A stretch of DNA of 64,000 bases from contig NZ_CP021874.1 in assembly GCF_002197645.1 (NCBI RefSeq), positions 992,001 through 1,056,000 on the forward strand, given 5' to 3'. The notes below the pieces were generated by a model. That model ran no database searches. It was not told where the DNA came from and saw only the letters and a program-made list of their open reading frames with translations. A program made the position numbers and the translations under genes. This document shows, in pieces, positions 1 to 64,000 of this stretch (positions within the stretch are counted from its first letter, which is position 1; each line of letters opens with the position of its first letter). The DNA comes from Enterococcus wangshanyuanii (lineage in GTDB: Bacteria; Bacillota; Bacilli; Lactobacillales; Enterococcaceae).

Positions 1-382
1 CTACATTTTTGTCTCCTTCGATATCGATACGACGAAGCAGTGCGCGTAGACGTGCCAAAAGTTCTTCTATTGCAAATGGCTTTACAATATAATCATCTGC
101 ACCATGATCTAAACCAGATACACGATCGATCACAGAATCACGTGCTGTCATCATAATGATCGGCGTATTTTTTACTTGACGAATTCTACGGCAAACTTCA
201 AGACCATTTAGTTCTGGCAACATCAAATCTAAAAGAATGGCATCCCACTCGTCATTTAAGGCTGCTTCTAAGCCTGTGCGTCCGTTATAATGAACTTCTG
301 TTGTGTAACCTTCATGTTTTAATTCAAGCTCTACAAAACGAGCTAAGTTTTTTTCATCTTCAATAATAAGAATATTACTCAT
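1..382 (-). CDS. OmpR-family response regulator, CsrR/LisR-like (partial)
   Basis: The window edge removes the C-terminal part, so only the receiver domain (about 127 residues) is visible. The acidic pocket is E8-D9, the phosphoacceptor is D52 (LLDLMLP), T79 lies in MMTARD and K101 in VKPF. This is a complete REC fingerprint, and the [10 protein letters not shown] end leads towards an OmpR winged helix outside the window. Such a protein is phosphorylated by a membrane histidine kinase and binds promoters. The start is the ATG at 382, with a GAGAGG ribosome site just upstream. From memory, an E. faecalis LisRK/CsrRS-like pair lies beside gnd, which fits this position. The exact orthologue is inferred. 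Confidence 0.9.
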
Positions 383-484
383 TGGTTATTTTTCCTCTCT
401 CTTTAAAAGCTATCTTAAAGCCTACCTATTATACCCACTTTTATCTTAAAAAGCTAGCAACAACCTATTTTCACTTTGTAACAG

Positions 485-522
485 AGAGAAAACCATGAGA
501 AAATTCTTAATCCCATGGCTTT
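485..522 (-). terminator. Probable terminator of gnd
   Basis: Just downstream of the gnd stop, the minus strand can form an imperfect stem built on CCATG/CATGG with flanking A:T pairs, followed by TTTTC. The hairpin is moderate. Confidence 0.5.
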
Positions 523-530
523 CGAACATA

Positions 531-1952
531 TTATTCTTCATTATACCAGCTATAGTGGTATGTTCCTTCTTTATCAGTACGTTGATACGTATGAGCTCCA
601 AAGTAATCTCTTTGTGCCTGAATGATGTTTGCAGGCAATCTTTCTGAACGATAAGAGTCATAGTATGCAATAGCTGAGGCAAATGTTGGTACTGGTACGC
701 CAGCCTGTACAGCAATCGAAACAACGTCACGTACGGATTGCTGATATTTTTTTGTAATATCGATAAAGTAGTCATCTAAGAGTAAGTTCTCAATCGTTGG
801 GTTTTTATCGTATGCATCTGTAATTTTTTGTAAAAACTGTGCACGGATGATACATCCCGCACGCCAAATTTTTGCAATATCACCGAATGGCAGATCCCAG
901 TTATAATCTTCTGATGCAACTCGTAACTGAGCAAAACCTTGAGCGTAACTCATGATTTTACTGAAGTAAAGTGCTTCGCGGATTTTTTCGATCAATTCTT
1001 TCTTATCGCCTGAATACTCTGCTTTTTCAGGTTTAGCTAATACTTTGCTAGCTTTTACACGTTCTTCTTTATAGGCAGAAATAAAACGGGCAAAAACTGA
1101 TTCAGTGATCAACGGTAACGGCACACCCAAATCTAAAGAGCTTTGACTTGTCCATTTACCCGTTCCTTTATTCCCGGCAGCATCTAAGATAACATCAACG
1201 ATCGGTTGACCTGTCCCCTCATCATCTTTACGTGTCAAAATATCTGCAGTGATTTCAACAAGATAACTGTCTAACTCACCTTGATTCCACTCTTTGAAAA
1301 TATCAGCCATTTCATCTACAGAAAGACCAAGGATATTTTTCATAAGATCATACGATTCCGCAATCAGCTGCATATCTCCATATTCGATACCATTGTGGAC
1401 CATTTTAACATAATGTCCTGCACCATTAGGACCAATGTATGTTACGCAAGGTTCCCCGTCTTCTGCTTTTGCAGAAATTTTTTCTAAAATAGGAGCCACT
1501 AATTCGTAAGCTTCTTTCTGTCCACCAGGCATGATCGAAGGTCCCTTCAAAGCCCCTTCTTCACCGCCTGAAACACCAGTTCCGATGAAGTTGATTCCTG
1601 AGTTCGCTAATTCTTCATTTCTACGAATCGTATCTTTGAAGAATGTGTTTCCGCCATCGATCAAAATATCTCCCTTATCTAAATGAGGTAATAATTCCTG
1701 GATCGTAGCATCAGTCGCAAAACCCGCTTGAACCATCAACATGATACGACGTGGTTTTTCAATAGAGTCTACAAACTCTTCGATCGTGTATGTTGCTTTA
1801 AAATTTTTATCAGGGTGCTCTTCAACAACATCTGTTGTTTTTGATCCTGTACGATTAAATAGAGCAACTGAATAGCCTCTACTTTCAATATTCAATGCTA
1901 GATTTTTTCCCATTACGGCCATTCCGACTACGCCAAACTGTTGTTTTGTCAT
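531..1952 (-). CDS. gnd: 6-phosphogluconate dehydrogenase, decarboxylating
   Basis: This cytoplasmic enzyme of the oxidative pentose phosphate pathway converts 6-phosphogluconate and NADP+ to ribulose-5-phosphate, CO2 and NADPH. The 473-residue protein has the normal family length. It starts with the Rossmann motif [13 protein letters not shown] and carries the substrate-site segments [11 protein letters not shown] and [12 protein letters not shown] and the C-terminal helical part with [10 protein letters not shown]. The ORF is open 12 codons further upstream, but GGGAGG seven bases before the ATG at 1952 sets the start used here. The gene lies between the response regulator and the rpmF operon, all on the minus strand, and has its own terminator downstream. 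Confidence 0.97.
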
Positions 1953-2131
1953 CTTGTATCCTCCCACTGTCTTTGAAAAAAAATTCATTAGAATTTTCTT
2001 ATAATCTACATTATTATAACGTAGAATACTTGATATGAAAACAAAAATAGTTCGATTAAAATTTATTTTTATCGTTTCTGCAGTATTTCAGTCATTTGTC
2101 CATTGTTTTAAATCTTTTTATCTTAAAAATA

Positions 2132-2165
2132 AATCCCCTAGGCTCCATGGTTAGCCTAGGGGATT
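2132..2165 (-). terminator. Terminator of the yceD-rpmF operon
   Basis: A perfect 13-bp stem (AATCCCCTAGGCT and its complement) with an 8-nt loop is followed on the minus strand by TATTTTT. It lies just downstream of rpmF. Confidence 0.85.
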
Positions 2166-2188
2166 CGTAACATTTTCAAAAAAATGTT

Positions 2189-2368
2189 TTATGCTTCTTT
2201 AGAGACTACGTCTTTTCCATCGTAATGACCACATGCTGGACATACGTGATGGCTTTTTCTCATTTCACCACAGTTTGAACATGCATTCAAACCTTTGATC
2301 GTTAATTTGTAGTGAGTACGGCGTTTGCCCTTTTTAGCTTTTGATGTTCTTCTAGCTGGTACTGCCAT
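2189..2368 (-). CDS. rpmF: 50S ribosomal protein L32 (zinc-binding form)
   Basis: This 59-residue protein begins [19 protein letters not shown], the typical bL32 N-terminus. It has two Cys pairs (CSNC and CPAC) that form a zinc site, so this is the zinc-containing paralogue type. The start is the ATG with AAGGAGG upstream. An in-frame extension to 2422 lacks family residues and was not used. It follows the YceD gene by 60 bp. This yceD-rpmF pairing is conserved in many bacteria. Confidence 0.97.
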
Positions 2369-2428
2369 TGGTGTTCCACCTCCTTGTAAAGATGTGTGCA
2401 GCAAGTGCACGATATATTCCAATCTTAC

Positions 2429-2995
2429 TTAGTCATCATCACCATCAGCGTTTTCGCTAAATAGCTCGGATAATTTGGCAAGACGAGGATCCATTGTTTG
2501 TTGTGCTTCTGTTTCTCTTTTCTCCAAATATGCTTCTTCTGATAAGACTTCCCAGTCATTGCCTTTAGGCATCTCACTGCTAGTCATTTCTTCTTCAGTC
2601 AATACTTGGATCGGTATCGCTAAAAGAATGTTGTCTTCCACAGACTCGTCTAAATCGATCATCGGCTTCTCCAACAAGATGATTTCTTCCTCTGGTAAAC
2701 GATCATCTTTCTTTTGATATTGCTCTTGTGTCATAAATACTTCGTCAACATCAATCGACATCCTAAGCGGAACAGGAGTTAAAGAACGTGAAGATGGCAC
2801 AGTTACAATAACATCGATTCGATAGTGAATCAAATACTCCTCTTTGCCAACTGTTAGTATCCCCGTCACATTTATAGGACTAACATCCAGAATCAAATTA
2901 TCTCGCTTCATCAATGAGGCTTTCAAATCTAATGTTTCCGAAAATTCTAATGGGTTGTCTTTGTATTTATTTAGTTCTAGTAAAGACCATTTCAT
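2429..2995 (-). CDS. YceD family protein (DUF177)
   Basis: This is a protein of about 188 residues with the DUF177/YceD pattern: N-terminal MKWSLLELNKYKD, a middle part with PLRMSIDVDEVF, and an acidic C-terminus (DPRLAKLSELF followed by an acid-rich tail). In bacteria the family is almost always encoded directly before rpmF and has been linked to 23S rRNA or ribosome formation, but its biochemistry is poorly known. Two in-frame ATGs lie close together. The second (2995) stands 8 nt after GAGG and is preferred. A consensus promoter lies 30 bp upstream, so this is the first gene of the operon. Confidence 0.9.
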   Translation of the reverse strand: MKWSLLELNKYKDNPLEFSETLDLKASLMKRDNLILDVSPINVTGILTVGKEEYLIHYRIDVIVTVPSSRSLTPVPLRMSIDVDEVFMTQEQYQKKDDRLPEEEIILLEKPMIDLDESVEDNILLAIPIQVLTEEEMTSSEMPKGNDWEVLSEEAYLEKRETEAQQTMDPRLAKLSELFSENADGDDD

Positions 2996-3023
2996 ATTCA
3001 TCACCTCTTAACGCAACAAAAGC

Positions 3024-3052
3024 AATTATACAGGGGGATGAAAGCTTTGTCA
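3024..3052 (-). promoter_or_regulatory. Consensus sigma-A promoter of yceD-rpmF
   Basis: The minus strand reads TTGACA, 17 bp, TATAAT, a perfect match to the housekeeping consensus. The -10 ends about 28 bp before the YceD start, as expected for a highly expressed ribosomal operon. Confidence 0.9.
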
Positions 3053-3152
3053 ATGAAATTTTCTTGACAGTATTTCCTTCTTTCACTTTTTTTCAGCCTG
3101 CTCTCTTCTATTCTTAATTTTTAATGGTAAAATAAGTCAAAGGAGGAGTTAT

Positions 3153-3932
3153 ATGAATGCATTTAAATTTGAACATGTCTCTTTTATTCGGGATAAAAAG
3201 ATACTGTTAAATAACGTAAATTGGTCCGTTGATTCATCTGAAAATTGGGCCATTTTGGGATTGAACGGTGCAGGCAAGACGTTGCTTTTACAATTGATTT
3301 GCGGTTACCTTTGGCCTTCATCAGGGAGGTTAGAAGTCTTAGATGAAGTTTTTGGGCATACCTCGATTCCAGAGTTGCAACGCAGAATCGGCTGGGTCAG
3401 TACTGCTTTGCAGTATCGAATGAAAAATTGGGAAACCGCTGAGCGCATCGTTTTATCTGGTAAGTTTGCCAGTATCGGCATCTACCAAGAGTATACAAAT
3501 GAAGAACTAGAGGAAGCCAAAATGATTTTGACTAACGCTGGTGGTGCTTCATTGATCGGAAAAAAATATGAAGTATTATCTCAAGGTGAACGGCAGCTTG
3601 TTTTGATCTCTAGAGCTTTGATGGCACATCCAGAATTATTGATTTTAGATGAACCTTGCAACGGTCTTGATTTATTTGCACGTGAAAAATTACTAAAGCA
3701 AATTCAGCAAATCGCAACTCAAAAAAGCCATCCAACTTTACTTTATGTGACACATCATACTGAAGAGATTCTTCCTTGTTTTGAGCATCTGATGCTGTTG
3801 AAAGATGGGGAGATTTTTGCGAAAGGTACTCGTGATAGTCTTTTTAACGAAAAAAAATTTACTGACTTTTATAACGAACCTATTCAGATCGTCTCTTTAA
3901 AAGAAGATCGTTTTGCAGTCTATCCCAAATAA
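3153..3932 (+). CDS. ABC transporter ATP-binding protein (YlmA-like)
   Basis: A 259-residue single ABC ATPase with Walker A GLNGAGKT (36-43), an LSQGE signature, Walker B LLILDEP and an HH switch region (THHTEE). It resembles Bacillus YlmA-type ATPases. No permease gene is adjacent, so the transported substrate, or any transport role, is unknown. It is a monocistronic plus-strand gene between minus-strand neighbours. AAGGAGG stands seven bases before the ATG, and a strong terminator follows. Confidence 0.88.
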   Translation: MNAFKFEHVSFIRDKKILLNNVNWSVDSSENWAILGLNGAGKTLLLQLICGYLWPSSGRLEVLDEVFGHTSIPELQRRIGWVSTALQYRMKNWETAERIVLSGKFASIGIYQEYTNEELEEAKMILTNAGGASLIGKKYEVLSQGERQLVLISRALMAHPELLILDEPCNGLDLFAREKLLKQIQQIATQKSHPTLLYVTHHTEEILPCFEHLMLLKDGEIFAKGTRDSLFNEKKFTDFYNEPIQIVSLKEDRFAVYPK

Positions 3933-3952
3933 TTGGACTAATGATTTGTTTA

Positions 3953-4000
3953 GCTCGAGGATAAGAGAAAACAGTTTTCTCTTATCCTCGAGCGTTTTTA
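3953..4000 (+). terminator. Terminator between the ABC ATPase gene and recQ
   Basis: A perfect 19-bp stem with a 3-nt loop is followed by GTTTTTA on the plus strand. The T-run favours the plus-strand gene. The stem sits exactly at the 3' end of convergent recQ, whose stop codon overlaps the T-run. Confidence 0.9.
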
Positions 4001-5767
4001 ATCGTCTTTTGAAAAAGCTGTTATAGCCTCGATAAATTGTTCACCGTATTTATCAAGCTTGTTTTGTCCCACACCTTTTATTTGAAGGAGCTGGATCGAA
4101 TTTTTTGGTCGTTTTTCACACATTTCTTTTAAGGTGCTGTCTGAAAAAATTAGGTATGGAGGAACCCCAGCATCCTGTGCTAGATCCAATCTTAGTCCTC
4201 TCAATACTTCAAACAATGCATCATCTATAGCGGCAACTTTACGTACGCGCTGATCTTCTTTTCTAAAAACTGTTTGTTTGCCTAATAAAACTTGGATACC
4301 GGTCGCTGAAACAGAAAGCAGCGGATATTGTCCATCGGATGGTGTCAAATATCTTTCGGCAGTCAAATAGTCGATCAGTTGAGTGACTTCCTTTTGAGTA
4401 CGGTCTTTCATTAATCCATAGGTCGGCAAACGATGGAAATGCCATTGATCGATTTTTTGATCCTTTGACCCCGTCAATACTTTACCAACTAGGCCTTTAC
4501 CAAATTTTTCTCCCATACGCTTGACGCATGACAGGACTTTTTGAGCATCGACTGTTACATCGACTAATTCTCGTTCATCTAAACAATTGGAACAGCGACC
4601 ACATTCTGTTCCCTGCTCACCAAAGTAACGTAAAATGAACTGCTGCAGACACATTTGAGCATTGGCATACTGTGACATTTCACGCAGCTTCATATATTCT
4701 TTTTGCTTGTAGTCGATCGTCATTTCAGATTGATCGATAAAAAACTGCTGGATTTGCAGATCCTGAGGACCGTATAACAATACAGCATCACTCGGCAGCC
4801 CATCACGACCAGCGCGTCCTGCTTCTTGATAATAGGACTCAATATTCCCTGGTATTTGAGCATGGATGACAAAACGTACATTACTCTTATTGATCCCCAT
4901 ACCAAATGCATTTGTAGCAACCATCACCTGTATTTTGTCAAATAAAAATTCCTCTTGATTATGATTTCGATCACTCTCATTCATGCCTCCGTGGTACATA
5001 CCAACAGCAATTTTCTTACTTTTCAATAAATGATAGATTCGTTCTACTTCTTTTCTAGTGCTGGCATAGACGATTCCAGACTGATCTTTGTTCATCTTTA
5101 AGTATTCCAGCAAATAAACATCGCGATTTTGATCTTTCACTACTTGAAAGGATAAGTTTTCACGGGCAAACCCTGTTTGTACTTGATTCTGTTTTGGTAT
5201 GTGTAATTGCTCTAAGATATCTTCTGCAACTTGAGGTGTCGCTGTAGCAGTCAATGCAATGACTGAAGGCTGTTGCTGAAATTGTTCAATGATTTCGGCT
5301 AAACGTAAATAGCTAGGACGAAAGTCGTGTCCCCATTGAGAAATACAGTGTGCCTCATCTACAGCCAGTAAATCGATCGGTACGTGTAAAAGCAGTTGCT
5401 GAAAATCAAAAGATTCTAAGCGTTCGGGTGCTACATAAAGAAGTTTGACTTTTCGATCTACAGCAAGTTGAACTCGCTTATTCATCTCTTGCTGAGAAAT
5501 CGTGCTATTGATAAACGTTGCAGGGATCCCCATCATGTTTAGAGCATCGACTTGATCTTTCATCAAGGAAATCAACGGAGAAATCACTAAAGTCAGATTC
5601 TCTAAAGCAAGTGCAGGCAGTTGATAGCAAATCGATTTACCGCCACCTGTGGGCATGATTCCTAATACATTTTCTTTATTTAATACATGATTGATGATTT
5701 CTTCTTGACCTTGACGAAAATCATCATAGCCAAATTTTTCTTTTAATAGCGCTTTTATGTCAATCAT
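3998..5767 (-). CDS. recQ: ATP-dependent DNA helicase RecQ
   Basis: A 589-residue 3'-5' helicase of the RecQ family, acting in recombination and repair of stalled forks. Walker A is PTGGGKS (39-45). The DEAH box sits in LAVDEAHCISQWGHDFRP, the arginine-finger motif in GRAGRDG, and the zinc cysteines in the RQC part (CGRCSNC). A C-terminal HRDC domain runs from about residue 510 (FEVLRGLRLDLA to LLQIKGVGQNKL). All three family modules are present and the length is normal. The ATG at 5767 has GGAG 8 nt upstream. It is transcribed alone. Confidence 0.96.
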   Translation of the reverse strand: MIDIKALLKEKFGYDDFRQGQEEIINHVLNKENVLGIMPTGGGKSICYQLPALALENLTLVISPLISLMKDQVDALNMMGIPATFINSTISQQEMNKRVQLAVDRKVKLLYVAPERLESFDFQQLLLHVPIDLLAVDEAHCISQWGHDFRPSYLRLAEIIEQFQQQPSVIALTATATPQVAEDILEQLHIPKQNQVQTGFARENLSFQVVKDQNRDVYLLEYLKMNKDQSGIVYASTRKEVERIYHLLKSKKIAVGMYHGGMNESDRNHNQEEFLFDKIQVMVATNAFGMGINKSNVRFVIHAQIPGNIESYYQEAGRAGRDGLPSDAVLLYGPQDLQIQQFFIDQSEMTIDYKQKEYMKLREMSQYANAQMCLQQFILRYFGEQGTECGRCSNCLDERELVDVTVDAQKVLSCVKRMGEKFGKGLVGKVLTGSKDQKIDQWHFHRLPTYGLMKDRTQKEVTQLIDYLTAERYLTPSDGQYPLLSVSATGIQVLLGKQTVFRKEDQRVRKVAAIDDALFEVLRGLRLDLAQDAGVPPYLIFSDSTLKEMCEKRPKNSIQLLQIKGVGQNKLDKYGEQFIEAITAFSKDD

Positions 5768-5968
5768 GTGGTTCGCTCCATTCTTTGTATATGACAGTTA
5801 TTTTAGCACGCTCTATCTTGCAATTCAATAAAGGATCATGGTTCACCGTGAAACAAATCAGTTTTCGTGAAACATCTCTGTACTTAACTTTTTTTCAAAA
5901 ATCCTTATTTACCAAGCTTTATAAAATAGTATACGCATTTTTATCACTTTCTATTTAGAGTTATCCAC

Positions 5969-6008
5969 AAAAAAAGATGGGACACAACAATCATTGTCAT
6001 GTCTCATC
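5969..6008 (-). terminator. Terminator of typA
   Basis: On the minus strand an AGATG/CATCT stem extended by GACA/TGTC is followed by TTTTTTT, 38 bp past the typA stop. Confidence 0.75.
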
Positions 6009-6045
6009 TAATTTCGTGTAGCTAAGAAATAGCCAAACGACGAGT

Positions 6046-7881
6046 TTATTCTGCTACTTTTTTCTTTTTACTTGCTTTTTCACGTTCATTTTTGTTTAAA
6101 ATTTGTTTTCTTAAACGGATGCTTTCTGGTGTTACTTCACAGTACTCATCCTCATTCAAGAATTCTAATGATTCTTCTAATGTAAGCTTTTTAGTTTTTT
6201 TGATCACTGACGTTTGGTCTTTAGTCGCAGAACGTACGTTAGTCATTTGTTTAGCTTTCGTGATATTTACTGTTAAGTCGTTATCACGGTTATTTTCACC
6301 GATGATCATTCCTTCGTAAACTTCAGTCGTTGGTTCTACAAAGACTGTTCCGCGTTCTTCAATACTCATGATACTATACGTAGTTGCTTTACCTGTATCG
6401 ATAGAAACAAGAGCGCCTTGGTGACGTCCGCCGATCGTTCCTTGGATCATCGGTAAATATTGATCAAAAGTATGGTGCATGATTCCATAACCACGTGTCA
6501 TTGATAAAAACTCAGTTGTATAACCGATCAAACCACGAGCTGGTGCTAAGAAAATCAAACGAATTTGACCGTTACCAGTATGGATCATGTCTTGCATTTC
6601 ACCTTTACGTTGGCTTAATGACTCAATGACACTCCCCATGTATTCTTCTGGCGTATCGATTTGAACACGTTCAAAAGGTTCACATTTTACACCTTCGATT
6701 TCACGTTCAATAACTTCTGGACGAGATACTTGTAATTCATACCCTTCACGACGCATGTTTTCGATCAAAATCGACAAGTGCAATTCACCACGACCAGAAA
6801 CAGTCCAAGCATCTGGAGCAATTGGTTCTACGCGTAGTGATACGTCTGTTTGTAATTCTGCCATCAAGCGTTCTTCGATTTTACGCGCTGTGACAAATTT
6901 ACCTTCACGACCGGCAAAAGGAGAGTTATTTACTAAGAATGTCATTTGTAATGTTGGTTCATCGATGTGTAAAATCGGCAGCGCTTCTTGATGCGCAACG
7001 TCTGCTACTGTTTCACCAACGAAGATATCTTCCATACCTGAAACGGCAATTAAATCGCCTGCTTTTGCTTCATTGATTTCCACACGTTGTAATCCGAAGA
7101 AACCGAAAATTTTAGTTACACGGAAATTTTTCACACTACCGTCTAATTTCATCAAGGCAACTTGGTCGCCCACTTTCATTGTACCGCGGAAAACACGTCC
7201 GATACCGATACGTCCTACATAGTCATTGTAATCTAATAATGAAACTTGGAATTGTAATGGTTCATCTGAGTTATCAACTGGAGCTGGTACATGATCGATG
7301 ATCTGATCAAAGATCGGCGCCATAGTTGGTTCTTGGTCTTCTGGATCATCAGAGTTACTTGAAGTTCCATTTAAAGCTGATGCATAAACAACTGGGAAGT
7401 CCAATTGTTCATCATCCGCGCCTAGTTCAATAAATAATTCTAATACTTCATCCACAACATGTTCAGGACGAGCAGAAGGTTTATCGATTTTATTTACGAC
7501 AACGATCGGTGTTACTTTTTGTTCTAGTGCTTTTTTCAATACGAAACGTGTTTGAGGCATCGTTCCTTCATAAGCATCAACGACTAAAACCACACCATCG
7601 ACCATTTTCATGATACGCTCAACTTCACCACCGAAGTCCGCGTGTCCAGGAGTATCTAAAATATTGATGCGGGTGCCATTGTAATCAACGGCTGTATTTT
7701 TGGCTAAGATCGTGATCCCACGTTCGCTTTCGATCGCATTTGAGTCCATCGCACGCTCTTGCAGCTGCGTATGTCCGTCTAATGTTTGCGATTGTTTCAA
7801 TAATTCATCCACCAAGGTTGTTTTCCCATGGTCGACGTGGGCGATAATTGCTACGTTTCTGATATCTTCTCTGTATTTCAC
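6046..7881 (-). CDS. typA: Ribosome-associated translational GTPase TypA/BipA
   Basis: A 611-residue GTPase of the EF-G/LepA superfamily that binds the ribosome and assists assembly and stress or cold adaptation. The G1 box is AHVDHGKT (14-21), followed by [17 protein letters not shown] and the BipA-type C-terminal part ([29 protein letters not shown]). It has full length and a lysine-rich tail. The start is GTG at 7881 with AAGGAG 8 nt upstream. It has its own promoter and terminator. Confidence 0.97.
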
Positions 7882-7939
7882 TGTAATTGCTCCTTATCCT
7901 TTAGCCTTACGTCACTTGTTCATTTAAATCCGACTGTTT

Positions 7940-7948
7940 ATTATAGCA
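7940..7948 (-). promoter_or_regulatory. Extended -10 promoter upstream of typA
   Basis: The minus strand reads TGCTATAAT, an extended -10 element with no good -35, about 60 bp before the typA start. Confidence 0.55.
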
Positions 7949-8064
7949 AACTTTTTTCATGAAATATAGTCTAAAGCTTTCAAAAGTTATGAAAACTTCA
8001 TGATTTTCTTGCTATTTTCTGAAAAATAGCACATTATTCGCTAAAAATCAACCTCAGAGTTCGT

Positions 8065-8838
8065 TTACTTATCTAAAAAATTGGTTTTAATTTCGCTATA
8101 TGCCTCTGGAGTTGCTGCTAAAAAGTATTCGCGTCCAGAAAACGATAACGCTTTTCCTTCTATAGTTGAGTAGCTAAAATGGAATTCCTCCAGTAAAACG
8201 ATCCCAGCTGCATAATCCCATGGGCTCAAATTAGAAACGTAACCAATATGATTGCCTTTTAGCATGGCGATCATTTCGATTCCAGCACACCCACTCACAC
8301 GTACGCCCATAGAAGCATGTCCAATCTTCCTAGCACAATGAATATCTTCACCAAACATGTAGGCATTCATTCCAAGCAGTCCTGCTGACAAGCCTAAATT
8401 TTTCGGTTGAATAAGCCTTTGTTCTCCTAAGAACACACCGATCCCTTTTCCGCCCCAGCATAATTCATCTTTCATCACATCATAAATAAACCCTAATTTT
8501 CCGATCCCATCTTCAAAAACGGCGATCATAATACAAAAGTTTTCCTGTTCCATAACAAAATTCATTGTGCCGTCAATCGGGTCGATGATCCAGACGCGGC
8601 CTGCTAGAGAGTCGATTGTGCTGTAGCCTTTTTCTTCTGCCAAAATTTTATCAGCTGGATAATGTTCTTTGATTTTTTTGATCAGCAATGTTTGGGTTTC
8701 TTCATCTATGGAGGTCACTAAGTCTGTTCTTCCTGATTTTTGTGAAACAGCGAAATCAGTTGTTAAGCTCGTTTGAATAAAGTCTGCCGCTTCTCGAATC
8801 CAATCCTTGATTTCAATGATCATTTTTTCTGCTGTCAT
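8065..8838 (-). CDS. Inositol monophosphatase family protein
   Basis: A 257-residue member of the metal-dependent IMPase/FBPase superfamily. The metal and active-site residues are visible: E68-E69 (AEEKG), D86-P-I-D89-G-T (WIIDPIDGT) and the C-terminal motif SPWDYAAG. The true substrate in Firmicutes is not settled (inositol phosphate, a nucleotide phosphate or another sugar phosphate), so only the family is named. The ATG has GGAG 9 nt upstream and begins one base after the UPF0223 stop, so the two genes form a tight operon. Confidence 0.9.
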   Translation of the reverse strand: MTAEKMIIEIKDWIREAADFIQTSLTTDFAVSQKSGRTDLVTSIDEETQTLLIKKIKEHYPADKILAEEKGYSTIDSLAGRVWIIDPIDGTMNFVMEQENFCIMIAVFEDGIGKLGFIYDVMKDELCWGGKGIGVFLGEQRLIQPKNLGLSAGLLGMNAYMFGEDIHCARKIGHASMGVRVSGCAGIEMIAMLKGNHIGYVSNLSPWDYAAGIVLLEEFHFSYSTIEGKALSFSGREYFLAATPEAYSEIKTNFLDK

Positions 8839-8839
8839 T

Positions 8840-9118
8840 TTAATCAGCTCCTAGTTTTAATCTGCCTGTCTGCTGTTTTTTCGCTTGCTGAACCGTTCTA
8901 TATAATGAATAGCCAGAGACTTTTTGAAATTCATTGCCTAAACGCTTTTCTTCACCAATGCTTTTAACGACCGTTTTAAAGCGTTGATAGATTTGTAAAA
9001 ACTCCTCGGCATTTATCCCTGTTTCATTTGCCTGTTCCACTGCTGACCACATATTCGTCACGATGACCATCTCATCTGTGGTCCAGTCCAAATCTAAAGG
9101 GTATTGATAATCTTTCAT
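8840..9118 (-). CDS. UPF0223 family protein (YktA-like)
   Basis: A 92-residue soluble protein with the UPF0223 pattern (N-terminal YQYPLDLDWTTDEMV, then a helical body ending in GYSLYRTVQQAK). The function is unknown. It is coupled to the downstream IMPase-family gene, an arrangement recalled from other Firmicutes. A TGCTATACT extended -10 lies about 20 bp upstream. GAGG stands ahead of the ATG. Confidence 0.88.
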   Translation of the reverse strand: MKDYQYPLDLDWTTDEMVIVTNMWSAVEQANETGINAEEFLQIYQRFKTVVKSIGEEKRLGNEFQKVSGYSLYRTVQQAKKQQTGRLKLGAD

Positions 9119-9158
9119 GTCTTCACCTCTTCAACTAGTATAGCATATCTTCATGAAA

Positions 9159-10427
9159 TCACTTTTTCCGCCGTTCTTGCCAGTTTGTCCATAATGGTAA
9201 AAACAACACTCCTTTTTCAACACCAATTCGCTGTGCAGAATAGATTCCAGCATTTCCAGAACACATATAGCTGATCAAACAAATCATGAAAAAGAAAACA
9301 GCAGCGTCACTGCCAAAAAGTTCGATCCCCATAATAAAACAAGCAATAGGAGTATTGGTCGCTCCTGAAAAGACACCAATAAAGCCCAGTCCAGCCAAAA
9401 ATGGAATAGATACATGGAGAAGCGCAGCCAAGCTGCTGCCTAATGTTGCACCAATTTCAAATAGCGGAGTCACTTCGCCGCCTTGATAGCCAGCACCTAA
9501 GGATAGAACTGTGAAGAAGAGCTTGCCTATCCAATCAAACCAATAGCTTTCTCCATTGAATGCATCTTTTAGTAAAGGTAAGCTCAAACCAAGATATCGC
9601 TGAGTTTGTAAAATGAAAACGACGGCTACGACAACTGCTCCACCTAAAAAATTTCTTAAAACAACATTTTTGATCCAATTTGCATAAACCTTCTTAATAC
9701 ATACGATGGAACGGCTGAACAACCAGCCTGCTAAGCCAAAACAAATCCCAGCTGCAAAAATTTTGATAAATAAAGGCACTGTCCAGTCTGGAATTTGTCC
9801 CATACTATAATGCGTGTGCGTGACTCCAAACGCTTCTGTAACGAAATTTGCAAAAAAAGCTGCAAAAAAACTTGGAAAAATAGCATCTGACCTTAAACGT
9901 CCGATCACTAATACTTCTAAACCAAAAACTGTACCAGCCAGCGGTGTACCAAAGACTGAACTAAAACCAGCACTGATCCCGCTAATAATGACGATCTCTC
10001 TTTCTAATTTATCCAAACGAAATAAACGGCCAACGGCATTGGCAACTGTTCCACCCATTTGGACCGCTGTTCCTTCACGTCCAACAGAACCACCGAATAA
10101 ATGTGTCGTGATCGTTCCGAATAAAGTTAATGGGATCAGTCGCAGAGGAATATTTTCTTGTTCACCATTTGCCTGATCGATCACAAGATTATTCCCTCTA
10201 CTTGCATTGCCGCCATATTGCTTATATAAAAAGGCAAATAAAGCGCCACTAAACGGTAACAAAAATAATAGCCAGGTATGATTCAACCTGATTGTAGTCA
10301 CCAGGTCTAAACTTTTCAAAAAAAATGCGGATAATATCCCCATCACAAGCCCAATTAGTGCAGAGATCATGAGCCATTTCATCATATGAATACTCATTTT
10401 AATTGGCATTTTCAAATCACTTTCCAT
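9159..10427 (-). CDS. CLC-family anion transporter, probably a CLC-F fluoride/proton antiporter
   Basis: A 422-residue membrane protein with about ten hydrophobic segments and the CLC signature GSVGREGTAVQMGG. The gating glutamate is E118. The usual chloride-binding GSGIP motif near the first selectivity loop is absent and replaced by RGNNLVID (77-84). GREGT plus loss of the central serine are known traits of the fluoride-exporting CLC-F branch, so F-/H+ antiport is inferred over chloride transport. The ORF opens upstream to 10463, but GAGGAG 8 nt before the ATG at 10427 decides the start. I saw no fluoride riboswitch upstream. Confidence 0.85.
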   Translation of the reverse strand: MESDLKMPIKMSIHMMKWLMISALIGLVMGILSAFFLKSLDLVTTIRLNHTWLLFLLPFSGALFAFLYKQYGGNASRGNNLVIDQANGEQENIPLRLIPLTLFGTITTHLFGGSVGREGTAVQMGGTVANAVGRLFRLDKLEREIVIISGISAGFSSVFGTPLAGTVFGLEVLVIGRLRSDAIFPSFFAAFFANFVTEAFGVTHTHYSMGQIPDWTVPLFIKIFAAGICFGLAGWLFSRSIVCIKKVYANWIKNVVLRNFLGGAVVVAVVFILQTQRYLGLSLPLLKDAFNGESYWFDWIGKLFFTVLSLGAGYQGGEVTPLFEIGATLGSSLAALLHVSIPFLAGLGFIGVFSGATNTPIACFIMGIELFGSDAAVFFFMICLISYMCSGNAGIYSAQRIGVEKGVLFLPLWTNWQERRKK

Positions 10428-10561
10428 ACTTTCAACTCCTCTATCAATGTTGACTATTCTCAATCATACTACTTTTCAGTAACATACTGGTCAATTATAT
10501 CAAAACTTTTTCAAATTAGATAAATCAAATTTTTTTATTCACATTTTTCTCAGTAAAGCCC

Positions 10562-10589
10562 TTGCAAAACTGATGGATTGTGCTACTAT
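10562..10589 (+). promoter_or_regulatory. Probable promoter of the MATE gene
   Basis: TTGCAA, 16 bp, TACTAT on the plus strand, about 105 bp before the MATE start. The long leader shows no clear riboswitch. Confidence 0.45.
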
Positions 10590-10695
10590 GAATAGGAAAT
10601 TTTTAGCATACCTGATCTTAACGAAGAGGCGTTTTATTTTTAATTCAACATAGCATTTATTGATTTGATTTTTTACAGATGAAAGGATGTTTTCA

Positions 10696-12051
10696 TTGAA
10701 AGAATTAACACATGGCAACCCAGCAAAACTGATTTTCTTTTTTACGATCCCACTATTGATCGGTAATATCTTCCAACAGTTCTATAATATGGCTGATATG
10801 ATCATTGTAGGGCAAACCCTTGGAAAAGATGCTTTAGCAGCAGTTGGCTCCACCGGCAGCATTACTTTTTTGATCATCGGTTTTGCTCAAGGATTAACTG
10901 CTGGTCTGTCTATTTTAACTTCTCAGCGTTTCGGTGGTCAAGATTATCGTGGGGTGAAAAAAAGTTTTGCGACCGGCATCATGATCAGTGGGATCGTGAC
11001 GATTATTTTGACAGTATTGAGCTTGATTTTTGTTCATCCGATGCTTGTCTTGATGCAAACGCCAAAAGAAATCATCGATGATGCACAGATTTTTATTTCA
11101 ATTATTTTTGCTGGAATTTTTGCTGCAATGGCTTTTAATCTGTTGTCTAATGTGATCCGTGCACTTGGCGATAGTCGGACACCGCTTCTATTCTTGATCA
11201 TTGCCAGTATTATAAATGTTGTTTTAGATTTGATTTTGATCATTAATTTTCATATGGGGGTAGCTGGTGCCGGGATCGCTACTGTTACCGCTCAAATTGT
11301 TTCCAGTCTACTTTGTGTCATTTATATTCGACGGAAAATTCCAAACCTGCAATTACGAAAAAAGGATTTTACTTTTGACAAAAAAGATTTCCGTGCTCAT
11401 TTAAATATTGCCTTGCCTATGGCTTTCCAGTCTTCAATCATTGCAATCGGCGCCATTATTTTACAAGCTGCTTTGAATAGTTTAGGGACAGATGTTGTGG
11501 CTGCACAGGCAGCTTCCGGTAAAATCGAGCAATTTGCGACACAACCGATGATGTCTTTCGGCATTGCAATGGCTACGTTTACTGCTCAAAATTATGGTGC
11601 CAAGAAATACAAACGCATTCTACAAGGCGTTACTCAGTGCTTAATCATGAGTATTAGTTTTAGTTTGCTAGCTGGTGGGATCGTGATTCTTTTCGGTCAA
11701 AATCTCGTAACACTTTTTGTTAGTGCAAAAGAAACGGCGGTTCTTGATTTATCTCAGATCTACTTTAATGTCAATGGGAGTATGTACTGGCTTTTGGCGA
11801 TTCTTTTCATTCTGCGCTATACGCTTCAAGGACTTGGGCAAAGTATCGTGCCTACGATTGCTGGAATCATGGAGCTGATCATGCGTTCATTTGCTGCGAT
11901 CATTTTGACAGCTTCTTTAGGCTTTGTTGGAGCAGCCCTCGCCTCCCCGCTTGCTTGGGCAGGTTCGGTGATTGTTTTACTAGCTTCTTATTTTAAAGCA
12001 ATCAAACGTTTAAAAAAACTAGAACAAGCACAGCAGTTGGAATCGCAATAA
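10696..12051 (+). CDS. MATE family efflux transporter
   Basis: A 451-residue multidrug and toxin extrusion pump with twelve hydrophobic segments in two related halves (YNMADMIIVGQTLG in the first). MATE proteins export cationic drugs or metabolites by sodium or proton antiport. The substrate is unknown. An ATG at 10687 touches the AAAGG directly. The TTG at 10696 lies 8 nt after it and gives the family-typical N-terminus (M)KELTHGNP, so TTG is chosen. The gene is monocistronic with a strong terminator. Confidence 0.93.
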   Translation: MKELTHGNPAKLIFFFTIPLLIGNIFQQFYNMADMIIVGQTLGKDALAAVGSTGSITFLIIGFAQGLTAGLSILTSQRFGGQDYRGVKKSFATGIMISGIVTIILTVLSLIFVHPMLVLMQTPKEIIDDAQIFISIIFAGIFAAMAFNLLSNVIRALGDSRTPLLFLIIASIINVVLDLILIINFHMGVAGAGIATVTAQIVSSLLCVIYIRRKIPNLQLRKKDFTFDKKDFRAHLNIALPMAFQSSIIAIGAIILQAALNSLGTDVVAAQAASGKIEQFATQPMMSFGIAMATFTAQNYGAKKYKRILQGVTQCLIMSISFSLLAGGIVILFGQNLVTLFVSAKETAVLDLSQIYFNVNGSMYWLLAILFILRYTLQGLGQSIVPTIAGIMELIMRSFAAIILTASLGFVGAALASPLAWAGSVIVLLASYFKAIKRLKKLEQAQQLESQ

Positions 12052-12056
12052 AAAAA

Positions 12057-12088
12057 ACAACCGATTCTCTTATTTGAGAATCGGTTGT
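12057..12088. terminator. Bidirectional terminator (MATE gene / HD gene)
   Basis: A 13-bp perfect stem with A-run and T-run on either side lies between two convergent genes and can serve both. Confidence 0.9.
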
Positions 12089-12094
12089 TTTTTA

Positions 12095-12601
12095 TTATTG
12101 TACAGGTTGCTTTTTACCGAAGTATTGGCGCCATTTTGACTTCACTGCATTGGTCATTGGTTCTGATGCTTCTTTGACAGCACAATATTTGTCGACCATC
12201 GTAACAATGTAGCTTTCTTTGTATTTAGGCGGGGCAATCGTTGCTCCCCACATATGCTTGATGATAATGTCGCGTTCTAAATCTGAAAGCTCTGTCAGCT
12301 TCTCTGCATTTTTCACAGCGATCCTAGGATGCATGTAGGCATGTGAGCCTTCATCAAACTTTGTCGTCCGCCAATCGTAATAAAACAGATCATGCAATAA
12401 ACCAGCACGAGCGGTTGCTCTTGCATCTCCGTTCCATTTCTTCGCTAATAGGTAGCTGTTGTAAGAAACGCTGATCGAGTGATCCAAACGAGTTGAATGA
12501 ACATGCTGTGTGTAATTACTTAAACGCTGAACTTCTTCTTTTTCCAATAAATCTTCTACATAAGACATATATTCTTGATCTTCGCGCCATTTTTCAGTCA
12601 T
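12095..12601 (-). CDS. HD domain-containing phosphohydrolase
   Basis: The HD metal-site residues are seen as STRLDHSISVSY (first His), GLLHDLFYYDW (HD pair) and the later IIIKHMWG. Such proteins cleave phosphomonoesters or diesters of nucleotides. The substrate here is unknown. The frame is open to 12706, but no ribosome site precedes that ATG, while AAAGGTGG lies about 11 nt before the ATG at 12601 (MTEKWREDQEYM), which is preferred. The upstream 35 codons could still be coding. Confidence 0.82.
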   Translation of the reverse strand: MTEKWREDQEYMSYVEDLLEKEEVQRLSNYTQHVHSTRLDHSISVSYNSYLLAKKWNGDARATARAGLLHDLFYYDWRTTKFDEGSHAYMHPRIAVKNAEKLTELSDLERDIIIKHMWGATIAPPKYKESYIVTMVDKYCAVKEASEPMTNAVKSKWRQYFGKKQPVQ

Positions 12602-12816
12602 TAATTCGGGTTCCACCTTTTTGAAAAGCTGATCTTTCCCTCTGATTTGAAGAGGTACAAATCGAGCTAAATGATTTGAAAGACTTGACTTTGATTTGCC
12701 AATCATTGTGTCTTTTTAACTTGATGAAAGTATAGCACCTTGATTTTGGAAATACTAGGATTTTAGAAATCCGTAACTAAACTTTAATAATTGCTTTAGA
12801 TTTGTAACGGTTAACA

Positions 12817-13782
12817 CTACAAAGCTTTTTCATTTTGGTGTCTAGAGAACTCTGCCTTGATTTGAATAAAGGAATGAAAAACTTGCAGCAATTGAAAAAT
12901 CTGCGCTCGATTCTCAAATTCTTCCCTCGTTTTTGGTAGCTCTTTTTTACGATAAACGTCATAAACTTGCGTGATTCGATCAAGAATCGCTTGTCCATCA
13001 TTTGTTTCTGCAAATGTTTCTGCTGTATACTCCAATAACTGCTGAATACTTTCAACTTGTTCCGGTTCCACAGTTATTTTCTCTAAGATCCGCAGCATAT
13101 CTTTTAAACTATTACTCTGCATTCTACGCATCGTAAAATAGTTTAAATAGTAATCATCAGATGATAATAAGTGATTTTCGGCATGTGTCTTCGCCCAAGT
13201 TTCACCTGTACGAATAAAAGCTTTAAGATCATCGCATTTTTCAAAAAGATTTCGTTCTTTGCCATGTTGATTCAAATAGGCCGCCATATTATTCAATATC
13301 TTACGAAACATGACTTCAATGACTTCCTGATCTTCTTTCAAACGTTTCTCAGCATCAGGCATGTAGGCATTCATCAATAAAGCAAAACCTACACCGATCG
13401 TCATCAATAAAAATTCATTTCCGATGAATGCCCAGGATAAATTTTTCTCAACTAAGTACTGAGTGACTAGCACTGAACTTACGACGATCCCATCGGAAAG
13501 CTTGAAATAGACTGCAGAAGGGATAAATAAGAGTAAAAAAATACCAAATGCAACAGGATTAAAGCCAAAAAGAGTAAAACAGATATAAGCAATCCCAGTA
13601 GCTAACGCTAATGACAACAGGCGATACAAACCTGTCAATATTGAGGTCTTTTTTGTGTTAGTCACACTTAAGACAGAAATAATTCCTGCAGATGCGGGGT
13701 AAAGCAATCCTAAGCTGCCTGCAACAACCATCGCTAGCGTGGCACTTACAGCAGTTTTGATCGTTCTTAAGCCAATTTTCAT
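12817..13782 (-). CDS. Aromatic acid exporter family protein (DUF939, YqjA-like)
   Basis: A 321-residue protein with about four to six N-terminal membrane segments (residues 1-140) and a soluble helical C-terminal half, the layout of the DUF939 'aromatic acid exporter' group. It begins MKIGLRTIKTAVSATLA. Export of aromatic acids is inferred from distant AaeB-type proteins and is unproven. AAGGAGAGG stands before the ATG. It is divergent from a shorter relative at 13900. Confidence 0.8.
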   Translation of the reverse strand: MKIGLRTIKTAVSATLAMVVAGSLGLLYPASAGIISVLSVTNTKKTSILTGLYRLLSLALATGIAYICFTLFGFNPVAFGIFLLLFIPSAVYFKLSDGIVVSSVLVTQYLVEKNLSWAFIGNEFLLMTIGVGFALLMNAYMPDAEKRLKEDQEVIEVMFRKILNNMAAYLNQHGKERNLFEKCDDLKAFIRTGETWAKTHAENHLLSSDDYYLNYFTMRRMQSNSLKDMLRILEKITVEPEQVESIQQLLEYTAETFAETNDGQAILDRITQVYDVYRKKELPKTREEFENRAQIFQLLQVFHSFIQIKAEFSRHQNEKAL

Positions 13783-13899
13783 TTGACCTCTCCTTATAAT
13801 TTTAGTTAATCTTTTATTTTAATACTAGTAATTTTACCTCTATTTCGGTTATGATGAAATAGTAAAGTCATTAAATGTTGATGATAGGAGTGGAAGCTC

Positions 13900-14499
13900 A
13901 TGGAGGTTGGTCGTTTTCGCTTAGGTATGCGAACACTAAAAACTGCCCTCGCAGTAATGTTATGTATTATTTTATTTAAAGTATTTGATCGAGGCGCACC
14001 GATGATTGCTGCTTTAGCCGCTGTTTTTTCATTGCGGCAAGACCTGACCACCAGTGTGACTTTCGGTAAGTCCAGAATCCTCGGCAACACACTCGGCGGT
14101 GGATTAGCGATCGTTTACTTTTTAGTAAAAGATCTGTTCGCTAATGATTTTTTAGTCGAATTGCTGTTGCTTCCTATACTAGTTATTATCGTGATCGTAG
14201 TTTCTGATGGTATCAACAATAACTCAGGTATTATTTCTGCCATTGCAACGCTTTTGCTGATTTCCCTTAGTATTCCTCAAGGCGAATCTTTTTATTTCGC
14301 TTTAGACCGAGTCATCGATACATTTATCGGTACATTCATCGGCATTGGTTTGAACTTTTTTTTCAAACCGAAACCAATTGAAGAAACACACGAGATCGAA
14401 GAAGATCTTGCTGAACTAGCAAAAAAAGAGGCTGAACTAAAGGAACTTAGAGAAAAGGTTCAAGCGCGAGTGGAAGCTGAAAAACAAAATAAAAAATAA
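13900..14499 (+). CDS. Aromatic acid exporter family protein, short form
   Basis: A 199-residue protein related in its N-terminus to the divergent neighbour (GMRTLKTALAVM versus GLRTIKTAVSAT). It has about four membrane helices, then a charged coiled-coil tail (residues 155-199, rich in E and K) in place of the long soluble domain. It may act as a FUSC/DUF939-type membrane component. The substrate is unknown. GGAG precedes the ATG and a terminator follows. Confidence 0.78.
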   Translation: MEVGRFRLGMRTLKTALAVMLCIILFKVFDRGAPMIAALAAVFSLRQDLTTSVTFGKSRILGNTLGGGLAIVYFLVKDLFANDFLVELLLLPILVIIVIVVSDGINNNSGIISAIATLLLISLSIPQGESFYFALDRVIDTFIGTFIGIGLNFFFKPKPIEETHEIEEDLAELAKKEAELKELREKVQARVEAEKQNKK

Positions 14500-14503
14500 A
14501 GTA

Positions 14504-14536
14504 AAACTGCCAAGTTCTATACGAAACTTGACAGTT
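14504..14536 (+). terminator. Terminator after the short exporter gene
   Basis: An AAACTGcCAAGTT stem with its complement, followed by TTTTTT, between convergent genes. Confidence 0.8.
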
Positions 14537-14545
14537 TTTTCATGT

Positions 14546-16024
14546 CTAATTTTCTTCAGTTGAAGAATCTTCACTATAAAAGTTTACATTGCTGTGCGTG
14601 CCCTTTTTAGAAAAGTTTTCAATCAATTCTTTGACATCCAACCCTGTTGTTTCTTTCAATGTTTCTTGCGTTCCCGCTAATAAATTCGTTGCATAGTTTG
14701 TAATACGGTTGGCTCCGGCATTTTCACCGCCGCCACCAGTATCAACAACAGAGATTTTATCGATGTTGCTAAGAGGTTGTGCCGCTTCTTTCATTAATTG
14801 AGGCAGCATTTCCATCACCATGCTCAATACAGCAGCTTCGCCATATTCTTTAAAGGCATCCGCAATTTTTTGTTTTGCTTCCGCTTCGGCAGCCCCACGA
14901 GCCAAAATAGATTCTGCTTCGGCTTGCCCTGCAAGACGTGTTTGATTTGCTTCTGCCTCGGCTAACGCTTCTACACGGAAACGCTCTGCTTCGGCTTCAG
15001 CTACTTCACGCGCTTTTTGAGCTAAGGCTTCCTGCTCTTTTGCATAACGATCCGCATCTGCTTTTTTCTTCACTTCTGAGTCGTATTGTTTCTCACGACG
15101 AATGATTTCTTTTTCTTCCAGCTCGATTTGTTTTTGACGCTCGATGACTTTGATCTCCATCTCTTGCGCCACAACTTCTTGTTGTGCTTTCGCTGTTTCT
15201 AAGTTATAAGCCTGATCGGCTTTTGCTTTAGCGATATCTTGGGCTTCTTTATAGGTTGCCAGTTTTAATTCTTTTTCTTTTGATGCTTCGGCAATTTCTG
15301 TTTGTCGTTGCAGCTCAGCCTGTTGAGAATCTTTTTCAGCTTCGGCTTTCTTGATTCTTGTTTCTTTCAATGCTTCGGCTTCAGCAATATCTGCATCACG
15401 TTTTACCTGAGCGATCCTTGGTTTCCCTAATGAATCAAGGTAACCGTTTTTATCACGAACCTCTTTGATCGTGAATGAAACAATGATCAGACCCATTTTC
15501 GCTAAATCCACACTTGCCACTTCTTGAACGCTTTGGCTAAATTTATCACGGTTCTGGTAGATTTCTTCTACAGTCATTGAACCTAGGATCGAACGCAGAT
15601 GTCCTTCTAGAACTTCACGTGCTTCATTTTCAAGTTCTTCTCTTGTTTTACCTAAAAATTGTTCTGCAGCTGTGGCGATTTCTTCTACAGATGAACCAAT
15701 TTTGATGATCGATGTACCGTCACACATTACCGGTACGCCTTGTTCTGTGTAGACTTCTGGTGTTGATACATCTAATTTACTTGATAGTAAGCTGATTCGG
15801 TTCGAACGTTGGAAAACAGGTAGCACAAATGCTCCGCCGCCGCGAACGATCTTGATTTTATTTCCTCGCTCATCTTTATGAACATTTTTACTTCCTAAAT
15901 AACTCCCACTGACGATCAGTGCTTCATCTGGTTTGGCTGTTTGATATTTTGATACAAATACAATCAGCATCATCAATAAGATAAAAACAACCAAAACGAT
16001 TGGTCCCAATAATCCTAACTCCAT
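14546..16024 (-). CDS. Flotillin-family membrane scaffold protein (FloT/YuaG-like)
   Basis: A 492-residue SPFH protein with one N-terminal membrane segment (about 6-26), an SPFH/band 7 domain (about 30-200) and a long coiled-coil region rich in Ala and Glu (about 205-400, with AEAEA-type repeats), then a tail after DTGGGG. Flotillins organise membrane microdomains and affect fluidity, secretion and signalling. It lies directly after the NfeD-like gene (20 bp gap), the same pairing as yuaF-yuaG in Bacillus. AAGGAG precedes the ATG. Confidence 0.93.
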   Translation of the reverse strand: MELGLLGPIVLVVFILLMMLIVFVSKYQTAKPDEALIVSGSYLGSKNVHKDERGNKIKIVRGGGAFVLPVFQRSNRISLLSSKLDVSTPEVYTEQGVPVMCDGTSIIKIGSSVEEIATAAEQFLGKTREELENEAREVLEGHLRSILGSMTVEEIYQNRDKFSQSVQEVASVDLAKMGLIIVSFTIKEVRDKNGYLDSLGKPRIAQVKRDADIAEAEALKETRIKKAEAEKDSQQAELQRQTEIAEASKEKELKLATYKEAQDIAKAKADQAYNLETAKAQQEVVAQEMEIKVIERQKQIELEEKEIIRREKQYDSEVKKKADADRYAKEQEALAQKAREVAEAEAERFRVEALAEAEANQTRLAGQAEAESILARGAAEAEAKQKIADAFKEYGEAAVLSMVMEMLPQLMKEAAQPLSNIDKISVVDTGGGGENAGANRITNYATNLLAGTQETLKETTGLDVKELIENFSKKGTHSNVNFYSEDSSTEEN

Positions 16025-16044
16025 TTTCCTCTACTCCTTCTTTT

Positions 16045-16569
16045 TTAAACTTTCAGACTGCCCTTATAAGGGACAACATAGCAAACACGTTCCTTGACTT
16101 CAATGATCAAAACTTGTTCGCCGCGATCGATCGGTGTTTCTTGCGGTGCATACAACGCTGCTGGACGATTGATCGAACCGGTCACACTTTTCAGCTGGAT
16201 CTCACCCATCCCACTGACAGGAATCGGTGTGATAACGGTTGCTTGAGTGCCTTCCATATCTTTTTCAGAGATCGAAATCGTTGATTCAGCATTTTTCATT
16301 GGTACTAAAACATAGAAATTAAGGAAAAACACTAGAATCGTTGCAAGCGAACCACTAACGATAAACAGAAAAACATGTCCCCAGTCAAGTAGCTGTTCAC
16401 CTAAATAGCCGAACAATGAAGTAAATGCCAGCCACGGAATGATCAGCATAGGGTCAATGGGACCGTCAAAATCAAATACATCCCCAAAAATCACTAATAA
16501 AACAGCAATTCCAGCACATGCAATCAACACATATAGATAAATTGTTTCAATCGGAATTCCTTGAACCAT
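16045..16569 (-). CDS. NfeD-like membrane protein (YuaF-like)
   Basis: A 174-residue protein with three hydrophobic segments (about 10-30, 45-60, 70-95) and a C-terminal beta-rich OB-fold domain (GTQATVITPIPVSGMGEIQL to ERVCYVVPYKG). NfeD-type proteins partner flotillins. The start is the ATG with AAAGGAG upstream. An in-frame extension to 16638 has no family support. It lies upstream of and co-directional with the flotillin gene, probably one operon. Confidence 0.88.
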   Translation of the reverse strand: MVQGIPIETIYLYVLIACAGIAVLLVIFGDVFDFDGPIDPMLIIPWLAFTSLFGYLGEQLLDWGHVFLFIVSGSLATILVFFLNFYVLVPMKNAESTISISEKDMEGTQATVITPIPVSGMGEIQLKSVTGSINRPAALYAPQETPIDRGEQVLIIEVKERVCYVVPYKGSLKV

Positions 16570-16740
16570 GTTCTCACTCCTTTCCGCAAATAGGTCCTTC
16601 AGCTGCTTTTTTAAAGATGCCGCAGTCGATATTCCCACATATGCTCCTTTTCCGACGATAACTATATTTTACCAATACTTGATTAGAAATAACAGTAAAT
16701 CTTTAAAAATCATACGAAGGATGTAGAGAAGCTAAACTAC

Positions 16741-16786
16741 AAAAAATCTCCGCAACAAAACTAGAAAACAGTATTGTTACGGAGAT
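16741..16786 (-). terminator. Terminator of the ABC permease operon
   Basis: An ATCTCCG-containing stem of about 11 bp followed by TTTTTT on the minus strand, 70 bp downstream of the permease stop. Confidence 0.85.
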
Positions 16787-16856
16787 CTACTATTAATAAA
16801 CGGTGGCTAAAAGTTGCTTAGATTCGAGCGATGTTTAGTTCATCTTCTCTTTTGGT

Positions 16857-19800
16857 TTATTCATTTGATTTCAATGCTTCGATCATATTCACTTTTTTTA
16901 GTTTTCTGTGCATGAAAATCATAACCAACAAAGTGAAGAACATGGTGATCAAAGCTGAATAAAGGTAACTGATCCAATGAATAGTTGGTGAAAACATCAG
17001 CATATCTACTTCAACCGTTGTCAAAACATAGCTATGAACGATTTTCCCGAAGAAACAGCCGATCACGATACCGATCAATGTCAAAATGATATTTTCACGA
17101 TAAACATACATCGTTACTTCATTGTCATAAAAACCTAACACCTTGATCGTCGATAATTCTCTGATTCGTTCTGAAATATTGATATTCGTCAAATTGTACA
17201 AAACGATAAATGCCAGTATCCCGGAAACAGTGATCAAAACCCAAACAACGATATTCAAGCTGTGGATCGTATCATCTAACGCATCACTAGAAACAGAAAG
17301 GAAAGAAACATTCAACACTTTTTTATTTTCCATCAGTGCTTTACCGACAGAAGCTTCTGTTTTTTCATTTAGTTTTTTATCAAAAAGTAGAAACTCTGTG
17401 TTATATTCAGGCGTTTTCTTGAAAATCTTCTCATAATATTCTGGTGTGATATAGGCAAAGTGTCCTGTATAATTTTCCGCAATCGCAGCAATCTTCAACT
17501 GAAATTCTTGGTTGTCATTATTTTTCAGAACGAGTGTATCGCCAACTTTATAGTTGAAAAGATTTGCAAGTTTCTCATTGATGATCACACCCGCATCCGT
17601 TAGCTGATATTTTTCACTGGTTTGGCGTTTGTTGAATAAAATGAACTGATCAATGGTTGCCGGATTTTTGGGTACATAAACTGAGACATCTTGTTTCGCA
17701 TTGGTTTTCTTTGTCGTTTTTAGTGTTTCTACATGTAATGGCATTGTGTCTTTCAAATTCTTTGTCTTTTCAATTGAGCGTTGATATTCCTTTGATTCGT
17801 TTTCTGTTGCGTCTTCCTTGAAGGTCACGACTGCCTGATAATGCCAAATCTTATTAAACTGGACATTGACAATATCTGAAATTGAATCTTTCAATCCAAA
17901 TCCTGTGATGATCAAAGCCATACAGCCAGCGATTCCCAACACAGTCATCAGCATCCTTTGTTTATAACGGAACAAATTACGGGCAGTCACTTTTTGAATA
18001 AAGCTTAAACGATTCCAAATTGGTTTTAAACGCTCCAGAAAAATTCTTTGACCTGCTTTTGGTGCTTTTGGACGGAGTAATGTCGCTGATGTACTGAATA
18101 AATCAATACGCAACACAACCATCGCAGCTCCCGCTGTACATAAAACAGCTACTAATACGCCGATCAAGCTGTAGCTGAAATACCACGGCGTGATAAAATC
18201 TGGAATATTATACAGTTGACCATACGCATCAAAAATGATCGTCGGGAATAAATAGTACCCTACAACCAAGCCTAAGATAGCACCACATAAACTAGCTATC
18301 GATGCATAAATCAAGAATTTGAAGGCTATTTCACCATTTCTATAACCTAATGCTTTCATGCTCCCGATTTCCATTCGTTTTTCTTCAACCATTCGTGTCA
18401 TAGTCGTCAAACTAACTAAGGCTGCAATCAAGAAAAAGAAGATCGGAAAAACGGTCGACAAGGAGGAAATTCGGTCAGCATTGTCTTTATATTCAGAGTA
18501 ACCAGGATTATCCGCTCTTGTAAAATAATAGTAATCTGCAGCTTTTAGTTCATTCAGTTCTTTTTGCTTTTCTGCCAGTTCTTTTTTGGCATCTGCTAAT
18601 TTAGGTAAGGTTTCATTTTTCTTCTTCTCTAATTCAGCGGCACCTTCTTCATACGCCTTTTGTCCGTCATCAAGTTTATTCTGGGCTTCATCAAGCTGAG
18701 CCTGACCTTCGATTTTAGCTTGCTCAAGTTGTGCACGCCCAGCTGCTAATTGTTCTTTTCCAGCGGAAAGCTCTGCTTGTGCCTGAGCCAATTGAGCTTC
18801 TCCTGCAGCTATCTGCTGTTGCCCGTCAGCGTATTGAGCAATTCCCTGATTGATTGTAGTAATTGTTTGATCCAGGGTTTGCAAGCCTTGTGATACTTGT
18901 CCTTGTTGCGTAGACAACTCAGCTGAAGCGCTATTGATCGCGCCCATTACACCTGCAATATTTTCTCTAACAGGTTGAGCAATCAATTGATTGACTGCAG
19001 TTGAAATTCCGGCTGGTGACCCTAATGCGGCAACCGCTCCTTGTAATTGCGGCGCTGCTTCAGCAATGCTTTCAGCCAACGCTTCGTCGGGTACTCTATC
19101 TAAAAGAGCAACAGAAGAACCTAGACTTTGATACCCATTTGCTAATTGATTCAGTGATTCGCTAGTTGCAGCAAGCTCATTACGCTGCTGTTGTAAACTT
19201 GGCAAAGTATTTTGTCCTTCTATGACCTTGGCTTGTGCTTGCGCTAATTCATTTTTCTTAGTCTCTAATAAGCTGCTTTGATTCGCAAGTTCATTTTCAC
19301 CATTTGTGATCGTTGCTTGATTTGCTGCTAACTCATTTTCTGCAGCTGAGATTTTCTGCAAATAAGTTTCTCTAGCTACTGCCAAATCATTTTTACCCAC
19401 TTCAAGATCCTGTTTACTTGCCTGTAATTGCTCTTCTGCATTTTCTAAGGCTTTTTCCCCATCAGTAATTTCTTTTTGCGCTTTCTCAAGGGATTTTTTT
19501 GATTCCGCACGAATTTCTTGCGCTCGTTGCTCCGGTCTGTCTTTCATGACTTTCTCTAAAGCTTCGACTAATTGATCCCTTTGCTCTTCATATTCAGTTG
19601 AGTAGCTGTCTTTATCGGCTAACCCTTTAAAGGAAACGAGTAGTTCCGTATACGTCGGCAGATCCATATCCTCTTTTGGTATTACAGCAAAGAAATCTAA
19701 AGAACCTTTACCAACTGTTGTATTTCCTCTTGAGGTATTTTCAATATATTCCGGCGACCGAACAAAGCCAACGACTTTAAATTGATTTTTCTTCAAGGCT

Positions 19801-20282
19801 TTGTCTTGATTATCTTCTTTTGAAAGGGTCAGTGTATCTCCTATTTTATAGCGGCCATGTAAACTCGCCAGCTCATCTAAAACGACCTCACCGCTTTTCT
19901 TCGGCATCCGTCCAGTCACTACAGCATATTCTGAAAGTTCTTGTTTGTTATTCAAATCATAGCTGATAAATTTAACCGCACTATTTTTCTCGGTGACAAC
20001 GATATCTTTTGTATATCTGGGCAAAACAGCTGTAATGTTTTTATCCTTTTGAATTTGCTTGATATCTTGATCGACCAAGCCTAAAGTCGAGACGATGCGG
20101 GCATCCGGCAATTTTTGTTTTTGGTAATAATTAGAGGCGGTTCTAGTCATGTCCGGCCCCGTAGCCTTTAGCCCGACAAAAACCATTACACCTAAAAAGA
20201 TGATACCCATGATCGAGATAAAGCGGGTTTTTGACTGTTTGATTTCTCGAAAACTTGTTTTAAGTAGTGCTGTTTTTTTCAC
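16857..20282 (-). CDS. Large FtsX-type ABC permease with extracytoplasmic coiled coil
   Basis: A permease of about 1141 residues. One membrane helix lies near the N-terminus (RFISIMGIIFLGVMVF), followed by a MacB-like periplasmic part, then a long coiled-coil insert (about residues 255-590, with repeated AQAELSAGKEQL-type units). Next are FtsX helices (SLTTMTRMVEEKRMEIGSM), a second extracellular domain and a second FtsX block (about 1010-1130). These permeases use the neighbouring ATPase for mechanotransmission or lipid/peptide efflux. The substrate is unknown. Two GTG starts are possible. The one at 20282 has AGGTGG 5 nt upstream. Confidence 0.9.
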   Translation of the reverse strand: MKKTALLKTSFREIKQSKTRFISIMGIIFLGVMVFVGLKATGPDMTRTASNYYQKQKLPDARIVSTLGLVDQDIKQIQKDKNITAVLPRYTKDIVVTEKNSAVKFISYDLNNKQELSEYAVVTGRMPKKSGEVVLDELASLHGRYKIGDTLTLSKEDNQDKALKKNQFKVVGFVRSPEYIENTSRGNTTVGKGSLDFFAVIPKEDMDLPTYTELLVSFKGLADKDSYSTEYEEQRDQLVEALEKVMKDRPEQRAQEIRAESKKSLEKAQKEITDGEKALENAEEQLQASKQDLEVGKNDLAVARETYLQKISAAENELAANQATITNGENELANQSSLLETKKNELAQAQAKVIEGQNTLPSLQQQRNELAATSESLNQLANGYQSLGSSVALLDRVPDEALAESIAEAAPQLQGAVAALGSPAGISTAVNQLIAQPVRENIAGVMGAINSASAELSTQQGQVSQGLQTLDQTITTINQGIAQYADGQQQIAAGEAQLAQAQAELSAGKEQLAAGRAQLEQAKIEGQAQLDEAQNKLDDGQKAYEEGAAELEKKKNETLPKLADAKKELAEKQKELNELKAADYYYFTRADNPGYSEYKDNADRISSLSTVFPIFFFLIAALVSLTTMTRMVEEKRMEIGSMKALGYRNGEIAFKFLIYASIASLCGAILGLVVGYYLFPTIIFDAYGQLYNIPDFITPWYFSYSLIGVLVAVLCTAGAAMVVLRIDLFSTSATLLRPKAPKAGQRIFLERLKPIWNRLSFIQKVTARNLFRYKQRMLMTVLGIAGCMALIITGFGLKDSISDIVNVQFNKIWHYQAVVTFKEDATENESKEYQRSIEKTKNLKDTMPLHVETLKTTKKTNAKQDVSVYVPKNPATIDQFILFNKRQTSEKYQLTDAGVIINEKLANLFNYKVGDTLVLKNNDNQEFQLKIAAIAENYTGHFAYITPEYYEKIFKKTPEYNTEFLLFDKKLNEKTEASVGKALMENKKVLNVSFLSVSSDALDDTIHSLNIVVWVLITVSGILAFIVLYNLTNINISERIRELSTIKVLGFYDNEVTMYVYRENIILTLIGIVIGCFFGKIVHSYVLTTVEVDMLMFSPTIHWISYLYSALITMFFTLLVMIFMHRKLKKVNMIEALKSNE

Positions 20283-20291
20283 TACATCCAC

Positions 20292-20993
20292 CTACCATTC
20301 TATCTCTGAAACTGGTTTAGGTTCATCATTGACTGTCATACTACGAACTTTAGCATCATTGATTCGAATGACCCGATCAGCCATTGGTGCGATTGCAGAG
20401 TTATGGGTAATAATGATCACTGTTGTTCCAGTGTTACGAGCTGTTTCCTGTAAAATAGTCAAAATTTGTTTTCCTGTCTCATAATCTAGTGCACCCGTCG
20501 GTTCATCGCAAAGCAATAATTTAGGACGCTTGGCGATCGCCCTTGCAATCGTTACCCTTTGTTGCTCTCCCCCTGATAATTGTGCGGGAAAATTATCCAA
20601 TCGTCCGCCTAGACCTACTGACTTCAAAACTTCTTCAGGATCAAGAGCATCAGACACGATTTGTGAAGCCAATTCTACATTTTCTTTCGTTGTTAAATTA
20701 GGGACTAAATTATAAAATTGGAAAACAAACCCTACATCATTGCGACGATAAGTAGTCAATTGTTTTTCGTTATATTTAGCGATATCTGTCCCATCAATGA
20801 TGATTTGTCCTTCATCACAAGAATCCATCCCCCCTAAAATATTAAGTACAGTAGATTTTCCTGCTCCGCTGGGACCTAAAATCACCGCGACTTCGCCTTT
20901 TTCTACTGAAAAATTGATCCCGTCATTTGCAGCGATCGTCGTATCTCCCATGTGATATCGTTTATATTCATTTATTACGTCAATATATGCCAT
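20292..20993 (-). CDS. ABC transporter ATP-binding protein (LolD/MacB type)
   Basis: A 233-residue ATPase with Walker A GPSGAGKS (40-47), signature LSGGEQQR, Walker [13 protein letters not shown] and switch His in IIITHN. This is the MacB/LolD subclass that partners FtsX permeases. The permease gene begins 9 bp downstream. The start is the ATG at 20993 with GAGGGG upstream. The in-frame extension to 21059 is not conserved in character. Confidence 0.94.
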
Positions 20994-21180
20994 TTTATTC
21001 AAATCCCCTCTCAAAGAAATTTTATCATAAGTAGTCAAACAAGTCCTCTGACAGATCAAATCTCTTTTTGATTTTTTCTTTTTTTTCCGTATAATAAGGA
21101 AATGGAATCAGATTGACATCATTCATACTGAATTGATTTTTCTATCGTTTCCACTTACAGTTATTGGTTAGGAGAAAAAG

Positions 21181-21849
21181 ATGGCAAGAAAAAAACAAAA
21201 GCCCCCATTTAGCCCTGCTGTTGTGCTTGTGGCGGTTTTAATCATTTTAGTTTTAGGTGTGTTTGGTGTTCAGGTGCCTGATAGCATTCAGGAAATTTTC
21301 GGCATCCACACACAGCAGGAAACAAAACCAAGTGTCCCTAATTCTTCAACCTCGACGAATCCAGGACCAAAAGAATTAGGTAAAGCAACCTTTTCAGCGG
21401 CTGAAATGACTGACAGTAAAAAAGGCTGGATCGACTACCATAAACTTGATTCGCTAGGACGCGCTACTGGGGCAGATGCTTTGCTAAAACCGGCAATGGT
21501 CAACACAGGAACAGCAGCCAATAAAGATGTTCGACCGCCTGGTTTTATTTCCGGCTTAGACCCATACAATCATTCTAGAGGTCATTTGATCGGTCGCCAA
21601 ATGGGCGGTTCAGGGGATGATGCCCGAAATTTAACGACACTATATCAGACTCCTGTGAACACTCCTTTTATGACAAAATATGAAAATCAGATCCGTCAAG
21701 CACTAGATAAAGGCGAAACTGTCCGTTATCGCGTTACCCCGATTTATGAGGGAACAGAGCTATTATGTAAAGAAATCGAACTTGAAGCAAAAGGGTTAAA
21801 CAAAAATACGACAGTAGATTTTCGCGTGTCGATTTTGAATGAAAAATGA
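21181..21849 (+). CDS. Membrane-anchored DNA/RNA non-specific endonuclease (EndA-like)
   Basis: A 222-residue protein with one N-terminal membrane anchor (12-30), a Ser/Thr/Pro-rich linker (48-66) and a beta-beta-alpha-metal nuclease domain. The catalytic motif is NHSRGHLIGR, with RGH at 133-135 (DRGH in classical members) and the metal ligand Asn at about 150 (DARNLTTLYQ). It resembles streptococcal EndA/NucA surface nucleases that degrade extracellular DNA. The first Asp of the usual DRGH is Ser here. It is followed after 19 bp by an unknown gene, possibly in the same transcript. Confidence 0.87.
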   Translation: MARKKQKPPFSPAVVLVAVLIILVLGVFGVQVPDSIQEIFGIHTQQETKPSVPNSSTSTNPGPKELGKATFSAAEMTDSKKGWIDYHKLDSLGRATGADALLKPAMVNTGTAANKDVRPPGFISGLDPYNHSRGHLIGRQMGGSGDDARNLTTLYQTPVNTPFMTKYENQIRQALDKGETVRYRVTPIYEGTELLCKEIELEAKGLNKNTTVDFRVSILNEK

Positions 21850-21868
21850 TTTATTTAGGAGGTACCCA

Positions 21869-22255
21869 ATGGATTTTCAGCTAATAAATGAACAGCTTAT
21901 AGAACGAACCCCTCATGAATTTTTAACAGCCGTCTTAGCGACTGAACAAGAAGAAGATACTTCCATTATTTTTAGTAGTAGTTTAGAAGAACAATTTGAA
22001 CAGGCTGTTGCATTTTTAAGCTCAGCTGAAACCTTGACTCTCGATGATCTAAAAGAATGGCAGGCAAATGAATTCCTGGTGGTTGCCCAAACGATCGACG
22101 GAGATTATATTGCTGGCACAAAGGAGCAAACCTTTATCATCCCTGTTTCATTATACACGTCTGATATTGAATCATTTGATCTGTTTCTGTCCGATTTTTT
22201 TATTGATTATTCTACTCAGAGGATTCATTCTTCTATATTGCCGATGTATCGTTGA
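21869..22255 (+). CDS. Conserved-looking protein of unknown function
   Basis: A 128-residue acidic soluble protein with no motif I recognise (MDFQLINEQLIERTPHEFL; SFDLFLSDFF near the end). A perfect TTAGGAGG stands before the ATG at 21869, so the longer frame from 21839 is rejected. It follows the nuclease gene by 19 bp and shares its terminator. An immunity or regulatory role for the nuclease is possible, but the sequence alone does not show it. Confidence 0.7.
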   Translation: MDFQLINEQLIERTPHEFLTAVLATEQEEDTSIIFSSSLEEQFEQAVAFLSSAETLTLDDLKEWQANEFLVVAQTIDGDYIAGTKEQTFIIPVSLYTSDIESFDLFLSDFFIDYSTQRIHSSILPMYR

Positions 22256-22271
22256 AAAAAGACAAACGTGT

Positions 22272-22412
22272 TTATTTAGAATTAGAAGCCGAGATAACAG
22301 TTTTATCTCGGCTTCTTGTTTTCCCTTCCTTACGGTCGGCAACGTTCTTACTATTGATGAAAGTGAAAACATTAATAGTAAAGTACAGCCGATCACCTTT
22401 TTTCAAGTTCAT
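22272..22412 (-). CDS. Possible small protein (46 residues)
   Basis: The start is well formed: GAGGAGG, 5 nt, ATG. The product, beginning MNLKKGDRLYFTINVF, is basic at the end. Its 3' third contains the hairpin that serves as terminator for the opposite strand, so the C-terminus may not be under protein selection. It lies in an otherwise gene-free 390-bp stretch. Confidence 0.3.
   Translation of the reverse strand: MNLKKGDRLYFTINVFTFINSKNVADRKEGKTRSRDKTVISASNSK
22284..22316 (+). terminator. Terminator of the nuclease gene pair
   Basis: A perfect 13-bp AGAAGCCGAGATA stem with a short loop, followed by TGTTTT on the plus strand. Confidence 0.75.
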
Positions 22413-22586
22413 TGTCGCCTCCTCACTTTTTTATTTTAACAGCAAAAAGAATAGATTAAATATAAAAATAAGAGGAGCTTAAGGACGAAATCCGATGAAA
22501 TTTTGTGAAAATATAACATAGAATTATGTTTATTAAAAAGAACAAAATCTATCTAATTAGATAAGATAGTTCCTTTATCGTGCAAA

Positions 22587-22637
22587 AAAAGAGTGATGTG
22601 AAAACTAAAAAAATTAGTTTTACATCACTCTCTTTTT
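22587..22637. terminator. Bidirectional terminator at nagA 3' end
   Basis: A long stem (GAGTGATGTGAAAACTAA and its near-complement) flanked by A7 and T7, so it works in both directions. It ends nagA on the minus strand. Confidence 0.88.
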
Positions 22638-22648
22638 TTCACAAAGTA

Positions 22649-23797
22649 CTAATTGCGGTATCTTTCGACTCCATCTAAATATGTTGCCGCTAGTTCCATC
22701 GTTGGTTCTAATACGATAAAGTCTGCATCTCGTCCTTTGGCAATCATCCCGCATTGATCATCGATTTTACAGCTGACTGCTGGTACTAATGTTGCCATCA
22801 TGATTGCTTGTTCTGGTGTAGCAATTTCCCAGTCAACAACATTCTTGATTGCTTCTTTGAGTTTCAAGATACTTCCAGCTAAATTACCAGATTCTAAACG
22901 GGCAGTCCCATCTTTGACCACAACAGGAAACTCACCTAAGTTGTAGTTGCCATCAGGCATACCGCCGGCCATCATACAGTCGGTAATTAATGCAACATGA
23001 TCGTGACCTGCTTTTTCCATCAAGATATCTGCTGCATTTGGATGTACATGATGTCCATCACAAATCAATTCAGAGAACACATGATTTAAAGACATCAATG
23101 CGCCAACCATTCCTGGTTCACGATGATTTAAGCCTCTCATCCCATTGTACGCGTGAACAAAAACACTAGCGCCGGCTTCAACAGCATCTGTTGCTTGTTC
23201 CAACGTTGCATCGCTGTGTCCTAAAGCAACAACGACTCCTTCATCTGTCACAGCTTTGACAAATTCTTTTACTCCGTTACGCTCAGGAGCAAGTGCGATC
23301 TTTTTGATCAACCCGCCGGAAGCTTCTTGCCATTCATTGAACGTATCTAAATCAGGATCACCAAAATAGCTAGGATTTTGCGCTCCTTTATGCTCTTCGG
23401 TAAAGAAAGGTCCTTCAAAATAGATGCCTTGTACTTTAGCACCAGGAACCTCTTGATAGACTTCTCCGATCGTTTGGGCGACATCTTTCAAACGCTCTTT
23501 ACTTGATGTCAATGTTGTCGGTAAAAATGATGTTACGCCGCAAGATAATAAGCCTTCTGACATTACTTTCAAGCCCTCAGCATCGTTATCCATGACATCG
23601 TGATTCATAAATCCATGGATATGTGTATCCACTAGTCCTGGAGCAATCCATTTTCCTTCTTCTTTGATCACTTTTGCATCTGATTCAGGTACTTCCTTAT
23701 AAAAATCTCCAAAAATGCCATCGGTAATTTCTAAATAGCCGGGTCCTTTTACATCACTTTTCAAAAAGAACTTTTCAGCAAAGATAAACGTTCTCAT
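22649..23797 (-). CDS. nagA: N-acetylglucosamine-6-phosphate deacetylase
   Basis: A 382-residue amidohydrolase that removes acetate from GlcNAc-6-phosphate, giving glucosamine-6-phosphate for glycolysis or wall synthesis. The metal-site motif is DTHIHG (H59, H61), with FEGPFF, GHSDAT, HAYNGMRGLNHREPG and ALITDCMMAGG following in family order. The second ATG (23797) is chosen because AAGG stands 6 nt before it and abuts the first one. A promoter and a NagR-like operator lie upstream. Confidence 0.95.
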   Translation of the reverse strand: MRTFIFAEKFFLKSDVKGPGYLEITDGIFGDFYKEVPESDAKVIKEEGKWIAPGLVDTHIHGFMNHDVMDNDAEGLKVMSEGLLSCGVTSFLPTTLTSSKERLKDVAQTIGEVYQEVPGAKVQGIYFEGPFFTEEHKGAQNPSYFGDPDLDTFNEWQEASGGLIKKIALAPERNGVKEFVKAVTDEGVVVALGHSDATLEQATDAVEAGASVFVHAYNGMRGLNHREPGMVGALMSLNHVFSELICDGHHVHPNAADILMEKAGHDHVALITDCMMAGGMPDGNYNLGEFPVVVKDGTARLESGNLAGSILKLKEAIKNVVDWEIATPEQAIMMATLVPAVSCKIDDQCGMIAKGRDADFIVLEPTMELAATYLDGVERYRN

Positions 23798-23830
23798 CTT
23801 CATCCTTCTTTCTCATTTTTTTCTACTTTA

Positions 23831-23873
23831 AAAGTACTCTTAAAATCAGTATAAGTCAAGAATGGTGTAGACC
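23831..23873 (-). promoter_or_regulatory. nagA promoter with NagR-like operator
   Basis: The minus strand has TTGACT, 17 bp, TACTTT (23831-23859). Directly upstream of the -35, at 23863-23873, is TGGTGTAGACC, which matches the GGTNTAGACC core of GntR-type NagR/DasR operators. Repression by NagR relieved by GlcNAc-6-P or GlcN-6-P is inferred. Confidence 0.5.
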
Positions 23874-23901
23874 TTTTATCAAAAAACTTACCCTGTCTTT
23901 G

Positions 23902-24729
23902 TTAGATTTTAATGGTTTCAATATGTCGGATTTGATCAGACAATGCCTCGTATTCTTTCGCTTTATCAATAATTCCTTTGGCCAGCATCAATTGACTCTT
24001 CAATTGAAACAGCTCGCTTAAATAGTAATAGCTGTTTCTGTAGCGAGACCAGACGATCCCTTGATCGATGTAGATTTGTGCATCATCCAAACGCCCCTGA
24101 TCTTTTAAAAATTTTGCGTAATTATAGAATATTTTTGTCAGTTCAGCATTTACCCGTTCATTTGGTAATTTATGAAAATAGTGAATACTGAGCTTTAAAT
24201 ATTTTTCAGCTTCAGTTGTTTTGCCTATACTGCCATAAGTACTGCCGATACAGCTGATCACCTGAATTTCAAAATCAGATAGATTATCTTTATTTGATTG
24301 GTACGTATAAGATAATCCTTTTTTCAGATCGAAGATCGCCTGCTCATAATTATTGTGAAGATAAAATTTACAACTACCTAAATAATAATAATAGCGCTGC
24401 CAATCCGTATCTAAATGAAGACGATCTTCGATTTTGGTCGCCTCCATGTAATCCATGATTTTGCTGTATTCTTTATGACGAAAATAATCAGCGATTTTTT
24501 CAAACATTTGAGTTAGCAGCCGAACGTCATCTGATTTAAACTGCATAATTTGATCGATCGTCACCCCTAAACGCTGGCAAAGCTGCTGCATCACAACAAC
24601 ATTCGGTAATTCTTCGTTATTTTCGATTCTGCTTAATACGCTCTGTGAGCAAATATCTTCTGATAACATTTTTTGTGTTAATTTTCGATTCTTACGAATT
24701 TCTTTAATAACAGCTCCAAAAGAATCCAT
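23902..24729 (-). CDS. XRE-family regulator with TPR domain (Rgg/PlcR-like)
   Basis: A 275-residue protein. Residues about 6-62 form an XRE helix-turn-helix (IREIRKNRKLTQKMLSE-like core; SQSVLSRIENNEELP). The rest is a helical TPR-like repeat region (repeated YLKLSIHYFHKLPNE-type units). This architecture is that of Rgg/PlcR/RNPP-type regulators, many of which bind short peptide pheromones. No obvious pheromone gene was seen beside it. It is divergent from a small gene at 24922 with a 14-bp palindrome between them. Confidence 0.85.
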   Translation of the reverse strand: MDSFGAVIKEIRKNRKLTQKMLSEDICSQSVLSRIENNEELPNVVVMQQLCQRLGVTIDQIMQFKSDDVRLLTQMFEKIADYFRHKEYSKIMDYMEATKIEDRLHLDTDWQRYYYYLGSCKFYLHNNYEQAIFDLKKGLSYTYQSNKDNLSDFEIQVISCIGSTYGSIGKTTEAEKYLKLSIHYFHKLPNERVNAELTKIFYNYAKFLKDQGRLDDAQIYIDQGIVWSRYRNSYYYLSELFQLKSQLMLAKGIIDKAKEYEALSDQIRHIETIKI

Positions 24730-24802
24730 TTCTTCACTCCTATGCCTATTTTAATTATCATAAACAATTAAAAATGCATCGTTTGATAAAAAAAAGGAAA
24801 AT

Positions 24803-24816
24803 ATGCGAATTCGCAT
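24803..24816. repeat. Perfect 14-bp palindrome in divergent promoter region
   Basis: ATGCGAATTCGCAT is fully self-complementary and lies between the XRE-TPR gene and the 58-residue gene. It is a natural candidate operator for the regulator, but binding is only inferred. Confidence 0.5.
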
Positions 24817-24921
24817 TATGTATTTATTGTACTTTATTGCATAATATACTGCAAGAACATTACCTAACACTAGACCAAGACGATTTAAAAATTTTACTTT
24901 GTAAATAAGGAGTGTTTACTC

Positions 24922-25098
24922 ATGGAGCAGGAGAAACGAATTAGCTTTAGCTGGGAAAAAAATAGTTATCTAGGCTACGTTGAAAAAGAATATGAAAATG
25001 CATATCTTGTTGTTGTTTCAGATCCAAGTCCAGACATGGAAGAAAAATATACAAATCGAATGGTAATTAGTAAAAAAGATTGCCGTGCCACAGACTGA
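24922..25098 (+). CDS. Small protein, possibly DUF2187-like (58 residues)
   Basis: Start ATG with AAGGAG 8 nt upstream. The product begins MEQEKRISFSWEKNSYLGY and contains VEKEYENAYLVVV and NRMVISKKDC. The order of an FxW strand, a GYVEKxYENS-like segment and a VISKK end recalls DUF2187 proteins (small beta-barrels of unknown function), which I judge likely but not certain. It has no signal peptide, so it is not an obvious pheromone precursor for the divergent XRE-TPR regulator. Confidence 0.7.
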   Translation: MEQEKRISFSWEKNSYLGYVEKEYENAYLVVVSDPSPDMEEKYTNRMVISKKDCRATD

Positions 25099-25126
25099 TC
25101 TTATTCTTGTTACGATAATCTTCATT

Positions 25127-25169
25127 AAAAAGCGGTTCAAAACTCTAATTCGTTTTGAGCCGCTTTTTT
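25127..25169. terminator. Bidirectional terminator
   Basis: An AAAAAGCGGTTCAAAAC stem (one G:T pair) with its complement and a T6 run lies between the convergent small gene and the aminotransferase gene. Confidence 0.88.
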
Positions 25170-25184
25170 GTTGAATCAATTGTT

Positions 25185-26402
25185 TTATTTTTGTTTATAG
25201 GTGCTTAAGAATGTCCGCATCTTTTCTGTGGTCAATTTCAAGTCTTCCATTTTTGGTAAATAAACGATCCTAAAGTGGTCTGGCTGTGTCCAGTTAAAGC
25301 CCCCGCCATGGACCAATAAGATATGATGCTCATGAAGAAAATCCAGTACAAATTTTTCGTCATCGTAAATATCGAAACGCGCAGTATCGATTTTAGGAAA
25401 GATATAAAATGCTGCTTTTGGCTTCACAGCTGAAAGTCCAGGAATGTCATTGATCGCATTGTAAATATACTCTCTTTGTTCATAAACACGACCACCAGGT
25501 AAGAGTAACTCATCCACACTTTGATAACCACCTAATGCTGTTTGGATGATTTGCTGAGACAAGACATTTGAGCACAAGCGCATCGATGCCAACATATTCA
25601 ATCCTTCAATATAACCTTTCACATGTTTTTTATTTCCGCTCAGCACCATCCAGCCGCAACGGAAGCCAGCGACCCGATGTGATTTAGATAAGCCGTTTAA
25701 GGTGACTACAAAAAGATCTGGAGCTAATGTTGCGATCGGAATATGAGTCAAACCATCCATGACCAAACGATCATAAATTTCATCAGAAAAGATGATCAAG
25801 TCATTTTGTCTTGCGATTTCTACGATCTGCTCTAAGATTTCTTTTGGATATAAAGCTCCTGTCGGATTGTTGGGGTTGATCAGCACGATGGCTTTTGTAT
25901 TTGACGTAACTTTTGACTTGATATCGTCAATATCCGGGTTCCACTCTGCTTGCTCATCACAAATATAATGAACTGGATTGCCTCCTGCTAATGAAACAGA
26001 TGCTGTCCATAAAGGATAATCCGGCATTGGGACTAAAACTTCATCGCCATTGTTCAATAAGCCCTGCATACACATTGTAATCAATTCACTGACACCATTT
26101 CCCGTATAGATATCATTGATCGTTACATTAGGAAAGCCTTTGACCTGACAGTATTGCTCGATCGCTTTTCTTGCTGAGAAAATTCCTTTTGAATCAGAAT
26201 AGCCTTCTGAATTTCTGACATTTGTGATCATGTCGCGCACGACTTCGTTGGGTGCATCAAAACCAAACGGGGCGGGATTACCGGTATTAAGTTTTAAAAT
26301 GCGGATACCTTCTTCCTGCATTCTGTCAGCTTCTTCTAGAACTGGACCACGTACGTCATAACTGACACCATCTAGTTTCTTGGACTTTTCGAAATTTCTC
26401 AT
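25185..26402 (-). CDS. Pyridoxal-phosphate aminotransferase, alanine type (AlaA/YfbQ-like)
   Basis: A 405-residue fold-type I class I/II aminotransferase. Seen are the N-terminal KLNTGNPAPFGF, the cofactor segment NGVSELI, the VLINPNNPTGA loop, FSDEIYDRL, the PLP lysine in LNGLSKSHRVAGFRCGW (about residue 237) and the C-terminal carboxylate-binding Arg in HFRIVYLP. This pattern is that of glutamate-pyruvate (alanine) aminotransferases. The substrate is inferred from that resemblance. The ATG has GAGGGAG upstream. Confidence 0.9.
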   Translation of the reverse strand: MRNFEKSKKLDGVSYDVRGPVLEEADRMQEEGIRILKLNTGNPAPFGFDAPNEVVRDMITNVRNSEGYSDSKGIFSARKAIEQYCQVKGFPNVTINDIYTGNGVSELITMCMQGLLNNGDEVLVPMPDYPLWTASVSLAGGNPVHYICDEQAEWNPDIDDIKSKVTSNTKAIVLINPNNPTGALYPKEILEQIVEIARQNDLIIFSDEIYDRLVMDGLTHIPIATLAPDLFVVTLNGLSKSHRVAGFRCGWMVLSGNKKHVKGYIEGLNMLASMRLCSNVLSQQIIQTALGGYQSVDELLLPGGRVYEQREYIYNAINDIPGLSAVKPKAAFYIFPKIDTARFDIYDDEKFVLDFLHEHHILLVHGGGFNWTQPDHFRIVYLPKMEDLKLTTEKMRTFLSTYKQK

Positions 26403-26520
26403 ACTGTCTCCCTCATTTTCAAAAAATTTATATCTTTAAAGTTACGCCACTCAGAAAAAAAAAGCAATGAAAAATTGGAAATTTTCTAAAAAATTTTTCT
26501 TTTTTGATTCTTTACTATAA

Positions 26521-26565
26521 AAAAATGTTTGAGACTCTCTCTTGCGACAGTCTCAAACATTTTTT
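26521..26565. terminator. Bidirectional terminator after the alpha-glucosidase gene
   Basis: A 15-16 bp AAAATGTTTGAGAC stem with A and T runs on both sides, downstream of the minus-strand glucosidase gene. Confidence 0.85.
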
Positions 26566-26644
26566 GAACGAATCATAAAAGCCGGATAATTCTTTTGACA
26601 CCTCAGATTTAAGCGTTAGTGCTTAGCTTCAATTTGATTCTTCA

Positions 26645-28300
26645 TTAGTCTATTTTGTATTTATAAACTCTGGCTTCATAAGGCGCAAAGAGTGTGTGTT
26701 GATGGATTTCATAGTCGTTTAAATTAGACAATAAAAGTGTCCACTCTTCAATTCGCACATTTTCTGGTAAATCTGCTGAGGCAAATTCCTTCGACAGATT
26801 GATGATCACAACATAGCGCTCTTGTTCTAAACGACGCCCATAGACAAACAGCTGCGGATGCTCAGGTAGGTAAAGTGTATAACTGCCGTAAATCAGCGCA
26901 TCTGTTTGATTTCTTAGTTTAATGACTTCTTTATAAAAATTCAAGATCGAATCTGGATCATTGGTTTCATCCAGTACATTGATTTCCTGCTTATTCGGAT
27001 TGATTTTAAGCCACGGCTCTCGTTTTGAAAAACCTGCAAATTCTTCTGCTGTCCACTGCATCGGTGTTCTCGCATTATCACGTGAAGTTCTGCGGATCAC
27101 GGCCATTGCAGTTTCTTCATCCAGTCCAGTTTGCAGCATGTCATAATAGAAGTTCTTCGTATCTACCGCATCAATATCCTCGATCGAGCGAAACGGCATA
27201 TTAGTCATTCCGATTTCCTGTCCTTGATAAATGAACGGTGTACCCTGCAATAGCATAAACGTGAGCGCTAGAGCCTTCGCAGAGGACTTCCAAAAGACTG
27301 TTTCTTCACTCCCAAAATTAGAGACAGAACGAGGAATGTCATGATTTTCCATATAAAGTGCATTCCAGCCTCGGCCATTCGCTAACGCTTCTTGCCACAG
27401 AGTCAGCGCCTTTTTGAAATGAATGACATCCAAACGCTCCTCCTCGTTTCGGTTCCAAAGAGAAATATGGTCAAATTCAAACAACATATTGAAGTATCCT
27501 GCCTCTTCTCCTACCCATTGGTATGCTTCTTTCGCACTGACACCATTGGCTTCTCCTACAGTCAAAATGTCACGCTTTTTAAAAATGTCACGCAGTTCTT
27601 CCAGGTGCCTTTCAATACCGGAGACATTTTTATACGGTGCATGAGGATCCTCACCAGAGATTGTTTCAAGTGGCGCTTTTTTTATGTGAGAAATCGCATC
27701 TACTCTAAAGCCATCGATTCCCTTATCGAGCCACCAATCGATCATTGAAAACAGCTCTCGTTTCACACGAGGATTTTCCCAATTCAAGTCTGGTTGTTCT
27801 TTTGCAAAAACATGGAGATAATACTGCTTCGTATGTTCATCATATTCCCAGGCCGAACCGCCAAAAATCGACACCCAGTCATTTGGCGGCCCATCGATCG
27901 TGCCATCAGCCCAAATATAATAGTCTCTGTAATCATCTTTGAGCGAAGAACGCGACTCTAAAAACCACGAATGTTGGTTGGATGTATGATTGATCACTAG
28001 ATCCATAATGACTTTGATCCCTAATTCATGAGCTTCTTCTAATAGTAGTTCAAACTCCTCCATTGTCCCAAAAGTTGAAAGGATTTTTTGATAATCGCTG
28101 ATATCATAACCGTTATCTACATTAGGTGATTCATAAATAGGGGTGATCCAAATAAAACCGATCCCGAGGTCTTTCAAATAGTCGAGTTTTGAGCGAATGC
28201 CATTTAAATCACCAATACCGTCATTTGTCGTATCCATAAAGCTTCTTGGATAAATCTGGTAACCAACCGCCTCTTTCCACCATGCTCGTCTGATTGTCAT
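26645..28300 (-). CDS. GH13 alpha-glucosidase (oligo-1,6-glucosidase/MalL type)
   Basis: A 551-residue cytoplasmic glycoside hydrolase of family 13. It has the N-terminal AVGYQIYPRSFMDTTNDGIGD, region I DLVINHTS, region II GIDGFRVDAI with the nucleophile Asp (about 197), region III LTVGEANG with the acid/base Glu (about 255) and region IV MENHDIPRS. It probably hydrolyses isomaltose-, sucrose- or trehalose-like alpha-glucosides. The exact specificity cannot be read. The start is the ATG after AAGGTGAGG. No adjacent PTS or regulator gene was seen. Confidence 0.92.
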   Translation of the reverse strand: MTIRRAWWKEAVGYQIYPRSFMDTTNDGIGDLNGIRSKLDYLKDLGIGFIWITPIYESPNVDNGYDISDYQKILSTFGTMEEFELLLEEAHELGIKVIMDLVINHTSNQHSWFLESRSSLKDDYRDYYIWADGTIDGPPNDWVSIFGGSAWEYDEHTKQYYLHVFAKEQPDLNWENPRVKRELFSMIDWWLDKGIDGFRVDAISHIKKAPLETISGEDPHAPYKNVSGIERHLEELRDIFKKRDILTVGEANGVSAKEAYQWVGEEAGYFNMLFEFDHISLWNRNEEERLDVIHFKKALTLWQEALANGRGWNALYMENHDIPRSVSNFGSEETVFWKSSAKALALTFMLLQGTPFIYQGQEIGMTNMPFRSIEDIDAVDTKNFYYDMLQTGLDEETAMAVIRRTSRDNARTPMQWTAEEFAGFSKREPWLKINPNKQEINVLDETNDPDSILNFYKEVIKLRNQTDALIYGSYTLYLPEHPQLFVYGRRLEQERYVVIINLSKEFASADLPENVRIEEWTLLLSNLNDYEIHQHTLFAPYEARVYKYKID

Positions 28301-28349
28301 TTGCCTCACCTTCGCTTCTTTGTTTTCTTACATTATATAGGATATTAGG

Positions 28350-28386
28350 AAAAAGCGTATGAGAGATGCCCATACGCTTTTTTTAT
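28350..28386. terminator. Bidirectional terminator
   Basis: An AAAAAGCGTATG stem with 9-nt loop and T7 on the other side. It serves the minus-strand gene region around 28.35 kb. Confidence 0.82.
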
Positions 28387-28407
28387 CTATGCACTACTCG
28401 TTCTATT

Positions 28408-29064
28408 CTAGTCGATTGGCGTTAAATCAATTGCATAAGAAGTTAACAAATCAAAATACAAATCATTATTTAATGAGATATAATAAGTTTTTCCTGTTTC
28501 TAAATGAAGTGTGCTTTCAAAGTAAACTACATCTCCAGCTTTTCCCATCTCGCTAAAGCCAATATTCAGCATCTCTTCCTCATCACTGGAAAGTCTAAAG
28601 TTTCCACTTCCACCTGCATTAGAAAGTAGCGTCAAGTTTAGTAAATATTCATTACTTACAGCGGTAAATTTCATTTGCTCAACATCATAGGCATGATCAA
28701 ATTGCCCTAGAATAGACACATTACTTTCGATTTGTTTATACTCGCCCCAATCTGGAAATTCATCTACTTTGACTTCAGAATAGATTTTTTTCCCTTCAAT
28801 TTCATAAGCAATTCTAGCTGAGCCTTCTCCATTTGATGTAACTACACCTTCATGATCAATTGAAAAGCTAGGTGTATCATCCAAAAGAACCCACTTTTCT
28901 CCTGGTAATTGATAGGAATCTCCAACATGATCCAAAGTAAAATGTTTTGAATGCTCTCCGACATTTGTTCCACCCCAAGAGCTACCTAAAACATTCTTTC
29001 CAATAAACAAACCTCCAACTAACATGACTGCACCAAATACACTAACACTAATAGCCTTTTTCAT
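28408..29064 (-). CDS. Secreted or surface protein of unknown function
   Basis: A 218-residue protein with an N-terminal signal or anchor segment (KKAISVSVFGAVMLVGGLFIG, no lipobox Cys). A short Ig-like stretch follows (FSIDHEGVVTSNGEGSARIAYEI, as in bacterial Ig-like folds). The C-terminal half is beta-rich (LNLTLLSNAGGSGNFRL). I do not recognise the family. GAGGG stands ahead of the ATG. It is the last host gene before the prophage attachment remnant and may be accessory. Confidence 0.7.
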   Translation of the reverse strand: MKKAISVSVFGAVMLVGGLFIGKNVLGSSWGGTNVGEHSKHFTLDHVGDSYQLPGEKWVLLDDTPSFSIDHEGVVTSNGEGSARIAYEIEGKKIYSEVKVDEFPDWGEYKQIESNVSILGQFDHAYDVEQMKFTAVSNEYLLNLTLLSNAGGSGNFRLSSDEEEMLNIGFSEMGKAGDVVYFESTLHLETGKTYYISLNNDLYFDLLTSYAIDLTPID

Positions 29065-29170
29065 CTCTATCCCTCGCTTTCTTATTGCAAGTTAATTGTA
29101 TCACAAGAAACTTATAAATACCTTTATGATCAAAATAATAACCAATAATATTAGCGTTTTTTAAATGACT

Positions 29171-29196
29171 AAAAATAAAAAAGGCATCTCTGCCTT
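29171..29196 (-). terminator. Terminator downstream of the tRNA-Leu remnant
   Basis: An AAGGCA/TGCCTT hairpin followed on the minus strand by TTTTTATTTTT, right after the tRNA 3' end. It is the original terminator of the tRNA gene. Confidence 0.75.
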
Positions 29197-29205
29197 CTAA
29201 AATAA

Positions 29206-29270
29206 TGCGGCCAAGAAGACTCGAACTTCCACGGGAGTACTCCCACCAGCCCCTCAAGCTGACGCGTCTG
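29206..29270 (-). other. Prophage attachment site: 3' part of tRNA-Leu(GAG)
   Basis: The minus strand carries the end of a D-arm (CAGACGCG), an anticodon arm with loop TTGAGGG (anticodon GAG), the long class II variable arm, the T-arm with GTTCGAGTC and the acceptor 3' strand ending GGCCGCA without CCA. The matching 5' part (acceptor and first half of the D-arm) is absent to the right, where phage DNA begins. This is the truncated copy left at one junction. The complete tRNA should be at the other prophage end beyond 64000. Confidence 0.85.
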
Positions 29271-29307
29271 ACAACATCAGTTAGTATCCTATCTTTTTTC
29301 TTGCGAC

Positions 29308-29339
29308 AAAAAGCGCCTACCTCACAAGAGATAGGCGCT
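29308..29339 (-). terminator. Terminator of the phage late operon
   Basis: A 12-bp stem (AGCGCCTATCTC and near-complement) followed by TTTTT on the minus strand, downstream of the endolysin gene. The 100 bases between it and the endolysin stop show nothing else. Confidence 0.85.
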
Positions 29340-29446
29340 AAAGGAGTTGTTACCCGAAGGTAAATGAAAAAGTGTTAAGTTAGGGTTGTTGGTGGTATGT
29401 CTTGAATATACTACCTTAATATTTAAATTGCAAGAAATCAATTCCT

Positions 29447-30190
29447 TTATTTGATTTCTTTTGCGGATTTTTCCAATTGTTTTAATTGGTAGTTGTCATG
29501 ATTGAATCGCATACGAGCCGTTGAACGTCCATATTTTTTCAATTGAGCTTCTGCAGTAGCAACTGCCTCATCTGTCGGTAGATACCAACGAGTCAAACCA
29601 TTCATAAACCAAATCTCTGTTTTCCCATTTTTTCGTGTCACTTCGTAAATATACATCTCATCATCTCCTAAGTTTAGTGTTGGTGTTTCTGTGTTTTCAT
29701 TTTCGTTATTATTGTTGTTGCTATTGCTACTCGTCTTTAATCGCCATACTTCAAAATAGCTAGGTTGATTAGTTGCCAAGTAATGATCGATATTATGTTC
29801 AGATACTGCAGTTCCTTGTTGGCCACCAGTCCAATAATCAACACTGATAAAGTCTTGTGAATTTTTCATTGTTCCGACGTGGCCACCAGCTCCGGCGCTA
29901 TCAGCCATACTACGTCCCCAACTCATCATAACGATATCGCCTGCTTGAGCATTCCATTCCTGGTTAACTGCGATTCGCTCATAGCTGTTTTCCTTTAGAT
30001 ATGGTTCAAGTGTGACAGTGCTATACAAATACGCATAAGGTTTCCCGCCTGCATCCTTAATAGCTTGTGTGATTGAACCGGAACAATCTGCAGTTCCATC
30101 TGTTCCGTTTCGTGATCCATACATTGAATAAGTCAACATTCCTTTTCGAACATCAAACCAAAATACGAGTTGTTTGTCATTCGCTGCCAT
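29447..30190 (-). CDS. Endolysin, NlpC/P60-like amidase (Amidase_5 type)
   Basis: A 247-residue phage lysin. The N-terminal part (about 1-145) resembles phage peptidoglycan hydrolases of the Amidase_5/NlpC group. The catalytic Cys lies in TADCSGSITQA and the His in GGHVGTMKN. An Asn/Glu-rich linker follows (about 155-170), then a C-terminal domain (about 178-247) presumed to bind the wall. It degrades host peptidoglycan after holin action. The start is ATG at 30190 with GAGGAGG upstream, inside the end of the preceding gene. Confidence 0.87.
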   Translation of the reverse strand: MAANDKQLVFWFDVRKGMLTYSMYGSRNGTDGTADCSGSITQAIKDAGGKPYAYLYSTVTLEPYLKENSYERIAVNQEWNAQAGDIVMMSWGRSMADSAGAGGHVGTMKNSQDFISVDYWTGGQQGTAVSEHNIDHYLATNQPSYFEVWRLKTSSNSNNNNNENENTETPTLNLGDDEMYIYEVTRKNGKTEIWFMNGLTRWYLPTDEAVATAEAQLKKYGRSTARMRFNHDNYQLKQLEKSAKEIK

Positions 30191-30374
30191 CAGAAACAAC
30201 CTCCTCAATCAGATCATCGATTTCTTTATCAGACAGAGATAAATCCTTGTTCTCAATCAAGAAACGATTGATTGCTGCTACAGCGGTCCTTTTCTTCACT
30301 TCATTTGGTACTTCTCGTTTTGCCATTTCAGCAACTACTTTTACAACTTCATTTTTGACGATTTCTTTACTCAT
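30177..30374 (-). CDS. Small soluble protein in the lysis cassette
   Basis: A 65-residue charged helical protein (MSKEIVKNEVVKVVAEM; ends in an acidic EEVVSDGSE) with no membrane segment. It overlaps the endolysin start by 14 bp and the holin end by 8 bp, so the three are translationally coupled. It could regulate lysis timing. I do not recognise a family. AAAGGATG precedes the start. Confidence 0.7.
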   Translation of the reverse strand: MSKEIVKNEVVKVVAEMAKREVPNEVKKRTAVAAINRFLIENKDLSLSDKEIDDLIEEVVSDGSE

Positions 30375-30888
30375 GTTTTTCATCCTTTCGATCAGGAAAA
30401 TATTTGTCCATCTTTGCATATACTTCATCATGCAACCACTTCAAACTCAAATTAAATAGCCACATTGGATAGTTTTTCTCCCAGCCCAACACAGTTGCAT
30501 TTGCAACAAAGGAAGAAAAGTTATGATAAATAAACGCTGCAGTAAAAACTGTAAAAATGACTGAATGTGTGCCAATCAAAAAATCGATGCAATAACAAAT
30601 GCCGCATACAAGGAATATTAAGCCGTCTCTAATAAGCGAATCAATGACAACCTCTGTCTTTTTACGAACAACATTCGATCGTTGGGCTAGCATCCGCCCG
30701 GTGATCCAGTCCAACACCAAAACAGCTAATAACAACCCAATCAATACCGTATGCGATACCGTCCACTCATCCGAGAACACCCACTGCGGTATAGATAATA
30801 CAGCAGCTCCCATGATTCCAAAGAACCAGCTGTTATCTCTTCCCATTTTTGTTAGCTGATCTCTTACTAATTCTAAAATCTCGTTCAT
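30367..30888 (-). CDS. Phage holin family protein
   Basis: A 173-residue membrane protein with about four hydrophobic segments (WFFGIMGAAVLSI; VLIGLLLAVLVLDWITGRML; LIFLVCGICYCIDFLI; VIFTVFTAAFIYHNF) and a charged C-terminus (DRKDEKHE). LDWITGRMLA recalls the phage_holin_4 group (LDxxTG motif). It should form membrane lesions that release the endolysin. The start is ATG at 30888 with GGAG upstream. Confidence 0.85.
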   Translation of the reverse strand: MNEILELVRDQLTKMGRDNSWFFGIMGAAVLSIPQWVFSDEWTVSHTVLIGLLLAVLVLDWITGRMLAQRSNVVRKKTEVVIDSLIRDGLIFLVCGICYCIDFLIGTHSVIFTVFTAAFIYHNFSSFVANATVLGWEKNYPMWLFNLSLKWLHDEVYAKMDKYFPDRKDEKHE

Positions 30889-30896
30889 TCTTTCTC

Positions 30897-30992
30897 CTAC
30901 TTTCCAAAAATTATTCTTGCTGCAATAAACATGAGTACCCAAAAAGGAATGGCCAACAAGCAACCATTCCTAAATCCTTTATTAAATTCCAT
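30897..30992 (-). CDS. Small single-pass membrane peptide (31 residues)
   Basis: The ATG overlaps the stop of the baseplate gene (TAATG) and is preceded by AAGGTGA. The peptide starts MEFNKGFRNGC, followed by a hydrophobic helix (LLAIPFWVLMFIAARIIF). Its place between baseplate and holin suggests a lysis accessory role. It is short enough to be missed by standard gene callers. Confidence 0.65.
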   Translation of the reverse strand: MEFNKGFRNGCLLAIPFWVLMFIAARIIFGK

Positions 30993-32338
30993 TACTTCAC
31001 CTTACTTTCTAGCACCGTTACTCTTGCAGTCAACGCATCAAACTCGCTTTTTTTAGCATACAAATCCGACATCTTGAATTTGATTTGATACTCCAAATAA
31101 ACTTGATCGATATTAACCACACTAGGTGCAGTTCCATCACTCGGCGGCGCATATAAAACGACATACACACACCCATCGTCTTGTATTCGTTGCCCTGTTT
31201 GGTTTTTATACTCTAACATAGTGATCTTATTCGTGGTGTTTGTGGCTCCACCGTGCCAAGTCGTTCCGTATATCTGTAAATTAACCTGGTAGCGAGACGT
31301 CCCCGGTGCGGTAGAACTTGCACCACTACCGCTGACATAAGCTACAGGTCTGATTGTTCCATCAACTAGCTTTCTTGCAGTAACGACTTTTTGAGCCAGT
31401 GTTGTTGCACCTAAAGAATCAAATAGACCAGGATTCTTATATTCAATATCTGCGATTAAATCAAACCTGCTGCAAACTTGCCTTTTTTGATCCGCAACTT
31501 TCGTTTGAGTTGTATAAATTCTATTATCTAACTCTGCTGAATCAGAATAGGATGTTGAACTTATCTCGTAATCAAATTGGTTAGGATTTAACGTATCTTT
31601 CCCCATATTTGAAAACATTCTATGAGGATTCTCGACAACACTAGCTGATACCTTATTGATAAAGTTTGCAGTCGTTTGTAGAAGAATTTCTTTACCGCTA
31701 AAAATACTTGATAGATCACTAATGGTCACAATATCTTGATTAATGATTTTTTGTTGATTATCATCTACCTTTACCATTAACTGATTCATCGTGTCTGCAG
31801 CTGTTGCCAATCCCTCATTGATGCCTGATAATCCGTTGGTGAAGTTTTCAAGTTCTTGATCAACTTTTACCTGTAAAGATGTAATCACATCATCTAGCGA
31901 CTTAAAATAGAATTCCTCTATCTCTGGCATATTCTGATCGATAGCAGAACGGACCATTGTAAAACCATACTCGGCTAAATCGATTTGTTGGCCATTTTTT
32001 AGATCGAGATAGACATTCATGATCACTTTACCTGCGTAGCCTTTTAAACGATCTGTGATGATATAAGATATTCGCCTACGGTGGTTAGCTTCGATGGTAG
32101 CTGTATCTTCAATTTTCTTGACTACCCCATCTTGCGTGACAGTTAAAAGCACCTTGATTGTTTCGACATCTTCAAAATCTAGTTCAAAGATTTTAGGAGT
32201 CGCAACCGGAATGATCAGCTTAGATACATTGTTGTCGTATGAATAAACGACACTCTCAAGAGTTTGTCTCTTGTGAGCGCCGTTAGTGATTGTTGCATCC
32301 GGAGTGACTAGTTCTTGTTTGAAGTAATTTGTACTCAT
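30992..32338 (-). CDS. Baseplate upper protein (BppU family)
   Basis: A 448-residue protein. The N-terminal 150 residues match the BppU/DUF2479 type domain (KLIIPVATPKIFELDFEDVE; AGKVIMNVYLDL). A helical linker follows (FYFKSLDDVITSLQ), then a C-terminal beta-rich part probably exposed on the baseplate. In lactococcal phages BppU connects the Dit/Tal core to receptor-binding proteins. It abuts the next upstream gene without a gap. Confidence 0.82.
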   Translation of the reverse strand: MSTNYFKQELVTPDATITNGAHKRQTLESVVYSYDNNVSKLIIPVATPKIFELDFEDVETIKVLLTVTQDGVVKKIEDTATIEANHRRRISYIITDRLKGYAGKVIMNVYLDLKNGQQIDLAEYGFTMVRSAIDQNMPEIEEFYFKSLDDVITSLQVKVDQELENFTNGLSGINEGLATAADTMNQLMVKVDDNQQKIINQDIVTISDLSSIFSGKEILLQTTANFINKVSASVVENPHRMFSNMGKDTLNPNQFDYEISSTSYSDSAELDNRIYTTQTKVADQKRQVCSRFDLIADIEYKNPGLFDSLGATTLAQKVVTARKLVDGTIRPVAYVSGSGASSTAPGTSRYQVNLQIYGTTWHGGATNTTNKITMLEYKNQTGQRIQDDGCVYVVLYAPPSDGTAPSVVNIDQVYLEYQIKFKMSDLYAKKSEFDALTARVTVLESKVK

Positions 32339-33091
32339 TTACGCCACTCCTTCTATTTTTCTGATTCTTAAATTGCTAGTTATATCTTTCATTGTCCCAA
32401 GATCAAGACCTTTGTTTTGCGTAACTGTTAGTTGAGTATGTGAATTCCTGGTAATGCGGATTTCAAATAGGATCGCTCCAGCTGGTCCGTTAAACACATC
32501 AAACTCACGCAAGTTAAATGATTGATTTGATTCGAATTCTTGGCAAATTCTTGATATCCCATCGTCAAGCTCATACCACACTCTAATAGTTTTAAAATGC
32601 GTCATGTGCTGATTTAGTGTAATAATATCCCCTGCATTTTTTGCTGTGCCAGCCCAAACTTCCTGAATCCGGGGAAGATATGTCCAACCTTCCGGATTGT
32701 ATGAAGAGCCGTCTGTGTGCATCGTATAATACCATAATCGACCTTCATATCCTTCGGTTAACCATATTTGTTTTCTAGCTCCACCACCTACTTCTATTCT
32801 TAAATGGATGAAAGCACCCGTATTGCTCAATCCTCCCGGCAATCCGCTGAAATCGGCGTATGTCTCATACAGCCCAGGCGGAATATCAAAAACAGAATTG
32901 TATTGCCTCAATGCACCTTGGAGCCTAATATTTTTAGCTCCTTTAAATACTTCCGGCGTAGCGAAGCCATTCGTAAATCCGTTTACTGGTTTATGTGCTT
33001 CCAGCTCATTCGACCCGATGTGATTCTCTAACAACAGAATTAGTTTTTTTACTGTAGGAAGCAAGTTCAACTCTTTTATATCAAATTTCAT
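32339..33091 (-). CDS. Baseplate-associated structural protein, candidate receptor binder
   Basis: A 250-residue beta-rich protein between two baseplate genes. Its middle (TPEVFKGAKNIRLQGALRQ to SSYNPEGWTYLPRI) has the look of phage tail-fibre knobs that end fibre proteins, and the C-terminus is another beta domain. No enzymatic motif is visible. Host recognition is inferred from position only. Confidence 0.7.
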   Translation of the reverse strand: MKFDIKELNLLPTVKKLILLLENHIGSNELEAHKPVNGFTNGFATPEVFKGAKNIRLQGALRQYNSVFDIPPGLYETYADFSGLPGGLSNTGAFIHLRIEVGGGARKQIWLTEGYEGRLWYYTMHTDGSSYNPEGWTYLPRIQEVWAGTAKNAGDIITLNQHMTHFKTIRVWYELDDGISRICQEFESNQSFNLREFDVFNGPAGAILFEIRITRNSHTQLTVTQNKGLDLGTMKDITSNLRIRKIEGVA

Positions 33092-33105
33092 TCTTCATCG
33101 CCTCC

Positions 33106-34761
33106 CTAATACGTAAATGATCGATTGGTTGCCCGACCGAAACCAAATACATCTACTTTTTTAGCTGTAGTATCGACAGACAACACAGACCAGCAATCTT
33201 CTTGAGGTGTGTCTATCAATGTCGGATCGCTAAAGCCACCATTTAAGCATCGCATTTGCGTAAACTTTATACTTTCGCCTAGCTGGTTAAACCCTTCGTC
33301 GTGCCAGTGACCGCAGATATAGCCAACTAAAGTCGCTGGCCCTTGCTGAGTAAAGTCTGCAGTAAAATTGACTAGGTGATCAGGATAAACACTCTTGATT
33401 GGTACCGTTGTTCCTAGCTTATAGGCTTCAAGTATTTTGATTAGACATTCCCGATTATCAAATTTTTCATCGTGGATCGGACAATGGCCAAAAACGATAA
33501 CATGATAATCAATTGGCACTTTCAACGCTACATCTGCCAACCATTTGAGCTGCTCTTGTTGCATTGCAAAATGATCGTGTGATCCGTATTTGTATGTTCC
33601 ATCAGCGTTAAATACGTTTTGGTTATTGTCATTTGTATTTAAACCAATCACACGGATTTTCTTGTCTTCGAAGTCTTTGTAAAAATACAAGCTATCGCCG
33701 TTTCTTACTTCGTCAAACAATTTTGTTTTTGATTCGTAAAAATCTTTAAACTCTTCGTTGGTGATAATGTCACCCGGCATGACTTTACCAATATCACGTT
33801 TAAACGGCGGCGATCCGTTATCGTGGTTGCCGAGATTTACAAACGTCGGAATGGCGGCGGATCGTATTGCTTTAATGCCGAATTTCCTTTGTTGTTGCTC
33901 TGAAATCTCTTTATCCTTAATGTAACAATCTGCATTGTCGCCGTTATAAATCGCTACATCCGCTAGATCCTGTAACGACTGCATGTTCGTTAGGTGTGAC
34001 CAGAAATATTGTGCATATTTCCATGATGTTCGTTCATAACCGTAGTCTGTATGGATATCGGTCATATGCAGTACATTAAATTTAGTTTGATCAATTTTTT
34101 GTCGCAACAAATTTAGAGCAGAAGAAAAAACAGGTCTTGGTGTCTCTCCGCCGATTTGCAGTGCTGCGTTTGTTTGTAACGTTCCGTTTAATTCTTCTTG
34201 CTGCTTCTGCAGCTCATTCAATTGGTTTAGAAGTGCTCCTCCTGGGTCGATTGATTCCAAAAGCTCTTTGTTATCTTCAACAAACTTCATCCAATCTTCC
34301 AATAGTTTATCGATTTCTCCGTTACTATTGGCGATTGCATCATTCAATTGATTCAATAAATCTTCTAATCGCTGGATATATGATTCTCCATCAATCAACA
34401 TTTTAAGGATTGAGGATTGAATTGTATACGTGAAATTTTGAGTGGTGTCTAATAGAACGCCATCTTCGTAGATTTCGAAGTATCCCTCTTGATCGCCGAC
34501 CCGTTGCATACAGTCGTCATCCATCACAAATTGAAAAAGCCCTTCTTTGGGCTTCAATACAGTCGCTTCTTTTTCAATCAAAATATATTGTTTGAAACTT
34601 GTACAAAAAAGTACCCGCAATCCTGTTAGATCATAGGGCACCCCATTCTGCACTATCTTAAAATCAAATATTTCACTATTGACATTACCTTGTCTTACTG
34701 GCAATACACCCAAATGATTGTATGGTTCCGTTGTACTTAATGTACCCGCCCATTTTGACAT
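33106..34761 (-). CDS. BppU-like baseplate protein fused to a metallophosphoesterase
   Basis: A 551-residue two-part protein. Residues about 1-150 resemble a BppU N-domain (GNVNSEIFDFKIVQNGVPYDL), followed by a coiled linker to about 205. Residues about 225-535 form a calcineurin-like phosphoesterase with all metal motifs in order: DIHTD (about 235), NGDNAD, NLGNHDNG (about 312), FGHCPIHD and GHWHDEG (about 484). On a virion this could cleave phosphodiester polymers such as teichoic acid. That is inference. The second ATG (34761) is chosen, 8 nt after AAAGGA. Confidence 0.85.
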   Translation of the reverse strand: MSKWAGTLSTTEPYNHLGVLPVRQGNVNSEIFDFKIVQNGVPYDLTGLRVLFCTSFKQYILIEKEATVLKPKEGLFQFVMDDDCMQRVGDQEGYFEIYEDGVLLDTTQNFTYTIQSSILKMLIDGESYIQRLEDLLNQLNDAIANSNGEIDKLLEDWMKFVEDNKELLESIDPGGALLNQLNELQKQQEELNGTLQTNAALQIGGETPRPVFSSALNLLRQKIDQTKFNVLHMTDIHTDYGYERTSWKYAQYFWSHLTNMQSLQDLADVAIYNGDNADCYIKDKEISEQQQRKFGIKAIRSAAIPTFVNLGNHDNGSPPFKRDIGKVMPGDIITNEEFKDFYESKTKLFDEVRNGDSLYFYKDFEDKKIRVIGLNTNDNNQNVFNADGTYKYGSHDHFAMQQEQLKWLADVALKVPIDYHVIVFGHCPIHDEKFDNRECLIKILEAYKLGTTVPIKSVYPDHLVNFTADFTQQGPATLVGYICGHWHDEGFNQLGESIKFTQMRCLNGGFSDPTLIDTPQEDCWSVLSVDTTAKKVDVFGFGRATNRSFTY

Positions 34762-34778
34762 GTGCATTTTCCTTTCTT

Positions 34779-37436
34779 TTAAAATGTAATGACATCACGT
34801 GGATTGATTCTTGATGTCGCAGTTGAATCGCCTCTGCGGACTTCGAAGTGCAAATGAACACCTGTGGAAGCTCCCGTAGTCCCCATTACACCAATAACAG
34901 TAGCATTGGTTACCTTATCCCCTTGCTTAACATTTATACTGCTCAAATGTCCGTAGTAAGTGTAATAGCTATTACCATGATCTATCATGATGTAATTTCC
35001 TTCCAAAGTAGGATTGCTTCCTACGGTCATGATCGTTCCCGAGTTAGCTGCGTAAATATCGGGTGTGCTACCAGCTGGAACAGAAGCCAAATCAATGCCG
35101 CCGTGAGTGCCTGCAGCGCCTCCGCTATTGTAATCTGGTTCATCCCATTCTTGCGTGACTACATAATTTGCTCTGACTGGTGAAAGCCATCCAGCGGTTG
35201 GTGGTTTCAAATCCTTCAACTTGTCATACCAATATTGCGCTTGAGTTCCGCGGATTGGTTGATTAACATCTTTCGGATGTTCATAAAATGCGATGAAGTA
35301 ATCAGCGGCAAGTTTTACATCCTTCAATTTAGTAAATTCTTTGAAACTAATATTCGCTAGATCCGGTCTTTCGTAATTAGGGAACCATTGGACGTTGTTT
35401 TCCATTTCCCATTGGATTCTTTGACACTGTGCATCTAACGTTCGATAGTCAAGCCCACGATCATTACACCAATCAACAAGTTTTGATTTTGGTGTCCATT
35501 GCACAAGACCATAACCGCCTCCACCGCTAATTTCGTCAATGTCCGGCATGATTCCAGATTCTGATTGCATATTCCCAAGCATTCCAGCAATCGACTCAAC
35601 CGACCATCCCTTTTCCTTGAAGAACTGCCAAATCGCCCAGGCATTTTTTTCTTGATCTGTTGTTAGTTCGGGTGGCACTCCACCGCCTCCACCGCCTCCG
35701 CTTCCATTTCCACCTGGTTTGATTTCTTGACCATCGATAAATAGTTTCCCTCTTTCAATGTACAAATCACCTTTAACATGTAAATCACCATCATGAGTCA
35801 TTGTCCCGAAAGTATTTAGCAATTCCGCATCTCTTTTTGAATTGTACGGAATTTCCAATACTTTCGCGCCGTCGCCGTCAGTTAACATAAAAAAGTTTCC
35901 TTTTTCTAAAATAATACTTATTCCTTCTGCATCTTTACTACTTACAGGGGTAATTCTTCCTATTTTAGTTTTTCCATCCCAACCAATAAAGTTAATTCTA
36001 CCTTTTTCAATCTCAATCCCAGTGAAACTTTTTTCAAAAGAAGTTCGGAACATGATCCCTTCTAGAATTCCAGACCTGATAAAATCAGCATTAAATATGC
36101 CATCAATAGTCCATGCTGTAAGAAAATCGCCATTCCATCCATTTTTCGAAAATCCGATTCCTGATTTATTCATCCGCAATACATGCTTTGCTGTGGTGAT
36201 ATCATCAGTGTCCATGATACCGATATCAGAAGGTTCGTTTTTAGGAACTTGTATCACATGACCACCTGAGTTTCCTGTAATCATTTGAGATGCTTGAATA
36301 AGATTTTTGGATATTTTTTCTGATGTTTTTACAAGTTCTTTTTTTGCCTCTACAAGTTGAGTCTGGATATTATTGGAATATTTTTTTAGGTCATTACCCA
36401 AAACGACGGATTTCCATTTGAATAGTGTCGGATAGAACACACCTTCAAAGAGCCTTTCTTCAATCTCTATATCTATTTCTTTCAGACGAACTTGAGCTGT
36501 ATCTCCAAAATGAAGTCTAGATACTTGATTATAGATAGCTGAGTATTCAGTTGTATTTTCTAAAGAAATCATATTAACTGAATGTGTAACCTTTGGCTCA
36601 TGGATTCTCTCTTTATCAAATAATGATTTTCCCCACTTTATTAGTTCGCCGGTCGTTTTGCACTCACTATTTTCTCGTCTTCCTATTCGTTTATTTTGAT
36701 CGTTAACACCACTCACTTCTAAATACTTATAAGTTATAGGCGGTTGATCACTATCATACTGCTTCCCTTCCGGTTCCCCACCAACAAGATATAGACTATT
36801 AATGACAGAAGAGTCATCTGAAAATTCTTCTATAGATTCCAAATTGATACCAAAATCGATTCGAAAACCACTATCAGTTCCTATTCTTTGCTTCATCGTC
36901 AAATTGTAGTTATCCATATCAAGTTCACCGCTGATAACTCCAGCTAAATTTTGATTGCCATTATTTTGACCAATCATTGCATCTATCGGATTGACTTCTT
37001 TCGCAGTAAATTGATGTTTAGTGGTGATATCTGATTTGTAGACAAATGGTTGTTTAAAAGCTAAATTACTCGCTAAGTTTGACATTATTTGACTGCCGTT
37101 TCCATTTGCAGTAAAACTCGATGGTATGAAATTTCTCTTCGCTTCAAAACCAATATGCTGCGCAGTAAACGATACATTCGATAGGTTTTTTCGAACACTA
37201 AAGATTTTGAAGAATTGCCAAGAACCATCTTCCCATATTGCTTTTACATATCTATCTCGTTTGATTTCCTCTCTAAATTGACCATTCAATTTATAAACAC
37301 CGTAAAAAGAATAGGTACTATTAATACTTCTAGTAATCTCTGGTAACTGCTCAAAATCAATCAAAGTTATTCCGTGTTCAGTAAAATCTTTTGGAATATC
37401 TTCATATAGATAAACCTCATATGTCCTGTTTCTCAA
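34779..37436 (-). CDS. Tail tip protein (Tal) with lysozyme and M23 peptidase domains
   Basis: An approximately 885-residue protein. Residues about 1-370 are the gp27-like/prophage tail endopeptidase scaffold that caps the tail. A Gly-rich linker (GNGSGGGGGGG, about 580) leads to a phage tail lysozyme domain (about 592-690, GMLGNMQSESGI). A final M23 endopeptidase follows (HGGIDLA at about 777, HLHFE at about 860). Both domains would open the wall during DNA injection. The TTG at 37436 overlaps the Dit stop (TTGA) and lies 9 nt after AAGGAG. Confidence 0.9.
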   Translation of the reverse strand: MRNRTYEVYLYEDIPKDFTEHGITLIDFEQLPEITRSINSTYSFYGVYKLNGQFREEIKRDRYVKAIWEDGSWQFFKIFSVRKNLSNVSFTAQHIGFEAKRNFIPSSFTANGNGSQIMSNLASNLAFKQPFVYKSDITTKHQFTAKEVNPIDAMIGQNNGNQNLAGVISGELDMDNYNLTMKQRIGTDSGFRIDFGINLESIEEFSDDSSVINSLYLVGGEPEGKQYDSDQPPITYKYLEVSGVNDQNKRIGRRENSECKTTGELIKWGKSLFDKERIHEPKVTHSVNMISLENTTEYSAIYNQVSRLHFGDTAQVRLKEIDIEIEERLFEGVFYPTLFKWKSVVLGNDLKKYSNNIQTQLVEAKKELVKTSEKISKNLIQASQMITGNSGGHVIQVPKNEPSDIGIMDTDDITTAKHVLRMNKSGIGFSKNGWNGDFLTAWTIDGIFNADFIRSGILEGIMFRTSFEKSFTGIEIEKGRINFIGWDGKTKIGRITPVSSKDAEGISIILEKGNFFMLTDGDGAKVLEIPYNSKRDAELLNTFGTMTHDGDLHVKGDLYIERGKLFIDGQEIKPGGNGSGGGGGGGVPPELTTDQEKNAWAIWQFFKEKGWSVESIAGMLGNMQSESGIMPDIDEISGGGGYGLVQWTPKSKLVDWCNDRGLDYRTLDAQCQRIQWEMENNVQWFPNYERPDLANISFKEFTKLKDVKLAADYFIAFYEHPKDVNQPIRGTQAQYWYDKLKDLKPPTAGWLSPVRANYVVTQEWDEPDYNSGGAAGTHGGIDLASVPAGSTPDIYAANSGTIMTVGSNPTLEGNYIMIDHGNSYYTYYGHLSSINVKQGDKVTNATVIGVMGTTGASTGVHLHFEVRRGDSTATSRINPRDVITF

Positions 37437-38146
37437 ATCCACACACTCCTTAAAAGCACAGTTGCTTTTTGGATATTTCCTTCAACGAGAATCGTATTGT
37501 CTCCTGGATAAATTAACGGCCAGTCGCCTTTACTTCTAATCCGCTTTCCATTCTGTATACAATTTCCAAGTTGAGTATCAATCGTACATAAACCAACAGC
37601 TGTATCTATCAATTCAATTGATCTATCTTTGATAGTAATTCTCACAACCCCTCCAGCTGAATCCAATTCAAAATACGGATGGGCTATCTCTGTTCCATGA
37701 TCATGAATTATATTGGATCCCGTACGCAGTAGCTTAGGTTCTTCTCCCACCTTTCTCCTGAAGGGCTGACAACGAAATGATAGTTCAAACTTATAAAAAT
37801 GACCCATTTCATTTTTAAACGATAATGGCGTATTCATGTTACAATGCGCCTCTAAATATTTATCCGGATTATTATGTGTGATTAATTTCCCCTTCCCGGT
37901 CAACCATCGTTTAACCTTCTCGATATTTTTGTAAGGTATCGTAATTTCTGGAATTCTTAGGTCAAAGGAATCATAATCTCCATACCATTCATGATAGTCA
38001 CCATTACGTCCTAAAAGTGATGTAACCTCAATTCTAGGACTTGGTGAGATTTCTTCTAGTTCATCTAAAATCATACAACGGTGGTCAATGAGAGCATTTT
38101 CACCTTTCCAAATAAAATTTGGTGTATCTTTGCTTAAACGCTCCAT
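37433..38146 (-). CDS. Distal tail protein (Dit)
   Basis: A 237-residue siphovirus tail protein of the Sipho_tail/Dit type, forming the hexameric ring between tail tube and tip. Seen are TSLLGRNGDYHEWYGDYDSF and FYKFELSFRCQPF, typical of the family N-domain. Its ATG overlaps the tape measure stop (TAATG), with GGGGGTGG upstream. Confidence 0.88.
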   Translation of the reverse strand: MERLSKDTPNFIWKGENALIDHRCMILDELEEISPSPRIEVTSLLGRNGDYHEWYGDYDSFDLRIPEITIPYKNIEKVKRWLTGKGKLITHNNPDKYLEAHCNMNTPLSFKNEMGHFYKFELSFRCQPFRRKVGEEPKLLRTGSNIIHDHGTEIAHPYFELDSAGGVVRITIKDRSIELIDTAVGLCTIDTQLGNCIQNGKRIRSKGDWPLIYPGDNTILVEGNIQKATVLLRSVWI

Positions 38147-41100
38147 TAAAAACCACCCCCTGTATCAATCATGCTTTGACGATCCATTTGATACATTTGT
38201 CGATCTAATTTCATCAATTCTGACGGATTATTCAAATCGACTTTGCCAAAATGATTATGCACCTCTGGTGTACTTGATTGTTGACCTAGCATTTCCAATA
38301 GTGCTTCCATTTTCGCTAACAATGATTCAACCGCCTGACTGCTATCTTTTTCCTCTTTGTTAGCAGTACTCATTTTTTCTTGTGCAGCCATTGATAAACC
38401 GTCTAAAACTGGTGACATAATCTCTTTGTTACCAAGTGAAGCCATGATAGATTGACCAATTTCTCCTAATACTTTCGGCGTTAATGGAATCGCTGCCTCT
38501 TGACCAGCTTCTCCAAATCCTTGTGCTTGTCCTCCGTACATCCCTGCAACAACTGGACGTTTGAAAAGGGCACCTTTCGCATTCCATTTAACATCAATTC
38601 CCGATGGATAAGTAATTTCCTTTCCAAGAACCTTCTTAGTTGAAGTCTTCAAGCCAAAACTAGGAAACTTGATCTTTTTAAAGAAGTCCACAATATCGCC
38701 AATCATTTTGCCAACGTAATCTTTGGCTTGTCTTAGTGGAGTCATAATAGCTTCTTTAACTTTGTTGAATTTTTCCGTAACCATAGAGACTACTTGTTCG
38801 AACTTTTCAGTCAAACCTTGCCATATTCCACTCGCTATATTGATAACCCCTTCTTTGGCTTCGGTAATTTTAAGCACAATTCCATCTTTTACATTAGTAA
38901 AAATCTCCACTGCAGAGTCCTTAATTTTCGAAAACCAATTTACTAAACCATTCCATAGTTCACCTATTTTATTGATAACAGCAACATAAACTTCTACCAC
39001 AGGTGTAATCACACCTTCTTTAAACATTTGCCAAAGTTCACGAGTAACCATTACTATTTCGTTCCATTTTTCATTGAGCCAAGTATATAAATCAGTTAAT
39101 TTCTGTACTATAAAATCGTATACAGAAACTATCGGATCTATAATATATTTCACAATTTGCTCCCAAGCCCATTGAGTAGCTATTTTTATTGCTTCCCAAG
39201 CAATCGTTGCCCCAGCCACTATTAACAACCATATTGCTTCTAATGCAGTTTGCATCAGCGAAATAGGAACCGTAATTATTTTTACAAATGTATCAATAAA
39301 CGGTTTAGTCATTTCAATTAGACTGTTCCAAAAATCCGCAACTACTTGTTTTATTCCGGTCCATGTTTCAGAGAACCACTTTCCCAAATCTGAAAGCTTG
39401 CTACTAATCGCTTCGTGAAACGCTTGCCATTTCTCAACAATCCCATCAATTAAACCTGAGAAGAATTCTGATACTGTAGAAATAATATTGTTCCACGCAT
39501 CTGCAACGGATTTTGAAACGCCTTCCCATGTTTCGGAAAAGAACTTTGCTATTCCATTAAAGGTTTTGGTTGTGAAATCAACGATCTCATCCCAGTATTT
39601 AACAATAATGAAAACTAATGCAGCGATAGCAGCTCCTATTAATACAGGCCAACTAAATATTACAGTAACGATTGATCCCAAAGCTGGTAGTAACGTCCCC
39701 GTAACCCAAGGTATCAATCCAGCTAAAGCGCCGCCTTCTACAAATAATCCCGCTATCGCTCCTATTGAAGTAGCAATCTTACCAAAAAATATTAACAACG
39801 GACCGATGGCCGCTACTAACGCAACTACGCTCATAATAATCTTTTGAACCATCGGATCAGCGTTACTGAATGCTTCAGCGACCTTAGTCAACATTTCAAA
39901 CAAAGGTTTCAAAGCATCCAGCATATCTGATAAAGCGTCCATTAAAGGACCACCAAATTCGATACCTAGATCAGTTACTTGGTTTTTTACCATTTTTAAT
40001 TTTGATTCAAAGGTTTCATACCTTTTTGAAGCTTCATCGGTCAGCGCAGTATTTTCTCCCCATGCCTCTGTTCCTGTTTTTACAGCATCTGAAAAGACAT
40101 CACTTGCTCCCGAAGCTCTTAATAAAGAATCTCGAAGGCGTACTTCTTTAATGTCCATGTCATCTAAAACTTTAATGGCCGTCGTTCCATGTTTTTCCGC
40201 TTCGCTTAAACCTTTGATAAAACTGATTATGGCTCCGGTTGCATCTTCTTTGAACGCTTTGCTAAATTGTTCACTGGACATACCAGCAACATCGGCAAAA
40301 TTATCTAGTGAAGAAGCTGATTTATCTGCATCTTTGACCATTTTCTTTAGTTCAGAAGAAGTAAGCCCCATTTGACCAGAAACAGAAGTTAACTCTTTTC
40401 CTCCAACTCGAATGGCATTTGATACTGATTCCCATGAAAGACCAGCTTTTGCAGCTGTCTCTTTTAGATCATCAAATGCTCCTCCGCCTTTTTCAACTGC
40501 AAGTTGCATCTGAACCATTACTTTAGAAAAAGCAGATCCTCCAGCTTCTGCCTCAACACCGACAGAAGATAATGCAGCAGCGAAACTCATGATTTCAGCT
40601 TCTGACATTCCAACTTGATTACCAGCACCGGCTAATCGCAATCCCATCGCAGTGATTTCTGACTCAGTAGTTGCAAAATTATTTCCCAAATCAACGATCG
40701 TTGCTCCGAGCTTGTCGAACTCGCTTTGGGGCATACCTGTAATGTTTGCCAATCTAGCTAAAGCTGTTGCAGCTTCATCTGCTGACATATTGGTGGATTC
40801 ACCTAAATCGACCATTGTTTTAGTAAACGACAGCACATTTTCTGTCTTAATCCCTAATTGCCCAGCCGATTCTGCAACAGCACTGATCTCAGCAGCTGAA
40901 GCTGGTAGTTCTTTCGCCATATCACGGATTCCTTTTTCCAAGTCTCCATATGATACAGTTACTTTTCCGTTACTATCTACTGCTTCATCAACTGTTTTTT
41001 TTACACCGGCAAACGCAGATTCGAAATCAGAAGCAGCTTTTACTGACAAAGCAGTTCCAGCAACGATCGGGGCAGTAATCCCCATGGAGTATGATTTCCC

Positions 41101-41871
41101 GACATTCTGCATTCCCGATCCTATATTTTTTGCTTTGTCGCTGAAATTCTTCAAACCATCAGTTGCAAGCTTATACTCATTAGTAAATTCTTGACTGGCC
41201 AATTTTGCATCTAATAACTCTTTTTCAAGCTTGTCTACTTCTGTAGAATTTTCTCCAAATTCCTTTTTAGCTAGACTTAGCTGTTTTTCCAAATTATCAA
41301 CTTGATCAGCACTGTTTTTCATCTGATCTGCCAGTCGTTGTTGCTCCAACTTAGCTTTTTGAGCTTCCGTAGCATTGTTGCCTAAAGCCGCTTTCTGTAA
41401 ATCGTATTCTTTATTCAATTTTTCAGAAGAGCTGGCAAGAGATTCTTGCTCCGATTTGAGCTGCTGCATTTGCTGTGCCCGATCTGACTCAGCTTGCTTC
41501 GCTTCTTTTAATTTATCGGAGGTCACAGAAACTTTATTGGCTAGTTGTTGTTCAGCGATTTGAGCAGATCGTAACTCTTTTTCCATTTTAGCCACTGCTT
41601 CTGAATTATCTCCGAATAGGCGCTTAGTCTCCTCTAACGCTTTTTCAGTTGCTTCTGTTTTATTTTTAGCAACTTCATATTGTTTTTCGAGGTTTCCTAA
41701 TGCAGCTGTCAATTTTTGAGTCTCTGTACCATTTACTTTGAGTTGTTCTGATTCAAGTTTCATTTCTTGACGTAGCTTTTTTGCATCGCCTTCCATTTCT
41801 TGAATACCTTGACGGAACTCTTTGTGATAGACTTTAAACGTGACCTTCGTTTCATTGTTTTTATTTGCCAT
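38146..41871 (-). CDS. Tail tape measure protein
   Basis: A 1241-residue protein that sets tail length. The N-terminus is coiled coil (about 1-230). The phage-tail tape measure core follows (SAAEISAVAESAGQLGIKT; VMVQMQLAVEKGGGAF). Several hydrophobic stretches lie at about 660-760 and in the later half, and the C-terminus starts its fold at FGEAGQEAAIPLTP. The start at 41871 has GAGAGGAGG upstream. The reading frame extends further but overlaps the chaperone gene. Confidence 0.95.
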   Translation of the reverse strand: MANKNNETKVTFKVYHKEFRQGIQEMEGDAKKLRQEMKLESEQLKVNGTETQKLTAALGNLEKQYEVAKNKTEATEKALEETKRLFGDNSEAVAKMEKELRSAQIAEQQLANKVSVTSDKLKEAKQAESDRAQQMQQLKSEQESLASSSEKLNKEYDLQKAALGNNATEAQKAKLEQQRLADQMKNSADQVDNLEKQLSLAKKEFGENSTEVDKLEKELLDAKLASQEFTNEYKLATDGLKNFSDKAKNIGSGMQNVGKSYSMGITAPIVAGTALSVKAASDFESAFAGVKKTVDEAVDSNGKVTVSYGDLEKGIRDMAKELPASAAEISAVAESAGQLGIKTENVLSFTKTMVDLGESTNMSADEAATALARLANITGMPQSEFDKLGATIVDLGNNFATTESEITAMGLRLAGAGNQVGMSEAEIMSFAAALSSVGVEAEAGGSAFSKVMVQMQLAVEKGGGAFDDLKETAAKAGLSWESVSNAIRVGGKELTSVSGQMGLTSSELKKMVKDADKSASSLDNFADVAGMSSEQFSKAFKEDATGAIISFIKGLSEAEKHGTTAIKVLDDMDIKEVRLRDSLLRASGASDVFSDAVKTGTEAWGENTALTDEASKRYETFESKLKMVKNQVTDLGIEFGGPLMDALSDMLDALKPLFEMLTKVAEAFSNADPMVQKIIMSVVALVAAIGPLLIFFGKIATSIGAIAGLFVEGGALAGLIPWVTGTLLPALGSIVTVIFSWPVLIGAAIAALVFIIVKYWDEIVDFTTKTFNGIAKFFSETWEGVSKSVADAWNNIISTVSEFFSGLIDGIVEKWQAFHEAISSKLSDLGKWFSETWTGIKQVVADFWNSLIEMTKPFIDTFVKIITVPISLMQTALEAIWLLIVAGATIAWEAIKIATQWAWEQIVKYIIDPIVSVYDFIVQKLTDLYTWLNEKWNEIVMVTRELWQMFKEGVITPVVEVYVAVINKIGELWNGLVNWFSKIKDSAVEIFTNVKDGIVLKITEAKEGVINIASGIWQGLTEKFEQVVSMVTEKFNKVKEAIMTPLRQAKDYVGKMIGDIVDFFKKIKFPSFGLKTSTKKVLGKEITYPSGIDVKWNAKGALFKRPVVAGMYGGQAQGFGEAGQEAAIPLTPKVLGEIGQSIMASLGNKEIMSPVLDGLSMAAQEKMSTANKEEKDSSQAVESLLAKMEALLEMLGQQSSTPEVHNHFGKVDLNNPSELMKLDRQMYQMDRQSMIDTGGGF

Positions 41872-42049
41872 TTTGTTTTGACCTCCTCTCTTCTTCAGAT
41901 AACTTCCATTGCTCAAACGCAGACTTGTTCATTGCTATTTCATGAACAGAACTAAGTGGTAAATGCCAAAAATCATCTTCATTGACACCAAAAATAAAGA
42001 CATAAAGGCTATACAAATCCTCTATGTCTTCTATTTGAATATCCGGCAT
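41861..42049 (-). CDS. Tail assembly chaperone, T part (made by -1 frameshift)
   Basis: A 62-residue ORF (MPDIQIEDIEDLYSLY; ends SEEERRSKQNGK) that overlaps the tape measure start by 11 bp. It has no clear ribosome site of its own. Its frame is exactly -1 to the upstream chaperone gene and open back to the A-run, so it should be produced mainly as the C-terminal extension of a fused G-T protein, as in lambda. Confidence 0.8.
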   Translation of the reverse strand: MPDIQIEDIEDLYSLYVFIFGVNEDDFWHLPLSSVHEIAMNKSAFEQWKLSEEERRSKQNGK

Positions 42050-42057
42050 TGCTCCAG

Positions 42058-42396
42058 TTACTTTTTTTTACTAGTTCGCTTTTTAAAAGCTTTCGCAAAT
42101 TCTTGTCGACCTTTTTTGCTAATCACTGCAACTAAAATCGGCATTGCTTCTTCCATATCTAAATCATATTTGGATAAGAATGTCTCGTACTCCATCCCTT
42201 GAGGGTTGGCTTGGCGATATGCCAAAAAGACGCTATCAATAAGGACAAATTCATCAATATCTTCTTGTTTAATCATTGCTCCAATGATCAACTTAGTTTT
42301 GAATCCCTCTTTGTCACGAAGATTTTTCATCGTTAATGCATTGATTTGAGGATTAATCGTTACTTCCTCATCATTATTCAAAATGATTGTTTTCAT
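42058..42396 (-). CDS. Tail assembly chaperone, G part
   Basis: A 112-residue protein, MKTIILNNDEEVTINPQINA at the start and a lysine run at the end. The position between major tail protein and tape measure is that of the gpG/TAC family, which coats the tape measure during tail assembly. The last sense codons form a slippery heptamer (next entry). Confidence 0.85.
   Translation of the reverse strand: MKTIILNNDEEVTINPQINALTMKNLRDKEGFKTKLIIGAMIKQEDIDEFVLIDSVFLAYRQANPQGMEYETFLSKYDLDMEEAMPILVAVISKKGRQEFAKAFKKRTSKKK
42061..42067 (-). other. Slippery heptamer A AAA AAG for -1 frameshift
   Basis: The minus strand reads T, eight A, G, then TAA. In the zero frame the codons are AAA AAA AAG TAA. A -1 slip on A AAA AAG gives GTA ACT GGA GCA ATG and joins the 62-residue ORF without a stop. 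The fused product would be about 178 residues. Confidence 0.88.
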
Positions 42397-42417
42397 TCAT
42401 TCTTCCTCCATTCACTA

Positions 42418-42999
42418 CTACGGCTGCTCTACGCCATCTTCTTTGACAAGATCATAACTGAAATTTTTCCGCCATTGATCAGCTAAGTCTTTTGTCATTT
42501 CATCTACAAATCCTTCGTAATAAAATTCGCCTGCTTCGTCAGGTAATTCAGTAAAACTGATTTCAAGTTGAGCAACTTCATCACTTGATGTGTCAATAGT
42601 AAAAGTAAGACCAACTGAAGAATTGGCTTTAGGAAAAGCAATCACTTTAGTGACATCTTTAAAATCATCGACAATATCAGCTGTTAACGTAAATTCTTCT
42701 CCTAAACTTTTTGTTCCGTATGAGTAAACACCCGGCTTCAAACCTTCGTTCTTAATTCCAAAAATACGTCGATAAACATCCACCTTAACAAACGCTGAAA
42801 TCGTTCCAGTCATTCGAACAGGTTTACTTTTTTCTTCCAATGTCACTCCCCCGCATTTAGCAGAAACGACACGCATTTCAGTTTCTCCGGAAAGTGTTCC
42901 AGTACAACCAAAACTTTTGGCGATCGCATCATCTTTAAATTTCACAGCGACATTCGCGATATCAACAGGGTAAAATGTTTCAATAATTGTTTGTCCCAT
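42418..42999 (-). CDS. Major tail protein
   Basis: A 193-residue tail tube protein by position and fold character (beta-rich; KSFGCTGTLSGETEM, KPGVYSYGTKSLGEEF). It polymerises around the tape measure. AGGAGG stands before the ATG. Confidence 0.85.
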   Translation of the reverse strand: MGQTIIETFYPVDIANVAVKFKDDAIAKSFGCTGTLSGETEMRVVSAKCGGVTLEEKSKPVRMTGTISAFVKVDVYRRIFGIKNEGLKPGVYSYGTKSLGEEFTLTADIVDDFKDVTKVIAFPKANSSVGLTFTIDTSSDEVAQLEISFTELPDEAGEFYYEGFVDEMTKDLADQWRKNFSYDLVKEDGVEQP

Positions 43000-43000
43000 A

Positions 43001-43441
43001 TTATTTTCCTCCTAGTGATTTTTCTATTTCTTCATGTAGTGCGTTTTCCAGTGTTTCTGTAATTTCTGGTACTTTTCTTTGCATGCCTTTTCTCATAAAT
43101 TCTTTTGGCTCGTTTTTCCAAGACGTTCCAATTGCTAAATCAGGATATTTCAAATAATTGAATTTAGCAGTTGGTCGGATAGTAAACCCTAAATTTTCAT
43201 GTTTAGTGTTCAGAGATCGACTTTCTTTCGCATGAGCGTGCCCTTTCAGTCTTTTCTTAAGATCCGACAACGGCATCTCTTTAATAATTTCAGAGCCAGC
43301 CTCTTTCTCGATTTTTGTTTCTAAAGTTCTATTAATGATCTGTTCCGACTTATCAGGAATCCTTTTCATCGCCTCAATTAGTCGATCGATTTCAACTAAA
43401 TCAACTTCCCAACTAGTGCTTGAATTAAAATTAGCAGCCAT
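43001..43441 (-). CDS. Tail completion / HK97 gp10-like protein
   Basis: A 146-residue protein, MAANFNSSTSWEVDLVEIDR at the start. Its basic, alpha-rich N-terminal part and position just before the major tail gene fit a neck or tail-completion role (HK97 gp10 group). The start at 43441 follows GGCGGCG. A longer frame overlaps the preceding gene too far. Confidence 0.72.
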   Translation of the reverse strand: MAANFNSSTSWEVDLVEIDRLIEAMKRIPDKSEQIINRTLETKIEKEAGSEIIKEMPLSDLKKRLKGHAHAKESRSLNTKHENLGFTIRPTAKFNYLKYPDLAIGTSWKNEPKEFMRKGMQRKVPEITETLENALHEEIEKSLGGK

Positions 43442-43847
43442 ACGGTATTCGCCGCCTAAAAATGAATTGAATCTCATCAATATAGGCATCTTGTTTCCCT
43501 TTTTGGATTGCCACTTTTTTCGAGGATTCAAAACTATAAACTTTCCCATGCAACGCGCTAATAATATCAAGAGAAAAGTCATCTAAATCATCACGATTTT
43601 CAGAATAAAAAGCTAAAAGGACCAATTGAGACAATTCGGCTTTATTGTCAGCCATGCTAAAACCACCTGTTTCAAAACGGAAATAATGATAGCCACATTT
43701 ATCCGCTTCAATTTCTGATAATTGATCATCGCTAACTGTATCTTGGAAAATACTTAATCCTGAAAGATCCTCGATTGTCTTAATCAAAAACTTATTCGCT
43801 TTTTCCAATCTTTCTTTTGCGCTATTAATCTGAGAATTTTCCGTCAA
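43431..43847 (-). CDS. Tail terminator-like protein
   Basis: A 138-residue protein (ELSQLVLLAFYSENRDDLDDF; FIFRRRIPYGC at the end). A TTG start at 43847 overlaps the previous stop (TTGA) with AGGTG 7 nt upstream. Order and size match the tail terminator of siphoviruses. The family is inferred. Confidence 0.65.
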   Translation of the reverse strand: MTENSQINSAKERLEKANKFLIKTIEDLSGLSIFQDTVSDDQLSEIEADKCGYHYFRFETGGFSMADNKAELSQLVLLAFYSENRDDLDDFSLDIISALHGKVYSFESSKKVAIQKGKQDAYIDEIQFIFRRRIPYGC

Positions 43848-44197
43848 AACTTTTCACCTACTTTGGTTAAGTACCAATAAAGTGTTGTCTTTTGTTTATC
43901 CAAACTAGTTTTAGAAACCTCATACTTAATTGAATCAATTTTTACTACACTATCTGATCCAATCGTTTTTCTTAATTCAGCAGAGCATTGCGTTTTTAAC
44001 TTTAGTGACAGTTCTTTCCCCATCGTTTGGAACAAATGATAATCCTGTTCTCGCGCTTCTAGCTCTTCAAAAAAAAGAGTTCCCTCTTCTGAGAACTCTT
44101 CTCCTATTTTTTTATTTGCTTTACCTAACTTTGTTTTGACTTTACCGAAATGTAATACTCCATCATTGTATGATTCAATACGTTTCTTTCTGCCCAT
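43844..44197 (-). CDS. Head-tail joining / head closure protein
   Basis: A 117-residue protein. DGVLHFGKVKTKL and IKYEVSKTSLDKQKTTLYW are the strands typical of phage head closure (SPP1 gp16-like) proteins. It lies in the expected place after the connector gene. Confidence 0.72.
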   Translation of the reverse strand: MGRKKRIESYNDGVLHFGKVKTKLGKANKKIGEEFSEEGTLFFEELEAREQDYHLFQTMGKELSLKLKTQCSAELRKTIGSDSVVKIDSIKYEVSKTSLDKQKTTLYWYLTKVGEKF

Positions 44198-44501
44198 CGG
44201 CTTCCCGCCTTTCTTGCGCAGCTCTAATTTGTAATGAAATAATATCAGCTCTATGATCTTCCCAAAAATACTGGAGAGTGTTGTTCCAAGAGTATTGACA
44301 ATATAACTTTAGAAGTTTTCTACCTTTGATCGAACTGAGTTTTTCACCGTCCAAAAAGTCAAGTTTACCAGTTTTATCTTCAATTTCAGCCATTCCTTCA
44401 ATAATGGATTCTTTAATATCTTCATCAAACTCAGAAAAAGAAACTCGAAGTTTCTTTTTGATCATTTCAAAAAGATCGTCATATTTTTCTGGAAAATCCA
44501 T
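44175..44501 (-). CDS. Head-tail connector protein
   Basis: A 108-residue mainly helical protein (KLLKLYCQYSWNNTLQYFWE) in the position of the gp6-like adaptor that docks on the portal. It overlaps the next gene by 23 bp. AGGAGG before the ATG. Confidence 0.75.
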   Translation of the reverse strand: MDFPEKYDDLFEMIKKKLRVSFSEFDEDIKESIIEGMAEIEDKTGKLDFLDGEKLSSIKGRKLLKLYCQYSWNNTLQYFWEDHRADIISLQIRAAQERREADGQKETY

Positions 44502-44512
44502 AACAGATCCTC

Positions 44513-44680
44513 CTATTCTTCTTTTTCCTCAACCTTTTCAAGATAGATTTGTCCGTACTTGTTTTTTTCGGGATTAGTTAATGTCGAGATACGAGCTGGT
44601 GCTTTACTACCTTCGTATGGATCACCAATTTCATAGATTCTGTCGTTATCTTCAAACCTTCGAATCACTTTGTATTCCAT
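44513..44680 (-). CDS. Small phage structural-module protein (55 residues)
   Basis: AGGAGG stands 7 nt before the ATG. The product starts MEYKVIRRFEDNDRIYEIGD, contains ARISTLTNPEKNKYGQ and ends with acidic EEKEE. It resembles short ORFs after capsid genes in Gram-positive phages. Function unknown. It is too short for many gene callers. Confidence 0.7.
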   Translation of the reverse strand: MEYKVIRRFEDNDRIYEIGDPYEGSKAPARISTLTNPEKNKYGQIYLEKVEEKEE

Positions 44681-44691
44681 GCTTATACCTC

Positions 44692-45912
44692 CTATGGTTT
44701 CTCTACTTCTTCATTAGTTTCTTCTGGTGTCGGTTCCAATAAATGCCCTGGACGTTTTACATCAATCGGTCCATCACCAGTCGCCATTGTTGCACCTTGC
44801 ATATCGGATAAATCATATACAAAGAAAGCATTTTGGTGTTTGGCAAGACCTGTTCCATAAAACTTAGTGACAAATAAATCTAAATCTTCAATTGCTAATG
44901 TTTCTTCATATTTTTTAAGTTCGGTGTTTCCAGACACAGCTAACAAATAATTTTTCAACACGCCGACCGTCATTTCATCTTCTTCTACTGCGTAGCTTTT
45001 AATGATTTTTTCACCAGTAGGAAGATTCGTCAGAACCCACTTACCTTCATCTGTTTGATAAGCAAGATTTGGAAACAATTTTGTCCAATATGTCACTGGA
45101 TGAACAAGAGCCGACATCTCACCAATATCAGTTTTTTCTTCGGCGAATTTCGCCCGAACACCTGCCAAAGATAAAGGTTTGAGATCATTCAATTTAAGGC
45201 GGTCTTTTTTAGGATAAACACCATCCACTGCTCCAGATAATTTCATTGTCAACCCAATTGGTTGATCTTTCCCGTTCCCACGAACGATTGCAATTTCTAA
45301 AGAAGCAGCCATAATTTCATACATTACTGTAGTTACGTATTGAGCTAGCCAAGCCGGTCCTAACTTGAAAAATCCTTTGACCATTACAACGTAACCAGAT
45401 AGCTTACTTGTTTCAAAGTTGATCGTCTTAATACTGTCCAAAAGAATTTGTTTAATATCATCCGGCACACGTCCCCAAAAAGCAGTTTGCTTCGTCGGAT
45501 CAATATAAACATATTTCATAAGCGCGCCTGTTTGGTGAGCATCTACTAAAGAGATAATTGGGTGCTCCTCTGTTAATCGTGAGAAAATATCTTCAACGAT
45601 CGTTTCAGGAAAAACTTCATCCAAGCCATCAAATGATTGTTTTTCAACCGCTTTATTGAAAAAAGTTCTTTCTTTCGCTGTCATTGGTTTCATTAATCCA
45701 CGATCGACTAAAGCTTTTTCATCAAGAGCAGCTTCATTGATTTCTTCAATTAATGCTTCTGCTTTCTCAGCAAAACTATTTTGCATACCTTCAGCGAAAT
45801 CATTAAACGCTGCCTTCTGTTCTTCTTCTGTACCATTTTTCATAGCATCGTACCATGCAGCACGCTGCTTTTCTAACTCACCTTTAATAACATCTAGATT
45901 TAATAGTGTCAT
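44692..45912 (-). CDS. Major capsid protein (HK97 fold)
   Basis: A 406-residue HK97-type capsid subunit. An N-terminal helical delta/scaffold region (about 1-100) is removed by the neighbouring ClpP-like protease in related phages. FPETIVEDIFSRL and AIVRGNGKDQPIG mark the core. It assembles the icosahedral head. The C-terminal tail is Glu/Pro-rich. Confidence 0.93.
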   Translation of the reverse strand: MTLLNLDVIKGELEKQRAAWYDAMKNGTEEEQKAAFNDFAEGMQNSFAEKAEALIEEINEAALDEKALVDRGLMKPMTAKERTFFNKAVEKQSFDGLDEVFPETIVEDIFSRLTEEHPIISLVDAHQTGALMKYVYIDPTKQTAFWGRVPDDIKQILLDSIKTINFETSKLSGYVVMVKGFFKLGPAWLAQYVTTVMYEIMAASLEIAIVRGNGKDQPIGLTMKLSGAVDGVYPKKDRLKLNDLKPLSLAGVRAKFAEEKTDIGEMSALVHPVTYWTKLFPNLAYQTDEGKWVLTNLPTGEKIIKSYAVEEDEMTVGVLKNYLLAVSGNTELKKYEETLAIEDLDLFVTKFYGTGLAKHQNAFFVYDLSDMQGATMATGDGPIDVKRPGHLLEPTPEETNEEVEKP

Positions 45913-45924
45913 TTGTTTTTCCTC

Positions 45925-46653
45925 CTAATTGAAAACATTTGCCATATTACCTAGCAAACTCTTCTTATTTTCTTTATCATTCATTTTTTCGTTCTTTTGA
46001 TCTTCTGGTTTTCTTTGTCCATATTTATTCATCAGGCGTGCTTTGATATCTTCGCCTGCAGTCGGTTCTTTAACAGTCTCAATGATCTCATCAGCAAACC
46101 CATAGGCTAAAGCTTCCTCTGCAGTCAAAAATTCTTCTGCCTTTAATAACTCACGAAGTTCTTCTTCCGTTCCGACAAATTTTTCCATGTATGTTGCAAC
46201 AAACGAATCTTCCGATTTCCGTAAACGAGTAACTACTTTTTCAAGTTCATCGGCATTACCAGCAACGTAAGTCCAAGGGTTATGGATCATAAACTGTGTA
46301 TTGACCGGCATAATGATTTTGTCAGCACCGAAGGCAATGATTGTTGCTGAACTAGCAGCAACTCCATCAATATAGGCGTTGATCGTCTTTTCTGATTGTT
46401 TAAATAAGTTCGAAATCGTGATCCCTTCGAATACTTCGCCACCGAAGCTTTGAATGTGCACATTAATCACATCAGTTTCGATTTCGTTTAGCGCATTGAT
46501 TACTCCTCTTGCCGTAATAGTTTCTCCCCACCAACCATCACCAATATCTCCATAAAGATATAAGTCTGTCTCATTTGGTGAAGTTTCGCTTTTCTTCGCT
46601 TCTAAGCGAAATGCTACTTCTCCCAAATGATGATTTTTCAACGATTTGTCCAT
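45925..46653 (-). CDS. ClpP-like head maturation protease
   Basis: A 242-residue serine protease of the ClpP-type prohead class. The nucleophile Ser is S101 (GVAASSAT) and His is H124 (MIHNPW). Both fit the ClpP catalytic pattern. It cleaves the capsid scaffold region. The start at 46653 has GGGAGG 8 nt upstream, one base past the portal gene. Confidence 0.92.
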   Translation of the reverse strand: MDKSLKNHHLGEVAFRLEAKKSETSPNETDLYLYGDIGDGWWGETITARGVINALNEIETDVINVHIQSFGGEVFEGITISNLFKQSEKTINAYIDGVAASSATIIAFGADKIIMPVNTQFMIHNPWTYVAGNADELEKVVTRLRKSEDSFVATYMEKFVGTEEELRELLKAEEFLTAEEALAYGFADEIIETVKEPTAGEDIKARLMNKYGQRKPEDQKNEKMNDKENKKSLLGNMANVFN

Positions 46654-46654
46654 T

Positions 46655-47929
46655 CTATTCACCTCCCTTCAAATTTATAAATCCCAGCAACTTATCAACT
46701 GCAGCTTTTATTTCTTTTTCAGCTTCTTTTGCGTTTTGATAATTTTTTGTCACATAATACTCATTAGCCCAATCTTGATCTATTGGTTCTTCGCCTAATT
46801 TAAGCAATATATCATTAGGAGAATAAACCCCGATACGCAAATAAGCCTCTGCTGCATTAGCAAACGCTACTGGGTCATGTGTATAAATGACGTTGGTTTG
46901 GATCTTCATTTTTGTCCCTTTTAGAACCAATTCTTTCCTATACAACTTTCGATTGATTTCGAATTGTAGAATACCGGCAATCGGGCGGATAGCATCATCA
47001 ATGTATTTATTGTTTAATCCTTCATTGTCAGCTACATCGCCTTTGATGATTCCACGTGGAATTCCCATTGCATCTGCCGTCATATTTAAAATATCTTCGA
47101 ATGTACTTGTAATATCACGAGTTGTAACAGCACCGCTTTTAGTATTCCCCGGTGCCGCTTCAATCTTGTCTAAAGATAATCCTTCTTCCATAGGTGTCAA
47201 TGAATCTTTGTCGCTGAAAATGGCTTTAAATCTCTCGGTGAAGATTTCATCTAAAATCTCATCGTATTCAGTGCTAATTGTCCCATCTGGATTTTCAACC
47301 ATCTTAGTTTTGAATTGCTCAAATGCAGTTCCAATCATCAATTTCAATTTGATAGCATTCCCACGATTGTAATTCCGAATTGTTCCGTTAATTAATTTCC
47401 CATAGTCTTCATAAACACTATCGATAATTTCTTTTACTTTCCCGTTATTCAATTTGAAGTGGAGAACATCTTCTTCTTTTAGCGATCGTTTTAATTGGTA
47501 GCCACCTGGTAACGTGATATTTTTGTAGATATTTTGCTCAAATGAATACTTTTCAACTATAAAATCTGTAGCTACGATCAAATTTCCTTCTTTTGATTGA
47601 ATCACAAGTGCTCCATCTTCATAATTGAAAATCATCTGATAAATCAGATCGAAAATGAAATCAGTTTTGTTTTGGTTTTTATTCGGCTCATAATTAAATA
47701 GCCACCAATTATCACCTTGTTCTTTCTTACCATTGACATACGTTTGAAAATCACACAAGGAAATAGTATTCGCAATCCTGCTGATACACACATTCAAGGC
47801 ATATTGTTTATATTTTGGATTTCGACCCCAATCTTCTAAAACCGTTTTAAAATCATTTGATTTTCCTTTCTGTCCATCAGAAAAGAAACGCCTGATAATG
47901 GGCCAATCTCTAATTGCTAAAACACTCAC
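46655..47929 (-). CDS. Phage portal protein
   Basis: A 424-residue portal of the HK97 class, the dodecameric DNA channel of the head. Helical core elements such as TADAMGIPRGIIKG and NEGLNNKYIDDAI are visible. GTG start with GGTGG upstream. Confidence 0.92.
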   Translation of the reverse strand: MSVLAIRDWPIIRRFFSDGQKGKSNDFKTVLEDWGRNPKYKQYALNVCISRIANTISLCDFQTYVNGKKEQGDNWWLFNYEPNKNQNKTDFIFDLIYQMIFNYEDGALVIQSKEGNLIVATDFIVEKYSFEQNIYKNITLPGGYQLKRSLKEEDVLHFKLNNGKVKEIIDSVYEDYGKLINGTIRNYNRGNAIKLKLMIGTAFEQFKTKMVENPDGTISTEYDEILDEIFTERFKAIFSDKDSLTPMEEGLSLDKIEAAPGNTKSGAVTTRDITSTFEDILNMTADAMGIPRGIIKGDVADNEGLNNKYIDDAIRPIAGILQFEINRKLYRKELVLKGTKMKIQTNVIYTHDPVAFANAAEAYLRIGVYSPNDILLKLGEEPIDQDWANEYYVTKNYQNAKEAEKEIKAAVDKLLGFINLKGGE

Positions 47930-47944
47930 ATTTTCACCACCCTT

Positions 47945-49594
47945 CTAGTTTCCTGTAACACTTCGGAGTTTTCTATTAATTTTCACTTCAACAACATTCA
48001 ATTCATCTTTGAACTGCAATGCATGTAGAAGCGCTGCAAAACCATCAGTTTTTCTTAATTTTGGTTCAATTTTTTCATAAGTAATATTTTGTTTCGCATC
48101 ACGCTGCACAAAAGTATTGTTTGTATACCAACGCATCATAAAATCATCTTTGGCATAAATAATATTTCTATAACTAAATAAATCTTCGATAATTGGTTGC
48201 AGCATCGTATGAGTTTTCCAACCGGATCTCGCAACCTTCATATTGCCGAATCCTGCTTCTTTAAATTTTTCTTCTACATAATTTATACGATAAAGATCAC
48301 CAGTAATCATTTTGATGTTGTATAGCTTGGCCATTTCCATAAACCATTTAACTAGATACTCAGGTTTATTTGTTTCATCATCGATAAAAGTTACCAAACC
48401 TTTTTGTTTCGCCAATTCTAGATCGACTTTGTATGTTTTGTTCTTTAAAGATTTTTTATTGATTAAGGTATGGTGCAACCAATAATATTTATCGCCCACC
48501 TTAAAAAGCAGACCCAAACCAACAAAATCAGTCGTGTCAGAGTAATCAATTGCACCAATACAAGCTCTTCCTCTCAGATCAGGCCAAGAGATATTTGTGA
48601 TTTCCATCAGGACTTCCCAATCAGTAACTTCTTGGTAAGAATCTGTTGAAGGGATATTCATTCTCTTGGTCATAAACTCAATATAAGAACTTGGTCTATC
48701 TTCCAATTTTTCGTATTCATCCATCATTTCTTGTCGTAAATCGGAAAAATAGCGAATTGAAGGATTGGCTTTCTCCCACATTCTAGGATCATGAACTTCT
48801 TCTGGATCATCTATCTTGCAAATGAATGGAAAAGTTCTTCTTTTCGGACGTTCTCCAGCAAGGATCATTTTCGCTTCTAACTTAAGTTGATCAAGAAAAC
48901 CATCACGAACATATCCATCAGTAGTAAAGTAGAATCTCCTTGGATGCTTTTTCTTTCCTAAACCGGAAGTAAATACCTTGATTGAATCTTCATTCTCATA
49001 AGCATGAACTTCATCAAAAATAACGGCTCCTTGTCGTCCGCCATCTTTAGTTTTGGCATTATTGGTTCTATATCTTAATGTTGATCGAGTTTTTTGAAAT
49101 ACAATCTTTTCCATGGTCCATCTGAAAAACTTTTTATACTTTTTCTTATTATCTTCCAGAATAGTATGGACTTCATCGAATGATTCTTTCGCTTGATCTT
49201 CCGATGTCGCAACAATATCCACATGATATTTATTGATTCCCTGCTTAGTCGTTAGGTACCATTCTATAATTGACATAAAGCCAGTTTTGCCGCCGCCTCG
49301 ACCCATCATTATAAGAAATTCATTGAACATCAAGGTTCCATCGCTGTATAAGACTCCGACAACGAAAGCTAAAATAAACACTTCCCAATCTAATAACTTA
49401 AATGGAAAGTGTTTTTCAATATTTTCAATCGCTTCATCAATTTTTTGACCATCAATTACAATGTCTGGTTCATTCAGTTTTAATTCTAAAAAATCAATTA
49501 ACTCATGTATCTCCTTACAAGCTAAAATTTCACCATTCCGAATTTTATTTATATATTGATCGATTGACCAGTGATACAAATTTTTAGAAGTCAT
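47945..49594 (-). CDS. Terminase large subunit
   Basis: A 549-residue packaging motor. Walker A is MGRGGGKT (97-104) and the Walker B region GAVIFDEVH. The C-terminal nuclease has metal Asp residues in IDYSDTTDF and MITGDLYR. It cuts and pumps DNA with the small subunit. The start is uncertain (three close ATGs). 49594 is used because it overlaps the small subunit stop by 11 bp. Confidence 0.94.
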   Translation of the reverse strand: MTSKNLYHWSIDQYINKIRNGEILACKEIHELIDFLELKLNEPDIVIDGQKIDEAIENIEKHFPFKLLDWEVFILAFVVGVLYSDGTLMFNEFLIMMGRGGGKTGFMSIIEWYLTTKQGINKYHVDIVATSEDQAKESFDEVHTILEDNKKKYKKFFRWTMEKIVFQKTRSTLRYRTNNAKTKDGGRQGAVIFDEVHAYENEDSIKVFTSGLGKKKHPRRFYFTTDGYVRDGFLDQLKLEAKMILAGERPKRRTFPFICKIDDPEEVHDPRMWEKANPSIRYFSDLRQEMMDEYEKLEDRPSSYIEFMTKRMNIPSTDSYQEVTDWEVLMEITNISWPDLRGRACIGAIDYSDTTDFVGLGLLFKVGDKYYWLHHTLINKKSLKNKTYKVDLELAKQKGLVTFIDDETNKPEYLVKWFMEMAKLYNIKMITGDLYRINYVEEKFKEAGFGNMKVARSGWKTHTMLQPIIEDLFSYRNIIYAKDDFMMRWYTNNTFVQRDAKQNITYEKIEPKLRKTDGFAALLHALQFKDELNVVEVKINRKLRSVTGN

Positions 49595-50129
49595 CTTCAT
49601 TAGGATCGCCATCTTCTTCGGTGGTTTTTATATTTAATTGTTGGAGGATTCGAAGCATCTGAGTATTGGTTTTCTGGGCTTCTGCGACTGAATCGTTTCG
49701 CTTATATCCCTTTTGAGTTTTAGAATTTTCCCACGGAACAACAGCTCCTCTGGTCTTAATATCTTGTAGCAGTTCGTTCTTTATATCCCAAAAAGCCATG
49801 TAGTCATCAATTAAATCGAAGAAGTGAGCACCTAGAATCCCTTGTTCTTCAAGCTGTTCGATAAGTCCCTCTTTGATTTCAGCACGCTTTTTGAAATCAA
49901 TTTTTGTATCATGTAATTCAGTATTTTCTGTTACATTTCCTCCCGAAAGGAGGTCAACTGATACATTTAATGCTACACATATTTCTTTCAAAACTACATC
50001 GTTTGGAATAGTTTTCCCTTGTTCGTACCTAGCAATAGAAGTCCTTGAAACTCCTAACTTTTCAGCTAATTTACGTTGACTAATTTTCCGAATTTCTCGA
50101 ACCTCTTTTAACTTCTTCCCGACCATCAT
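49584..50129 (-). CDS. Terminase small subunit with N-terminal XRE helix-turn-helix
   Basis: A 181-residue protein. Residues about 5-60 are a Cro/CI-type helix-turn-helix (RKISQRKLAEKLGVSRTSIA; YEQGKTIPNDVVL). Residues about 100-165 resemble the P27-type small terminase (YMAFWDIKNELLQDI; VPWENSKTQKGYKRND). It should recognise the packaging site in DNA. The XRE form of the DNA-binding part is unusual. Confidence 0.85.
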   Translation of the reverse strand: MMVGKKLKEVREIRKISQRKLAEKLGVSRTSIARYEQGKTIPNDVVLKEICVALNVSVDLLSGGNVTENTELHDTKIDFKKRAEIKEGLIEQLEEQGILGAHFFDLIDDYMAFWDIKNELLQDIKTRGAVVPWENSKTQKGYKRNDSVAEAQKTNTQMLRILQQLNIKTTEEDGDPNEDDF

Positions 50130-50241
50130 TTTGTATCATACCCCCCTCACGCGAGAAAATTAATTTTTTTGTGCAGTCTTGAACCCCTTCCCGTTTCGCT
50201 CCCCCCTGTTTAGAATTTGCATTTGGTTGCGACCGGGGGCT
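50130..50241. other. Candidate cos (packaging) region
   Basis: This stretch between the small terminase and HNH genes has no ORF. It contains GC-rich blocks in an AT-rich genome: GCCCCCGGTCGC, GGGGGGAGCG and GAGGGGGG (minus strand). Phages with an HNH gene next to terminase usually package from cos ends that are GC-rich. The exact nick sites are unknown. Confidence 0.5.
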
Positions 50242-50556
50242 TCACCAGCGCTCTTCGTTCATAAATTTTGGCTGATTGTATTTAGAAAGCTTTTCTGGAT
50301 GTTCTTTGTTGTGACACTTGTTGCATTGTGGTTCAACATTTGATAACTGTAATGCTAGCAAAGGATAATCCTTCACCTTCTTCTTATGATGAACCATCGT
50401 CGCTTTTTTCCCGCATTTTGTACATTTGTTTCCATACATTCTTAGCGCTGTTGCTCTAAGTTTTCTCCATGGCCCAGACTGATAGAACTTTACTAACTCG
50501 TCTTCCTTAATCCATATCAATAACTTATTGAGCATTTGCTTAGTCATTAGGTCCAA
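50242..50556 (-). CDS. HNH endonuclease (packaging-associated)
   Basis: A 104-residue HNH nuclease. The Cys pairs CTKC and CNKC frame the active-site HH (TMVHHKKKV) and N (VEPQCNKCHN). In cos phages such a protein works with the terminase to cut packaging sites. A TTG start at 50556 has GAGGT upstream. Confidence 0.9.
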   Translation of the reverse strand: MDLMTKQMLNKLLIWIKEDELVKFYQSGPWRKLRATALRMYGNKCTKCGKKATMVHHKKKVKDYPLLALQLSNVEPQCNKCHNKEHPEKLSKYNQPKFMNEERW

Positions 50557-50560
50557 AGCA

Positions 50561-50863
50561 CTACCTCACGATCTGAATATATTTACAAGCAAAATCAATA
50601 TAAAATTCAATTTCATCAGAAGAGTATTCGAGAAAACGTTGTATGGTATTGATATCCAATCGCTTTCTCAAGTCTTCTATATTCAATTTACGGCAACGAT
50701 TGTCGTTTACTACTTCCCTGATGTTCACATAGCGTTCATAAACTAATATACAGAATTCAGAGAATAGTTTTCCTTCTTGTACTGTGCGATCGGCTGCTAG
50801 TTTCTGTCCTATCATTTCCATTTGCTCAGTTTCAAATAGCGCCCCTTTATGATTTATTATCAT
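50561..50863 (-). CDS. Phage protein of unknown function
   Basis: A 100-residue protein (MIINHKGALFETEQMEMIGQ; EYSSDEIEFYIDFACK). Alpha-helical, no motif recognised. It overlaps the preceding gene by 17 bp and is part of the late operon just before HNH. Confidence 0.6.
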   Translation of the reverse strand: MIINHKGALFETEQMEMIGQKLAADRTVQEGKLFSEFCILVYERYVNIREVVNDNRCRKLNIEDLRKRLDINTIQRFLEYSSDEIEFYIDFACKYIQIVR

Positions 50864-51203
50864 GAGGCAAACTCTCCAAATAGCTCATTGTCCATACTCT
50901 TTGAACCTCAGTTACTAATTGCGTATTCCTATCAACTCTGTTGATTCCTTGATCTTGGAGTAACGTTTCATTATGAGGCTGCAACATGATATTACGCATG
51001 ATACTTGTAAGTAATGCAGCAATCTCTTCATTGGTTAACATGTATGTTGAACAGTCTGACAATACTTTGTTTTGAATATCGTCCAAAGGTTTGTCCTTAG
51101 TAGCTTTCTTTTTTCCGATGTCAATGTACTGTCTTTTATCTTTCAATTGCTCGAAAACCAAATTATTCTTTTCATTTGTTGATTCATTCTTTGTTGCTCC
51201 CAT
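50847..51203 (-). CDS. Phage protein of unknown function
   Basis: A 118-residue charged protein (GKKKATKDKPLDDIQN; SDCSTYMLTNEEIAALLTS). AAAGGCGG stands 8 nt before the ATG. It is the first gene of the late operon, directly downstream of the tRNA-like RNA. Confidence 0.65.
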   Translation of the reverse strand: MGATKNESTNEKNNLVFEQLKDKRQYIDIGKKKATKDKPLDDIQNKVLSDCSTYMLTNEEIAALLTSIMRNIMLQPHNETLLQDQGINRVDRNTQLVTEVQRVWTMSYLESLPHDNKS

Positions 51204-51229
51204 TAAGGATCACCGCCTTTCTTTTAAAT

Positions 51230-51404
51230 TGCTAAGGTGTGGATTTGCACCACACATACAGTCTTTATTCTCTATAGTTTGAGTATACGTTCTCCAACTG
51301 GTGCCACTTTTTCGGCGCGTAGGCTCAACCCTCGCATGACTGCCAACCGTCTGTTGCAATCCCTATAGATTTGTATTTACGTCTACCTATTCCGCCACTT
51401 AGCA
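51230..51404 (-). ncRNA. tRNA-like structured RNA of unknown function (candidate)
   Basis: On the minus strand a 7-bp acceptor-like stem pairs TGCTAAG (51398-51404) with CTTAGCA (51230-51236). T8-G9 and a tRNA-Leu-like D-arm follow (D-stem GCG/CGT, loop GAATAGGTAGA, 51379-51397). A T-arm-like hairpin GTGTGG/CCACAC with loop TGCAAAT sits at 51237-51255. Between them is an enlarged middle: a 7-bp helix TCTATAG/CTATAGA (51363-51369 with 51271-51277), a hairpin GATTGCAAC/GTTGGCAGTC, and a hairpin whose loop TTGAG can pair with CTCAA (51279-51283), a pseudoknot. At 175 nt it is far longer than a tRNA. Confidence 0.6.
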
Positions 51405-51406
51405 TG

Positions 51407-51457
51407 ATTATCAAGAGAAACATTCAATAGACGATTATTTTTTGTGAGTAGTCTATT
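51407..51457 (-). promoter_or_regulatory. Candidate late promoter with inverted repeat
   Basis: A 7-bp inverted repeat (GTCTATT/AATAGAC, 51426-51432 and 51451-51457) overlaps the expected -35 zone of a GATAAT -10 (51407-51412). The -35 is poor, as for activator-dependent promoters. Transcription would start at or near the first base of the tRNA-like element. The adjacent sigma-like gene is a natural activator. Confidence 0.4.
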
Positions 51458-51468
51458 ATTTAGCCCTC

Positions 51469-52050
51469 TCATACATAGGTGGCTTCTGTATGACAAGAAT
51501 GATTTAAAAGTTTTTTCATCGCCCTATTTACATATACTTGAACTGATGATCTACTAATTCCTAAATATTCCGACGTCAAAGTATAACTATTTCCTTCTCC
51601 TACTACTGATAGTACCGATTCCCTTTCTCTTTGAGACAAGACAGACATGTAGCGCTCTAACGCTGCTAACTGTTCATCTGTCAATTGTCCATAATCTTCT
51701 CGCAGATATTTCATTGATACTCTATCAATATCTCCCCAAAGCTCTGTCCGCTGATAATATGATCGTCTACTTATTTCTTTGTTGTATCCTGGTTGTTTCG
51801 CTGTCTCCAACCATTTGATAGAATATCTAGTATCGGAGATAATAGGACTCAACCTTTTCGCTACCGCTCTATATTCTTCATACTCAGTATAAAATTCAGC
51901 AGCCATTTCCCATTCCTGATTCTCTTCGCATTCTTTGGCTAATTTTAGATAAATCTTTGCTCGATCGTTATGATATTTGTGTACAGCAAGAACTGGCTTT
52001 AAGTCCTCTTTGTATTCTGCCGCTAACTCATCCGCATATTTGTATTTCAT
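51469..52050 (-). CDS. Late gene activator, sigma-like helix-turn-helix (ArpU/RinA type)
   Basis: A 193-residue protein with a long helical N-terminal part (about 1-130) and a C-terminal sigma-70 region 4-like helix-turn-helix (LSQRERESVLSVVGEG; SEYLGISRSSVQVYVNRAM). Such proteins switch on late phage operons. The start at 52050 has AGGAGG upstream. It lies just before the late operon and after a terminator. Confidence 0.82.
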   Translation of the reverse strand: MKYKYADELAAEYKEDLKPVLAVHKYHNDRAKIYLKLAKECEENQEWEMAAEFYTEYEEYRAVAKRLSPIISDTRYSIKWLETAKQPGYNKEISRRSYYQRTELWGDIDRVSMKYLREDYGQLTDEQLAALERYMSVLSQRERESVLSVVGEGNSYTLTSEYLGISRSSVQVYVNRAMKKLLNHSCHTEATYV

Positions 52051-52071
52051 CCGACATCCTCCTATGTACAG

Positions 52072-52121
52072 AAAAAGAGGACACCTCAGCAAACGCATAT
52101 CACGCTTACTAAAGTGCCCTC
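52072..52121 (-). terminator. Terminator between early/accessory genes and late activator
   Basis: A long imperfect stem (GAGGGCACTTTAG with CTGAGGTGTCCTC, 5' inner AAGCG/CGTTT) followed by TTTTTC on the minus strand, 20 bp upstream of the activator gene. It may limit read-through from the early operon. Confidence 0.8.
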
Positions 52122-52140
52122 CAGCTTTCTGGTCAGACAA

Positions 52141-52329
52141 TTATTTTGTTGTAAAATTGTATTCCATTCTTTGGAACTTGCTATCCGAAATCTTAACACC
52201 AGCTGTTCCATGTTCAGGTAGATCAGCTATCCTTAGCTCGCCACCTGTACAGATAATAACTTTTTTGTCTATGTCATTCATGGCCAACTGTTTTAGCTGG
52301 TCCATGGTAATTTCTTTTGTTGACTTCAT
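52141..52329 (-). CDS. Small phage protein of unknown function
   Basis: A 62-residue protein (MKSTKEITMDQLKQLAMNDI; ends FQRMEYNFTTK). AAAGGGG before the ATG at 52329. No motif recognised. Confidence 0.6.
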   Translation of the reverse strand: MKSTKEITMDQLKQLAMNDIDKKVIICTGGELRIADLPEHGTAGVKISDSKFQRMEYNFTTK

Positions 52330-52330
52330 G

Positions 52331-52594
52331 CTACCCCTTTCCATCAAGATAGATTTCCTTGATATCCAATACATATTTCTTTATGCCAATCACTGCTCCA
52401 TAGCTCCCTCTGATGTATTCATTATCTTTATAAACCTTTATTAAATCAGACGTTGCGTCTGAACAATCATCTAAATGCTGTTCTAACTTTTCAAAGATTT
52501 TCGTCATTAACTTTCTCTCGATATTGAAGGCAAGATTAACCCCAGCACCGAATGAAACTATGACTAAAAAGATCATTACAAAATAAGTCGTCAT
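52331..52594 (-). CDS. Small phage membrane protein
   Basis: An 87-residue protein with one N-terminal membrane helix (YFVMIFLVIVSFGAGVNLAF) and a soluble helical tail. GAGGG before the ATG. It ends one base before the 52329 start. Function unknown. Confidence 0.62.
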   Translation of the reverse strand: MTTYFVMIFLVIVSFGAGVNLAFNIERKLMTKIFEKLEQHLDDCSDATSDLIKVYKDNEYIRGSYGAVIGIKKYVLDIKEIYLDGKG

Positions 52595-52846
52595 TCATTT
52601 CCCTCGCTCTCTAAACAACTTGCCAAAAGCTCGTTGCCTGCTCATTGCTCCGTTACGTTTATCACCTTTTAATATTAAATTTGGTTTTGTTAACTTCTCA
52701 AATTCCGTTAAATCAATCTCCATTGGTGACTCAAACGAATACATCATTGCATCTATTTGCCAATCAGTCATTTCAACGCCAAATATTCTTGATGCTTCAC
52801 TGATTTTTTTAATTGTTTCTTGCCATTCCAATTCAGTTTTAAGCAT
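52595..52846 (-). CDS. Phage protein of unknown function
   Basis: An 83-residue protein. AAAGGA lies 8 nt before the ATG at 52846 (MLKTELEWQETIKKI), so the upstream six codons are not used. The C-terminus is basic (KRNGAMSRQRAFGKLFRERG). No motif. Confidence 0.6.
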   Translation of the reverse strand: MLKTELEWQETIKKISEASRIFGVEMTDWQIDAMMYSFESPMEIDLTEFEKLTKPNLILKGDKRNGAMSRQRAFGKLFRERGK

Positions 52847-52865
52847 TTTTTGCGGTCCTTTCATA

Positions 52866-53225
52866 TCAGCATTCTGTTAACTTTATTGACTCTTTAATTG
52901 TGTCACAAGGAAAACAGTTATATCCGTCCGCGTCACATTTTATTGTCGTATAAGAAAATCCTATTTTCCCGTTAACAAAATCGGCGGTAAAGAAATCGAT
53001 GCCCGATCTTTCATTAGCACGTTCAACTGTATAAACTCCATCAATAGGTATTTCTACCAACCGAAACTCTTCCGGTTTGAACCCTTCTTTGGTTAGCTGA
53101 TCAGCGATTTCTTTTAGATGCTGCTTCTCTAAACAATCATGATAGCCAGCGATTACTGTATAACTTAATAGACGACCTCTGAACTTCTTTTCATTTTCTA
53201 AATAATCAAGTGTTGATTTCTTCAT
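52866..53225 (-). CDS. Phage protein of unknown function
   Basis: A 119-residue protein with three Cys in the C-terminal part (KCDADGYNCFPCDTI), perhaps a metal site. Helical N-terminus (LLSYTVIAGYHDCLEK). GAGGAG before the ATG. Function unknown. Confidence 0.6.
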   Translation of the reverse strand: MKKSTLDYLENEKKFRGRLLSYTVIAGYHDCLEKQHLKEIADQLTKEGFKPEEFRLVEIPIDGVYTVERANERSGIDFFTADFVNGKIGFSYTTIKCDADGYNCFPCDTIKESIKLTEC

Positions 53226-53237
53226 AATGTTCTCCTC

Positions 53238-53315
53238 TCACTCTCTAGACATTAAATAAATACTCAGTCCTGCAAGTATCCATATAGGAATGATACAAAC
53301 TATCCAACCTACCAT
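53238..53315 (-). CDS. Tiny membrane peptide (25 residues)
   Basis: GTGGAGG and AGAGG precede an ATG. The product starts MVGWIVCIIPIWILAGLS, nearly all hydrophobic, and ends MSRE. It fills the gap between two phage genes. Short membrane peptides of this kind are easy to miss. Confidence 0.5.
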   Translation of the reverse strand: MVGWIVCIIPIWILAGLSIYLMSRE

Positions 53316-53345
53316 ACCTCTTACCTCCACTTTTTAATAATCAAT

Positions 53346-53747
53346 TTAAGGTTCTTTGATTTCCAAATATTCTTTGATCTCCGAAATTATATCTTCTCTC
53401 TCATAATGTTCTTGATCCAAAATTTCTTTGATATCATCTTGAGTAATTCTTTTATCCAAAGTATTCCTTTCAACTACATCCGCTACCCATTTAGGATGAG
53501 TACCTGCTTTAGAATATGCAGATTGTGGTAACAATCCCAATAACGCTTCATACCTCTGTTCGAGGTCAATGGCCATCCCGATACAAAGAACAAATTCTTT
53601 ATCATCTTTACGTTTTTCATACAAATCAGGGCGCTCATCCTTCATCATTTGCAAACAAATAGCGAACCATTCTTCATCCTTGAATCTGCTTATTGTAACC
53701 AAAGGACCATAGACTACTTCTTTTCCGTCAACTACTACTTTTACCAT
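53346..53747 (-). CDS. Phage protein of unknown function
   Basis: A 133-residue acidic protein (MVKVVVDGKEVVYGPLVTIS; ERPDLYEKRKDD). The C-terminus is helical and acid-rich. AGGAGG before the ATG. No motif. Confidence 0.62.
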   Translation of the reverse strand: MVKVVVDGKEVVYGPLVTISRFKDEEWFAICLQMMKDERPDLYEKRKDDKEFVLCIGMAIDLEQRYEALLGLLPQSAYSKAGTHPKWVADVVERNTLDKRITQDDIKEILDQEHYEREDIISEIKEYLEIKEP

Positions 53748-53758
53748 TTCTTTTCCTC

Positions 53759-53980
53759 CTAATTTTTAATTAATTGCCATTCGTAATTATTTCTAAAGTA
53801 AATATTTTTGAATACATCTACCTTGAAAATCAATTCTCCTGTGCTTTTGGTCCCGAAGACTAACACAGCTTGCTCTTTATTCTCGTTGATCGGTATTAGA
53901 TTTCCTTTAACGATGTTCTTTTTCATAAACAAGCTTTGAATAGCAAGCGCTGCTTCATCTACCGATATTCTGTTAATCAT
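53759..53980 (-). CDS. Small phage protein of unknown function
   Basis: A 73-residue protein (MINRISVDEAALAIQSLFMK). Overlaps the RecU end by 8 bp, so probably translationally coupled to it. No motif. Confidence 0.6.
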   Translation of the reverse strand: MINRISVDEAALAIQSLFMKKNIVKGNLIPINENKEQAVLVFGTKSTGELIFKVDVFKNIYFRNNYEWQLIKN

Positions 53981-54488
53981 TACTGATCAGCTCCAATGAT
54001 TCCATTTTTTCGAGGTAATCGTAGTAGTATAAATGTTCAGCTACTTCAAAAGGTTCAAAGGATGACAACGGAATACTCTTGCCACCACCGGAAAGAATAT
54101 GACTTTCTATCGTCATAAATTTTTCTATATCAACAAGAAATACTCTATGCAGCTGGTTGAACTGGATCAGCAGAAACGCTGCACCGCCTGTTTCCTTAAA
54201 ATCCAATAGAAATTTCTTTTGGTGAGGTGATACAGTCGGCTTGTTATGGCTATATAGATTAAACCTAGTTTTGTTTGCTGTACTTTTACAATCAAACGCA
54301 ACAGGTACGCCTTTTAGGTGTCCGATAAAGTCACATCCTGTTTTTTCTGACGGAACGAACATAGGACTACCATAATTTTTGACTGCTCTTGTGCCAGTAG
54401 GTATTTTAGCGACAACTCCTAACTTTTGCCGCTGATACCAAAGATTTGTATTGATGATTGTTTGCTCGAATTGGCTCCATTCTTTCAT
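53973..54488 (-). CDS. RecU-type Holliday junction resolvase (phage)
   Basis: A 171-residue nuclease of the RecU/Hjc-like PD-(D/E)XK group. The metal/catalytic core is visible as CDFIGHLKGVPVAFDCKST, followed by NKTRFNLYSHN and GGAAFLLIQF. It resolves branched phage DNA before packaging. GGAGG before the ATG. Confidence 0.85.
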   Translation of the reverse strand: MKEWSQFEQTIINTNLWYQRQKLGVVAKIPTGTRAVKNYGSPMFVPSEKTGCDFIGHLKGVPVAFDCKSTANKTRFNLYSHNKPTVSPHQKKFLLDFKETGGAAFLLIQFNQLHRVFLVDIEKFMTIESHILSGGGKSIPLSSFEPFEVAEHLYYYDYLEKMESLELISND

Positions 54489-54506
54489 TTGATTGCCTCC
54501 AATCTT

Positions 54507-55292
54507 TTATAATAAACTTAATTGTCCAGGTGGATCATAATTCATCCAAAGTACCTCTGTTCTTTTAGCACCTGTTTCGGCCTGAACACCGAAAGAAATT
54601 TTATTCCAATCAATCAATGCTTTTTCATACATTTTTGATTCATAGCCACTCAATATGACATTACCTTTAAACTTCGTCAAAAGGTCCAGCAATTCTTCAT
54701 GATCACTTATACTATATTCATGCTGATACAGCCGCTTTGATCTAGTTTCTAATAAGTACGGTGGATCAACATACGTTAAAACATCCGGCCGGTTATATCT
54801 ATCAAGCAATTTCAAAGCATCTTGATTCTCTATTTGCACCCCTTTTAGTCTGTAGGCTACTTCTTCAACGCGGGACCAAACTTTCGCCCAATCTCCCGAT
54901 GTATCTGGCCCATTTGGATTGATGATAGAACGCCATCCCGTTCTATCGCTTGTTTTAGCTCCTATGGCTTGCCAACACCTGACCATGAAACGCCTTGCAT
55001 CTTCGATCGGGTCTTTCGACACTTGATAGCTATTGTAATATTCCTGCCTGCTATGCGGTGTCATCAATACTTTATCGACCAGCTGGTCGGGATAGTCTCG
55101 ACATACACGGAAGAAATTTACAATTCGGCAATCCATATCATTTATTGTTTCGACTTTCGATTTATCTTTATTAAAAAATACAGCACCGGAACCGAAAAAC
55201 GGTTCGACATAAGTTTCATGTTTTGGCATCTGCCCGATAATAATATCTGCAGAATTCCATTTACTACCTGGATAGTTTAATATTCGTTTCAT
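54507..55292 (-). CDS. DNA adenine methylase (Dam/D12 class)
   Basis: A 261-residue N6-adenine methyltransferase. The AdoMet-binding motif is YVEPFFGSGAVFF and the catalytic motif VDPPY (LTYVDPPYLLETR). The N-terminal LNYPGSKW marks the D12 class. It may protect phage DNA from host restriction. Target sequence unknown. Confidence 0.92.
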   Translation of the reverse strand: MKRILNYPGSKWNSADIIIGQMPKHETYVEPFFGSGAVFFNKDKSKVETINDMDCRIVNFFRVCRDYPDQLVDKVLMTPHSRQEYYNSYQVSKDPIEDARRFMVRCWQAIGAKTSDRTGWRSIINPNGPDTSGDWAKVWSRVEEVAYRLKGVQIENQDALKLLDRYNRPDVLTYVDPPYLLETRSKRLYQHEYSISDHEELLDLLTKFKGNVILSGYESKMYEKALIDWNKISFGVQAETGAKRTEVLWMNYDPPGQLSLL

Positions 55293-55456
55293 TGGTCACC
55301 AGCTGCTTTCTCTTTCATCAAGTAGCAATGAACCATTTTAATAAAGTCGCCTTCTTCCGAATTAGGAAATTTTAGCGATCCATCTATTTGTCTGTATTGA
55401 TAGTTGATTCTATCTAATAATTCTTTTCTGTGTTCCTCAATCGTCCAATTTTCCAT
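55289..55456 (-). CDS. Small phage protein (55 residues)
   Basis: A charged helical protein (MENWTIEEHRKELLDRIN) whose stop overlaps the methylase start (ATGA), so the two are coupled. The ribosome site is weak. Function unknown. Confidence 0.55.
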   Translation of the reverse strand: MENWTIEEHRKELLDRINYQYRQIDGSLKFPNSEEGDFIKMVHCYLMKEKAAGDQ

Positions 55457-55473
55457 AATATTCACAAAGGAGT

Positions 55474-55500
55474 AAAAAGCTTTTTAAGTGCTGGCCAGCA
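55474..55500. repeat. Two adjacent perfect palindromes
   Basis: AAAAAGCTTTTT (55474-55485) and TGCTGGCCAGCA (55489-55500), both perfect 12-bp palindromes three bases apart in a short non-coding gap. Role unknown. Confidence 0.6.
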
Positions 55501-55522
55501 AACCTCCACTCCTTTCTTTGTT

Positions 55523-56164
55523 TTATTTACCGAATGCGAATTTCTTCCCACGTGTTCTGCGGTTATATTTTTTGATGTATCGTTTGTTGCCCATCAAGGT
55601 ATTATCTCTGACGACATTAACGGCGCTTGTCATTAAACAGCTCATACCATAATAAGGTGCGATCGCTTTTATTTTCTTTATATAGTCATCTGGCATTTTA
55701 GTATCAAGCAATTCTTTTGCCTTTTTGACTGCTGCTTCTTTGGTAGATTCGACACAAATCGATGCTCCGCTGATTACCTCGCTAATTTTATACTTACCAC
55801 TAAACGTTTCATGACCTACTATTTTCAAACCTTTAAAATCGAATAAATAGTCTACTTCCATTCTTACGCTGGTATTTCCTTTTACTGCACCGCCTGTTAA
55901 TACCGCCCAAGGGTTATTTTCATCCCAATTTCTAAGGTATACCCTAACTTTTCTATCATCCGGCGATGTCTTAGTCGGCTTTACTGATTTTAGGATCATT
56001 TCTGATGATCCCTCTACCCGATTAATCAATCCATAATTTTTGATGGCATTTCCGGTCGGTTCTTCGTCAAATGCAGCATAGTCTTTTTTATCGTAAGAAA
56101 AACATTCGCCCGTTTTCTGTCTGCTGATATCTTCAAAGTTTTTAGTTACTTGGTATAAGATCAT
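55523..56164 (-). CDS. Phage protein of unknown function
   Basis: A 213-residue protein (MILYQVTKNFEDISRQKTGE; YNRRTRGKKFAFGK at a basic end). No motif recognised. AGGAGG before the ATG. It overlaps the next upstream gene by 4 bp. Confidence 0.62.
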   Translation of the reverse strand: MILYQVTKNFEDISRQKTGECFSYDKKDYAAFDEEPTGNAIKNYGLINRVEGSSEMILKSVKPTKTSPDDRKVRVYLRNWDENNPWAVLTGGAVKGNTSVRMEVDYLFDFKGLKIVGHETFSGKYKISEVISGASICVESTKEAAVKKAKELLDTKMPDDYIKKIKAIAPYYGMSCLMTSAVNVVRDNTLMGNKRYIKKYNRRTRGKKFAFGK

Positions 56165-56484
56165 TGGCTTTCCTCCTTACGTTTCGCTATGTCATCTGAC
56201 CAAGCGGCGTAATAATCAAAATCGTACCCCTCTTTTCTAGGGTCTTCGTCTAACATATCCGGATCATGCATGATTGTCGCTTGTTTTATTTCTTGACTTT
56301 CGTCTTCTAGTTCCCATATCAAGCTGTCAGAAATTTCAATAGAAACTAACTTTACAGTTTCGTCTTCATCGGGTTCATCAGCCATAAGATACTCTTTTTC
56401 TGATTCGTATTCTTTGTTCGCTTGACCTATGCTTTCGGTCCAATCACCGGTATTTTTAGAACTTTCATATCTGTATAGTTTCAT
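56161..56484 (-). CDS. Acidic phage protein of unknown function
   Basis: A 107-residue protein rich in Asp and Glu (MADEPDEDETVKLVSIEISD). GAGGAGG before the ATG at 56484. Function unknown. Confidence 0.62.
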   Translation of the reverse strand: MKLYRYESSKNTGDWTESIGQANKEYESEKEYLMADEPDEDETVKLVSIEISDSLIWELEDESQEIKQATIMHDPDMLDEDPRKEGYDFDYYAAWSDDIAKRKEESQ

Positions 56485-56750
56485 TCTACTTCCTCCTCTA
56501 AATCGCTTGACCACTCAATCGGTACAATCCCCATCACCACATAGCCATCTTGCTGCGCATAGTCTGTGATATAGGTTATTTGCACATGATAAATTTCTCC
56601 AGTCAGTTGAGAATCACTGTTTATTTCATTTAAAATAAGAACGTCATCAACTTCAAAATTTCTATCATTTTTACGTATTTCAAACGTCTTTAATCCGCAA
56701 ATTACTTTAACAAAATATTGATGTTCTATTTTTAAATCATGAGATTTCAT
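56481..56750 (-). CDS. DUF3850/ASCH-type phage protein
   Basis: An 89-residue protein with the DUF3850 pattern (HDLKIEHQYFVKVICGLKTF; EIRKNDRNFEVDDVLIL; TYITDY). This belongs to the ASCH/PUA-like RNA-binding fold, common in Gram-positive phages, function not known. Overlaps both neighbours by 4 bp. Confidence 0.82.
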   Translation of the reverse strand: MKSHDLKIEHQYFVKVICGLKTFEIRKNDRNFEVDDVLILNEINSDSQLTGEIYHVQITYITDYAQQDGYVVMGIVPIEWSSDLEEEVE

Positions 56751-57280
56751 ATTTTCTCAACCTCCGCAGGTACAGTTTCAAAAGCCTTATTATTGGCAAA
56801 GGCTCCATCAGATATTTCATCAATTTCTTTCTCGGTGAATGTATTTTTAACATTTCCATTATTTGTCCATTTCAAAGTTTTCGTTTCAAAGAATACTTCT
56901 TTCGTGCTTTGGTTTAGCCACAAATAACAGTGATTCGAGTTGGTCGGATTTGTATTTTTCAATCGTATATAATATAACGGCTCTTTCTCTACGGTACAGC
57001 CATTAACATAAGCTGATTCGTATTTTTTAACATTTAGGTTATACCATTCTAATACATTCCGACTTTCTGACTTCATCACAACAATAGAATCGGTTAAACA
57101 AAAACCTCTCCCTTTGGCCCCTTCTATAAAATCTGCCACAACTTCCGGTACCATAGCTGGGTTGATTAGTAATGGTCTTAGTTGTTCAAGTTCATCAAGC
57201 AACTCTTTTTTTACGTGCACTGCAATCTTTCCATGTCCTAAATCTTCAATTTTATTCATCAAATACTCAATCTTTTCCAT
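56747..57280 (-). CDS. DUF1642 family phage protein
   Basis: A 177-residue protein. The C-terminal half (EPLYYIRLKNT; FTEKEIDEISDGAFANN) has the DUF1642 layout often found in Lactobacillales prophages. Function unknown. GGAGGAG before the ATG. Confidence 0.75.
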   Translation of the reverse strand: MEKIEYLMNKIEDLGHGKIAVHVKKELLDELEQLRPLLINPAMVPEVVADFIEGAKGRGFCLTDSIVVMKSESRNVLEWYNLNVKKYESAYVNGCTVEKEPLYYIRLKNTNPTNSNHCYLWLNQSTKEVFFETKTLKWTNNGNVKNTFTEKEIDEISDGAFANNKAFETVPAEVEKI

Positions 57281-57518
57281 CTACTGTCTCCTCCTTCAAA
57301 TATCGATCATACGTATATCGTTTCGCTTGCTCTGACAAAAAATAGGTTGGTTTCTTAATCAAGTAATCTTCGGTGTGCATAGAAGCCCATCCCATAACTA
57401 CTAATTCATCTAGTGCCTTGTTTGCTCCGATGTACTGATTTCTAACTATGAATTTTCGCTTATCCAATCCAAGCGTTTTTTTCATCACTTCGTACTGTTC
57501 ATCTGTAATTTTAGGCAT
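57267..57518 (-). CDS. Phage protein of unknown function
   Basis: An 83-residue protein (MPKITDEQYEVMKKTLGLD). GGGAGG stands before the ATG at 57518, so the longer frame is not used. Overlaps the next gene by 14 bp. No motif. Confidence 0.6.
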   Translation of the reverse strand: MPKITDEQYEVMKKTLGLDKRKFIVRNQYIGANKALDELVVMGWASMHTEDYLIKKPTYFLSEQAKRYTYDRYLKEETVDGKD

Positions 57519-57798
57519 ATCTGTAACGCCTCCCTTTTCTGTCAGCTTCCCCATTCTTTAAAATCCTTTTTAATACCGACCAGCCTATTCTGCATTTTTT
57601 CTGTACATTTGGCAGTCCGTATATGATCATGATTTCTCCGTTTGGATATATGACCTCAATTCTTGCTCCGAGTGGTTCCTTCATTTGGCGGCCAATTTTG
57701 CAGACCATTTCATCAGCACCAGGAAATCCTTGCTCTGCTAAATATAGGTTATACAACAATAACTTTCTTCGATGTTCTTTTTCTTCTCTTTCGTTCAT
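57511..57798 (-). CDS. Phage protein of unknown function
   Basis: A 95-residue basic protein (MNEREEKEHRRKLLLYN; GEADRKGRRYRYA). GGTAGGTG before the ATG at 57798. Function unknown. Confidence 0.6.
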   Translation of the reverse strand: MNEREEKEHRRKLLLYNLYLAEQGFPGADEMVCKIGRQMKEPLGARIEVIYPNGEIMIIYGLPNVQKKCRIGWSVLKRILKNGEADRKGRRYRYA

Positions 57799-57806
57799 AA
57801 TTACAC

Positions 57807-58310
57807 CTACCAAGTAGCGGCAAGCTTCCATCCGTGCCGCATATTACCACGGATTACAAAGGCTTGTTCATTCTGTACTTTGATCATTGATTCAAGGCCG
57901 TTCATGTTACGAACATCAATGAAAACATCGTCCTCATTCTTTTTCCCTTGCCTGACGGCTAAGACGGTCAAATTATTTTGATAGATATATTCTGCAGCAG
58001 CACTTACTTCCTTGAATAATTTTCTAGCTTCTGCTTTGGCTTCGTTTGAATCATAGTTGATATTATCTAACCTAAAGACAAACGCTGAACGTTTACGCCG
58101 ACATTTCTTTTTAGGCAAAAAATCGATTTTCCTTAGTTTTTTAATTTGATCTTTTACAGCTCCAGGCGATCGCTTTAGGATCTCCGCGAGTTCATTTATA
58201 TTTACAATGTCATTCGTAACATCAAACAAGGCATTGTTTTTTAGCGTTTCATTTTCATCCGGCCGCCATCGCTTGTTGCTCCTTTCATAATTCCAAGTAA
58301 ATCTTTGCAT
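57807..58310 (-). CDS. Phage protein with SANT/Myb-like helix-turn-helix region
   Basis: A 167-residue protein. The segment RWRPDENETLKNNAL to NINELAEILKRSPGAVKDQI (about 13-60) looks like a Myb/SANT-type DNA-binding helix set. A basic middle (KKKCRRKRSAF) follows. DNA binding is inferred. The start at 58310 follows GGGGAT. Confidence 0.65.
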   Translation of the reverse strand: MQRFTWNYERSNKRWRPDENETLKNNALFDVTNDIVNINELAEILKRSPGAVKDQIKKLRKIDFLPKKKCRRKRSAFVFRLDNINYDSNEAKAEARKLFKEVSAAAEYIYQNNLTVLAVRQGKKNEDDVFIDVRNMNGLESMIKVQNEQAFVIRGNMRHGWKLAATW

Positions 58311-58337
58311 TTTTCTCAATCCCCTTTCCGATCGATT

Positions 58338-59210
58338 TTATTCTTTCTGATTCAAAAACTTTTTGATTCTATTTTCTTGGATCTGTTCCCTTTGATATTC
58401 TGTTACCCATGGCACTTCTTTATTTCGCCACATCCTAAGGTATAGATGCCAACCTGTTTGATCGTAATTCTTAGCAGCGATTTCCGTGATGAAGTATCGA
58501 TCATAAATTTTCATGAGCTTATCTGCCCCGTTATCATTTGATGCTGCCATTGCTTCAATTTGTGCTGGTGTAAATTTATAATCATTCGATTGAATATATG
58601 GCCGCTTTAGATTTCTTGAGCTGGACCATTTCTTTCGCCCACGTTTTCCAAAGCGACTTTTTGAAATGTAATGAGCTAAATCAGCAATGCCTTCTTCACT
58701 GAACTGCAGCATTTGACAATTTGCTCGACCGAGTGTAGTTTTCTTTTTTCCTCTACCTGTTGACCAGGTATCTTCAACAGCATCTCGGCTTAATACTCCA
58801 TTGATGATCAAATGATGGTGAAAATGAGAAAGTTCTCCTGTTTCTTCATCTTCTCGATATTCAGTGACTAAAATATATTTCAATTCCTGTTTTATTTTTT
58901 TATACTGATCCTTTAATCTACGAATGAAATTTCGAACTTGCTTCTCAGCTTCCTCTTGATTCTTAGGCATATATTTGAGGTCATAGGTAAGTGTTAACCA
59001 ATAATCTTTTTTGTTTCTGAAATTCCCATTCGCTAACAAGGAACAGTATCTAGCGGAGTTTTTATCATTGAGATTGTCCTGCGATGGTCTAGATAGTCTT
59101 TTCTTTTTTGATCGTTTCCCTCTTACTGCTCTTTCTGCATTATCTGTACGTGGGATCAAATCGGTTTCCATATACCACCCACAAGATATCCTTTTCTCTC
59201 TGATAAACAT
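58338..59210 (-). CDS. Rolling-circle replication (HUH) Rep-like protein
   Basis: A 290-residue protein. Motif 1 LTLTYD (72-77), motif 2 HFHHHLI (129-135, an HUH element) and a Tyr in LAHYISK (Y181, motif 3 position) are in the order of single-tyrosine HUH replication initiators. Such enzymes nick an origin and stay covalently linked. The start at 59210 lies 7 nt after AAAAGGAG. An upstream ATG at 59237 lacks this spacing. No other replication protein was identified in the visible early region. Confidence 0.8.
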   Translation of the reverse strand: MFIREKRISCGWYMETDLIPRTDNAERAVRGKRSKKKRLSRPSQDNLNDKNSARYCSLLANGNFRNKKDYWLTLTYDLKYMPKNQEEAEKQVRNFIRRLKDQYKKIKQELKYILVTEYREDEETGELSHFHHHLIINGVLSRDAVEDTWSTGRGKKKTTLGRANCQMLQFSEEGIADLAHYISKSRFGKRGRKKWSSSRNLKRPYIQSNDYKFTPAQIEAMAASNDNGADKLMKIYDRYFITEIAAKNYDQTGWHLYLRMWRNKEVPWVTEYQREQIQENRIKKFLNQKE

Positions 59211-59274
59211 GCCCATTCTCCTTTTGACTATTTTCATTACTCTTTTTTTGTTCCGTCAGAATGTTAATAGAGTA

Positions 59275-59319
59275 TACAAGGACGATAAAACGCCGAAAGT
59301 ACAGCGTTTTAACCTTGTA
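59275..59319. repeat. Double inverted repeat upstream of the Rep gene
   Basis: TACAAGG (59275-59281) pairs with CCTTGTA (59313-59319), and inside it AAAACGC (59287-59293) pairs with GCGTTTT (59304-59310). The two 7-bp arms form a single long hairpin. It lies 65 bp upstream of the Rep start and overlaps the -35 of a plus-strand promoter. Candidate replication origin or regulatory site. Confidence 0.6.
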
Positions 59320-59413
59320 AAAAGCCTTTAAGAATGGTATGATTTACTTAATCAATTTTAGTAAGTTTTCATTCTTGAAAGCTGGTGACCTTGTTAGCGC
59401 AGGGTCATTTTTT
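59315..59413 (+). ncRNA. Candidate small RNA antisense to the early operon (with its promoter)
   Basis: Plus-strand promoter TTGTAA, 17 bp, TATGAT (59315-59343), expected start near 59350. A terminator with an 8-bp stem TGACCTTG/CAGGGTCA (59386-59407) is followed by TTTTTT. The RNA would be about 64 nt and lies opposite the minus-strand mRNA just upstream of the Rep gene. Confidence 0.55.
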
Positions 59414-59731
59414 ATCGATTGCCGTTTCGAGTTCATCGAGGCGGCTTTCTTTTTTTACTTTGAATTTCAATATTTCTACATCTCGCCACGTATCTTTTTT
59501 CGTGCCGATATATTCAAGCTTGGTTAGACGATCCAGTTTTGCTCTGTAAGACATAACATTTCCATTAACAGGATGCTTGATATGAAAATGAATACCGTTT
59601 TCCCTTAGTTCTTCTCTGACTATCTTTAGATTATTTGCTTTAAAATATGCAGCTGCCTGTTTGTATATCTCAACCCACAATGGCCTTGCTTCCTTCGGGC
59701 ATTGGTAAGGTATTCTCAATAGATCACGCAT
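59405..59731 (-). CDS. Phage protein of unknown function
   Basis: A 108-residue basic protein (MRDLLRIPYQCPKEARPLW; NGIHFHIKHPVNGNV). AAGGAGG before the ATG. It lies just upstream of the Rep gene in the same direction. No motif. Confidence 0.62.
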   Translation of the reverse strand: MRDLLRIPYQCPKEARPLWVEIYKQAAAYFKANNLKIVREELRENGIHFHIKHPVNGNVMSYRAKLDRLTKLEYIGTKKDTWRDVEILKFKVKKESRLDELETAIDKK

Positions 59732-59746
59732 TTGATCACCTTCTTT

Positions 59747-60007
59747 TTAAAGCATAGAAGAATCAATCAATAATACTCGGCTTTTATTTTCATCAATGAT
59801 CCGTTTCGCTTCGGAGAATCCTATCGGCTCATCCTCACCTTCGATCCCTGACTTCGATACTCTTTCTAATGCTTGTTGTTCTGAAATTACTTCTATGAAT
59901 GGAATCTCATCATCTTTTGAGTACCCTCCAATTTCGATGGCTTCTTTTTTATTTTTAGCCTGGATAAGCTGCTCATCCTCAAAATCATAAAATCTCGTTC
60001 TAGACAT
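59747..60007 (-). CDS. Phage protein of unknown function
   Basis: An 86-residue protein (MSRTRFYDFEDEQLIQAKNK; acidic middle). AAAGGAG before the ATG. No motif recognised. Confidence 0.6.
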   Translation of the reverse strand: MSRTRFYDFEDEQLIQAKNKKEAIEIGGYSKDDEIPFIEVISEQQALERVSKSGIEGEDEPIGFSEAKRIIDENKSRVLLIDSSML

Positions 60008-60024
60008 TCGTTTTCTCCTTTCAA

Positions 60025-60156
60025 TTAAAATTTTGACCAGTCATCCTGATCATTGTTAGTATTATTGTCATTTTTAGCTCTAAGGAAAGCGTATATCCCG
60101 TAAAGAATACACGCTGCCCCTATTATCAAAAGTATTTTCCCAATGAAAAATCCCAT
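60025..60156 (-). CDS. Small membrane protein (43 residues)
   Basis: One membrane helix (FFIGKILLIIGAACILYG) and a polar Asn/Asp-rich tail (NDNNTNNDQDDW). ATAGGTG before the ATG. It follows the SPFH gene by 8 bp, so it may work with it. Function unknown. Confidence 0.62.
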   Translation of the reverse strand: MGFFIGKILLIIGAACILYGIYAFLRAKNDNNTNNDQDDWSKF

Positions 60157-60164
60157 ATGATCAC

Positions 60165-60974
60165 CTATTTCTTAGCATCAACAATTGCTTCGCCAGTCTG
60201 CACTTCAACCCATCCATGTTTCAAGCGGGCTTCTGCTTCTTTAAGGTTGATCAATTCCGGTGTGATCGATTCTGAAAGTTTTTTATTTGCATCAGCTTCC
60301 GCCTCTGCAGACTTCACTTTTTGATAAGCTTGGCTATCTGCTTTTGTTTTGGCTGTCTGCGCATCTAGCTTCGCTTTCTCATTGTCTTGACCAGCTCGGA
60401 TGATGCCATCGATTGATTTTTGTGTTTCGCTGTCAACTTCCGGTACTCCGACGGTCACATCTTCAACAATAAAACCTTTCGCTTCTACTGCTTTTGAGAA
60501 ATTTTCAAGTAAAGAAGCTTCTACTTTTGAAGAATCGCCGGATAAAACATTTAACAGACTATATTTTGAATACACTTCTCGCGCTTCTTTCTGCAGCTTA
60601 GATTTTAGCCAACCTTTTTCAATGTCTTCGGATGTGATATTTCCGAATTCCTTGTACATTTTCGAAGCATTCGTAGGATCTACCTTGTAATCATATTTGA
60701 TATTTACGGTAGTTTTCTTACCGTCAGAAGTTGAAACAGATACATCCTTTGCCTGAATCGTTTGCAAACGTATCGGATATTGGATCACTTTATCTAAACC
60801 GACAAATTTAACTCCTTGTGATAATGTATTGTCTTTAATACCACCATTCATGGAGTATCGAACACCCACATAGCCATTATCGATTTTTTCGAAAAACTTA
60901 AATGCTCCGACTACTCCTAGCCCTATAACTACCGCTCCTGTTACAAGCAGCTTGATCCCTGTGTTTTCTTTCAT
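60165..60974 (-). CDS. Phage SPFH/band 7 (prohibitin-like) membrane protein
   Basis: A 269-residue protein with one N-terminal membrane helix (about 8-26), then an SPFH domain (about 30-210, with DVSVSTSDGKKTTVNIKYDY and IVEDVTVGVPEVD) and a helical Ala/Lys-rich C-terminus. It resembles HflC/prohibitin-type proteins, which are linked to membrane proteases and microdomains. A phage may use it to alter the host membrane. It is separate from the host flotillin. AAAAGGAG before the ATG. Confidence 0.85.
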   Translation of the reverse strand: MKENTGIKLLVTGAVVIGLGVVGAFKFFEKIDNGYVGVRYSMNGGIKDNTLSQGVKFVGLDKVIQYPIRLQTIQAKDVSVSTSDGKKTTVNIKYDYKVDPTNASKMYKEFGNITSEDIEKGWLKSKLQKEAREVYSKYSLLNVLSGDSSKVEASLLENFSKAVEAKGFIVEDVTVGVPEVDSETQKSIDGIIRAGQDNEKAKLDAQTAKTKADSQAYQKVKSAEAEADANKKLSESITPELINLKEAEARLKHGWVEVQTGEAIVDAKK

Positions 60975-61028
60975 ATTTCTTTTTCTCCTTTTCTGTGATA
61001 AAATTTGTTTGTAGAGTATTTATATTAG

Positions 61029-61067
61029 CAACCTGACGGAAACTTCCCTTCTGTTAGGTTGTTTTTT
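61029..61067 (+). terminator. Plus-strand terminator inside the minus-strand early operon
   Basis: A 13-bp stem (CAACCTGACGGAA with complement) and a 7-nt loop, followed by TTTTTT on the plus strand. A weak extended -10 promoter (TGATAAAAT, 61000 region) could start a short plus-strand RNA of about 55 nt. It faces against all neighbouring genes. Confidence 0.65.
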
Positions 61068-61068
61068 A

Positions 61069-61290
61069 TTACCAATGAGTAACAACCCACTGATCGATAT
61101 TTAAAGTTGTGCCTGAATAATCCCTCATTGCTTCATCTGTCCCACAAGAAGAACAAATATAAATACCTTCTTCATGTCTTGATACTGAATTTCTTGCCGG
61201 TGTTTTATCCAAAGTAGAAATACCGCAACGTGGGCACAGAGTCGGTTTCTTTTCCCCTAAATATTTTTCGTTATACGATCTTACGTCCAT
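61069..61290 (-). CDS. Small zinc-ribbon phage protein
   Basis: A 73-residue protein with two Cys pairs (CPRC and CSSC) that form a zinc ribbon. Function unknown; it may bind nucleic acid. It starts inside the end of the HTH gene and ends near the plus-strand terminator. Confidence 0.75.
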   Translation of the reverse strand: MDVRSYNEKYLGEKKPTLCPRCGISTLDKTPARNSVSRHEEGIYICSSCGTDEAMRDYSGTTLNIDQWVVTHW

Positions 61291-61705
61291 CTACATAACC
61301 CCCTTTTCTATTATTTTCTTCTGCCTTTTTAAACAGACTACCTGGTGCAACATTGAACTCATCCGCTATTTTCTGAACTAGTTCAAAGGATGGCGAATAT
61401 TTATTTTCTTCAATAGACTTGATCGCTGCTGGCGATACATTCACTCGTTCTGCTAACTCCTCTACAGACATTTTTCTATTCTGTCTATATTGTGGAATCA
61501 TGCAAATCGTCGTGATTTTTGATCGTTGTTTCTTATCAAAATCTTTCGCATAGATTAAGAAAGCTAAGAACAGCCCGCCGGCCATAATCAACAATCCGTA
61601 TATTGAAACAATTACTGGTGGTATGAATAATCCCAACAGCATCCCAACTCCGAAAATGCAGGCAATCGCTAAAATTAAATTTCCTTTTTTACTCAGTGTT
61701 TTCAT
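61271..61705 (-). CDS. Membrane-anchored XRE helix-turn-helix protein
   Basis: A 144-residue protein with two N-terminal membrane helices (about 9-29 and 33-52) and a C-terminal XRE-type helix-turn-helix (NRKMSVEELAERVNVSPAAI; SIEENKYSPSFELVQ). A membrane-bound regulator in the phage early region is unusual. AAAGGAGAGG before the ATG. Confidence 0.78.
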   Translation of the reverse strand: MKTLSKKGNLILAIACIFGVGMLLGLFIPPVIVSIYGLLIMAGGLFLAFLIYAKDFDKKQRSKITTICMIPQYRQNRKMSVEELAERVNVSPAAIKSIEENKYSPSFELVQKIADEFNVAPGSLFKKAEENNRKGGYVDGRKIV

Positions 61706-61984
61706 TTATACCTCTCCTTTATTCTTGGTTGCTGGACGTGATAGTTCAGTTATTTGCATGGATTCGACACGATAGTTGATTTCTTTCATGATTTCATTTT
61801 TTACCGATTCTCCGACATTCTGTTTTTTCATTTCATCTAAAGCGTAGCTTCTGAATTCTAGAATCGTTCCGCCTTTAAAATCATTGTTTAAGATATCTAC
61901 AGCTTCACAAACAAGCCTTTCTTTGATTCCGTTGATTATGCTCGATGTAAATCTGCTGATATCCATTGTTAGTTTGATTTCCAT
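61706..61984 (-). CDS. Phage protein of unknown function
   Basis: A 92-residue helical protein (MEIKLTMDISRFTSSI; KNEIMKEINYRVESMQ). Directly before the HTH gene in the same operon. No motif. Confidence 0.6.
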   Translation of the reverse strand: MEIKLTMDISRFTSSIINGIKERLVCEAVDILNNDFKGGTILEFRSYALDEMKKQNVGESVKNEIMKEINYRVESMQITELSRPATKNKGEV

Positions 61985-62674
61985 TTAGTCATCCTCGCTT
62001 AGTTTGTATTCTTCGAATAGTTCGTTTAATGCATCATTTTTCGATTTATCCGAATCTGTTTTATTTGTGATCATTTCTTCGATTTTGTTTTGAACAGCGA
62101 TTTCCAACATCCGTTCTACTTCGCCCGTCGCACTTTCCCATAAGCGATCGATTGTAATGAACTTTTTGAATTGAGCGGCACTGTCTGAAATTTGAGCAGC
62201 TTTTTTCATGCGGTCCTCAGCTTGTTCAGCAGCGTAGCGATCAATCGTTCCTAATACAGAAAGTTTGTCTAGTTTTTCGTTTATGTCGATAGCTTTCAAA
62301 GTTCCTGACATAATGTTTCTAGCTTCTAGGATTGGTTCAGCAAGTTCACTGCTTCCCTTTTTCACTCCGATTCCTTTTTGTGAAATTTCCACCCCGCCGA
62401 CACGTAAGTTGCCAAATACTTTCTGGTTTGGAGATGCACATTCCATATCTCTTAACTTCTCTAGTTCCGAATAAATCTGTATGCCTTGGGAAATTGTTGA
62501 ATATCTTACGATGGGATTCCCATTTAGTTTGTTACTTATCTCATCTATACTCTTTAAGATTTTTTCTTGAATCGTATTTAACCTTTCTGTTATCGAAAGT
62601 TCTTTTTCATCGATAGGCTCTTTTTCCTTATGATTTGCGCTATGCGTTTGTTTCAGTAAATCATTGCTGTTCAT
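61985..62674 (-). CDS. Phage protein of unknown function
   Basis: A 229-residue helical, charged protein (MNSNDLLKQTHSANHKEKEP; QAEDRMKKAAQISDSAAQF). AAAGGAGG before the ATG. It is the first minus-strand gene after the plus-strand gene at 62781. No family recognised. Confidence 0.62.
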   Translation of the reverse strand: MNSNDLLKQTHSANHKEKEPIDEKELSITERLNTIQEKILKSIDEISNKLNGNPIVRYSTISQGIQIYSELEKLRDMECASPNQKVFGNLRVGGVEISQKGIGVKKGSSELAEPILEARNIMSGTLKAIDINEKLDKLSVLGTIDRYAAEQAEDRMKKAAQISDSAAQFKKFITIDRLWESATGEVERMLEIAVQNKIEEMITNKTDSDKSKNDALNELFEEYKLSEDD

Positions 62675-62703
62675 TTTTGTTCCTCCTTTAAATTTTCATG
62701 ATG

Positions 62704-62732
62704 TTGTTAAACATTTCTTGCTTTGATATACT
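62704..62732 (+). promoter_or_regulatory. Sigma-A promoter of the plus-strand gene
   Basis: TTGTTA, 17 bp, TATACT on the plus strand, 49 bp before the ATG at 62781. Confidence 0.75.
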
Positions 62733-62780
62733 TTCATTATCAGCGAGTGGTCCGTTGAAATAAATTAAGGTGGTGATTTA

Positions 62781-63011
62781 ATGGAAATTCAGCAATTCGA
62801 TAAAATCTTCTCAAAAGTCGTTGACGAGTTAGATAAAGACACTGTATTGCCTACCGAAGATCTAAGAGCAGATGTAGATCCTTACACCGATGAAAACGGA
62901 ATGCTTGATCCTATTTCTGCAGGTTCGTACTTTCGCGAAAAGAGTATTCAATATTCTGTCCAATTAGTCCATCGTCTTTTTACTGAATTGATAAATGAGA
63001 AACAACTTTAG
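62781..63011 (+). CDS. Plus-strand phage protein with its own promoter
   Basis: A 76-residue acidic protein (MEIQQFDKIFSKVVDELDKD; SVQLVHRLFTELINEKQL). AAGGTGG stands before the ATG. It is read against the surrounding early genes and ends 4 bp into the convergent gene. Its own promoter suggests expression in the lysogen. Function unknown. Confidence 0.72.
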   Translation: MEIQQFDKIFSKVVDELDKDTVLPTEDLRADVDPYTDENGMLDPISAGSYFREKSIQYSVQLVHRLFTELINEKQL

Positions 63012-63352
63012 ATTTTTCTATTAAGTTTTTCTAAATCTTTATCATTCTCCACAGATACGCTATGTGTATCCTCTTGGCTACTTGTAATAGCTGAGGGGGT
63101 TTTCTGAATTTCACTACATAACCTTTCTGTCGTTTTTATCTCAGCTCCCAAGCTCCTTTTCTCTATCAATAGAATGGCTTGCTCGATAATGAAATTTCCT
63201 TCAGCTCCTACTATTTTCCATTTAAAACTTCTTACTTTCCCAATTGCTTCATGAAACGTTTTGCTATCCTTCATCGCTTCGTCTGCCAATTGACTCACTA
63301 AGGCGTATACTCCTGCACGAACTTCTTGGAACTTTTCTTCTAATGCATTCAT
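63008..63352 (-). CDS. Phage protein of unknown function
   Basis: A 114-residue helical protein (MNALEEKFQEVRAGVYALVS; RLCSEIQKTPSAI). AGGAGG before the ATG. Convergent with the plus-strand gene at 62781. No motif. Confidence 0.62.
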   Translation of the reverse strand: MNALEEKFQEVRAGVYALVSQLADEAMKDSKTFHEAIGKVRSFKWKIVGAEGNFIIEQAILLIEKRSLGAEIKTTERLCSEIQKTPSAITSSQEDTHSVSVENDKDLEKLNRKI

Positions 63353-63388
63353 CGTTTTTCCTCCTACGCTATTCTCTCTCGTTCTGGT

Positions 63389-63550
63389 TCACTTTTTTGC
63401 TTTTTCAACGTTATTTGGCTTTTCATCTTCAAATGTAAGAGTAAGCTCTACTCCATGTCGTCTTCCGTATGCTTTAGCTAAAATATTCAAAGCTTTTCTT
63501 TGTGCTTCTACACTCGGTTCCCCTCTGATTTCAAACGTTGTTTTAGACAT
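63389..63550 (-). CDS. Small phage protein (53 residues)
   Basis: AAGGAG before an ATG. Product starts MSKTTFEIRGEPSVEAQRKA, ends basic (NVEKAKK). Missed by 60-residue cut-offs. Function unknown. Confidence 0.65.
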   Translation of the reverse strand: MSKTTFEIRGEPSVEAQRKALNILAKAYGRRHGVELTLTFEDEKPNNVEKAKK

Positions 63551-63577
63551 ATTTCCCACTCCTTGCTATTTGTTAAA

Positions 63578-63676
63578 TTACTCTTTGATCCCCCCGCTAT
63601 CGCGGGATAAAATTCTAGCAACTGTATCGAAAAGGGTTTGAACATTTTCTTGGTTCATTTGTGCGCCACATCGCAT
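63578..63676 (-). CDS. Possible tiny phage protein (32 residues)
   Basis: AGGAGG lies only two bases before the ATG (MRCGAQMNQENVQTLFDTV), which is tighter than usual. An ATG further in (MNQENVQTLF) is another start. The perfect hairpin CCCGCGATAGCGGG lies in its coding part. Confidence 0.4.
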   Translation of the reverse strand: MRCGAQMNQENVQTLFDTVARILSRDSGGIKE

Positions 63677-63683
63677 TTCCTCC

Positions 63684-63842
63684 TCATGCAGATTGTTTAT
63701 GTTTCTCTTTCTCTGCCTCCAACCTTGCAGCTTGTTCAGCAACACCAATCATGTATCCTGTAATGAAAGATTTTTTTGGATCATCTGAAATAACGAATTT
63801 CTTCATTACACGATCTTGTAATTCTTCCTTAGTCTTATTCAT
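63684..63842 (-). CDS. First minus-strand early gene, unknown function
   Basis: A 52-residue protein (MNKTKEELQDRVMKKFVISD; AARLEAEKEKHKQSA). TTGGAGG before the ATG at 63842. It is the first gene of the divergent early transcript. It is not a recognisable Cro. Confidence 0.62.
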   Translation of the reverse strand: MNKTKEELQDRVMKKFVISDDPKKSFITGYMIGVAEQAARLEAEKEKHKQSA

Positions 63843-63875
63843 ACTCTCACCTCCAAATTCGTTTTCGTTGATAAC

Positions 63876-63941
63876 AATATAATACACGTTGGCGATATTG
63901 TCAATAAAAAAGTTGCCAATGAAAACTATATATGTTTTAAT
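63876..63941. promoter_or_regulatory. Divergent early/repressor promoters with operator
   Basis: Minus-strand promoter TTGACA, 17 bp, TATATT (63876-63904) and plus-strand promoter TTGCCA, 17 bp, TTTAAT (63913-63941). A 16-bp imperfect palindrome TTGGCGATATTGTCAA (63889-63904) overlaps the early -35 and is a natural repressor site. This is the lysis-lysogeny switch. Confidence 0.8.
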
Positions 63942-63962
63942 TGTTTTTAGGAGGTGATCGAA

Positions 63963-64000
63963 ATGAACGAGCGTATTTATCAATTAAGAAAAAAGCTGGG
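63963..64000 (+). CDS. XRE-type phage repressor (partial)
   Basis: AGGAGG stands before the ATG; the visible residues MNERIYQLRKKLG are the usual start of a Cro/CI-type helix-turn-helix protein. It is divergent from the early operon, the position of CI repressors. The rest lies beyond the window. Confidence 0.78.
   Translation, partial: MNERIYQLRKKL

What the first reader, a model, noticed from the sequence alone, without database searches (positions are those of the whole stretch)
51230..51404. 175-nt tRNA-like RNA at the head of the phage late operon
The ends look like a tRNA: a perfect 7-bp acceptor-like stem, T8-G9, a D-arm almost identical to tRNA-Leu and a T-arm-like hairpin with T54, C56 and A58 kept. 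Position 55 is G in place of U and the T-stem has six pairs. The middle is over 100 nt of hairpins plus a likely pseudoknot (loop TTGAG with CTCAA), so it is neither a tRNA nor the size of tmRNA. It sits beside the late promoter and the packaging genes. It could be a processing signal, an RNase P or translation decoy, or a packaging RNA.
Basis: partly seen in the sequence, partly recalled or inferred. Interest (0 to 1): 0.8.

Follow-up and report, generated by a model that had tools for sequence, protein, structure and literature searches.

The report
Phage tRNA mimics carrying swappable pseudoknots
Many phages of Gram-positive bacteria, including the laboratory phage SPP1, carry an unannotated RNA element that folds like the outside of a leucine tRNA but holds an exchangeable, often knotted domain where the anticodon should be; it looks unable to decode codons, its structure is kept by selection, and its job is unknown but testable.

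Summary
The element is the minus-strand stretch 51404-51230, co-directional with the late operon, between a sigma-like activator and HNH/TerS/TerL genes. It belongs to a large family that ARAGORN and Rfam 15 did not recognise here; 134 distinct members were collected, and SPP1, Grass and LP65 are among the named carriers. Members share a tRNA-Leu-type shell: 7-bp acceptor, U8-G9, Leu D-arm with A15, invariant U48, and a 6-bp T-stem with loop UGCRAAU. In 76 sites chosen without regard to acceptor pairing, 63 pair at 7/7 positions against 3.7 by shuffling. The anticodon and variable arms are replaced by a 22-191 nt insert. Inserts differ completely between some similar neighbourhoods, and the window's insert type occurs under ten acceptors. 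None of 93 has a canonical anticodon arm. Seven genomes (five titled Listeria) keep a copy at 95-100% identity amid 59-93% flanks. Best reading: a translation-inert tRNA mimic, probably cut out by tRNA-processing enzymes, displaying exchangeable cargo. Function is inferred; a packaging RNA is unlikely.

The parts
51398..51404 (-). acceptor stem, 5' strand (TGCTAAG)
   Evidence: pairs 7/7 with 51230-51236; all seven pairs show double changes across 78 sequences
51379..51397 (-). U8 G9 and Leu-type D-arm
   Evidence: A15, A17, G18, G19, T20, A21 (alignment columns) invariant in 78 sequences; D-stem C-G to U-A double change in 4 of 15
51363..51369 (-). pseudoknot helix A, 5' strand (TCTATAG)
   Evidence: 99.0% of cells paired, 5 of 7 pairs with double changes, 15 sequences
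51353..51358 (-). helix C, 5' strand (TGCAAC)
   Evidence: positions 2, 3, 5, 6 paired in 15 of 15, double changes at 2 and 5; position 1 paired in 8 of 15 and position 4 in 3 of 15; found by eye before counting
51338..51343 (-). pseudoknot helix B, 5' strand (GCAGTC)
   Evidence: 98.8% of cells paired, 3 of 6 pairs with double changes; absent from L369 as aligned
   Evidence: 70 of 75 cells pair after re-registering by hand, no double change; 76% as aligned: unproven
51302..51307 (-). helix C, 3' strand (GTGGCA)
   Evidence: see helix C 5' strand
51289..51298 (-). small hairpin GTT-GGAG-AAC
   Evidence: read by eye (GTT/AAC, GTC/GAC, ATC/GAT, GCT/AGC); not counted formally
51279..51283 (-). 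helix E, 3' strand (CTCAA)
51271..51277 (-). pseudoknot helix A, 3' strand (CTATAGA)
51258..51263 (-). pseudoknot helix B, 3' strand (GACTGT)
   Evidence: over 93 members a helix ending 2 nt before the T-arm scores 5.5 or more in 42% against 9% of shuffles
51256..51257 (-). A47-U48
   Evidence: U48 in 93/93, 76/76, 78/78
51237..51255 (-). T-arm, 6-bp stem, loop UGCAAAU
   Evidence: 5 of 6 pairs with double changes in 78 sequences
51230..51236 (-). acceptor stem, 3' strand (CTTAGCA); N73 = A at 51229, no CCA encoded
51469..52140 (-). late activator with sigma-70 region 4-like domain, upstream of the element
   Evidence: Pfam Sigma70_r4_2; phrog_1190
50847..51203 (-). first ORF downstream, 118 aa, starts 26 nt after the acceptor
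   Evidence: phrog_11846, unknown function
50242..50556 (-). HNH endonuclease
   Evidence: Pfam HNH
49584..50129 (-). HTH plus Terminase_4 protein, likely TerS
   Evidence: Pfam
47945..49612 (-). terminase large subunit
   Evidence: Pfam TerL_ATPase, TerL_nuclease

Best explanation
The element is a phage-encoded tRNA-mimicking noncoding RNA. SHOWN by comparison: a Leu-type tRNA shell (acceptor, D-arm, T-arm, A15 and U48) is conserved and its stems covary; the anticodon and variable arms are replaced by an exchangeable domain, which in the window's own insert family is an H-type pseudoknot; 0 of 93 members have a canonical anticodon arm and 1 of 93 encodes CCA. INFERRED: the shell folds into a tRNA-like L, is cut out of the late transcript by RNase P at its 5' end and by the host's tRNA 3' processing nucleases, and survives as a stable RNA of roughly 76-245 nt that cannot decode. 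The constant shell gives stability and access to the tRNA-handling machinery; the swapped insert gives each phage its own specificity. My most likely mode of action is in trans, as a decoy that occupies a host tRNA-binding protein or a tRNA-cleaving or tRNA-sensing defence protein. Separate probabilities: real conserved RNA family 0.97; processed stable RNA 0.6; acts in trans through the cargo 0.45; protein decoy 0.3. The confidence below is for the statement without the decoy step.
For: Covariation of the acceptor (7 of 7 pairs) and T-stem (5 of 6) in 78 sequences, score 0.768 against 0.174 shuffled; pairing-independent sample 63 of 76 with 7/7 acceptor pairs, shuffled 3.7. Pseudoknot A x B: 99.0 and 98.8% of cells paired, 8 pairs with double changes in 15 sequences. 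Over 82 inserts of at most 100 nt a combined A+B score of 11 or more occurs in 33% against 7% of shuffles, part of which is due to helix B alone. Canonical anticodon arm 0 of 93 against 16 of 22 tRNA-Leu genes from the same loci; encoded CCA 1 of 93 against 12 of 22. Exchange: of 31 pairs with the same acceptor and at least one flank 75% or more alike, 20 have insert identity 0.29-0.69 (shuffled mean 0.51) and 11 have 0.95-1.00; in two of the 20 both flanks reach 75% (L251/L259 0.94/0.80, inserts 0.52; L223/L315 0.80/0.99, inserts 0.59). 103 insert clusters among 134 elements, the window's cluster spanning 10 acceptors, acceptor GTGCTTG in 8 clusters. Selection in a cell: seven copies, five of them in genomes titled Listeria, 95-100% identical against 67-91% upstream and 59-93% downstream.
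Against: No expression, end-mapping or genetic data. The 13-bp acceptor-T stack (7+6) and G55 are unusual for RNase P and other tRNA enzymes. No antisense target in the window: longest exact complement 11 nt, shuffles 11-14. No partner protein identified. Rare in cellular genomes: 6 of 398 sampled genomes of the phylum, the window's own included, with strict filters. 90 of 134 elements have an insert without a relative in the set, so the pseudoknot is proven by covariation for one insert family only. Named carriers phi3T and B054 have imperfect acceptors (an extra C; an A-C at position 1, by eye).
Confidence: 0.5

Rival explanations
1. It acts only in cis: a tRNA-like punctuation or road-block at the head of late mRNAs that sets the 5' end (RNase P cut) or shields the mRNA from the 5' exonuclease RNase J of Gram-positive hosts (recalled); the insert is merely a stable filler.
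For: Starts 64 nt after the activator gene and ends 26 nt before the next ORF in the window; between late activator and HNH/terminase genes in many phages; the nine named carriers opened infect Bacillota by their record hosts.
Against: A filler need not keep nearly invariant unpaired segments across 15 sequences nor occur as recurring types under different acceptors; other settings such as tRNA arrays and Listeria loci.
Confidence: 0.2
2. It is a leucine acceptor or a decoy of leucyl-tRNA synthetase.
For: A15, U48, G18, G19 and the A after U20 are invariant in 78 sequences; in E. coli A15-U48, G18G19 and A20a are essential for leucylation while the anticodon and the variable-arm fold are not (PMC9976931, passages).
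Against: N73 is A in only 55 of 93 (21 of 22 in the tRNA-Leu genes), CCA encoded in 1 of 93, N1 is G in 28 of 93; A73 is a leucine determinant. The shared core also follows simply from descent from tRNA-Leu. G55.
Confidence: 0.12
3. It is a packaging RNA that works with the terminase, like the pRNA of phi29 (recalled).
For: Position next to HNH, TerS and TerL in many phages.
Against: Same RNA family with different terminase types in one host genome (HNH, Terminase_4 and TerL_ATPase/nuclease in the window; Terminase_2 and Terminase_3 in L016); between genes 9 and 11 in SPP1; among tRNA genes in Grass and LP65; after AzlD in Listeria.
Confidence: 0.05
4. It is a decaying tRNA-Leu gene with a chance insertion.
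For: Leu-type D-arm; often near phage tRNA genes.
Against: 84 different acceptor sequences in the collected set and 63 of 76 pairing fully without being asked to, conserved T-loop and U48, covarying insert, 95-100% identity of the chromosomal copies.
Confidence: 0.02
5. It is a Y RNA (YrlA-like) that tethers Ro60.
For: YrlA also has a tRNA-like domain (PMC8394870 passages).
Against: No YrlA and no TROVE/Ro60 match in the window's genome; YrlA pairs its ends in a basal Ro60-binding stem and is a TruB substrate, here the ends form the acceptor and position 55 is G.
Confidence: 0.01

Closest known systems
Phage T4 rnaC (species 1 stable RNA) in the T4 tRNA cluster
   Same: Phage-encoded RNA annotated as small and stable, 139 nt, tRNA-like 3' half with T-arm, beside tRNA genes; function unknown to me.
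   Different: T-loop UUCGAAU, five-pair T-stem, imperfect acceptor (two U-U by my reading), no Leu D-arm; no match to model R1 at E up to 1.
tRNA-Leu (class II tRNA)
   Same: Acceptor length, U8, D-arm, A15 and U48, place of the variable arm.
   Different: No canonical anticodon arm, six-pair T-stem, G55, CCA in 1 of 93, variable N73.
YrlA / bacterial Y RNA
   Same: Noncoding RNA that mimics D and T arms of tRNA.
   Different: Opposite topology, TruB substrate, Ro60 partner; no Rfam match in the window's genome.
GOLLD and ROOL phage RNAs
   Same: Structured RNAs of unknown function in phages and prophages, often near tRNA islands; GOLLD rises during lysis (PMC12286853 passages).
   Different: Many GOLLD exceed 800 nt; no Rfam hit to either in the nine sources searched.
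tmRNA
   Same: tRNA-like ends around pseudoknots (recalled).
   Different: Roughly 76-245 nt; no tmRNA found by ARAGORN; no tag ORF was looked for by other means.
RNase P-processed phage RNAs: M3 RNA and C4 antisense RNA
   Same: Precedents for non-tRNA phage RNAs cut by RNase P (PMC11143913 passages).
   Different: No sequence or structure comparison made here.

Membership tests
tRNA-Leu | anticodon arm of 5 bp with 7-nt loop and U33 | tested here: not met
   0 of 93 against 16 of 22 tRNA-Leu controls
tRNA-Leu | discriminator A73 and 3' CCA | tested here: not met
   A73 in 55 of 93; encoded CCA 1 of 93; the window itself has A73 but no CCA; CCA addition after transcription not testable
tRNA-Leu | hinge elements A15, U48, G18, G19 | tested here: met
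   78 of 78 each
tRNA (Rfam RF00005) | score above gathering cut-off | tested here: not met
   none in window; SPP1 element 21.6 bits, cut-off 29
tmRNA | recognised tmRNA with tag peptide | tested here: not met
   ARAGORN none in the sources
Y RNA (YrlA) | match to RF02553 and a Ro60 partner | tested here: not met
   none in own genome
GOLLD / ROOL | match to the Rfam families | tested here: not met
   no hit in nine sources
T4 species 1 RNA kind (stable phage tRNA-like RNA) | accumulates as a stable processed RNA | not testable with these tools
   no RNA data held
Phage packaging RNA | coupled to one packaging machine | tested here: not met
   different terminase types and other contexts
This family (model R1) | score above tRNA-Leu level with model R1 | tested here: met
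   window 73.7 bits (its sequence is in the training set as L001); not in training: L016 82.3, B054 77.7, phi3T 75.4, LP65 61.3; tRNA-Leu controls at most 41.5

The most novel reading that the evidence does not exclude
A natural tRNA scaffold: phages use a constant, translation-dead tRNA-Leu shell as a chassis to express and protect a large, recombining repertoire of structured RNA modules (103 sequence clusters in the 134 elements seen here), each acting on a different host or defence target; at least one lineage has been taken over by Listeria chromosomes.
Probability: 0.35. Interest if true: 0.95.

Novelty: new variant of a known kind. Interest (0 to 1): 0.78.

Why it matters
A recurrent RNA of well-studied phages appears to have been missed because tRNA finders reject it and no Rfam family covers it. 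It makes the old question of what phage tRNA-like stable RNAs do directly testable in SPP1 and B. subtilis. If the scaffold-and-cargo reading holds, it would be a natural version of the tRNA scaffolds that laboratories build, with a ready library of exchangeable RNA modules. The chromosomal copies suggest a use in cells too.

Tried and rejected
Rejected: (1) plus-strand element: it folds too (z -2.26), but the homologous features and the late genes are on the minus strand. (2) Single-sequence folding as proof: weak. (4) Antisense action on the window: nothing beyond chance. (5) Y RNA/Ro60. (6) Packaging RNA, tRNA pseudogene (see rivals). (7) Promoter or terminator next to it: none by the simple scan. 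(8) Gram-negative carriers: of ten annotated phages opened from the list, nine carry the element; the tenth, Burkholderia phage FLC9, holds an ordinary tRNA-Leu D-arm. One search listed 60 of 117 records; the Klebsiella, Erwinia, Serratia and Synechococcus ones listed are annotated tRNA-Leu or carry no such label, and were not opened. (9) meant to enlarge the insert family hit other DNA except for loci already held; most new loci and several are also unrelated. Rfam matches other than tRNA are far below their gathering scores.

Limits of counts: the 93-member set required a fully paired acceptor (at most one G-U) and T-stem, so pairing percentages are partly by construction; one search is the pairing-free check for the acceptor, but its loop pattern fixed the two inner T-stem pairs, and related phages count separately. 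The 134-member set comes from a looser pattern that requires U48 and 6 of 7 acceptor pairs and admits some UUC loops. From the hits I dropped one five-pair hit (L122) and one hit spanning two L040 copies. One search scanned 81 ORFs for 93 loci (12 had no upstream ORF of 90 aa within 1.5 kb). One search scanned 114 of 122 ORFs; eight were left out by hand, among them the repeated L040 pair and the L087 pair. PHROG counts overlap between families. For the 15-sequence alignment L373, L374, L377, L405 and L425 were left out as near-copies. Helix C was found by eye before counting; 21 of 22 genus genomes match at E 0.001, but only three (own, G002, G004) score above 56 bits; the rest, at about 31.7 bits, I take to be host tRNA-Leu and did not inspect. 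In one search my pairing script recovered seven of the nine named carriers; phi3T and B054 were recognised by model R1.

Papers: none of the rows listed by my nine searches describes this RNA; several listings were partial (12 of 1,421, 12 of 1,748, 15 of 97). Passages read: PMC7790460, PMC8394870, PMC12286853, PMC9976931, PMC11143913, PMC8040213; no paper was read whole. The last reports thousands of candidate structured RNAs, some near phage domains; its supplements could not be read, so it may hold an unnamed entry. The Y RNA paper of Chen 2014 and PMC5737381 are not held.

Full report
WHAT IS THERE. The element lies on the minus strand of the window, 51404 to 51230, between a sigma-70-region-4-like activator (52140-51469) and a run of late genes: a 118-aa protein starting 26 nt downstream, then a 100-aa ORF, HNH, a Terminase_4 protein and TerL. 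ARAGORN sees nothing in the window and Rfam 15 has no tRNA-like match in 50000-53000 up to E 10. Thermodynamics alone would not have convinced me (z -1.80).

IT IS A FAMILY. The same genome holds three more copies, of a 132-nt version, and two other species of the genus hold others. The matches fall into two main groups: ordinary tRNA-Leu genes (loop UUC, five-pair T-stem) and this family (loop UGCRAAU, six-pair T-stem, middle of variable length), with a few six-pair UUC forms between. Taking D-arm sites without asking for acceptor pairing, 76 of 115 have the UGC-type loop within 300 nt, and 63 of those 76 pair at all seven acceptor positions; shuffling the 3' strands gives 3.7. In a 78-sequence alignment all seven acceptor pairs and five of six T-stem pairs change on both sides. 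A general cloverleaf scan around the 93 members gives 113 hits on the element strand, 87 of them the elements, and none on the other strand. A covariance model gives members 56 bits or more, three UUC-loop relatives 46-70 and tRNA-Leu at most 41.5.

NAMED CARRIERS. Ten annotated phages from a blastn list of 117 records were opened. Bacillus phages SPP1, phi3T and Grass, Listeria phage B054, Weissella phage PWc, Lactobacillus phages JNU_P10 and LP65, Lactiplantibacillus phage H1-Guo and Leuconostoc phage Ln-9 carry it; Burkholderia phage FLC9 does not. phi3T and B054 have imperfect acceptors and were recognised by the model. Four Latilactobacillus phages also match. None of these nine records annotates an RNA there; ORFs are called over part of the element in LP65, phi3T and B054. 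In a sample of 398 genomes of the phylum six have it, the window's own included.

THE MIDDLE. Inserts run from 22 to 191 nt, median 75. None of 93 members has a canonical anticodon arm (16 of 22 tRNA-Leu genes do) and one of 93 encodes CCA (12 of 22). Position 48 is U in every member counted without requiring it, which with invariant A15 is the Leu-type Levitt pair; the review PMC9976931 lists A15-U48, G18G19 and A20a as essential for leucylation in E. coli (passages). N73, a leucine determinant, is A in only 55 of 93. A helix ending two nucleotides before the T-arm is over-represented (42% against 9% at the chosen score), and so is the combination with a second helix that crosses it (33% against 7%), although part of the latter excess comes from the first helix.

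THE WINDOW'S OWN INSERT. With L002 and L317 in hand, four pattern scans gave the other twelve sequences used; they carry the same 121-130 nt insert type under other acceptors. In the 15-sequence alignment helix A (for example TCTATAG/CTATAGA, TCCACAG/CTGTGGA, TTCACAG/CTGTGAA) and helix B (GCAGTC/GACTGT, GCGGGC/GCCCGT, GTGGAC/GTCCAT) pair in 99.0 and 98.8% of cells, with 5 of 7 and 3 of 6 pairs changed on both sides. They are ordered A-B-A'-B', an H-type pseudoknot. L369 lacks the helix-B segment as aligned. Helix C inside A pairs at four of six positions in all 15, with double changes at two. Several unpaired segments are nearly invariant (AAATACAAAT, ACGGTT, GCGAG, CCGAAAA), which suggests a binding or catalytic role; Rfam gives no relevant match to a relative of this insert (L375).

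SCAFFOLD AND CARGO. Among 31 pairs with the same acceptor and at least one similar flank, 20 have inserts 0.29-0.69 alike (shuffled mean 0.51) and 11 are 0.95-1.00 alike; in two of the 20 both flanks are similar. Clustering 134 elements by insert gives 103 clusters, 90 of them single; the window's cluster occurs under 10 acceptors and acceptor GTGCTTG occurs with 8 insert clusters. SPP1 and Grass, phages of very different genome size, share an insert under different acceptors. So shell and insert appear to be exchanged as modules.

CONTEXT. Of 81 nearest upstream ORFs, 23 match phrog_248 (transcriptional activator), 21 phrog_36 and 10 the Alt-like activator, with overlap; downstream, HNH, TerS and TerL families lead the list for 114 ORFs, each in at most nine. 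Latilactobacillus phage TMW 1.1397 P1 shows the order activator, element, HNH, TerS, TerL. But SPP1 has it between genes 9 and 11, Grass and LP65 among tRNA genes, phi3T after a yonN-like gene. Another prophage of the window's genome has it between a sigma-like activator and a Terminase_2 TerS with a Terminase_3 TerL. A packaging role is therefore unlikely.

A COPY IN CELLS. Seven genomes hold a copy with the same acceptor TTATCGG; five titles were seen (Listeria cornellensis, rocourtiae, riparia, grandensis, portnoyi), two were not printed. In the two tested it follows an AzlD gene, and around the one read in full no phage gene is evident by eye. The element is 95-100% identical in all 21 pairs, the upstream 300 nt 67-91%, the downstream 59-93%. 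Selection acts on the whole RNA, insert included.

HOW IT PROBABLY WORKS. The shell has what RNase P and tRNA 3' nucleases look for (recalled), and phage RNAs other than tRNA are known RNase P substrates (M3, C4; PMC11143913 passages). I infer a processed, stable, non-decoding tRNA mimic whose exchangeable insert carries the specific activity. Exchange of inserts in constant surroundings looks like an arms race, which is why I put a decoy of tRNA-binding or tRNA-targeting proteins first; a similar idea has been proposed for YrlA and an anticodon nuclease (PMC7790460 passages). This last step is a guess at about 0.3.

KNOWN OR NEW. It fails the tests made here for tRNA, tmRNA, YrlA, GOLLD and ROOL. 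The nearest kind is the T4 species 1 RNA, a stable phage RNA with a tRNA-like 3' half, which differs in T-loop, D-arm and acceptor. None of the rows listed by nine literature searches describes this RNA; one large catalogue of candidate RNAs could not be checked to its supplements. I call it a new variant of a known kind (phage tRNA-like RNAs), with a real chance that the scaffold-and-cargo arrangement is new in principle.

Noticed in passing
L016:2622-2707 (window's genome, other prophage): A second, different tRNA-like shell (GTCACTG/CAGTGGC acceptor, T-loop UUUGAUU) lies directly upstream of the 132-nt element; model R1 gives it 22.1 bits.
   Followed up: partly
L330:2113-2160 (SPP1): Just after the element, a very short acceptor-plus-T-arm hairpin (ACGGAC...GTCCGT around CGGGTTCAATTCCCG) that looks like an armless tRNA.
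   Followed up: no
L091:4178-4293 and 4473-4597: Two further long tRNA-like elements with UUC T-loops and other D-arms, scored as tRNA by Rfam (46.9 and 39.8 bits): enlarged middles are not limited to the Leu-type shell.
   Followed up: no
L318, L241, L308, L226, L031 (inserts): Inserts that contain a further T-arm-like or whole tRNA-like segment by eye, as if tRNA-like units were nested.
   Followed up: no
L035:570-648, L039:4216-4295, L055:536-615: ARAGORN reports an unusual tRNA with a four-base anticodon (gtgc) upstream of the element.
   Followed up: no
L031:1521-1606: ARAGORN reports a tRNA with anticodon tta (it would read a stop codon) upstream of the element.
   Followed up: no
G000:C1:1483489, 1949288, 3023709: Three near-identical prophage regions in one genome: around the element L016 and L017 are identical over 3,558 bases, L018 to both over 2,930.
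   Followed up: partly
L120, L154, L169: The same GGTGCAAATCC hairpin turned up in sequences that look like cobalamin riboswitches (recalled, not tested), so this T-loop sequence recurs in unrelated RNAs.
   Followed up: no
L116:4544-4674 and kin (Listeria): Chromosomal copy after an AzlD gene (branched-chain amino acid transport), an odd neighbour for a tRNA-Leu-like RNA.
   Followed up: partly
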